The notes under the pieces: model-generated | Seen by the model: only the letters and a program-made list of their open reading frames with translations | Database searches by the model: none | What the model was told of the DNA's origin: nothing | Translations under genes and position numbers: made by a program | Shown here: positions 1-34,625 of the stretch, piece by piece | Layout of the letters: each line of letters starts with the position of its first letter | Numbering within the stretch: the stretch's first letter is position 1 | DNA from: Oscillospiraceae bacterium | GTDB lineage: Bacteria; Bacillota; Clostridia; Oscillospirales; Oscillospiraceae | Direction: 5' to 3' | NCBI GenBank assembly: GCA_017461585.1 | Contig: JAFTYM010000026.1 | Coordinates: 1 to 34,625 of the forward strand | DNA: 34,625 nucleotides

Positions 1-177
1 AGAGCCTGTGTCGGGTTTGTGGTCACCGCTCATTGCCTTGAGCAGTGTACTCTTACCTGCACCGTTCTCACCCATAAGGGCCAGAACCTTGCCGCTCTCT
101 GCATAGAAGCTTACTCCATCCAGTGCCTTTACGCCGGGAAACGATTTGCTGATGTCTTTAAACTCTAAAAATCCCAT
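1..177 (-). CDS. Sugar-type ABC transporter ATP-binding protein (N-terminal part, cut by window edge)
   Basis: The first 59 residues of an ABC ATPase run leftward off the window. They begin [19 protein letters not shown] and contain an intact Walker A motif, GENGAGKST. The phrase [13 protein letters not shown] followed by [14 protein letters not shown] is typical of the duplicated ATPases of carbohydrate importers (RbsA/MglA/XylG type), which energise uptake of ribose, galactose or similar ligands from the cytoplasmic face of the membrane. The ATG at 175-177 is preceded by an AGGAGG ribosome binding site. The substrate cannot be read from this fragment, and the permease and binding protein lie outside the window. 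Family assignment is confident; the sugar specificity is inference. Confidence 0.9.
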
Positions 178-769
178 AGAGCACTCCTCCTGTTTTCCTT
201 ATTTCTGCCTTTCGATTTTTTCTTCGCACTTATAACAGCGAACTACACTCCCCCTTAAAATATCAATGTCCCTCTTAAAACAGATATTGAAGAGAACTTG
301 CAGACATGCCTGCATTTTGCACTCTCGTGCATCCCAACGAACCAACGCAGACATCCGGCTGTTTGCAAAAAAATGTGTATCTTCTTCTCAATGTTTTTAT
401 GTATCGACATTGCTCTCGAACATACCCCTAATTAGTACCACATTCACTGCTTTTTGTCAACCGATTTTATACAATACTGATATAAAACGGAAAACCCAAC
501 AAATCTTTTCTGTTATTTTTATATGATTTTCCCAATTGACAATTCAATAAATGTGTATTCCTCTACTTCTCCATGTATACATATATAAATATATATCGTT
601 TTTATACAGAATTTTTTGTTCGATTGTCTACATTTTAACTCAGTTTTTTTGATTTGTGAACATGACATAAGTCATGATATTTTCATGCCGGAATTGTACA
701 CTTTTACATATAGCTATCATTTCCGCCCTATTGTATAATAAAATCACCAACCAAAGGAGGTATCATCAG
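178..769. other. AT-rich intergenic region between divergent genes
   Basis: About 590 bp of AT-rich DNA lies between the ABC ATPase (minus) and the lipoprotein (plus). It contains a short palindrome, CATGAC/GTCATG, at 661-676, and a TATAAT at 734-739 close upstream of the lipoprotein ribosome binding site. A TTGACA on the minus strand (455-460) has no good -10 partner. The 86-codon open frame at 266-526 has no ribosome binding site and low-complexity composition, so I do not call it. The region probably carries the control sequences of the sugar transporter. Confidence 0.5.
734..739 (+). promoter_or_regulatory. Candidate -10 box of the lipoprotein gene
   Basis: A perfect TATAAT sits 31 bp before the ATG at 770, giving a short leader containing AAAGGAGG. 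No good -35 hexamer is found 16-18 bp upstream, so the promoter is weakly supported. Confidence 0.35.
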
Positions 770-1501
770 ATGAAAGTATTCGTTATATTTATTGCAGTAC
801 TGCTTCTTATTACGGGTTGTGCCCCCAAAACTTTAGCTGATCCCCCTCCCGCATCGGACATCACGGACGATACGGCGATCTCCGAACCTGCAGATGGTAC
901 CGGCGAAGACGACAGCGCCGTGCTGAACGAGCCGCCTGTCACGGAAGATATAGCACCTGAAGCCGATGTCTCAGATAACACTACAGCTGACAATACCCCC
1001 CACGAAGACACTCCTCTCACCTCAGATGAAATTGCATGGTTCAATGAGCAGTTTTTCAACGCAGGCGACCATATGTTCCCCAACCTGTTTCTTCTGTCTT
1101 TATACGATTCTCCAGAGGACATAAATCTCAGCGAGATTTTCTATAACTGCATCGCACAGCTTACAGACGAAGAAGCAGCTCAGCTTGCGGCATTGGACTT
1201 CTTCCTCGAAATAGACGAAGCCAAAGTGACTACAGAATACATCAACGAAATTCTGCTGCAGTACACAGGACTCACTTTGGAAGAGACAAACAAGGTCGGT
1301 CTTGAATACTGGACCTACCTTCCCGATTACGATGCATATTATCACGCACACGGGGACACAAACCTCGGCGTATTTACAATAATCTCAGGACTGTGCGCAT
1401 CCGACGGCACAGTCAGGCTGAGATACGACGACAAGGAAGTTACGCTTATCCCCAGCGGCGACAGCTACCATTTCGTCTCCAACGTCACCGTGGCACCGTA
1501 G
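770..1501 (+). CDS. Secreted lipoprotein of unknown function
   Basis: This 243-residue protein has a lipoprotein signal peptide: MK, a hydrophobic stretch VFVIFIAVLLLI, then the lipobox ITGC with the lipidated cysteine at residue 17. Residues 18 to about 85 form a low-complexity linker rich in Asp, Glu, Pro and Thr, which probably spaces the globular part away from the membrane. The C-terminal 150 or so residues look folded (helical in the first half, ending in a short strand-rich segment), but I recognise no family. The ATG at 770 is chosen over an upstream in-frame start because AAAGGAGG lies at 753-760 and the signal peptide begins exactly there. It lies directly before the phosphatase region without an obvious terminator. 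Confidence 0.8.
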   Translation: MKVFVIFIAVLLLITGCAPKTLADPPPASDITDDTAISEPADGTGEDDSAVLNEPPVTEDIAPEADVSDNTTADNTPHEDTPLTSDEIAWFNEQFFNAGDHMFPNLFLLSLYDSPEDINLSEIFYNCIAQLTDEEAAQLAALDFFLEIDEAKVTTEYINEILLQYTGLTLEETNKVGLEYWTYLPDYDAYYHAHGDTNLGVFTIISGLCASDGTVRLRYDDKEVTLIPSGDSYHFVSNVTVAP

Positions 1502-1521
1502 TGTACAGAGGTATCTCATAC

Positions 1522-1605
1522 ATGATAAACGTACTATTCGTTTACCATGGCAATATTTGCCGCACTTCCCCACACGGCGAGCCGTGCGTGGGCCCCTTGA
1601 TTTAA
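1522..1605 (+). pseudogene. Duplicated 5' fragment of the low-molecular-weight phosphatase gene
   Basis: Positions 1508-1564 repeat 1713-1769, the ribosome binding site and first 14 codons of the intact phosphatase, with the same 57-bp length and only a handful of differences. The encoded peptide begins MINVLFVYHGNICR, where the intact copy has MINVLFICHGNICR. The catalytic cysteine of the CX5R loop is therefore replaced by tyrosine. Homology stops at 1564, the frame enters a hairpin-rich repeat and terminates at 1605 after 27 residues. It cannot be a working phosphatase. I interpret it as the relic of the original gene start after insertion or duplication. Confidence 0.8.
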
Positions 1606-1712
1606 TTCAAATCGGCAGAAATGAATTCCGCCGATTTCAAGAAACAGCTTTGCTGTTTGCTTGTGCGGCGCACCTGCGCCGAGTATAGGGCTGCTTTTTG
1701 ACAGCTTTTTGG
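1565..1712. repeat. Hairpin-rich palindromic repeat module between duplicated phosphatase starts
   Basis: This stretch between the two copies of the phosphatase start is a chain of inverted repeats: CACGGC/GCCGTG, AAATCGGC/GCCGATTT, AAACAGC/GCTGTTT, and CGGCGCA/TGCGCCG with a two-base spacer. It has no coding capacity and resembles the composite palindromic repeats scattered through gut Clostridia genomes. Its edges coincide with the breakpoints of the 57-bp duplication. Confidence 0.65.
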
Positions 1713-1726
1713 GAGGTATATCAATC

Positions 1727-2173
1727 ATGATAAACGTACTTTTCATTTGCCACGGCAATATTTGCCGCAGCCCTATGGGTGAGTTCATATTAAAGGACAT
1801 GGCAGAAAAACGCGGTATTGCCCATAAGTTTTACATAGAGTCCGCTGCAACCAGCACGGAAGAGCTGGGCAATCCCGTCTATCCTCCTGCCCGGCGCAAG
1901 CTGAAAGAGCACGGCATTGACTGCACAGGCAAGACCGCCCGACAGATAACAAAGGCGGACTACAAAAAATTTGACTATATTTTCTGTGCCGACAGCTACA
2001 ACATCAAAAACGCCATGCGCATTTTCGGCGGTGATCCCGAAAACAAGGTCTGCAGGCTGCTTGACCTCACAGATAATCCCCGTGACATCGCAGACCCGTG
2101 GTACACGGGCAACTTTGACATCACATGGGACGATATCGTGGAGGGCTGCAAGGCTTTTCTTGACAGAGTATGA
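1727..2173 (+). CDS. Low-molecular-weight protein-tyrosine phosphatase
   Basis: A 148-residue cytosolic enzyme of the LMW-PTP family (Wzb/YwlE/arsenate-reductase fold) that hydrolyses phosphotyrosine, or in some Gram-positives phosphoarginine, on proteins. The phosphate-binding loop CHGNICRS is at residues 8-15, right at the N terminus as in the family. The general-acid aspartate lies in the DPW motif near residue 123, preceded by the typical DNPRDIADPWYTG stretch. The length is normal. The start at 1727 is preceded by GGGAGGTAT; a longer in-frame start at 1661 would lie in the repeat module. The gene is alone, without a tyrosine kinase beside it, so the substrate is unknown. It is followed by the 280-bp miniature element. 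Confidence 0.92.
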   Translation: MINVLFICHGNICRSPMGEFILKDMAEKRGIAHKFYIESAATSTEELGNPVYPPARRKLKEHGIDCTGKTARQITKADYKKFDYIFCADSYNIKNAMRIFGGDPENKVCRLLDLTDNPRDIADPWYTGNFDITWDDIVEGCKAFLDRV

Positions 2174-2176
2174 AAA

Positions 2177-2487
2177 AAGCAGGTAATCATTAGGGTGTAC
2201 CCGATAAGAAAACATAAGGTTTTGCCTTTATCTATTCGGCTATAATGCAACTTAAAAAATTCGCCAATACATACCAGTATTGGCGGATTTTTGTAAATTG
2301 ATTCTATCTCGAATAGCTTTTGGCAAAACTGCTTGCACTTAAAAAGATAGGTTTTGTTCGTAAACGAGGCAGAAAAGCGCTGTAATACTGTATGTCTTAC
2401 GAGCTTTGATAACGATGTTTACGGGCAAAGAATTTATTTTTAAGCTTATGTTTTCTTATCGGGTACACCCTTTACGATTACCTGCTT
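2177..2487 (-). terminator. Probable terminator hairpin split by the miniature element (copy 1)
   Basis: AAGCAGGTAATC at 2177-2188 is perfectly complementary to GATTACCTGCTT at 2476-2487. On the minus strand the distal arm is followed by a run of six U, as in an intrinsic terminator for the ferredoxin-like gene ending at 2500. The two arms are now separated by the inserted 280-bp element. If a TT target duplication is removed, the original loop would have been ATTAC. Confidence 0.6.
2192..2471. mobile_element. 280-bp miniature inverted-repeat element, copy 1
   Basis: The element begins AGGGTGTACCCGATAAG and ends with the exact inverse; the terminal inverted repeats pair over 27 bp before the first mismatch. 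It has no open frame of note, so it is non-autonomous. The interior carries a hairpin CGCCAATAC/GTATTGGCG flanked by A and T runs. The copy at 7605-7884 has the same length with 19 substitutions by hand count and no indels. It is flanked by TT on both sides and by a 12-bp inverted repeat that belongs to the target site. No transposase for it is visible in the window. Confidence 0.85.
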
Positions 2488-2499
2488 AAATTTATGTAC

Positions 2500-3309
2500 T
2501 TATCTCTCCATGGGAGTATCGCCGAGGTTTACGCTCTTCTCTGTGGAAACACCCTTGAACTCAACAGTTTTAAATCCCTCTGCCCTGACGGTCACATCAA
2601 ATGTGCCTACAGGCAGGTTCTTAAGCCAGAAGTCGCCGAAATCATCTGTCACTGCGGTATATTCCTTACCTTCGCCTACAGCTGTAACCTCTGCGCCGAT
2701 GATGACTTCCTGCTCCACGGGGTCAAACATTGTACCTGCGATGAACTTTCCGGGTACGTTGAGGTAGTAGACCTTAGGGCCTGTTCCCTTTTCACCCTTA
2801 AGTACAACAGCGTCCTTAAGAAGATCGCCGAACTCTTCCTCTTCGCCGAACTTCATGGCATCTGTGGGACATGCCTCTACACATCTGGGAAGCTTTGCTC
2901 CGTTATCCAAAAGATGAGCGCATCCTGTACACTTCTGGGCGATGCTCAGCTCTTCGTTCATATAGATAACATCATAGGGGCAAACCTGGCTGCATGCGCC
3001 GCAGCCGGCACACTCTTCGGGATCTATAAGGACAAGTCCATCCTCCCTTTTTGTAATGGCACTTCTTCCGCAGACCTTTGCGCAGACAGGATCTTCACAA
3101 TGGTTGCAGAGCTGTGCCATATAGTGAATTTTAACTTTGGGTATAGTTCCCTCAACGTGCTCATGCACCTTTACCCAGAACTGACCGATCTGGGGCTGGG
3201 GCTTGGCATAGGGCATCCAATCGTTTCCGCAATGCTCATCCTTACATGCGAGCTGACAGTTATAGCATCCGCTGCATTTGGAAACATCTATTACAAATAC
3301 TTTAGACAT
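2500..3309 (-). CDS. Four-cluster ferredoxin-type electron-transfer subunit, DmsB/transhydroxylase beta-like
   Basis: This 269-residue protein carries electrons between partner proteins through [4Fe-4S] clusters. Sixteen cysteines fall in four groups: CSGCYNCQLAC at residues 12-22, CNHCEDPVC, CAGCGACSQVC and CTGC with CVEAC, the pattern of the small subunits of molybdopterin enzymes (DmsB, PsrB, pyrogallol transhydroxylase BthL). After about residue 175 comes a beta-rich domain of the carboxypeptidase-regulatory/Cna-B type (GAEVTAVGEGKEYTAVTDDFG), an extension also known from the transhydroxylase beta subunit. No molybdopterin catalytic subunit or membrane anchor is adjacent. The start at 3309 is preferred over 3315 because GGAGG lies six bases upstream of it. 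It has no signal peptide. The exact partner is unknown. Confidence 0.85.
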   Translation of the reverse strand: MSKVFVIDVSKCSGCYNCQLACKDEHCGNDWMPYAKPQPQIGQFWVKVHEHVEGTIPKVKIHYMAQLCNHCEDPVCAKVCGRSAITKREDGLVLIDPEECAGCGACSQVCPYDVIYMNEELSIAQKCTGCAHLLDNGAKLPRCVEACPTDAMKFGEEEEFGDLLKDAVVLKGEKGTGPKVYYLNVPGKFIAGTMFDPVEQEVIIGAEVTAVGEGKEYTAVTDDFGDFWLKNLPVGTFDVTVRAEGFKTVEFKGVSTEKSVNLGDTPMER

Positions 3310-3338
3310 AAGCATCCTCCGTTTATCTTTATGTTCTT

Positions 3339-3367
3339 ATTATAAACGCTCTTCTCTTTTCGGTAAA
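3339..3367 (-). promoter_or_regulatory. Candidate sigma-A promoter of the ferredoxin-like gene
   Basis: On the minus strand TTTACC (3362-3367) and TATAAT (3339-3344) are 17 bp apart, and the gene starts 30 bp after the -10 box. The -10 is perfect and the -35 matches moderately. Confidence 0.5.
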
Positions 3368-3382
3368 GGGGAGATTTTTAGT

Positions 3383-3410
3383 GTTGTTACAGCCTATTGG
3401 TTGTAACAAC
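3383..3410. promoter_or_regulatory. 28-bp palindrome between divergent promoters (operator or hairpin)
   Basis: GTTGTTACAGCC and GGTTGTAACAAC form a 12-bp inverted repeat (one G-T pair) around TATT. It is centred about 65 bp upstream of the predicted start of the minus-strand ferredoxin-like transcript and about 55 bp upstream of the rhomboid transcript, where a shared activator could bind. It is followed on the plus strand by a T-rich run, so an intrinsic terminator is the alternative reading. Confidence 0.5.
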
Positions 3411-3416
3411 TTTTTC

Positions 3417-3445
3417 TTTTCAAATGCCTTAATATATATTATAAT
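3417..3445 (+). promoter_or_regulatory. Candidate promoter of the rhomboid gene
   Basis: TATAAT at 3440-3445 lies 17 bp after TTTTCA (3417-3422) and 43 bp before the TTG start of the rhomboid gene. The -10 is perfect and the -35 is weak. Confidence 0.45.
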
Positions 3446-3487
3446 GTATAGTTGAGAGAAAATCCCCATTTGACAGGAGTGAAGTAT

Positions 3488-4060
3488 TTGAGAATAAGAT
3501 ATAATTCCCCGGTAATTCTCACCTTCTCTATCATAAGCTTTATCGTACTGCTTCTGAATGGATTTACCGGCGGTCGGTCAACAGCACTTTTATTCTGTGT
3601 CTACAGGTCATCATTTTCAGATCCTCTTACATATCTGCGAATGTTCCTGCATGTTTTAGGACACAGCAGCCTTTCACATTACATGGGCAACATTCTGCTC
3701 ATGCTGGTGGTAGGTCCTCCCCTTGAAGAAAAATTCGGCAGCAAGTCCATTCTCGGCGCTATTGCCATAACAGCGCTGATCTCAGGTCTTGTACAGTTTT
3801 TCTTTTTCCCCTCTTCCGCCCTTCTGGGCGCATCCGGTATTGTATTCATGCTTATCGTCATGCTGTCCATGACCGGTAAAAACGCAGGCAGCATCCCCCT
3901 CACCATGATATTGGTGCTGGTGCTCTACATCGGACGCGAAGTCTATAACGGCATCACAACTCCCGATAATATCTCCCAGCTGACCCACATCATCGGCGGT
4001 ATCTGCGGCGCTGCTATCGGCAACGTTTTCTACTCAAGAGGCGGAAGGCGTAGGAGGTAA
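3488..4060 (+). CDS. Rhomboid family intramembrane serine protease
   Basis: A 190-residue polytopic membrane protein with about six hydrophobic segments. It shows the rhomboid hallmarks in order: an HxxxN motif in HYMGNILLM, the nucleophile motif GASG (LGASGIVFM), and a later conserved histidine in LTHIIGG, giving the Ser-His dyad. Rhomboids cleave single transmembrane helices of other proteins within the bilayer. The C terminus is basic (RGGRRRR), consistent with a cytoplasmic tail. I choose the TTG at 3488 because AGGAG precedes it at about seven bases; the further upstream TTG at 3452 has no such site. The gene precedes a MATE exporter by 147 bp with its own -10 box, so they are probably separate units. 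Substrate is unknown. Confidence 0.85.
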   Translation: MRIRYNSPVILTFSIISFIVLLLNGFTGGRSTALLFCVYRSSFSDPLTYLRMFLHVLGHSSLSHYMGNILLMLVVGPPLEEKFGSKSILGAIAITALISGLVQFFFFPSSALLGASGIVFMLIVMLSMTGKNAGSIPLTMILVLVLYIGREVYNGITTPDNISQLTHIIGGICGAAIGNVFYSRGGRRRR

Positions 4061-4146
4061 TACTACCAAATTTGCGTATTTTATGTAGTTTGTACAAGAA
4101 AAATCCATACATATTACATAAATCCATTAGCTTTTTCATTGAATGG

Positions 4147-4152
4147 TATAAT
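4147..4152 (+). promoter_or_regulatory. Candidate -10 box upstream of the MATE gene
   Basis: A TATAAT lies 55 bp before the start of the MATE gene at 4208 in an AT-rich spacer. No convincing -35 is seen. It would drive the MATE-crotonase-crotonase unit. Confidence 0.35.
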
Positions 4153-4207
4153 TTAGCGTGTTAAAATTAGTAAAAATGTAGCTTTCACCCCAAGGAGTGG
4201 TATCTAA

Positions 4208-5617
4208 ATGTTCAAAAAGTTCAAAGCGCTCTTCGGCGCTCAGGACATGACCGTAGGCAGCCCCTTAAAGTGCCTTCTCATGTTCTCTGTTCCCCTGCTT
4301 ATAGGCAACTTCGCACAGCTTCTTTACAGCACAGTAGACTCTATCGTTGTCGGCAAATATGTCGGTGACATCGCGCTGTCCGCTATCGGCGTAACCTCGC
4401 CCCTTCAGGCGCTGTTTCTCGTCTTGTTCATGGCAATCGGTTCCGACGTTATGGTCATGGTTTCCCAGTATTTCGGCGCAAAAGAATATGAAAACCTCGA
4501 AAAGTCTATCGGCAACGCAATAACTCTTATTGCCATCGCATCCGTCATCCTCACCGTCGGCGGTCTTCTTCTCACTGACTGGATGCTCACAGCCATCGAG
4601 ACACCTCCCGAGACATACGAAATGGCAAGAACTTATCTTGTAGTCTGCTTCTTCGGTATGGCAGGCAACGGTTTCTACAACATTATGTCCGGTGTTCTCC
4701 GCGGCATGGGCGAGTCCGTATTCCCCCTTATCGTTCTGCTGTTTACAACCGTGCTCAACATCGTTCTTGACCTGTGGTTCGTCGCAGGACTTAACATGGG
4801 CATCGCAGGCGCAGCATGGGCTACTATCATTGGTCAGACTCTCTCTGCTATTGTATGTCTGGCAAAAGTTCTGATGATAAAGGATATCATCAAAATCAAG
4901 CCCCGTCATCTCATACTCAAGAAAGACATCGTCATGAACATTTGCCGTCTCGGAATCCCCAACGGTATTGCACAGGCAGTTATGTTCCTTTCCACAATTA
5001 TCATCCAGCGCCTTATCAACAGCATGGGATACATCGTAACCGCAGCTATCACCGCAGTTTTGCGCGTAGACTCTTTCGCCGTTATCCCCAGCCAGACCTT
5101 CAACATGAGTGTTTCCACATTCACAGGTCAGAACATCGGCGCAGGCAAAATGGACAGAGTTAAGCAGGGTTTTAAGACCTGTATGATACTCGGTCTCATT
5201 GTCACAACCGTAATGGTTATTCTCATGCTTGTATTCGGCAAATGGATGATCGGTCTCTTCACGGAAACACAGGAGCTCATTGATCTTGGTTATAAATTCA
5301 TTATCACAATGCTCCCTGCATACTTCCTTATGACTGTCGGTCAGTCTCTCGGCGGCGTTGTCCGCGGTGCAGGCGACTCTATGGGTCCCATGTGGATCTC
5401 TCTGATCACAAACACAATTATCCGCATCCCCGCTGCATACCTTATCGCACACTTAACAGTAAGTGAGTTGTATCCCCAGGGCGATCCCAGATCCACATTT
5501 ATCGCACTTTCAATCGCAATGGGCTGCAACCTTATCGCATCTCTCGTATACTACTTCAAGGGTCCCTGGAAGAACAAAGCTATCACAGGCTCTCTTGCTC
5601 AGGAAAATCAGAAATAA
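4208..5617 (+). CDS. MATE family efflux transporter
   Basis: A 469-residue membrane protein with twelve predicted hydrophobic segments in two homologous halves. The N terminus (MTVGSPLKCLLMFSVPLL, then YSTVDSIVVGKYVG) and the second-half counterpart GIPNGIAQAVMFLSTIIIQ are characteristic of multi-antimicrobial extrusion proteins, which export cationic drugs or metabolites in exchange for Na+ or H+. GQNIGAGKMDRV is the usual loop of the second half. The ATG at 4208 follows AAGGAGTGG. The gene ends only 19 bp before the first crotonase gene, and no terminator separates them, so the three genes are probably one operon. This suggests export of a product or substrate analogue of those enzymes, but that is inference. 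Confidence 0.9.
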   Translation: MFKKFKALFGAQDMTVGSPLKCLLMFSVPLLIGNFAQLLYSTVDSIVVGKYVGDIALSAIGVTSPLQALFLVLFMAIGSDVMVMVSQYFGAKEYENLEKSIGNAITLIAIASVILTVGGLLLTDWMLTAIETPPETYEMARTYLVVCFFGMAGNGFYNIMSGVLRGMGESVFPLIVLLFTTVLNIVLDLWFVAGLNMGIAGAAWATIIGQTLSAIVCLAKVLMIKDIIKIKPRHLILKKDIVMNICRLGIPNGIAQAVMFLSTIIIQRLINSMGYIVTAAITAVLRVDSFAVIPSQTFNMSVSTFTGQNIGAGKMDRVKQGFKTCMILGLIVTTVMVILMLVFGKWMIGLFTETQELIDLGYKFIITMLPAYFLMTVGQSLGGVVRGAGDSMGPMWISLITNTIIRIPAAYLIAHLTVSELYPQGDPRSTFIALSIAMGCNLIASLVYYFKGPWKNKAITGSLAQENQK

Positions 5618-5636
5618 AACAGGAGGAATATCAAAA

Positions 5637-6422
5637 ATGGCAGAAGGAAGAATTATTGCAGAACGCCGCGGCGGCATTCTTTATCTTACAATAAGCAACC
5701 CTGACTCTTTCAATTCCGTCACAACAGCAATGCGTGAGGATCTTATCCGCAACGTAAGAGAAGCTGAATTTGACGATTCTATCCGCGTTATCGTTCTCAA
5801 AGGCGCAGGCGAAAAGTGCTTCTGCTCCGGACTTTCCATGGAAATGCTGGACAGCATAAGCTGTATGGAAGACCGCCACGAGCAGTGGGTAGTAGGCAAG
5901 CGTATCCGTGAGGCGCTTCAGGAGTCCACAAAGATCCTCGTTGCTGCTGTTAAGGGCTCCTGCGCAGGCAACGCACTTGAGATCTCTCTCTGCTGCGATA
6001 TGGTATTCTGCGCTGAAAACTCCAAGTTCGTTCTCCCCGAGATGAACATCGGCCTCACACCCGGCTGCGGCGGCGCTATCGAGCTCCAGAAGCACATCCC
6101 CTACCACCGCTTCATGGAGATGGTTCTCCTCTGTGACCGCATGTCACCTGCCGAGGCTGTTCACTACGGCTTCGTAAATAAGGTATTCCCCTTAGACACA
6201 ATGGACGAAGAGGTCGATAAGATCCTCGACAAGCTTGCAGCAACTCCCCCCCTTGCAGTCAAGGGTCTTAAAGAGCAGCTCTACCTGCAGGAGAACGTTG
6301 GTATTGAGGCAGCATACAGAAAAGAGTACGATCTCTGCATCGGACTCATGGGCTCCAAGGATTTCCAGAATGCAGTAAAGGCTTTCCTTAAGAAAGAAAA
6401 ACCCGTATTTAAGGGTGAGTAA
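5637..6422 (+). CDS. Crotonase-family enzyme (enoyl-CoA hydratase/isomerase), copy 1
   Basis: A 261-residue cytosolic crotonase-fold protein, acting on acyl-CoA thioesters. The first oxyanion-hole segment is CFCSGLSM (residues 61-68) and the second is KGSCAGNALE. Glu115 and Glu135, twenty residues apart, match the spacing of the two catalytic glutamates of enoyl-CoA hydratases (E144/E164 in the rat enzyme), so hydration or dehydration chemistry is plausible. The substrate is not evident: no acyl-CoA dehydrogenase, thiolase or CoA ligase is adjacent. The ATG at 5637 follows AGGAGG; upstream in-frame codons belong to the MATE gene region. A close paralogue follows 46 bp downstream, so this is a tandem duplication in an operon with the exporter. 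Confidence 0.88.
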   Translation: MAEGRIIAERRGGILYLTISNPDSFNSVTTAMREDLIRNVREAEFDDSIRVIVLKGAGEKCFCSGLSMEMLDSISCMEDRHEQWVVGKRIREALQESTKILVAAVKGSCAGNALEISLCCDMVFCAENSKFVLPEMNIGLTPGCGGAIELQKHIPYHRFMEMVLLCDRMSPAEAVHYGFVNKVFPLDTMDEEVDKILDKLAATPPLAVKGLKEQLYLQENVGIEAAYRKEYDLCIGLMGSKDFQNAVKAFLKKEKPVFKGE

Positions 6423-6468
6423 ACATATATTCCAGCTTTTAGCACACAAAACAGGAGGAAAAACATAA

Positions 6469-7263
6469 ATGTCCGAACCAAGAGTAATTGCAGAACGTCC
6501 ACCTGAAGCTCCCGGAGTTCTGTATCTTACATTCAGCAATCCCGACGCCTTCAACTCTGTAACAGTTGAGATGCGCGAGGAGCTCATCCGTCAGTTCACA
6601 GAGGCAGAAAAAGACGATTCCATCCGCGTCATCGTTCTTCAGGGCGCAGGCGACCGCTGCTTCTGCTCCGGTCTTTCCATGGATATGCTCGTAGACATGA
6701 ACTCCCTTGAAGACCGTTATATCCAGTGGGACGTTGGTAAACGCTGCCGCGAGGCAATGGAACATTCCACAAAAATAGTTGTAGCCGCCGTCAAGGGTTC
6801 CTGTGCAGGTAACGGACTTGAATTCGTCCTTTGCTGCGACCTTGTCTACTGCGCGGACAACACAAAGTTTGTCCTTCCGGAATTCAACATCGGTCTTACT
6901 CCCGGCTGCGGCGGTGCTATTTCCCTGCATAAGCACATCCCTTATCACCGTTTTATGGAGATGGTGCTCTTCTGCGACCGTATGTATCCCGATGAGGCTA
7001 AGCACTACGGCTTCGTTAACGACATCTTCGCTCTTGACGAATTTGATTATGAGGTCAAAAAGCGTATGATCCAGCTTTCCAAGACAGCGCCCCTCGCTGT
7101 TAAGGGACTTAAGGAGCAGTTCCGTATTCAGGAGACTCTGGGCTTTGAAGCTGCGTACAGAAAGGAAATGGAAAACAGCCTGAAGTTGATGGATACCAAC
7201 GACTTCAAAAATGCCGTCATGTCCTTTATCAACAAGGAAAACCCCATTTTCTACGGAAACTAA
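6469..7263 (+). CDS. Crotonase-family enzyme (enoyl-CoA hydratase/isomerase), copy 2
   Basis: A 264-residue paralogue of the preceding gene, collinear except for three extra residues near the N terminus (RPPEAPG). It keeps CFCSGLSM and KGSCAGNGLE, and both acidic residues (Glu118 and Glu138), so both copies look active. The two proteins differ mainly in surface helices and the C-terminal 40 residues, suggesting division of labour (for example two subunits of one hexamer, or two substrates) rather than simple redundancy. An AGGAGG site precedes the ATG. A strong terminator follows eight bases after the stop, closing the operon. Specific reaction and pathway are unknown. Confidence 0.88.
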   Translation: MSEPRVIAERPPEAPGVLYLTFSNPDAFNSVTVEMREELIRQFTEAEKDDSIRVIVLQGAGDRCFCSGLSMDMLVDMNSLEDRYIQWDVGKRCREAMEHSTKIVVAAVKGSCAGNGLEFVLCCDLVYCADNTKFVLPEFNIGLTPGCGGAISLHKHIPYHRFMEMVLFCDRMYPDEAKHYGFVNDIFALDEFDYEVKKRMIQLSKTAPLAVKGLKEQFRIQETLGFEAAYRKEMENSLKLMDTNDFKNAVMSFINKENPIFYGN

Positions 7264-7270
7264 AATGCAA

Positions 7271-7298
7271 AACACCCGAGATTTCTCGGGTGTTTTTT
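7271..7298 (+). terminator. Intrinsic terminator of the MATE-crotonase operon
   Basis: AACACCCGAG and CTCGGGTGTT form a perfect 10-bp stem with an ATTT loop, followed by a T run. Confidence 0.92.
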
Positions 7299-7330
7299 GT
7301 TGTTTTGGTGCGAAGTATCAATTGTGCAGT

Positions 7331-7577
7331 TGTAGTGGGCGACGTCCTCGACGCCCCTTTTGTAAAAATTCGCATAAGCTATCAGCGCGTGCGTAGGGGA
7401 GGGTCTCTGCGCCCTCCCTTTAGCAGGCGATTCGTGAATCGCCCCTACTTGGCTTTCCCTTAGGGAGAGCTGTCACCGCAAGGTGACTGAGAGTTTTTTA
7501 TCACGGCATGGATAAATCCATGCCCTACGGGGATGCATTTTATTTGGTGCATCGTAGGGAACGGATAAACCGCTCCC
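7331..7577. repeat. Cluster of seven consecutive palindromic repeat modules
   Basis: Back-to-back hairpins fill this non-coding stretch: 7331-7364 (GGGCG/CGCCC), 7396-7418 (GGGAGGG/CCCTCCC), 7426-7443 (GGCGATTC/GAATCGCC), 7451-7493 (a double hairpin with TGTCACCGCAAGGTGACTGA), 7505-7524 (GGCATGGAT/ATCCATGCC), 7532-7553 (GATGCA/TGCATC) and 7557-7577 (GGGAACGG/CCGCTCCC). Several are joined by GTAGGG or CCCTAC words. Such mosaics are common in gut Clostridia and are presumably mobilised REP-like elements. No gene is present. Confidence 0.75.
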
Positions 7578-7590
7578 TTTACAATATTAA

Positions 7591-7900
7591 AAACGGCATG
7601 GTTTAGGGTGAACCCGATAAGAAAACATAAGGTTTTGCCTTTATCTATTCGGATATAATGCAACTTAAAAAATCCGCCAATACATACCAGTATGGGCGGA
7701 TGTTTATAAGCTGTTTCTATCTCGAATAGCTTGTGGCAAAACTGCTTGCACTTAAAAAGATAGATTTTGTTCGTAAACGAGGAAAAAAAGCGCAGTAATA
7801 CTGTATGTCTTACAAGCTTTGATAACGATGTTTACGGGCAAAGGATTTCTTTTTAAGCTTATGTTTTCTTGTCGGGTTCACCCTTTTCACCATGCCGTTT
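7591..7900 (-). terminator. Probable ATP synthase operon terminator split by the miniature element (copy 2)
   Basis: AAACGGCATGGT at 7591-7602 is perfectly complementary to ACCATGCCGTTT at 7889-7900. Read on the minus strand the hairpin starts five bases after the atpC stop, and its distal arm ends in five U, as for an intrinsic terminator. The arms are separated by the 280-bp element; without it and a TT duplication the loop would be TTTC. A GGCATGG palindrome also occurs in the neighbouring repeat cluster, so a REP-like origin is an alternative. Confidence 0.6.
7605..7884. mobile_element. 280-bp miniature inverted-repeat element, copy 2
   Basis: Same length and orientation as the copy at 2192-2471, with 19 substitutions by hand count. 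It starts AGGGTGAACCCGATAAG and ends CTTGTCGGGTTCACCCT. The terminal repeats still pair: a T-A pair in copy 1 is an A-T pair here, and one T-A has become a T-G. Internal hairpin CCGCCAATAC/GTATGGGCGG is retained with one mismatch. TT flanks both ends. Confidence 0.85.
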
Positions 7901-7905
7901 AATTA

Positions 7906-9599
<1,694 letters not shown>

Positions 9600-9614
9600 T
9601 TAGGATTCTGTTTC

Positions 9615-10451
9615 TTACGATTCTGAACCGCCGATGATCTCGGTTATCTCCTGAGTGATAGCCGCCTGTCTTGCGCGGTTGTACTGGAGGTTCAGCTTTT
9701 CGATCATCTCTGCAGCATTCTTTGTAGCGGAGTCCATTGCATTTCTGCGGGCTGAAAGCTCACATGCAAAGCTCTCGCTTACTGCTCCGTAAAGGAGACC
9801 GGATACGTATTCGGGAACCAGCGCGGAGAGCACGGCTTCCGCATTGGGAGAAAACTCCATATAGCTGCCCATTTCAGCGCCCTCTCCGCTGTTTAAGGGG
9901 AGGATTCGCTTTACATCCGGTGTCTGGGTCAGAATCGACTCATACTTGGTGTATACGATCTTGACCTCGTCATACTCACCACCGGCAAACTTTTCGGCAA
10001 TCTCATGTCCAAGCTTTGCACACTGTAAAACAGTCATATCCTCTGTGGAGACGTATTCGTCCGTCACCACATTATAGCCGCGTCTTGCGCAGTGTTCCCC
10101 TGCCTTTTTACCTACGGGGATAACGTCTGCATCAACGCCTTGACTCTCAGCAAGAAGAAGCTTGAAAACGTTGTTGTTGTAGCCGCCGGCAAGACCGCGG
10201 TCTCCGGCGATAACCACGAGGCAAACCTTATTTACCTCACGGCTTCGAACATAGACATTGTCTTTGGTTTCCGGTGAGAGCAGATTGGAAAACGCCGCTT
10301 CCATTTCATTAAAATAAGCGCGGCCGTTTACCATATTTGCCGTAGCACGTCTGAGCTTTGACGAGGCCACAAGCTCCATAGCCTTCGTCATATGCTTGGT
10401 AGAGTTTACACTTCGGAGGCGGTTTTTAATTTTTCTGCCGTTCATGCCCAT
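9615..10451 (-). CDS. atpG: ATP synthase F1 gamma subunit
   Basis: A 278-residue rotor shaft of the F1 sector. The N-terminal coiled-coil helix (RLRSVNSTKHMTKAMELVAS) and the C-terminal helix (MIEKLNLQYNRARQAAITQEITEIIGG) that form the shaft are both clear. The middle holds the conserved GDRGLAGGYN motif. Length and both ends match the family. Start at 10451 has GGAGGTGA nine bases upstream. It lies between atpA and atpD in the usual order. Confidence 0.97.
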   Translation of the reverse strand: MGMNGRKIKNRLRSVNSTKHMTKAMELVASSKLRRATANMVNGRAYFNEMEAAFSNLLSPETKDNVYVRSREVNKVCLVVIAGDRGLAGGYNNNVFKLLLAESQGVDADVIPVGKKAGEHCARRGYNVVTDEYVSTEDMTVLQCAKLGHEIAEKFAGGEYDEVKIVYTKYESILTQTPDVKRILPLNSGEGAEMGSYMEFSPNAEAVLSALVPEYVSGLLYGAVSESFACELSARRNAMDSATKNAAEMIEKLNLQYNRARQAAITQEITEIIGGSES

Positions 10452-10470
10452 TAAAGCTCACCTCCGCATC

Positions 10471-12542
<2,072 letters not shown>

Positions 12543-12559
<17 letters not shown>

Positions 12560-13049
12560 CCATTTCCTCTATAAAGCGATTGATAAGCTCTTCATGGTCG
12601 CCCTCATTTATCTCACGGTCAAGCATTTTTTCTGCGATGCCGAGAGAGATGACGGAAATCTCATTTTTGAGCTCGTTGACCGCCTTTTTGCGCTCCTGTG
12701 CAATTTCCGCGTCTGCTCTTTTTATCATATCGTCAGCCTTGGCTTTTGCATCGCTCACGATCTCATCGCCAAGTCTGTCCGCTCTCTCCTGAGCAGCCTT
12801 TATAATATCCACAGCTTCTTCTTTTGCATGTGCCAGTTTTTCATCGTATGCAGCTTTGCTTGCCTCGGCATCTGCCTTTGCCGTTTCTGCATCATCGTAG
12901 ATCCGGTCAACTTCTGCCTGACGCTGTTCCATAACCTTTTCAATGGGTTTGAACAGGAAATGTTTTAAAACTGCAAACAGAGCAATTGTGTTAAGAAGTG
13001 TGAAAATTGCAGTAAACGGATTTACACCAAGTAATTCCTCAAATCCCAC
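12543..13049 (-). CDS. atpF: ATP synthase F0 b subunit
   Basis: A 168-residue peripheral stalk subunit. It has one N-terminal membrane helix (FTAIFTLLNTIALFAVLKHF) followed by a long charged coiled-coil rich in Ala, Glu, Lys and Asp, as expected for the dimeric stator. Only one b-type gene is present, so the stalk should be a b homodimer. The start is GTG at 13049 with AGGAG eight bases before it. It lies between atpE and atpH in the standard order. Confidence 0.95.
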
Positions 13050-13088
13050 TTTCTTTACTCCTTTCTTACGGAATTCGGAAAGCTTTGT

Positions 13089-13337
<249 letters not shown>

Positions 13338-13391
13338 TTAAAAATTCCTCCTAAAATATATAAGTTGTTTATTTAAATTTTTATTGATGAC

Positions 13392-14270
13392 TTAATTGTT
13401 TTCTTCCGGAGGCGGACACGCACCGGAGATATAGACCATGTTCAGAAGTGTAAATACAAAAGCCTGTATAAAGCCGGAGAACAGGTCAAAGTATACGGAA
13501 AATACAGCGGGAATACCAAACTGGAGAATGGGTACATCCACAAGAATTGCCGTATACTGCAAAATTCCAAATACTGCGAGAACGGCAAAAACGATACCCA
13601 CGATTTTCTTAAGGAGCTTTTTCTTTTCGCTCTTTAATCCCCATACAAAAAGGGCAGCACCGAGAACAATCATAATTATCGGAATAACTATTGTTCCGGA
13701 TATTGCATTCAGCAAAAGTGTTGAAGCCACGCTGAGTGCTGCGTAAAGTATCGTTGTAATAATACCGCCGCCGGCTACGTTACCGAAGTGACGGAAGCCC
13801 ATTGAAATAGGCTGCGCCACATCACCGACGATGTTAAGGGGATTTAAATAGTTTTTGATCCAGCTTACAAATCCGCCGTTTTTGATATTGTGGTACGCGA
13901 TGATAACAGATGTCATTATCGCCCAGACAAGAACAACGTTCACGTCCGCTGTCGCAGATCTCAAAAAGCCTGTAAGACCGATATAAGAGCCGAATATTGA
14001 CGAAAGGAAAATCGTGGCGATATAGGGCAGCCAATGTGCGTTGTGTTCACCCATTGTGTCAACCAACAGACCACGGAGCATAAGGATAAGTTTTTCAACC
14101 AATGCCTGTAACTTTCCTGGTCTTATACTCAGGTTTCGTCCGATAACTATTCCCGCAACAGCAAGTATTAAAGATACAAGAAACAGAGACACAACCGTCT
14201 GTGTTATGTTTATACCGCCGAAGATGGGTATGGTGAAGTATATATATGCACCGGTTACGCTTACATCCAT
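13392..14270 (-). CDS. atpB: ATP synthase F0 a subunit
   Basis: A 292-residue membrane stator subunit providing the ion half-channels against the c ring. The essential arginine is in PISMGFRHFGNVAGGG, and the last helix FIQAFVFTLLNMVYISG matches the conserved C-terminal helix. Between the two lies an extra, Lys-rich hydrophilic stretch, SEKKKLLKKI, making the protein somewhat longer than the usual 220-270 residues. The gene follows the atpI-like gene with two bases between, and precedes atpE. Confidence 0.96.
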   Translation of the reverse strand: MDVSVTGAYIYFTIPIFGGINITQTVVSLFLVSLILAVAGIVIGRNLSIRPGKLQALVEKLILMLRGLLVDTMGEHNAHWLPYIATIFLSSIFGSYIGLTGFLRSATADVNVVLVWAIMTSVIIAYHNIKNGGFVSWIKNYLNPLNIVGDVAQPISMGFRHFGNVAGGGIITTILYAALSVASTLLLNAISGTIVIPIIMIVLGAALFVWGLKSEKKKLLKKIVGIVFAVLAVFGILQYTAILVDVPILQFGIPAVFSVYFDLFSGFIQAFVFTLLNMVYISGACPPPEENN

Positions 14271-14272
14271 TC

Positions 14273-14671
14273 TTACTCATCACCTTTCTTTCTGAAGAAT
14301 TCACCCACACTTAAAACAGGGCGTACAAAAACAAGTGGAAGAACAAGAGCCAAACGATTGCAAATTCCGCTTTTTGCGAGAGCAAACAAAATTACAAAAA
14401 GGACAAGATACCGAAGTATCATTGAGGATTTCAGCACACCTTGTCCGCCCTTGACGTTCTGCTGTTCCGCCTTATCCGCAGCAAGGCTTGCGCCTATTGC
14501 CATGAAGAAAAAATTCAGTATTGCCAAAAGCAAGCCGAAAATTCCGCCCAGCAGAACTTTTTGATCAAACTTTCCCAAAAGGGCAAAAATTCCGAACATA
14601 ACAGCTACACAGATAACCTCTCCTACAGCTATTATTGCGGTTTCTTTGAAAACTATTTTTCGTGAATCCAT
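14273..14671 (-). CDS. atpI: ATP synthase subunit I-like membrane protein
   Basis: A 132-residue protein with four hydrophobic segments and no other recognised domain. Its position as first gene of the operon, its size and topology fit AtpI, which in other bacteria helps assemble the c ring, particularly in Na+ ATP synthases. Sequence conservation in this family is poor, so the call leans on context. GGAGG lies before the ATG at 14671, and a strong promoter lies 57 bp further upstream. Confidence 0.8.
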   Translation of the reverse strand: MDSRKIVFKETAIIAVGEVICVAVMFGIFALLGKFDQKVLLGGIFGLLLAILNFFFMAIGASLAADKAEQQNVKGGQGVLKSSMILRYLVLFVILFALAKSGICNRLALVLPLVFVRPVLSVGEFFRKKGDE

Positions 14672-14727
14672 TTCTCGCCTCCGCGAAAGCTTTTGAATGT
14701 AAAAATTGCAAAAACTCTAACTTAATT

Positions 14728-14756
14728 TTTATACCATTTTCTGTACTTTGTGTCAA
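14728..14756 (-). promoter_or_regulatory. Strong sigma-A promoter of the ATP synthase operon
   Basis: On the minus strand TTGACA (14751-14756) and TATAAA (14728-14733) are separated by exactly 17 bp, placing transcription start near 14721 and about 50 nt upstream of atpI. This is one of the best promoter matches in the window. Confidence 0.85.
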
Positions 14757-14801
14757 CTTAATACTACTTTATACTATAAAATAACAGAACTCATAAAATT
14801 C

Positions 14802-14833
14802 AAGGGACACCGTCTACATGGTGTCCCTTTTTT
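14802..14833. terminator. Hairpin terminator after the zinc-ribbon gene
   Basis: AAGGGACACC and GGTGTCCCTT form a 10-bp stem with an eight-base loop. The T run is best on the plus strand; on the minus strand, the direction needed for the gene ending at 14835, the tail is TTGAATTTT. Confidence 0.7.
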
Positions 14834-14834
14834 G

Positions 14835-15545
14835 TTATCTGACAACTACGTAAAGTTCTATTGTCTTATCGTTTACTGTGAGGGAAAGCTTGGCTGTGCC
14901 CTTGCCTACAGCTGTAAATTCACCTGTCTGCAAAATTACGAAAACATTGTCGTCACTTGTCTCCCAAAGGACTTCTGCATCTTCAAAATCGGGTACTGCA
15001 ACGTAGCTGAATTTGATTACATCGCCAACATTTGCAGTAAAGTCCTGCTGAGGCTCTGTAGACCATGGATTTGTGATATAAAGTGTATTTACGGCAGTAG
15101 ATACATCAGGAACATCAACATTGCTTCCGACGTCGGCATCTGCGCCGGCATCGGCATCTGCATCACCTTCGTCATCACCCTCTGTACCTGTATCATCGCC
15201 TGCATCGGAGCCGTCGTCTGTTCCTTCATCGTCACCTGCGCCGACACCTTCAACATTTGTTACGCCGTCGCTGTCTGCGATGTTGCCGCCCTGATTTGTC
15301 TCCTGATTCTCATTTCCCGCGTCAGGCTGCTCACCTGTTACGTTCGTTGCAATAACTGCAATAACGGCAACGATGAGGACAACTACAAGAATAAGACCGA
15401 TAATAAGGCGGCCTGTGGAATTATCATTATCCCTTGCGTGCTTTCCGCGCTTGCCGCGTCTTGCTCCGCAGTAGGGGCATCTTGCTCTTAAACCGGAATA
15501 GCGTCTGTCACATCTTCCGCATTTTACATCTGAGAAAAGTCCCAT
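14835..15545 (-). CDS. Zinc-ribbon membrane-anchored protein with Ig-like C-terminal domain
   Basis: A 236-residue protein in four parts. Residues 9-26 hold two CxxC pairs (CGRC, CPYC), a zinc ribbon. A basic stretch (GARRGKRGKHARD) precedes a single membrane helix (LIIGLILVVVLIVAVIAVI). Next is an acidic Asp/Gly/Ala low-complexity linker of about 70 residues. The last 85 residues (GDVIKFSYVAVPDFEDAEVLWETSDDNVFVI, then GKGTAKLSLTV) resemble a bacterial Ig-like Big2 domain. The zinc ribbon should be cytoplasmic and the Ig domain outside. Such architectures occur widely in Clostridia, but the function is unknown. GGAGGG precedes the ATG. It sits just upstream of the ATP synthase operon on the same strand. 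Confidence 0.8.
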   Translation of the reverse strand: MGLFSDVKCGRCDRRYSGLRARCPYCGARRGKRGKHARDNDNSTGRLIIGLILVVVLIVAVIAVIATNVTGEQPDAGNENQETNQGGNIADSDGVTNVEGVGAGDDEGTDDGSDAGDDTGTEGDDEGDADADAGADADVGSNVDVPDVSTAVNTLYITNPWSTEPQQDFTANVGDVIKFSYVAVPDFEDAEVLWETSDDNVFVILQTGEFTAVGKGTAKLSLTVNDKTIELYVVVR

Positions 15546-15668
15546 ATATTAACCCTCCGGGAATTAAATTTGTATACATAACAACAAAATATTTTACATT
15601 AAAACCCTTTTTCCGTCAACAGATTTCCCTTCCGAACTCCGTTAACAATTCGTAAATTTACAAACAAT

Positions 15669-16829
15669 TTATGCTTTACCGTCAAAACTTATCTGCGTTG
15701 CATAGTCTGCTCCGCGTCTTGAAAGCTCCTCATCTATTATCCATTTGAAGTTGCCGCACTCGTTGAGCATATCGTAGGGAACATCCATAACAAATACCAG
15801 CTTGGATTTCTCTCCGTCCCGCACGATCCTCAGATCATGGATGGAAAGTCTGTCTGATATTCCGCTGACGATATCCTCCACCGCCGCTTTCGCGTGTCGC
15901 CACTCCTCGTCATTTTCCGAAACGGGGTCATAGTGTATGACAAGGTTAACATTCATTAACTCAAGGGCATCATGTTCCATATCGTCGATTATCTCATGAG
16001 CCACAACAGGGTCTACCAATGCGCTTAGCTCAACATGGGCAGAGGCAAAGCGCTTTCCTGCGCCGTAATCGTGGATAAGCAGGTCGTGTATTCCCAACAC
16101 CTTTTCGTGGGAGAGCACAAGCTGTCTTATGCGCTCTGTGAGATCGGGATCAGCTTCTCCCAAAAGGGGGGAAATCGTCTCTCTCGCCGTGGTATAACCT
16201 GAATACAGGATAAACAGCGCAACAGCCGCACCGACCCAGCCGTCGATGCTGACCTTGAAAGCATACTCTGCAACGCAGCCTAAGAGAACGGCTGCAGTTG
16301 TGATAACGTCGTTTCTGCTGTCTGTTGCCGCAGCTTTAAGGGCGGTGGAATCTATCTTCTTTCCCACATGTGAGTAGAATGCGGTCATCCATATTTTTAT
16401 TGCTGCGGAAATTGCCAGCAGAATAAATATAAGTATTGAAAAATCAAGAGATTCGGGAGCAGCGATCTTCTCAACGGAAGATCTCATAAGGTTTGCTCCA
16501 ACAACAAAAATAAATACGGTGACAACTATGCCCGCAAGGTATTCATATCTGGCGTGTCCGTAAGGGTGGTGCTTATCCGCAGGCTTCTGCGCCATACGAA
16601 ACCCCACCAGCGTCATTGCAGACGCGGCAACATCCGATATGCTGTTGAAGGCGTCACCGATAATGGACACAGAGCCTGCCGCAATACCTGCCGTGAGCTT
16701 CAGAACCACCAGCAGAAAGTTACATATCATGCCAACAGTTCCTGCGGCATTTCCAACCTTCAGTCGTGCTTCGGGACTTGTTATATCACCGTGCTTTTTT
16801 GTAAGCATTTTAATAATAAGCTTTGTCAA
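15669..16829 (-). CDS. Cation diffusion facilitator family transporter
   Basis: A 386-residue membrane protein that exports divalent metals (Zn2+, Fe2+, Mn2+ or similar) by H+ antiport. It has six predicted helices. The transmembrane metal site appears as the DxxxD-type motif GDAFNSISDVAAS in helix 2, and the HHPYGHARYEY loop is typical of the family. The C-terminal 170 residues are longer than in FieF/CzcD and seem to hold two ferredoxin-like cytoplasmic domains (HAKAAVEDIVSGISDRLSI in the second). Start is TTG at 16829 with GGAGGT eight bases upstream; the next ATG is at 16808. Metal specificity is not readable. Confidence 0.9.
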   Translation of the reverse strand: MTKLIIKMLTKKHGDITSPEARLKVGNAAGTVGMICNFLLVVLKLTAGIAAGSVSIIGDAFNSISDVAASAMTLVGFRMAQKPADKHHPYGHARYEYLAGIVVTVFIFVVGANLMRSSVEKIAAPESLDFSILIFILLAISAAIKIWMTAFYSHVGKKIDSTALKAAATDSRNDVITTAAVLLGCVAEYAFKVSIDGWVGAAVALFILYSGYTTARETISPLLGEADPDLTERIRQLVLSHEKVLGIHDLLIHDYGAGKRFASAHVELSALVDPVVAHEIIDDMEHDALELMNVNLVIHYDPVSENDEEWRHAKAAVEDIVSGISDRLSIHDLRIVRDGEKSKLVFVMDVPYDMLNECGNFKWIIDEELSRRGADYATQISFDGKA

Positions 16830-16913
16830 AAATTCTACCTCCGAATATTTGTGTTCGGATTTATAATTATAACAAAGCGCACATATTCATGTCAACGCGA
16901 ACATACTGCAGAG

Positions 16914-16949
16914 AAAAGAGGCTTTCGGGATTTTCCGAAAGCCTCTTTT
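16914..16949 (-). terminator. Intrinsic terminator of pckG
   Basis: GAGGCTTTCGG and CCGAAAGCCTC form a perfect 11-bp stem flanked by A4 and T4, five bases after the pckG stop. It can work in both directions. Confidence 0.88.
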
Positions 16950-16953
16950 ATAT

Positions 16954-18714
16954 TTATTTAAGATTTTCTTCCAGCTTGGAAAGCTCTTCACGAAGAGCTG
17001 TGGGCAGCTTGTCGCCGAACTTTGCGTAAAATTCCTTTATACCCTCCACCTCTGTCTTCCAGAGTTCCTTGTCAACGGAGAGAAGGTCGCGAAGTGTTTC
17101 AAGGGAAACTCCGGACTCTTCGAGATTGATGTCCTCAGGCTTCGGTACAAAGCCGATAGCTGTCTCGTCAGCATCCACTTCGTCGAAGCATCTTGCCATG
17201 ATCCATTCAAGAACACGCATATTGTCGCCGAAGCCGGGCCAGATGAAGTTGCCGTCATCGTCAAGTCTGAACCAGTTTACGTTGAAGATCTTGGGCTTGT
17301 TGGGAACCATCTCGCCCATGTTCAGCCAATGCTGCCAGTAGTCGCCCATGTTGTAGCCGCAGAAGGGCAGCATTGCCATGGGGTCACGGCGGACAACACC
17401 TACAGCACCTGTTGCGGCAGCGGTTGTCTCGGATGCCATAACGGAGCCGACGAATACACCGTGCTGCCAGTCACGGGACTGGTATACCAGAGGAGCGGTC
17501 TTGGCTCTTCTTCCGCCGAATACGATAGCGGAGAGAGGTACGCCCTGGGGATTGTTGAACTCAGAGGAGATGCAGGGGCAGTTTTCAGCAGGAGCTGTGA
17601 AACGGGAGTTGGGATGTGCACCCTTGGATCCATCCGTTGTGTCCCAGGGTTCGCCCTTCCAGTTGAGAGCGTTCTTGGGAGGATTCTTGTCCAAGCCTTC
17701 CCACCATACGTTGCCGTCTTCGGTTAAGACAACGTTTGTGAAGATGGAGTTTTTCTTTGTGGAAGCCAAAGCGTTGGGGTTGGACTTTGCGCTTGTACCG
17801 GGAGCAACGCCGAAGAAGCCGTTTTCGGGGTTTGTTGCCCAAAGTCTGCCGTCCTCGCCGATGCGGATCCACGCGATATCGTCGCCGACGCACCATACCT
17901 TATAGCCCTTCTTGCGGTAGAGCTCAGGCGGAATAAGCATAGCAAGGTTTGTCTTTCCGCAGGCAGAGGGGAAAGCTGCAGCAAGGTATCTTACCTCACC
18001 CTTGGGATTTTCAATACCGAGGATGAGCATGTGCTCTGCCATCCAGTTTTCCTGCTTGCCAAGGTGAGATGCGATTCTCAGAGCGAAGCACTTTTTGCCA
18101 AGAAGAACGTTTCCGCCGTAACCGGAGTTTACGGACATAATTGTGTTCTCCTCGGGGAAATGTACGATGTAGCGCTTTTCAGCGTCAAGATCTGCCTTGG
18201 AGTGGAGACCCTTGATAAAGTCGGGGCTGTCGCCAAGAGCATCATAAACTTCCTTGCCCATACGGGTCATGATAGCCATTGAGAGAACAACATAGATAGA
18301 ATCTGTGATCTCGATGCCGTACTTTGCAAAGGGAGAGCCGATAACGCTCATAGAGTAGGGGATAACATACATCGTGCGGCCCTTCATAGAGCCTGCGAAG
18401 ATGCCCATGAGCTTGTTTTTCATTTCTTGGGGATCCATCCAGTTGTTTGTGGGACCTGCATCCTCTTTATTCTTGCAGCAAATAAAGGTTCTGTCCTCAA
18501 CACGGGCAACGTCGTTAACAGCGCTGCGGTGATAATAACAGCCGGGCAGAAGCTCCTGATTCAGCTTTATCATCTCGCCTGTGGAGCATCCGATGGCACG
18601 GAGCTCTTCAAGCTGTTCTTCAGATCCGTCTATCCATACTATTGAGTCAGGCTGAACGATGGCAGCCATCTCATCTACCCAAGTAAGGACCGCTTTGTTT
18701 GTTGTAAGAGACAT
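16954..18714 (-). CDS. pckG: Phosphoenolpyruvate carboxykinase (GTP)
   Basis: A 586-residue cytosolic enzyme interconverting oxaloacetate + GTP and PEP + CO2 + GDP. The GTP-type signature is clear: the kinase-1a loop FPSACGKTNLAML with its reactive cysteine, preceded by the substrate-binding region YGGNVLLGKKCFALR and followed by CVGDDIAW and NPENGFFGVAPGTS. Length is typical of the GTP class. In fermenting gut anaerobes it often runs in the carboxylating direction, feeding oxaloacetate to reduced end products while conserving GTP; direction here is inference. AGGAGG precedes the ATG. It follows the glycosylase gene by 22 bp, so it may share a transcript with rsmA, although a local promoter cannot be excluded. 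Confidence 0.97.
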   Translation of the reverse strand: MSLTTNKAVLTWVDEMAAIVQPDSIVWIDGSEEQLEELRAIGCSTGEMIKLNQELLPGCYYHRSAVNDVARVEDRTFICCKNKEDAGPTNNWMDPQEMKNKLMGIFAGSMKGRTMYVIPYSMSVIGSPFAKYGIEITDSIYVVLSMAIMTRMGKEVYDALGDSPDFIKGLHSKADLDAEKRYIVHFPEENTIMSVNSGYGGNVLLGKKCFALRIASHLGKQENWMAEHMLILGIENPKGEVRYLAAAFPSACGKTNLAMLIPPELYRKKGYKVWCVGDDIAWIRIGEDGRLWATNPENGFFGVAPGTSAKSNPNALASTKKNSIFTNVVLTEDGNVWWEGLDKNPPKNALNWKGEPWDTTDGSKGAHPNSRFTAPAENCPCISSEFNNPQGVPLSAIVFGGRRAKTAPLVYQSRDWQHGVFVGSVMASETTAAATGAVGVVRRDPMAMLPFCGYNMGDYWQHWLNMGEMVPNKPKIFNVNWFRLDDDGNFIWPGFGDNMRVLEWIMARCFDEVDADETAIGFVPKPEDINLEESGVSLETLRDLLSVDKELWKTEVEGIKEFYAKFGDKLPTALREELSKLEENLK

Positions 18715-18736
18715 ATGTATTTCCTCCTAAGTTAAT

Positions 18737-19315
18737 TTACGGTTTTGATACAAATATATTTCCTTTTGCAGTGAACCGCCATAGCTTGTCCCTGCAATTT
18801 TCTGCGTAATCTATTCCTATGCGTTTTGATGCCTGTGTTTCAAGGCTCTCACCCGCTTCGATGTATAAAACGTCGCCCTCTACCATATCCTCATCATAGA
18901 GCTCCCGTGTTATATCCATCGCCATACAGAGTTTACCGGGACCGGAGCATAGGTTTTTCCTCTTTTCCGTTTTGCGTCTTGACTCCATGAGCGGTATTCC
19001 GTCCACGGGTTCGGCCGCTCTTATGAGAATGCACTGCGGAACGCCTTCAGGTCCTGCGGATATATTGAGGCAGTTGTACATACCGTATATCAGATAGATA
19101 TACGCCCTGCCCTTTTCTCCGTACAGCGCACGCACCCGCTCGGTTTTTCCCTTATAGCTGTGGGCGGCATCGTCTATTTCGCCCATGTAGCTTTCTGTTT
19201 CCACAATGCGAGCCTTTGTGATGCCCTCGGGGGAAACGCGCACCAGATAGTGCCCTATGAGTTCTCTTGCTGCCGCCACAGCATCGCGCTCAAAAAAGCT
19301 TCTGTCAATTCGCAT
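18737..19315 (-). CDS. mpg: DNA-3-methyladenine glycosylase (AAG/MPG type)
   Basis: A 192-residue base-excision repair enzyme that removes alkylated purines and hypoxanthine from DNA. The catalytic region is ETESYMGEIDDAAHSYKGKT, matching the family signature with the active-site glutamate. RAYIYLIYGMYNCLNI and the later GPGKLCMAM are also hallmark segments. Length is typical. Its start overlaps the last 11 bases of rsmA, so the two are translationally coupled. Confidence 0.94.
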   Translation of the reverse strand: MRIDRSFFERDAVAAARELIGHYLVRVSPEGITKARIVETESYMGEIDDAAHSYKGKTERVRALYGEKGRAYIYLIYGMYNCLNISAGPEGVPQCILIRAAEPVDGIPLMESRRKTEKRKNLCSGPGKLCMAMDITRELYDEDMVEGDVLYIEAGESLETQASKRIGIDYAENCRDKLWRFTAKGNIFVSKP

Positions 19316-20168
19316 TGAGCTTTTCTCCGATTTTTTCGGCTATCCGTGCAAACTCGGGTATTCCCAGAGTCTCACCGCGCACTTTAGCGTCAAAGCCGCA
19401 CTCTTCAAGAACCTGTATAAGTGCCTCTTTGGACAGAGGGAATGCAGCGGAAAGTCCGTTTACAAGTGTCTTTCTGCGCTGAGCAAAGGATGCCCTGACA
19501 ACGCGGAAGAACATCTTTTCGTCCTTCACCTCTGCAGGAGGCGCATCTCTGCGCGTAAACTTTATAACGGAAGATGTGACCTTAGGTGCAGGCATAAAGC
19601 ATCCCGGCGACACATCGAAAAGTATCTCGGGAACGGCATGATAGTTTGCATACACCGTAAAGGCGCCGTAATCGTCGCTTCCCGGCTTTGAGGCTATTCT
19701 GCGTGCCACCTCACGCTGGATCATGACGGTTATGGTCTCAAACAATCCTGTGTCCATCAGCTTTGTGAGGACGGGCGTTGTAATATTATACGGCAGGTTG
19801 GCACACACGGCAAGGCGCATCCCTGCAAACTTCTCCTTCACCAGAGTCTCAATATCGGTTTTCAGAATATCGCCGCTGATTATCTCCACATTGTCACAAT
19901 CTGCCAAAGACACAGCCAAAAGCTTGGGCAGAGACTTGTCCAGCTCAACCGCAACGACCTTGCCCGCTCTCTCGGACAGCCGCTTTGTAAGAGCACCGAT
20001 ACCAGGTCCTATCTCAAGAACACCGAAAGATCCATCTATTCCCGCACCCTCTGCTATTTTAAGGGGCACACGTCCTTCAATAAGAAAATTCTGACCTAAA
20101 GACTTGGAAAAATGAAATCCGTTGCTCTCAAGCAGGGTTTTGATCTCGCTTGGATTACAAAGGTCCAT
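19305..20168 (-). CDS. rsmA: 16S rRNA dimethyladenosine transferase
   Basis: A 287-residue methyltransferase (KsgA) that dimethylates two adjacent adenosines in helix 45 of 16S rRNA late in small-subunit assembly. The SAM-binding motif is VLEIGPGIGALTKRL, the catalytic motif NLPYNITTP is intact, and the N-terminal SLGQNFLIE is typical. The start has AAGGAGG upstream. A TATAAT on the minus strand at 20186-20191 may belong to its promoter. First gene of a leftward unit with mpg and possibly pckG. Confidence 0.96.
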   Translation of the reverse strand: MDLCNPSEIKTLLESNGFHFSKSLGQNFLIEGRVPLKIAEGAGIDGSFGVLEIGPGIGALTKRLSERAGKVVAVELDKSLPKLLAVSLADCDNVEIISGDILKTDIETLVKEKFAGMRLAVCANLPYNITTPVLTKLMDTGLFETITVMIQREVARRIASKPGSDDYGAFTVYANYHAVPEILFDVSPGCFMPAPKVTSSVIKFTRRDAPPAEVKDEKMFFRVVRASFAQRRKTLVNGLSAAFPLSKEALIQVLEECGFDAKVRGETLGIPEFARIAEKIGEKLNAN

Positions 20169-20278
20169 ATTGACCTCCTTATTTCATTATACTTCGATAC
20201 GCTTTACAGTATAGTCCAAGGATGCGAAAAAAGATAGAACTTTGTTTAAAACATTTTACGATTTAGCCAAAAATTGTC

Positions 20279-20376
20279 TTGTTTTTGGTTATAAAAGGCC
20301 AAAAACAATAAATATTCCTTGATTTTGACCAAGCTTGAGACTATCATAGAAGTGTATGTACATTGATAACATACAC
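20279..20376 (+). promoter_or_regulatory. Promoter and two palindromes of the lower-glycolysis operon
   Basis: TTGATT (20319-20324) and TATCAT (20342-20347) are 17 bp apart, giving a start near 20354. Just upstream, TTGTTTTTGG and CCAAAAACAA (20279-20288, 20299-20308) form a 10-bp inverted repeat, with a third GCCAAAAA word at 20266-20273. GTGTATGT and ACATACAC (20352-20359, 20369-20376) form a second palindrome across the predicted start site, a common operator position. The regulator is unknown; no CggR gene is present. Confidence 0.55.
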
Positions 20377-20413
20377 AAACTCTACTCTATTTTATTTGTT
20401 GGAGGCTGCGACG

Positions 20414-21607
20414 ATGCAATACAACAAGAAAACTGTTCATGACATTGATGTTAAGGGTAAAAAAGTCCTTCTCAGATGTGACTTCAACGTACCCAGAGAT
20501 AAGTATACAGGCGCGATCACAGACGCAGGCCGTGTGACCGCCGCCCTCCCCACCATCCGCTATCTCCTTGAAAACGGCGCTGCCGTTATCGCCTGCTCTC
20601 ACTTAGGCAGACCCAAGGGAAAGTGGAATCCCGACCTGTCACTTGCTCCCGTAGGCGAGCTTCTTTCACAGCAGCTCGGCATCCCCGTAAAGATGGCTCG
20701 TGACGTTGTAGGTCCCGATGCAAGAAAGCTGGCACACTATCTCCAGTCCGGCGAGGTCATGCTTCTGGAAAACCTCCGCTTCCACCCCGAAGAAGAGGCT
20801 AACGATGCACAGTTTGCAAAGGCACTGGCAGACCTTGCGGATGTATATGTATCAGATGCATTCGGCTGCGTCCACAGAGCACACGCATCCACAGAGGGTA
20901 TTGCCGCACACCTCCCCGCAGTTTCCGGTCTTCTCTTAAGCCTTGAGATCAAATATCTGGGCGACATTCTCGACTCTCCCGAAAAGCCCCTTACAGCTAT
21001 CCTCGGCGGCAGCAAGGTCTCCGACAAGCTGGGCGTTATCTCCAACCTTTTGGATAAAGCAGATAACCTTCTTATCGGCGGCGGCATGGCATTTACATTT
21101 ATCAAGGCCATGGGCGGCAAGATCGGCAGATCTCTCTGTGAGAGCTCTCAGCTTGACTATGCCCTCCAGATGATCGAGAAGGCAAAGAAAAACGGTGTAA
21201 ACCTCATGCTCCCCGTTGATGCCGTTGCAGCAACAGACATCTCCCGTGAAGCAGAGACCGAGATCGTCAACAGCGACGATATTTACGACGACCTTATGGG
21301 TCTTGACATCGGTCCCGAGACCGCTGCAAAGTACGCTGAGATCATCAGAAACTCAAAAACTATCGTTTGGAACGGTCCTATGGGCGTTTTTGAATACGAA
21401 CCCTTTGCAATGGGTACAAAGATGGTAGCAAAAGCTATTTCCGAGGCAAAGGCTACTTCCATCATCGGCGGCGGCGACTCCGGTGCTGCTGTCCGTAAGT
21501 TTGGTTACGAAAAGAAGATCACACACATCTCCACAGGCGGCGGCGCTTCCCTTGAGTTCCTTGAGGGTAAGGATCTGCCCGGCATAGCCTGTCTGGAGGA
21601 TAAATAA
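20414..21607 (+). CDS. pgk: Phosphoglycerate kinase
   Basis: A 397-residue glycolytic enzyme transferring phosphate from 1,3-bisphosphoglycerate to ADP. Hallmarks are VLLRCDFNVPRD near the N terminus, ACSHLGRPKGK, the basic-patch region around HRAHAST, LGGSKVSDK, and the C-terminal nucleotide loop IIGGGDSGAAV. The ATG at 20414 follows GGAGG; an in-frame start at 20363 would overlap the predicted promoter leader. First gene of a tight four-gene operon; gapA is absent from it, although gapA-pgk linkage is the common order in Firmicutes. Confidence 0.98.
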   Translation: MQYNKKTVHDIDVKGKKVLLRCDFNVPRDKYTGAITDAGRVTAALPTIRYLLENGAAVIACSHLGRPKGKWNPDLSLAPVGELLSQQLGIPVKMARDVVGPDARKLAHYLQSGEVMLLENLRFHPEEEANDAQFAKALADLADVYVSDAFGCVHRAHASTEGIAAHLPAVSGLLLSLEIKYLGDILDSPEKPLTAILGGSKVSDKLGVISNLLDKADNLLIGGGMAFTFIKAMGGKIGRSLCESSQLDYALQMIEKAKKNGVNLMLPVDAVAATDISREAETEIVNSDDIYDDLMGLDIGPETAAKYAEIIRNSKTIVWNGPMGVFEYEPFAMGTKMVAKAISEAKATSIIGGGDSGAAVRKFGYEKKITHISTGGGASLEFLEGKDLPGIACLEDK

Positions 21608-21631
21608 GTTTAGCCTTAGCAGGAGGCAAAA

Positions 21632-22402
21632 ATGGATCACATCCGCAAAACGGTCATAGGCGGCAACTGGAAGATGAATCTTCTCCCTTCCGAGGTTTCT
21701 GCCTATGCCGAAGAGCTTAAAAAATACATTACCGACAGCGAAAACACAGTCGTTTTTTTCGCTCCGCCCTTTGTCATGCTGCCGATAGCTGTGCAAAGCT
21801 TTAAGGACACAGGCATTTTTGTGGCAGCACAAAACGTAAGCGAGCACGAAAACGGTGCTTTCACAGGCGAGGTATCGGCTTCTCAGCTGCGTGATCTGGG
21901 CATAACCCACGTCATTGCAGGACACTCAGAGCGCCGCAGCATTTACGGCGAGGCAGACTCTGCAGTAAACGCAAAGGTTCTGAAAATCCTTGAACACTCC
22001 ATGCAGCCCGTTTTGTGCGTCGGAGAGTCTGAAGAGATTCGTGACAGCGGCAAGACAGAGGAGCTTATCGCCTCTCAGCTCAAAGCAGCTCTTTCAGGCG
22101 TATCAGAAGATGATATCACCCGTGTTATAATCGCCTATGAGCCCATTTGGGCAATCGGCACAGGCAGAACTGCAACTGCAGTTCAGGCAGAAGAGGTATG
22201 CTGCTTTATCCGCGGTGTCCTCGCCGAGCTTTACTGTGAAAAGGCAAACGCCGTATCAATTATCTACGGCGGCTCAATGAATGCAGACAACGCATCGGAG
22301 CTTCTCGGCGCACCCAATATAGACGGCGGTCTTATCGGCGGCGCTTCTCTGGTGCCTGAATCTTTTGCAAAGATAATAAACACAGCAAATACTTCCAATT
22401 AA
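21632..22402 (+). CDS. tpiA: Triosephosphate isomerase
   Basis: A 256-residue TIM barrel interconverting dihydroxyacetone phosphate and glyceraldehyde 3-phosphate. The catalytic residues are all visible: Lys in GGNWKMN, His in IAGHSERR, and Glu in YEPIWAIGTG, with the phosphate loop GGSMNADNA and GGLIGGASL. Length is normal. Starts 24 bp after pgk with AGGAGG, and its stop codon overlaps the gpmI ribosome binding site. Confidence 0.98.
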   Translation: MDHIRKTVIGGNWKMNLLPSEVSAYAEELKKYITDSENTVVFFAPPFVMLPIAVQSFKDTGIFVAAQNVSEHENGAFTGEVSASQLRDLGITHVIAGHSERRSIYGEADSAVNAKVLKILEHSMQPVLCVGESEEIRDSGKTEELIASQLKAALSGVSEDDITRVIIAYEPIWAIGTGRTATAVQAEEVCCFIRGVLAELYCEKANAVSIIYGGSMNADNASELLGAPNIDGGLIGGASLVPESFAKIINTANTSN

Positions 22403-22413
22403 GGAGGGATAGC

Positions 22414-23934
22414 TTGAAACATCCTGTAGCACTTATAATCATGGACGGCTTCGGTCTGGCGCCGGCATCCTCTTCAAATGCGATCTCCGTTGCGGGAACG
22501 CCTTTTATCGACAGCCTTACCGCCAAGTATTCAAATACTGTTCTCTCCGCCTCAGGTGAAGATGTAGGTCTTCCCGCAGGGCAGATGGGCAACAGCGAGG
22601 TTGGCCACACCAACATCGGCGCAGGACGCATCATCTATCAGGATCTCACCAAGATAACCGTTGACATCCGAAACGGCGGCTTTTTTGAAAATGAGGCTTA
22701 CACATGGGTGATGGACTCTGTTAAAGAGCGCGGCAGCGCCCTGCACCTTATGGGTCTTCTCTCCCCCGGCGGCGTTCACAGCCACACAGACCACCTGTGG
22801 GCATTTATCGAAATGGCTGAAAAACGGGGCATTGAAAAGCTGTACATCCATTGCTTCATGGACGGTCGCGACACAGCTCCCGAATCGGGCATTGAGAGCA
22901 TCCGTGAGTGTATTTCTCAATGCGAAAAACACGGCGTCGGCAAAATCGCAACGGTCATGGGCAGATTCTATGCCATGGACAGAGATAAGCGCTGGGACAG
23001 AGTTGAAAAGGCATACAACGCCATGGTTTTGGGCGAAGGCGTACAGGAAGCCGATCCCGCAGCCGCAGTTCTCTCTTCGTACAAAAACGGCGTGACAGAT
23101 GAGTTTATCGAGCCTGTTGTGTGCTGCAACGAGGGCATGGTAAAGCAGGGTGACGGCGTTATCTTCATAAACTTCCGTCCCGACAGGGCAAGAGAGATCA
23201 CCAGAGCCTTTGCAGACCCCGATTTTGACGGTTTTGAGCGAAAAAACGGATACTTCCCTGTTGATTTCGTCTGCACCACACGTTATGACGAGACGATGCC
23301 CAATGTGCGCATTGCATACCCCCCCGAAACTCCCAAGCAGACCTTAGGTCAGGTCATCAGCGAGAGCGGACTTACCCAGCTTCGCATTGCTGAGACGGAG
23401 AAATACGCCCACGTCACCTTCTTCTTTAACGGCGGCGACGAAAATGTATTCCCAGGTGAGGACAGAATTCTCGTCCCATCCCCCAAGGAGTTTCCCACTT
23501 ACGACCTCATCCCCCAGATGAGCGCACCCGAGCTTGCCGAAAAGTGCGCAGAAGCGGCAAAAAGCGGCAAATACGACCTTATCGTACTGAACTTCGCAAA
23601 CTGCGACATGGTAGGTCACACGGGTGTATTTGGTTCAGTTATCGAAGCTGTCAAAACAGTAGACAGCGCGGTGGAAAAGGTTGTCACCGCAGTTTCTGAA
23701 GCAGGCGGCATATCCATCATCACCGCCGACCACGGCAACGCCGAAAAAATGACGGAGGAGGACGGAGTAAGTCCTCATACCGCCCACAGCACGAACCCCG
23801 TACCTTTCATTATCGTCGGTTCGGGAGCAATGCTTCGTCCCGGCAAGCTGTGTGACATTGCCCCCACAATTCTGGATATTATGGGATTAAACCAGCCGAT
23901 TGAGATGACCGGCAGGTCACTTATCATAAACTAA
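22414..23934 (+). CDS. gpmI: 2,3-bisphosphoglycerate-independent phosphoglycerate mutase
   Basis: A 506-residue Mn2+-dependent enzyme converting 3- to 2-phosphoglycerate. It belongs to the alkaline phosphatase superfamily: the N-terminal metal site is IMDGFGL, the serine that carries the phosphate lies in MGNSEVGHTNIGAGR, the substrate loop is FMDGRDTAP, and the C-terminal metal ligands are in NCDMVGHTG and ADHGNAEKM. Length is typical. The start is TTG at 22414 with AAGGAGGGAT just before it. It lies between tpiA and eno. Confidence 0.97.
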   Translation: MKHPVALIIMDGFGLAPASSSNAISVAGTPFIDSLTAKYSNTVLSASGEDVGLPAGQMGNSEVGHTNIGAGRIIYQDLTKITVDIRNGGFFENEAYTWVMDSVKERGSALHLMGLLSPGGVHSHTDHLWAFIEMAEKRGIEKLYIHCFMDGRDTAPESGIESIRECISQCEKHGVGKIATVMGRFYAMDRDKRWDRVEKAYNAMVLGEGVQEADPAAAVLSSYKNGVTDEFIEPVVCCNEGMVKQGDGVIFINFRPDRAREITRAFADPDFDGFERKNGYFPVDFVCTTRYDETMPNVRIAYPPETPKQTLGQVISESGLTQLRIAETEKYAHVTFFFNGGDENVFPGEDRILVPSPKEFPTYDLIPQMSAPELAEKCAEAAKSGKYDLIVLNFANCDMVGHTGVFGSVIEAVKTVDSAVEKVVTAVSEAGGISIITADHGNAEKMTEEDGVSPHTAHSTNPVPFIIVGSGAMLRPGKLCDIAPTILDIMGLNQPIEMTGRSLIIN

Positions 23935-25260
<1,326 letters not shown>

Positions 25261-25274
25261 GATTACATAAAGTT

Positions 25275-25305
25275 ACTCCCCTCACATCTGTGAGGGGAGC
25301 TTTTT
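25275..25305. terminator. Bidirectional intrinsic terminator between eno and the bactofilin-like gene
   Basis: CTCCCCTCACA and TGTGAGGGGAG form an 11-bp stem with a two-base spacer, followed by T5. The minus-strand gene stop codon starts at its right edge, so it serves both convergent genes. Confidence 0.9.
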
Positions 25306-26021
25306 CATATCTTCTCCAATTTTCCAACCTTGGCATCAGGGTGAACATCCACACTTTCCGTATATCGCACAAGGTCAATTCTGCAGCCTTCGCCGATTAT
25401 TACATTACGCCCTGTTACTGTCTTTACGCGGGTATTTTCAAGGCTTATTTCATCGCCCTCGATACTTTCTCTTACCTCAAAGTATCCGTTTCTGCTGCCG
25501 AAAAGCTTTTCCAAAAAACCTTTTGTTCTGCGATTTTCAACGGTTATGCGGCTTCCGCCCACACTTTCCGCGTGAGAATAGTTGCTTCCCGATGTATCAA
25601 GATAAAATTCCTCGGCATTTATAAGACCTGCGCAGGAAACGCCGCCTGTAATTCTTGCGTTTTCCGCCTCAATGTCTCCATCCACGCCAAGTCCGCCGGA
25701 AACCCGAAGCTCAACTGCCTTAAGCTTTCCGCCGACCTTAAATCCGCCCGATACTTTTACAACGTCTGCCGTCAGGGCGGCATTGTTTTTCGCACTTCCC
25801 GAAGCGGAAAATTCTTTGGCTTTTATCTCTCCTGTATTCTTAAAAGCGCCCGAAACGTGTATCTCGTTTTCACATTCGATTACCGCGCTTCCCGAAAAAG
25901 CACCCGAGCAGTGAAAGCTCTTGCAGCGCACTAAGCCGTCTGCCTTTCCGCTTCCGCTTATTCTTATTCTCTCATATTCTCCCGCCCCGATAGTTCCGGA
26001 ACCTGAAATTACCATATCCAT
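25305..26021 (-). CDS. Bactofilin-like polymer-forming protein
   Basis: A 238-residue protein made largely of short beta repeats with Gly, Ser, Val and Ala (ISGSGTIGAGEYERIRISGSG, CSGAFSGSAVIE, VSGAFKNTGEIKAKEFSASG, VSGGFKVGGKLKAVEL), as in bactofilins, which polymerise into filaments of right-handed beta-helix subunits. It lacks a signal peptide. The C-terminal third diverges (KGFLEKLFGSRNGYFEVRESIEG). In Bacillus the analogous genes yhbE/yhbF follow yhbD, as here the YhbD-like gene lies immediately upstream with 13 bp between. I use ATG 26021, with AGGAG seven bases before it, instead of a longer frame to 26063 that would overlap the upstream gene. Confidence 0.75.
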   Translation of the reverse strand: MDMVISGSGTIGAGEYERIRISGSGKADGLVRCKSFHCSGAFSGSAVIECENEIHVSGAFKNTGEIKAKEFSASGSAKNNAALTADVVKVSGGFKVGGKLKAVELRVSGGLGVDGDIEAENARITGGVSCAGLINAEEFYLDTSGSNYSHAESVGGSRITVENRRTKGFLEKLFGSRNGYFEVRESIEGDEISLENTRVKTVTGRNVIIGEGCRIDLVRYTESVDVHPDAKVGKLEKI

Positions 26022-26034
26022 AGTTGTTCTCCTT

Positions 26035-26418
26035 TTAAAACTTGAGTATATCCTGTAAATCAACGGTCTCTCCGTTTTCGAGCACTCTCTTTATGCTCTT
26101 AATGTCCTTTATAAGAAAAGTCTTTTCTCCAAAAACCGTATCAATAACTATCTTTGCGTTGCTCTCTTCTTCTCCCGAGAGCTCTTGTGCCAATTCATCC
26201 AGCAAAACATCCTCTCTTTTCCCGAGGATCAGCTCAACTCTCTCAAAAATCAGATCTTTCGGAAAAAAGGTCTCCTGTCCTGTGGAGGTTGCCTTTTTAA
26301 TAAACCAATCCTCAGGAATCAGACCCTTTCGCTTCCACCTGTAAAGCGCCCCGTATGAGATTGAATATTTTTCAAGGAGCTGTTTTTTTGATATAAGGTT
26401 TTCATCTTCAAACTTCAT
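26035..26418 (-). CDS. YhbD-like (DUF4004) DNA-binding protein
   Basis: A 127-residue protein whose first 60 residues read like a MerR-type winged helix (LISKKQLLEKYSISYGALYRWKRKGLIPEDWF), followed by the YhbD signature IKKATSTGQETFFPKD. In Bacillus subtilis yhbD sits before two bactofilin genes; the same order holds here. The C-terminal half is acidic and may be an oligomerisation or sensing part. A promoter with two perfect palindromes lies directly upstream, so autoregulation is a natural hypothesis. The start codon lies close to a GGTGG site. Confidence 0.8.
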   Translation of the reverse strand: MKFEDENLISKKQLLEKYSISYGALYRWKRKGLIPEDWFIKKATSTGQETFFPKDLIFERVELILGKREDVLLDELAQELSGEEESNAKIVIDTVFGEKTFLIKDIKSIKRVLENGETVDLQDILKF

Positions 26419-26435
26419 AACAAACCACCTTTCTC

Positions 26436-26485
26436 GCGTAACAATGTTACGCTCACATTGTATCGTAACATTGTTACGTTGTCAA
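26436..26485 (-). promoter_or_regulatory. Promoter with twin operators for the YhbD-bactofilin operon
   Basis: On the minus strand TTGACA (26480-26485) and TACAAT (26457-26462) are 17 bp apart. The palindrome CGTAACATTGTTACG (26464-26478) fills the spacer, and GCGTAACAATGTTACGC (26436-26452) covers the predicted start site. The centres are 27 bp apart. A repressor binding these would block polymerase directly. Confidence 0.85.
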
Positions 26486-26511
26486 TAGGCATAATTAAAT
26501 TTATATACAGC

Positions 26512-26541
26512 TTGCAGGTGTCCTTTTCTTTGTGCTACAAT
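26512..26541 (+). promoter_or_regulatory. Candidate promoter of the VanY-type peptidase gene
   Basis: TTGCAG (26512-26517) and TACAAT (26536-26541) are 18 bp apart, about 40 bp upstream of the GTG start. Divergent from the twin-operator promoter. Confidence 0.5.
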
Positions 26542-26579
26542 GCAAATGTTGTAAAAATAAGTCGAACGGAGGCTGTTTT

Positions 26580-27905
26580 GTGAAAAAAGCCATTCTTATT
26601 ATACTTACCGTCGTTCTGGTACTGCTTGTTGCGGTCATGTCAAACTTCGAAGCTGTTATAGATGCTCTGCCCATAGACCAGAGCGGTTGGGTGACAGACG
26701 AGACGGGAAGCTATTATTTAAACGAAAAGGGCGACCCCGTCACAGGCTGGCAGACCCTTGATGGAAAGCTGTACTACTTTGATGAAAAGGGCATTATGCA
26801 GACAGGCGAGCTTGAAACAGACAGCGGCAAATATTACTTAAACGAGAGCGGTCAGCCCGTCACAGGCTGGCAGACCCTTGATGGCGCAGAATACTACTTC
26901 GACGAAAACGGCATTATGCAGACAGGCTGGCTTGAGACTGAAGAGGGCAAATTCTACTTAAGTGAAGACGGCACCGTCACCACAGGTCTTGTAAATCTTG
27001 ACGGAGGCAGGTACTTTTTTGACGAAAGCGGACATCCCGTAACCCTCTGGAAGGTGATCGACGGCGAGACCTGCTATGTCAGAGAAGACGGCGCTATCCA
27101 AAGTGGCTGGTTTGAGACCGAAGAAGGTACATACTACTTAAACGACAACGCAGGTATCTGCACAGGCTGGACAGAGCTTGATGACGGAAGATATTATCTG
27201 GACGAAAACGGACTTCTCCACAAGGGCTGGCTTGAGATTGACGGCGTAAAATATTACGCAGACCCCGAAAGCGGCAAGCTCACCACAGGTATGCGCGTCA
27301 TCGACGATGTGACATACTACTTCACATCCACAGGTGCAAACATCATCCTCGTCAACCCCTGGAACTACATCCCCGACGACTATGAGGTAAACCTTGTAAC
27401 ATTGGAGAGCGGACGTAAGGTCGCTGCCGAGATGCAGGATGCGCTGTTGCGTATGCTCTCAGATTGTGAGGCTGCAGGTCACCATCCGTATATCAAATCC
27501 GCTTACAGATCACACTCCGATCAGCAGGCAAACTTCAGCCGCATACTTGAAAAATACGGCTATGACTACACCATGGCTGCCATGGTCGTGGCTGTCCCCG
27601 GCACCAGCGAGCATCAGCTCGGTCTTGCCGTTGATATCACCGACAATTACTACAGAGATCTTGACTATGAGCAGGAAAACACCGCAACTCAGAAATGGCT
27701 CATGGAGCATTGCTGGGAATACGGCTTCATCCTCCGCTACCCCAACAGCAAGAGCGATATCACAGGCATTATTTACGAGCCATGGCACTATCGCTATGTG
27801 GGCACAGAGTTATCCCTTGAGCTTCAGGGCACAGGTATTTGCCTTGAGGAGTATCTGGACGCTCTCACAGCAGACGGCTCCACCTGCGGAAATCCTGACG
27901 CGTAA
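26580..27905 (+). CDS. Cell-wall repeat protein with VanY-type D-Ala-D-Ala carboxypeptidase domain
   Basis: A 441-residue exported enzyme. A signal or anchor helix (AILIILTVVLVLLVAVM) is followed by about eleven repeats of roughly 20 residues (GWQTLDGKLYYFDEKGIMQ type), which are choline-binding/glucan-binding-like and probably attach the protein to wall polymers. The C-terminal 170 residues are a VanY/DacB-type peptidase trimming peptidoglycan stem peptides. Its metal site is SAYRSHSDQ, then SEHQLGLAVD and the final EPWHYRYVG. The start is GTG at 26580 with CGGAGG seven bases upstream. A 29-bp exact DNA repeat 120 bp apart (26735, 26855) shows recent repeat duplication. It is divergent from the bactofilin operon, suggesting envelope-related control. 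Confidence 0.9.
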   Translation: MKKAILIILTVVLVLLVAVMSNFEAVIDALPIDQSGWVTDETGSYYLNEKGDPVTGWQTLDGKLYYFDEKGIMQTGELETDSGKYYLNESGQPVTGWQTLDGAEYYFDENGIMQTGWLETEEGKFYLSEDGTVTTGLVNLDGGRYFFDESGHPVTLWKVIDGETCYVREDGAIQSGWFETEEGTYYLNDNAGICTGWTELDDGRYYLDENGLLHKGWLEIDGVKYYADPESGKLTTGMRVIDDVTYYFTSTGANIILVNPWNYIPDDYEVNLVTLESGRKVAAEMQDALLRMLSDCEAAGHHPYIKSAYRSHSDQQANFSRILEKYGYDYTMAAMVVAVPGTSEHQLGLAVDITDNYYRDLDYEQENTATQKWLMEHCWEYGFILRYPNSKSDITGIIYEPWHYRYVGTELSLELQGTGICLEEYLDALTADGSTCGNPDA

Positions 27906-27912
27906 AAGAATT

Positions 27913-28065
27913 ATGGATATATCTTTCAGACACGAAAACCAAAAATTCAATTACAGAGTATGTGCCATGATCATTTCTGATGGCAAAATTCTGGCAATGC
28001 GCGATGAGCGCTCTCCCTATTACTACCTGCCCGATGTATTTACCATCCGCACGGAAATTGAATAA
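27913..28065 (+). pseudogene. Truncated Nudix hydrolase gene
   Basis: The 50-codon frame starts like a Nudix hydrolase of the MutT type: NQKFNYRVCAMIISDGKILAMRDERSPYYYLP. In intact family members the next residues are GGRV and then the catalytic Nudix box (GX5EX7REUXEEXGU). Here the sequence jumps from YYYLP to DVFTIRTEIE and stops, so the catalytic box and the rest are missing. An internal deletion joining the start to a distal fragment is the likely history. The ATG lies eight bases after the peptidase stop, and a terminator follows the stop, so it is probably still transcribed. I see no basis for a function of the remnant. Confidence 0.75.
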
Positions 28066-28072
28066 TATACAA

Positions 28073-28112
28073 AAACCGACCTGCGGACTTTCGCAGGTCG
28101 GTTTAATTTTTA
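28073..28112. terminator. Bidirectional intrinsic terminator
   Basis: AAACCGACCTGCG and CGCAGGTCGGTTT form a perfect 13-bp stem with a six-base loop, flanked by A- and T-rich runs on both sides. It serves the peptidase/Nudix unit and the convergent EutH-like gene. Confidence 0.92.
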
Positions 28113-29207
28113 TTTTGCAAGTTCGTCTTTGGTCATAACTCTTCGTGAGAAAAGTATTGCAACAGCAACACCCAAAATTCCCGAAAACAGCTTTGACACG
28201 ATTGTGGGCATGAGATAATCAGGGCAGTTCATGCCGATAAAGCTGAGGTGAGCACCCAGAACGTTTGCCGAGGAGATTGCCATGGACGCGAAAACGACTT
28301 TTCCGCGTGTGTCCATGTCCTCATACGCTGCCGCACCGGGGAGGGCAGCACACAGAGAGTTAAAGCAGTTTAAAACCGCAACATCGTTTATCTTCAGTAC
28401 CTTACTTAAAGCTGCAAGGGGCTTTTTCAGCACGACGGACAGTACCTTTGTAAGGCACAGAATGCCTGCCATGGAAAGGCCGATAGTTCCCGCTGTCAGG
28501 AAGCCTACGGAAATATCCTGCATTCCGGGGATGACAACAAAGCCTGTAAGTCTCTGAATAGCTGCGGACACAAGTCCGATGGTGATAACAACACGAAGGA
28601 GCTTTCCAAAAATCTGGAAAACCTTGATCGCGCCTTCAGGCTTAAAGAGAAGTCCGAGAACAATAATCGCAGACAGAATTATTGTGGGGATAAGGCTGTA
28701 CAGAACCACCGCCAGTGGGATTCCGCAGATAAGTCCGCCCAAAATGCAGCCGAAGGGGCAGGCGATAATTCCCGAAAGGGCACCGAGAGAAAAATATCTG
28801 TGCTGCTTGGGGTCTATCATGCCGAGGCAGGTAGGCACGTTAAACGAGAAGAACGCACCGATGTGAGCGGCAACAACAGTACCCGACCACTTACCTATCG
28901 CAGGGTCGTTTGCCAGCTCCATTGCAATATCATAGGCGCCCGAATCAGGAGGCAGAATGATAGAGATGAACATGGCAGGGTCAATGCCGATGAAATTGTA
29001 AACGGGTTTAATTACAGGTGTCAGAATATCCGCCAGCACAGGCGCAAGGGATATCATACCGACAATAGTCAGGGCAACTCTGCCGATGAATGAGAACGCC
29101 TTTGTAAACTCCGAACCGAGCCCGAACTTATCTCCGATGAGATAGTCTATAGCGCCCAGCACGAAAAATGCAGAGATTATGATGTTAAGTACAAGTCTGA
29201 ATGTCAT
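28110..29207 (-). CDS. EutH-like permease
   Basis: A 365-residue membrane protein with about ten hydrophobic segments, resembling the ethanolamine permease EutH. Shared landmarks include MISLAPVLADILTPVIKPVY after the first helices, GALSGIIACPFGCILGGLI in the middle and MDTRGKVVFASMAISSANVLG near the end; each aligns by eye with E. coli EutH as I remember it. No eutBC, eutM, pdu or other microcompartment genes are adjacent. The gene instead follows the hydrogenase gene by 11 bp on the same strand. ATG 29207 is chosen because AGAGG is eight bases before it. Ethanolamine as substrate is uncertain outside a eut locus. Confidence 0.82.
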   Translation of the reverse strand: MTFRLVLNIIISAFFVLGAIDYLIGDKFGLGSEFTKAFSFIGRVALTIVGMISLAPVLADILTPVIKPVYNFIGIDPAMFISIILPPDSGAYDIAMELANDPAIGKWSGTVVAAHIGAFFSFNVPTCLGMIDPKQHRYFSLGALSGIIACPFGCILGGLICGIPLAVVLYSLIPTIILSAIIVLGLLFKPEGAIKVFQIFGKLLRVVITIGLVSAAIQRLTGFVVIPGMQDISVGFLTAGTIGLSMAGILCLTKVLSVVLKKPLAALSKVLKINDVAVLNCFNSLCAALPGAAAYEDMDTRGKVVFASMAISSANVLGAHLSFIGMNCPDYLMPTIVSKLFSGILGVAVAILFSRRVMTKDELAK

Positions 29208-29218
29208 CGTATTACCTC

Positions 29219-30595
29219 TCAGCTTCTGTGGAGCTCTGCGCTGCAATCTTTAAACTCTGTATGGAGCATTTTCACAGCCAGCTCGCTGCAGGGTTTTTCA
29301 AGCATTTCAGCATAAAGTGCCTGAACCTCAGGGTTTTCACAGCTGAGGCGCTTGTCCATTGCGCTGTCACGCCGGTAAAGTATCTCCGCTCTCTTTTCGG
29401 GAACGGCAAGACCGCTGATAACAAAGCCCTTGGGCTGTCCGCCGCCGCCGATGCAGCCGCCGGGACAGGTCATGACCTCGATAAAGTGGTACTTTTTACC
29501 GCTCGCCTTCATCTCTTCGATGAATTCACCTGCTGTTCTTGTACCGAAAATAACGGCAACATTCAGCTTCATTTTGCCCATGTCAACGCATGCTTCGCGG
29601 ACGCTTTCATTTCCGCGGACAGCTTTAAGTTCAAAGAATTCTTTTGGCGGTTTTTCTCCGTTTATCATCACATAAGCGGTACGCAGGGCTGCCTCCATAA
29701 CGCCGCCTGCGGTGCCGAAAATAGTGCCTGCACCTGTGCCTGTCATGCTGTCGTATTCCGCGTCTTCAAGAAAAGCAAAGTCGATGCCCTGCTCCTTTGC
29801 CCACATGGCAAGCTCACGGGTGGTGATCGCGTTGTCCATGTCGCGCATTTCGGGCATATCCAAGCTTTCACCTGCTGCGTTCATGCCGTCCTTGCGGATC
29901 TCGTACTTCTTGGAAGTACAGGGCGTTACGGCCACATTGACGATTTTTTCAGGTACGATGCCTGCCTTCTTTGCAAACCATGTTTTGATAACAGCGCCCT
30001 GCATCATAATAGGGCTCTTGGTCTTTGAAATATGGGTAAGCAGCTCGGGGTAAAACAGCTCTGCATAGTGCACCCATGAGGGGCAGCAGCTTGTAAACTG
30101 GGGCAGCTCTTCGCCCTTTTCAATTCTATGTACAAGCTCCGTTGCCTCTTCCATAACGGTAAGGTCAGCTCCGAAGGTTGTGTCCAGAACATAGTCAAAG
30201 CCTAATTTTTTAAGCAGCGCAACAAGCTTTCCTTCAGAAAACTCCGCAGGAAGTCCGAAAGCTTCCGCAATACTTGCGCGAACTGCGGGAGATGTACTTG
30301 CGATGACGATTTTATCACCATCGGCTATTGCCTTTTTGACCTCGGCATATTCGCGCTTTTCACTCATGGCAAAGCCGGGACATTGAGCGACGCATTGTCC
30401 ACAGTAAATGCAGATTGCGTTATCAAGTGTATTTTCAAGAGTATATCTGTCCAAAACGCCTGCGTGGTCAATACATGTCCACATGCAGTTTCTGCAATGG
30501 AAGCACATAGAGCTGTAGCGCACTACGGCAGGGTTATCCTTTTCCACGGGAGCCTGTTGATTCATTGGCGCATGTTTGGGTCTTTTGAATTCCAT
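29219..30595 (-). CDS. [FeFe] hydrogenase, short two-cluster type
   Basis: A 458-residue cytosolic hydrogenase that evolves or consumes H2. Two N-terminal [4Fe-4S] sites are formed by C31/C34/C37/C41 and C62/C65/C68/C72. The three H-cluster motifs follow: TSCCPSW, TPCTSKKYE and EVMTCPGGCIGGGGQP. The cysteine for proton transfer in TSCCP is kept. Motif 2 has Thr where classical group A enzymes have Met (MPC). The size and this change suggest the short group B clostridial hydrogenases, though I cannot verify the group. There is no HydB/HydC partner, so ferredoxin is the likely donor. The ATG at 30595 follows GGAG at eight bases; a GTG nine bases upstream is less likely. Maturases HydEFG are elsewhere. 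Confidence 0.93.
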   Translation of the reverse strand: MEFKRPKHAPMNQQAPVEKDNPAVVRYSSMCFHCRNCMWTCIDHAGVLDRYTLENTLDNAICIYCGQCVAQCPGFAMSEKREYAEVKKAIADGDKIVIASTSPAVRASIAEAFGLPAEFSEGKLVALLKKLGFDYVLDTTFGADLTVMEEATELVHRIEKGEELPQFTSCCPSWVHYAELFYPELLTHISKTKSPIMMQGAVIKTWFAKKAGIVPEKIVNVAVTPCTSKKYEIRKDGMNAAGESLDMPEMRDMDNAITTRELAMWAKEQGIDFAFLEDAEYDSMTGTGAGTIFGTAGGVMEAALRTAYVMINGEKPPKEFFELKAVRGNESVREACVDMGKMKLNVAVIFGTRTAGEFIEEMKASGKKYHFIEVMTCPGGCIGGGGQPKGFVISGLAVPEKRAEILYRRDSAMDKRLSCENPEVQALYAEMLEKPCSELAVKMLHTEFKDCSAELHRS

Positions 30596-30635
30596 TTTCT
30601 CCACTCCAAAATAAGCTTAATTTTAATTGTCTTTA

Positions 30636-30724
30636 ATTATAGCACACAAAAGCAGATTTGAAAGTAGCCGTAGACATATTTTGCGATATTATCGCTTTTC
30701 AAACTGCGTAAGTAGTGGTAAAAT
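30636..30724. promoter_or_regulatory. Divergent promoter region of hydrogenase and flavoprotein genes with a central palindrome
   Basis: On the minus strand TATAAT (30636-30641) lies 41 bp before the hydrogenase start. On the plus strand TTTTCA (30696-30701) and TAAAAT (30719-30724) are 17 bp apart, before the flavoprotein. The 13-bp perfect palindrome GCGATATTATCGC (30683-30695) abuts the plus-strand -35 and lies between both promoters, a likely common operator. Confidence 0.5.
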
Positions 30725-30756
30725 TTCAATTAAATAAACACCAAGGAGATTTTCCT

Positions 30757-32256
30757 ATGTCTAAATTTGATAAGTATAATTGGGCAGCCAAACCCGAGCC
30801 CATTTCTGAAAGCGAAATAATAAGAACGGAAACCTACGATGTTGTAATTGTCGGCGCAGGTCTTTCCGGCGTTTCTGCTGCTGTACGCTCCGTTGAAAAC
30901 GGACTTTCCACCACGCTCTTGGAAAAAGGCCGCCGCAACAGCGCCCGCGGACTTCACGTCGGCGTTGCAAACTCCCGTCTGCTGCGTGAAAACGGTATTG
31001 TAAACGACATCAACGACATCGCCGAAGAGTGGATAAAAGCCTGTCACCACAATGTAAAAATCGACCTTATCCGCTTATTCTTAAAGGAAAGTGAAGCCGC
31101 AATGGACTGGATTCTGGACAAGACAGAGTCCCGCGGCATTGGCGCCTATATTTTCGGCGGCGGATATCACGGTCAGGCTTACCGCGAGTTCGTCTGCACC
31201 CACATTTTCGCAGGCGGCGTTGAGGGCATTGCCGATATTCTCATGGAAGACGCATTAAAGCTGGGTCTTAACGTAAGCTGGTTTACTCCCGCCCAGCAGC
31301 TTATAAAAGAGGGCGACCGAGTCACAGGTGTCATCGCAAAGACAAAAGAGGGTTATGTCCGCTACATGGCAAACAAGGGCGTCATCCTCTCCACAGGCGA
31401 TATCAGCGGCAACCGCGAAATGTGCGAGGATCTTGCTCCCCTCTCCTTAAAGGCAATGTCAAACATCAACCACCACGCGCCTCAGCTCACAGGTGACGGA
31501 CACAAAATGGGCATCTGGGCTGGCGCTGACATGCAGGACGGCCCCTTTCCCTGCGCTATACATATCATGGCTTACTCCATTAACAGCTTTTTCTTCCTGC
31601 TTGTCAATCAGAACGGCAAGCGCTATATGAACGAGGACACCTGGGCACAGGGCAAAGCCACCTACACCATCCGTCAGGATCCCGAGCACCCCTGGGGTTA
31701 TGTTATTTTTGATGCAAACTATCTCCGCGACCTTGAGAACACAATTCAGTACGGCGGCGGACTTTTCTGGGACTCCACAGTTCGTGCGCTGAACGCACCT
31801 TTTGAGACAGGTCCTATCAAATACGCTGTTGAAACCTGTGTAAACGAGGGACAGGACGGCTGGATGGCAGATACTATTCCTGAGCTTGCGGAAAAGCTGG
31901 GTATTCCTGCAGAAAACCTTGCCGCTACGGTTTCCCGCTACAACGAGCTCTGTGAAAAGGGTTATGACGAGGACTACGGCAAGAGGCCTGAGCTACTTAC
32001 CCCCGTAAAGGAAGGTCCTTTCTACGCCTTAAAAATAAGCGGCGCTCTGCTGCACATCCCTGCAGGTCTGTGCGTTGATACTGACATGCAGGTGCTGAGC
32101 GAAAACGGTGAAAAGATACCCGGACTTTACGCAATCGGCAACTGTGCAGGCAACCTCTACGCTGTTGACTATCCCCTTAACATTAACGGCAGCAACCACG
32201 GCAGATGTATTACCTTCGGTAAGTATATTGCCGATAAGCTGGCAGGGTTGAAATAA
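30757..32256 (+). CDS. FAD-dependent reductase of the fumarate reductase/succinate dehydrogenase flavoprotein family
   Basis: A 499-residue soluble flavoprotein without signal peptide, FMN or haem domain. The FAD dinucleotide-binding fold is DVVIVGAGLSGVSAAVRSVENG with the acidic strand end LLEKG. The C-terminal FAD motif is KIPGLYAIGNCAG followed by INGSNHGRCITFGKYIADKLAG. The middle capping domain should bind the substrate. Family members reduce activated double bonds (fumarate, urocanate, cinnamates) or dehydrogenate steroids. The actual substrate cannot be read here, and the typical fumarate-site signature is not evident to me. ATG 30757 follows AAGGAG. It is divergent from the hydrogenase gene and may share its control, which would fit two alternative electron sinks. 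Confidence 0.85.
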   Translation: MSKFDKYNWAAKPEPISESEIIRTETYDVVIVGAGLSGVSAAVRSVENGLSTTLLEKGRRNSARGLHVGVANSRLLRENGIVNDINDIAEEWIKACHHNVKIDLIRLFLKESEAAMDWILDKTESRGIGAYIFGGGYHGQAYREFVCTHIFAGGVEGIADILMEDALKLGLNVSWFTPAQQLIKEGDRVTGVIAKTKEGYVRYMANKGVILSTGDISGNREMCEDLAPLSLKAMSNINHHAPQLTGDGHKMGIWAGADMQDGPFPCAIHIMAYSINSFFFLLVNQNGKRYMNEDTWAQGKATYTIRQDPEHPWGYVIFDANYLRDLENTIQYGGGLFWDSTVRALNAPFETGPIKYAVETCVNEGQDGWMADTIPELAEKLGIPAENLAATVSRYNELCEKGYDEDYGKRPELLTPVKEGPFYALKISGALLHIPAGLCVDTDMQVLSENGEKIPGLYAIGNCAGNLYAVDYPLNINGSNHGRCITFGKYIADKLAGLK

Positions 32257-32266
32257 GGAACACAGC

Positions 32267-32300
32267 AAAAGCGGTTGTTTTCAAGTTCCAACCGCTTTTT
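32267..32300 (+). terminator. Intrinsic terminator of the flavoprotein gene
   Basis: AAAAGCGGTTG and CAACCGCTTTT form an 11-bp stem followed by T5. The following MATE gene starts 19 bp later, so it needs its own promoter or readthrough. Confidence 0.88.
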
Positions 32301-32318
32301 CACCTAAAGGAGCAAACC

Positions 32319-33644
32319 ATGTTTTCCAACAAAGACTTACGAAAACTTATTATACCGCTGTTTATCGAGCAGCTGCTGGTAATGCTTGTGGGCATGGCAG
32401 ACACTTTCATCGTCAGCTATGCGGGAGAGTCAGCCGTGTCGGGCGTTTCTTTGGTAAACTCATTTAATACGGTAATAATTTACCTGTTTACCGCGCTCGC
32501 TTCAGGCGGTGCTGTTATCATCAGCCAGTATATCGGCAGCAGCAACACTCATAACGCAAGAAAGTCCGCAGGACAGCTTCTCATGATTTCAACTGTAATT
32601 TCAATCATAATTTCTGCAATAATCCTTGTTCTGAACCGCAGCCTTTTAAAGCTGCTTTTCGGAAAGGTCGAAGCAGATGTTATGGACGCATGCATTACAT
32701 ATCTGCGCATTTCTGCGTTCTCTTTCCCTATGCTGTCGATTTATAATTCGGGCGCGGCACTTTGCCGCAGCATCGGAAAAACAAAAATCACCATGTATAT
32801 TTCCACAGCTGCAAATATCATAAATATCATCGGAAACCTTATCGGTGTTTTTGTCCTCCACGCGGGAGTTGCGGGTGTTGCATATCCCACGCTCATAGCA
32901 AGAACATTTTCAGCTATAGCTATCACGGTATATTGCTTTGTTCACTCACAGGACATCAAGTACACAGTTTGTTCAATATTCACTTGGGACAGCGACTTGC
33001 TTAAAAGAATACTCCATATAGCTATACCCAACGGAGTTGAAAACGGAATCCACCAGCTTGTAAAAGTAGCTCTCAGCAGTCTTACCGCACTGTTTGGTAC
33101 ATATCAAATTGCCGCAAACGGTGTTGCTCAAAGCATCTGGTCTTTTGCGGGAATGACAGGACTTGCAATGGCACCAGTATTTACAACAGTAATAGGACAA
33201 TGCATGGGAGCTCAAGATATTAATGCTGCTAACTATTACTTCAAAAAACTCTCAAAAATTTCTTTCGCATTATCAGTTGGCTGGAACGGAATTATCCTTG
33301 CTTTGACTCCCCTGTTCATCAGATACTTCTCACTTTCCGCAGAAACAAGAGATCTTGTAGTCTTTCTCGTATTGCTGAACAACATTTTCAACGGCTTATT
33401 TTATCCATTTGCAGGACCTTTCGGAAACGGACTTCGTGCTGCAGGTGATGTGCGTTTTTCAATGTTCGTAACTGTATTTCTTACAGTATTCGGAAGACTT
33501 TTGTTCTCGTATATATTCATGATAATCTGTGATTTGGGAGTTGTCGGTATACCTTTAGGCATCGGTCTTGACTTATTGATACGAGGCAGCATATTTATCA
33601 TCCGCTATAAATCACAAAAATGGACAAAGTTCAAGCTGATTTAG
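32319..33644 (+). CDS. MATE family efflux transporter, second copy
   Basis: A 441-residue transporter with twelve hydrophobic segments in two halves. The start (DLRKLIIPLFIEQLLVMLVGMADTFIVSYAGESAVSG by position) and the second half (AIPNGVENGIHQLVKVALSSL) match MATE proteins of the DinF/NorM group. It is only distantly similar to the protein at 4208-5617. The ATG follows AAAGGAG. It ends 10 bp before the P-loop gene, so the two are probably co-transcribed. Substrate unknown. The second half of the gene appears more AT-rich than its neighbours. Confidence 0.9.
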   Translation: MFSNKDLRKLIIPLFIEQLLVMLVGMADTFIVSYAGESAVSGVSLVNSFNTVIIYLFTALASGGAVIISQYIGSSNTHNARKSAGQLLMISTVISIIISAIILVLNRSLLKLLFGKVEADVMDACITYLRISAFSFPMLSIYNSGAALCRSIGKTKITMYISTAANIINIIGNLIGVFVLHAGVAGVAYPTLIARTFSAIAITVYCFVHSQDIKYTVCSIFTWDSDLLKRILHIAIPNGVENGIHQLVKVALSSLTALFGTYQIAANGVAQSIWSFAGMTGLAMAPVFTTVIGQCMGAQDINAANYYFKKLSKISFALSVGWNGIILALTPLFIRYFSLSAETRDLVVFLVLLNNIFNGLFYPFAGPFGNGLRAAGDVRFSMFVTVFLTVFGRLLFSYIFMIICDLGVVGIPLGIGLDLLIRGSIFIIRYKSQKWTKFKLI

Positions 33645-33654
33645 AGGTGACGTC

Positions 33655-34137
33655 ATGAAAATTGCCATAATGGGTTACGCAGGAAGCGGAAAAACATATT
33701 TATCCGAGTATATCTCAACTAAAAAGTCTATCCCCACGCTACATCTCGACACCATTAAATACGACCTCGATTGGAAACCCGTAGACGATGATACCGCTCT
33801 GCGGCAGGTATCGGAGTTTATGCAGAAAGGAAGCTGGATAATCGAGGGCAACTATGAAAAAATGCTTCAGAGCGAACGGCTTGAAGCTGCAGACCAGATA
33901 ATTTTTGTGCTTTTACCGCCTCTCACTTGCCTGTTTCGGGCAATAAAGCGCACAAAAAACAGACAAGCGGAAGGGTACAAAAACGACATGAACCTGTTTT
34001 TTATCCGTTTTGTTCTCTTTGGCTGCAGAACTAAGGCACGCAGGCAGCATTATGCTGAAATAATCGAAAAGTACAAGGATAAAACCGTTGTACTGAAATC
34101 TCAAAAGCAGATAGATAAGTTTATGGAAAGCGTGTGA
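33655..34137 (+). CDS. Small P-loop nucleotide kinase-like protein (FlaR/topology-modulation type)
   Basis: A 160-residue protein starting with a Walker A loop, GYAGSGKT (residues 7-14), followed by a strand LHLDTI and a later WIIEGNYEKM. This layout matches the adenylate-kinase-like family often annotated as DNA topology modulation protein FlaR. The name is historical and no reaction is established. The length is normal for the family. GAGGTGA precedes the ATG. No nearby gene clarifies a role, and the downstream DNA is repeat-rich. Confidence 0.8.
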   Translation: MKIAIMGYAGSGKTYLSEYISTKKSIPTLHLDTIKYDLDWKPVDDDTALRQVSEFMQKGSWIIEGNYEKMLQSERLEAADQIIFVLLPPLTCLFRAIKRTKNRQAEGYKNDMNLFFIRFVLFGCRTKARRQHYAEIIEKYKDKTVVLKSQKQIDKFMESV

Positions 34138-34150
34138 TATAATATAGTTT

Positions 34151-34184
34151 TGTAGGGACCGGCGTCCCCGACGGTCCGTTTGTA
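34151..34184. repeat. REP-like palindrome, second copy of the 7331-7364 type
   Basis: A 34-bp unit starting TGTAG and ending TTTGTA. It matches 7331-7364 at 26 of 34 positions by hand count; both contain CCGACG or TCGACG in the centre. The stem has changed in matched pairs. Confidence 0.6.
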
Positions 34185-34223
34185 TATCGGCATAAACTTA
34201 AGCCTTGTCTAAGCCTGCGGCGC

Positions 34224-34493
34224 CATACTTTTCTTTGTTTGAAAGAAAAGTATGCAAAAGAACCAAACCAAAGGGTAAACCCTTTGGAAACCCTGCGGCT
34301 CAAACAATCGCAGCACCAGCTGCTCAACTCGCCGCCGCGCTCAGACAAGTACTGTGCAAACCGTTAGAATGTGAAACAAGGGAGCCCCCCTTTGCCGTTT
34401 CAACGTGGGGTTCACAGGGGGAAGAAATTCGGAAATCTCAACCTCCTGTGCACCATTCTTTGCATACTTTCTTAGGCGAGTAAGAAAGTATGC
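34224..34493. repeat. Hairpin-bounded repeat region
   Basis: A 13-bp stem CATACTTTTCTTT/AAAGAAAAGTATG (34224-34254) opens and a related 13-bp stem GCATACTTTCTTA/TAAGAAAGTATGC (34462-34493) closes this stretch. CCAAAGGGT/ACCCTTTGG lies inside (34268-34287). I see no real gene: the open frame at 34205-34483 is built from these palindromes and lacks a ribosome binding site. It looks like a non-coding mobile repeat of a type frequent in gut Clostridia. Confidence 0.6.
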
Positions 34494-34625
34494 CGTTATC
34501 TACCGCCACCGGGAGAGGTATCCCATATCAGTTATGTGTAGATTTTTTGGTGTATCGCGAAGTGGTTACTACGGCTATGTTGCCAGATTAGATAAACCTG
34601 AAAAAGACGCATCGTTGGCAGAAGA
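34494..34625 (+). mobile_element. IS3-family transposase OrfB, N-terminal fragment running off the window
   Basis: Translation in the frame of 34534 gives VIYRHRERYPISVMCRFFGV, then SRSGYYGYVARLDKPEKDAS. The core CRFFGVSRSGYY is the conserved start of the IS3-family OrfB (HTH region before the DDE integrase domain). The left part of the element, including orfA and the inverted repeat, is not present: the coding sequence emerges directly from the closing hairpin of the repeat. The remainder lies beyond the window, so completeness of orfB is unknown. Confidence 0.8.

Follow-up and report, generated by a model that had tools for sequence, protein, structure and literature searches.

A miniature element in intrinsic-terminator loops of an Oscillospiraceae bacterium, probably mobilised by a DUF4368 large serine recombinase

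A mini-element carried by an Oscillospiraceae bacterium occupies the loops of intrinsic terminators, and in most cases its junctions each show a 2-bp TT/AA core. Features of its ends and targets make it likely that the mini-element is non-autonomous and depends for its movement on a large serine recombinase acting in trans, from the multi-targeting, TndX-like clade that contains DUF4368. Under this mechanism, the terminal inverted repeats would represent the two attP half-sites, and attB would be a bidirectional terminator of ~40 bp (A-tract, stem, TT/AA in the loop, stem, T-tract) bound by a recombinase dimer, with TT/AA as the putative crossover dinucleotide; the helper would not need to reside in the host genome.

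The mini-element and its two sites in the window

The window, that is, the whole stretch of 34,625 nucleotides analyzed, contains two copies of the mini-element, each between the arms of a split terminator. The features are as follows (strand is given where one applies).

1661..2173, plus strand: low-molecular-weight tyrosine phosphatase gene of the host (PF01451), 5′ of site 1
2177..2188: terminator left arm, site 1, AAGCAGGTAATC
2190..2191: TT core, left copy, site 1
2192..2471, plus strand: mini-element copy 1, 280 bp
2192..2221, plus strand: left terminal inverted repeat, copy 1; proposed recombinase half-site with ATAAGAAAACAT
2254..2293: internal terminator-like hairpin with A-run and T-run, copy 1 (sequence and fold)
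2442..2471, minus strand: right terminal inverted repeat, copy 1, matching the left repeat at 97%
2472..2473: TT core, right copy, site 1
2476..2487: terminator right arm, site 1, GATTACCTGCTT
2500..3315, minus strand: host gene with its 3′ end towards site 1, 4Fe-4S dicluster protein (PF13247)
7591..7602: terminator left arm, site 2, AAACGGCATGGT
7603..7604: TT core, left copy, site 2
7605..7884, plus strand: mini-element copy 2, 280 bp, differing from copy 1 at 19 positions
7605..7634, plus strand: left terminal inverted repeat, copy 2
7667..7706: internal hairpin, copy 2, as in copy 1, with the plus-strand T-run interrupted (sequence and fold)
7855..7884, minus strand: right terminal inverted repeat, copy 2
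7885..7886: TT core, right copy, site 2
7889..7900: terminator right arm, site 2, ACCATGCCGTTT
7906..8169, minus strand: host gene with its 3′ end towards site 2, ATP synthase epsilon chain (PF02823)

A recount bore out the 19 differences over 280 positions that had been counted by hand in the sequence-only reading. That reading had also described a 12-bp perfect inverted repeat flanking each site, TT directly outside both element ends, and a location 3′ of minus-strand genes (those for the 4Fe-4S protein and ATP synthase epsilon); all three were confirmed. Its further claim that removal of the element restores hairpins agrees with folding of the flanks joined with one TT, which yields −18.1 kcal/mol (loop of 5 nt) at site 1 and −18.9 kcal/mol (loop of 4 nt) at site 2, and the suggested placement beyond coding regions holds for both copies in the window. 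Site 1 additionally lies 3′ of the plus-strand phosphatase gene, so that its terminator stands between convergent genes.

Among four relatives within the genus, the sites compared are positional equivalents rather than alignable empty sites. The sequence-only reading had looked to empty sites in relatives as a check; at these equivalent positions, two genomes (G004 and G002) have an intact terminator with a T-run, free of any insert, 3′ of the orthologous 4Fe-4S gene. G001 has a GC-rich hairpin ~85 nt downstream of that gene, and G003 has no evident terminator 3′ of it.

The mini-element has several properties of a MITE: it is short and multi-copy, its 30-bp terminal inverted repeats match at 97%, and it is bordered by a short target duplication (2 bp, with identical left and right copies in 10 of 12 cases). 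DDE elements usually have terminal inverted repeats of ~30 bp and a short target duplication, and the form of the mini-element would therefore be usual for an element moved by a DDE insertion sequence like IS1630 (IS30 family). The targets of IS1630 are reportedly rho-independent terminators, which would provide a precedent for the site choice seen here. A mover of this kind nevertheless appears improbable. The search for a DDE-type parent, which was confined to the IS30 family and seven genomes (including G000, the host assembly, G027, and G070), recovered an IS30 transposase in none of the seven, while the same model matched 3 of 14 control genomes. The duplications of IS1630 can be long (16–26 bp), unlike the 2-bp core at the mini-element, and the end motif and core of the mini-element match those of serine-recombinase elements.

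Copies across the host assembly

The host assembly (2.07 Mb in 54 contigs, 79% complete) contains 86 occurrences of the 26-bp element end at up to three mismatches and none of the reversed pattern, so the occurrence of the element is not a matter of chance. Copies lying outside inverted repeats had been named in advance as evidence against terminator targeting; 11 of the 12 copies with both flanks lie inside, restoring a hairpin of −15 kcal/mol or below, and one does not have a strong hairpin (C21:38374, 193 bp, −11.4 kcal/mol). Over these 12 copies, the flanks joined as they occur average −19.6 kcal/mol, as compared with −6.6 kcal/mol for mismatched joins; the observed mean was reached by 0 of 20,000 random flank pairings.

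Shared words (at least 12 nt with at least 4 G/C, at an offset of at most 4) were likewise found in 23 of 1634 left–right flank pairs, as compared with 7 of 1606 same-type pairs; eight of the 23 represent the two sides of one copy. This flank set derives from 89 end matches, of which one with six mismatches and three with too-short flanks were dropped; a further four flanks, whose side (left or right) was ambiguous, do not enter the pair counts, leaving 81.

Target motif and recognition

The flanks have conserved A-tracts at −17 to −14, with A at −15 in 70 of 81. Of 43 left ends, 33 have TT directly before them, and of 38 right ends, 34 have AA; a 2-bp crossover core with fixed polarity would be expected of an element moved by a DUF4368 large serine recombinase, with a minority of ends deviating in this case. 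The polarity of the core (TT left, AA right) also explains why, as the sequence-only reading had observed, both insertions in the window have the same orientation relative to the terminator. Taken as sequence features, the A-tracts and TT/AA core fit a recombinase dimer that would read a symmetric duplex site of ~40 bp.

Near-random insertion followed by selection, such that only copies in terminators survive, would draw on the likely harmlessness of terminator loops as locations and on the prediction that the folded element may preserve termination. However, most copies have a TT/AA core with an A-tract at constant spacing, and of the 197 non-coding matches to the loose A-tract/core/T-tract motif in 435 kb, 39 fold into hairpins of −15 or below, as compared with 11 of 12 real sites. 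These data make near-random insertion highly improbable.

What the enzyme would recognize in a terminator is a separate question. The sequence-only reading proposed an element that recognizes secondary structure; the targeting of intrinsic terminators, split in the loop, stands. Recognition of the structure itself would be a further step, and a structure-blind matrix also retrieves terminators. This half-site position matrix, which holds no pairing information and was trained on the 55 of 60 eligible half-sites that end in TT or AA, was applied to 435 kb, where 20 of 23 non-coding sites scoring at least 18 are strong hairpins; having been trained on terminator arms, it cannot separate recognition of structure from recognition of duplex. 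A serine recombinase that recognizes the hairpin, as an extruded cruciform or folded single strand, in place of a duplex A-tract/core/T-tract, would be consistent with several observations: stem positions −13 to −3 carry at most 0.29 bits, although one arm is matched by the other; among the 12 real sites, even the two with the lowest scores (9.2 and 12.8) form hairpins; and non-coding genome sites scoring 8–14 are hairpins in 19 of 207 cases (60 of 272 at 8 or above, less 41 of 65 at 14 or above). The retrieval of terminators by the matrix argues in the other direction, within the limit of its training set, as does the known substrate of these enzymes, since serine recombinases act on duplex sites. 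We regard direct recognition of the hairpin as rather unlikely, and recognition of a duplex site by the DUF4368-type recombinase as the preferred reading.

Predicted fold of the mini-element

By structure prediction, the mini-element consists of one long conserved hairpin together with a terminator-like hairpin of its own. The predicted whole-length fold has z values of −14.2 and −13.05 on the two strands. Compensatory double changes occur in 64 of 114 pairs, as compared with 27.9 ± 3.8 in shuffles and 11–17 in slid controls, in a test on five sequences (two from the host assembly) from four families for which the structure was predicted from the same sequences, favoring the test. In the predicted in situ fold, the element stem is enclosed by paired target arms, at each of the two sites and on either strand. 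Since compensatory changes maintain the long hairpin, a split terminator may remain functional: the folded element would re-pair the two arms in the transcript, and insertion would thus do little harm. No Rfam model matched the window above its gathering score, and only two miRNA models appeared below threshold.

Large conjugative-type elements with a DUF4368 recombinase

Conjugative-type elements of 30.5–32.3 kb in three genomes (G641, G562, and G423) encode at one end a serine recombinase with the domains PF00239, PF07508, PF13408, and PF14287/DUF4368. At a distance of 12 bp from the junction, the ends of these large elements have the ATAAGAAAACAT motif of the mini-element, and all three are inserted in terminators; sites of large elements lie at different loci in different genomes. 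The mini-element end of the host assembly is identical to the right end in G562 at 21 of 24 positions, as is that of G095 to the right end in G641. The resemblance between the two kinds of ends consists of the shared motif and this identity, and no recombinase element with identical ends was found. An initial end scan, with end-like matches in 10 genomes besides the host and 19 of 400 in the reversed control (our own count), is not above chance; the link between mini-element and large elements rests on the reading of loci and on the later tests.

From 23 genomes with large-element ends, seven (G753, G755, G756, G761, G762, G763, and G766) were left out because the partner end was missing or ambiguous. 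At 16 large-element sites, own joins stand at −23.5 against −11.9 for mismatched joins (0 of 20,000 permutations), with one of the two right ends in G770 paired by arm similarity, a choice that favors the hypothesis. All eight recognized same-contig pairs were retained. Weak sites are those in G754 (−6.9, not a good terminator) and G751 (−13.6). Terminator loops are thus the target type of both kinds of element, at 11 of 12 mini-element sites and 15 of 16 large-element sites (the latter at −12 kcal/mol or below, as compared with 105 of 240 mismatched joins). Additionally, among 24 recombinase right ends, each at a different target, a T-run of at least 4 lies 6–24 nt beyond the core in 21; a control window 100 nt further out has a T-run in 0 of 24.

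Search for a helper and for relatives

No autonomous parent or recombinase element with the ends of the mini-element was found in the host assembly, 79% complete, where the ends lead inward into mini-element sequence (over 14 bases). Two recombinase relatives in that assembly, on C48 (37%) and C22 (41%, a frame with a stop), were rejected as helper, since inspection of 2.8 and 3.9 kb of sequence revealed no matching end. A genome with a related mini-element (G523) gave no good recombinase match. Plasmids contained no direct DNA relatives of the mini-element, and the exact end pattern was not found in viral contigs; an unannotated phage record (MT835783) has a 72% DNA match over positions 13–179 of the mini-element. 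Within the order, DNA relatives at E 1e-6 or better appear in 3 of 394 genomes, namely the host and two genomes of one other genus. A structure model of the right half has matches at E 1e-5 or better in 128 of the 394 genomes, a count to be read as an upper guide since a single long hairpin makes up most of the model, which had no decoy control.

Other mini-element families were read in four multi-copy genomes; G203, whose ends are unclear, was left unscored. Mini-elements of G027, G070, and G258 have a different end type (AGGGCG...), and no recombinase element with such ends was identified. In G258, three of five sites reach −14 or below, with own joins averaging −14.2 and mismatched ones −8.6, and in G027 and G070, with 37 distinct ends, arms common to both sides were noticed by eye only. 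Own joins in G095 average −18.9 versus −13.4 for mismatched joins; by eye, sites L429 and L432 are clear terminators, L428 is partial, and L430 and L431 are not terminators. A family in G368 with the same fold but other ends is in terminators at 0 of 5 sites (own −6.7, mismatched −8.0).

Relation to known systems and significance

Comparison with the literature covered parts of PMC10083194, PMC3317919, PMC10969869, PMC3158075, PMC4701971, and PMC5357655. In the parts compared, Durrant et al. (2022; PMC10083194) report that DUF4368 recombinases are common in a multi-targeting clade with an A-rich/T-rich target motif; one example has a TT core with T-/A-enriched sides, and Cp36 has an A-rich 5′ side, an AA core, and a T-rich 3′ side. 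The present system resembles these multi-targeting recombinases (Cp36, TndX-like) in DUF4368, the TT/AA core, and A-/T-enriched sides; it differs in that the target here is a terminator split at the loop. The words terminator, hairpin, and palindrom are absent from the main text of that study, and no non-autonomous relatives are described in the parts compared.

Clostridium elements of the Tn4451/Tn4453 (TnpX) and Tn6104 types likewise involve a large serine recombinase and a 2-bp target, Tn6104 being flanked by a 2-bp direct repeat, but they are large and encode their own recombinase (PMC3158075, parts compared); neither terminator nor hairpin occurs in the main text of that paper. IS1630 of Mycoplasma fermentans, of the IS30 family, is described in the sources compared in part as targeting and duplicating inverted repeats, with the 16–26 bp duplications found at four of seven complete copies in strain M64. 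The inverted-repeat targets are alike, whereas IS1630 has an IS30-type transposase and long duplications, and at the mini-element the duplication is 2 bp and the target terminator is split. SPRITE, BOX, and RUP of Streptococcus pneumoniae and other bacterial MITEs are also small structured intergenic repeats, SPRITE being terminator-like by name (PMC10969869, parts compared). That review, in the parts compared, traces prokaryotic MITEs mainly to insertion sequences and does not use the words "serine" or "recombinase"; the mini-element, by contrast, has ends suggestive of a serine recombinase and targets terminator loops.

A broader proposition, on which we consider the balance to be even, is that the DUF4368 multi-targeting clade in general comprises terminator-targeting integrases whose attB sites are bidirectional intrinsic terminators, and that these are parasitized by widespread structured mini-elements of the order, which would re-pair split terminators via a covarying hairpin so that termination survives. 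Stop signals would be suitable targets in being numerous, intergenic, and tolerant. The flanks of split terminators also suggest contig joins in broken assemblies, and the order of A-tract, stem, TT/AA loop, stem, and T-tract offers a testable rule for harmless integration. If true, these proposals would explain the bacterial site choice of a large recombinase clade already tested for genome engineering, and serine recombinases would join the enzymes that move bacterial MITEs.

Mini-element copies and their terminator targets

The window is contig C9 of the host assembly (G000; 2.07 Mb, 54 contigs, 79% complete). As the sequence-only reading had described, it holds two copies of a 280-bp mini-element, and 19 of the 280 bases differ between them. 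Features of the window are as follows:

2192-2471, mini-element copy (site 1)
7260-7305, unoccupied terminator with A-tract, TT core, and T-tract, among the best-scoring candidate target sites
7400-7580, further short inverted repeats, clustered immediately left of site 2 (by eye)
7605-7884, mini-element copy (site 2)

Querying G000 with the 26-bp mini-element end returned 86 matches at up to three mismatches, as compared with none for the reversed control; in the stretches fetched around mini-element ends, allowing up to seven mismatches gave 89. Many G000 contigs terminate within the mini-element, which is therefore a repeat that breaks this assembly. The mini-element was absent from all four same-genus genomes searched. 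A 55-bp copy with little beyond the two end repeats (L094, 575-629; C23:22574-22628) lies in a strong terminator hairpin. Copies at loci L129 and L067 (contigs C47 and C1) carry a differing middle segment beside a normal left half, which suggests exchange between mini-element versions.

Toward the mini-element, most flanks run from an A-tract through a GC-rich arm to a TT or AA dinucleotide (the core). Twelve copies could be read with both flanks; for these, the target was restored by removing the mini-element and one core copy, joining the flanks, and folding the product. Own-flank joins averaged −19.6 kcal/mol, as compared with −6.6 kcal/mol for left and right flanks of different copies, and none of 20,000 permutations reached the observed mean. 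The claim that the mini-element targets terminators is borne out, as 11 of the 12 form strong hairpins once restored (−15 kcal/mol or below; the exception is C21:38374); the same dinucleotide stands on both sides in 10 of the 12. A similar left-right pairing tendency is seen for lone flanks at contig ends: a shared word of at least 12 bases, under G/C and offset conditions, was found in 23 of 1634 left-right flank pairs versus 7 of 1606 same-type pairs, a control that cannot represent the flanks of a single insertion. Resolved copies account for eight of these 23, leaving 15 between contigs. Matching left-right arms at G000 contig ends (e.g., C17/C27, C34/C50, C39/C53, and C20/C44) suggest how these contigs join.

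Sequence and structure at the target

Across 81 flanks, the A-tract (A at −15 in 70 of 81) and the core are strongly conserved; stem positions −13 to −3 hold at most 0.29 bits. TT precedes left ends in 33 of 43 cases and AA precedes right ends in 34 of 38, so that the core largely determines which way the mini-element lies.

The sequence-only reading had proposed recognition of terminator secondary structure. Scanning 435 kb of G000 with a loose A-tract/core/T-tract motif gave 566 matches, 197 of them outside predicted frames; strong hairpins are present in 39 of these 197 non-coding matches, as compared with 11 of 12 real sites. A position matrix trained on half-sites alone, with the 12 test copies left out, performed far better: at scores of at least 18, strong hairpins were found in 20 of 23 non-coding and 1 of 5 coding matches. 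Because this matrix retrieves terminators, a dimer reading duplex sequence could find them by sequence; because it was learned from terminator arms, the result is also compatible with structure reading.

The folded body

Folding either mini-element strand yields a single long hairpin (z −14.2 and −13.05), within which lies a terminator-like hairpin of its own. Structure prediction of the occupied sites has the target arms pairing around the mini-element stem on both strands; we infer that the split terminator may still work. The mini-elements of G000 (two), genomes G027 and G523, and record MT835783 follow one alignment plan despite different ends. The five sequences used to count pair changes were also those from which the consensus structure was predicted; in it, both sides change in 64 of 114 pairs, as compared with 27.9 ± 3.8 for shuffled and 11–17 for slid controls. 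Internal helices 2, 3, 5, and 6 covary and helix 4 is invariant; the terminal repeats form helix 1, whose covariation may reflect the binding of both ends by a single enzyme. Of 394 genomes searched from the order, 128 have a match to a right-half model, a count made without a decoy control. MT835783 (L192) is an unannotated 18-kb record labelled bacteriophage, in which the related mini-element lies between AAAAAGCACCG and CGGTGCTTTTT arms; by eye, the neighbouring frames look bacterial.

Five mini-elements of genome G368 (L418-L422) share the folded body but have other ends, and none lies in a terminator; targeting therefore seems to follow the ends rather than the body.

Large serine-recombinase elements

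An end-motif search of 400 genomes of the family found 10 genomes with end-like matches besides G000, as compared with 19 for the reversed control; as this was no better than the control, the lead came from reading loci. In genomes G423, G562, and G641, the end motif marks the boundary of an element of 30.5-32.3 kb. Its final gene is an open frame of at least 611 residues, beyond which come a terminator-like hairpin and the end itself. The recombinase domains, scanned in G641 only, are Resolvase, Recombinase, zinc-ribbon, and DUF4368. At the position where the mini-element has GATAAGAAAACAT, each end of the three elements shows AATAAGAAAACAT or GATAAGAAAACAT. Every one of the three interrupts a terminator in the loop (folds −17.5, −21.4, and −23.1).

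Scanning named genomes turned up 77 recombinase relatives. Of 24 recombinase right ends that carry the motif, each in a target of its own, 21 have a T-run at terminator distance past the core, versus none in a control window 100 nt further out. Partner ends were located afterwards and the arms of 16 sites folded together: own arms averaged −23.5 kcal/mol versus −11.9 for mismatched arms, −12 kcal/mol was reached by 15 of 16 sites (G754 failing, G751 weak) versus 105 of 240 mismatched combinations, and none of 20,000 permutations attained the observed mean. Certain arm differences between the two sides (e.g., G768 and G767) are of a type keeping G-U pairs, judging by sequence and folds. By eye, the ends of more distant relatives (L271-L273 and L282) apparently lie near tRNA genes, not terminator arms.

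Known systems and proposed mobilization

Terminators have a precedent as targets in IS1630, although that element has long duplications and an enzyme other than the one proposed here. A clade of multi-targeting recombinases, 63% with DUF4368, has been described, including one whose TT core is bordered by T- and A-enriched sequence, and Cp36, for which an AA core follows an A-rich 5' side and precedes a T-rich 3' side (Durrant et al., 2022; PMC10083194). The words "terminator," "hairpin," and "palindrom" appear nowhere in the main text of that paper, nor "serine" or "recombinase" in a MITE review (PMC10969869). Our search of open-licence literature found no paper uniting multi-targeting recombinases, terminator targets, and MITEs.

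An element combining G000's own ends with a recombinase was not found in the G000 assembly, which is about one fifth incomplete, and mini-elements of the other end type (G027, G070, and G258) were tied to no recombinase. Of 24 positions compared, 21 are identical between the G000 mini-element end and the right end of G562, and likewise 21 of 24 between one mini-element end of genome G095 and the right end of G641. The link between large elements and mini-element rests on end sequence, core, and target, not on a common copy. The best mechanism would be mobilization of the mini-element in trans by a terminator-targeting large serine recombinase.
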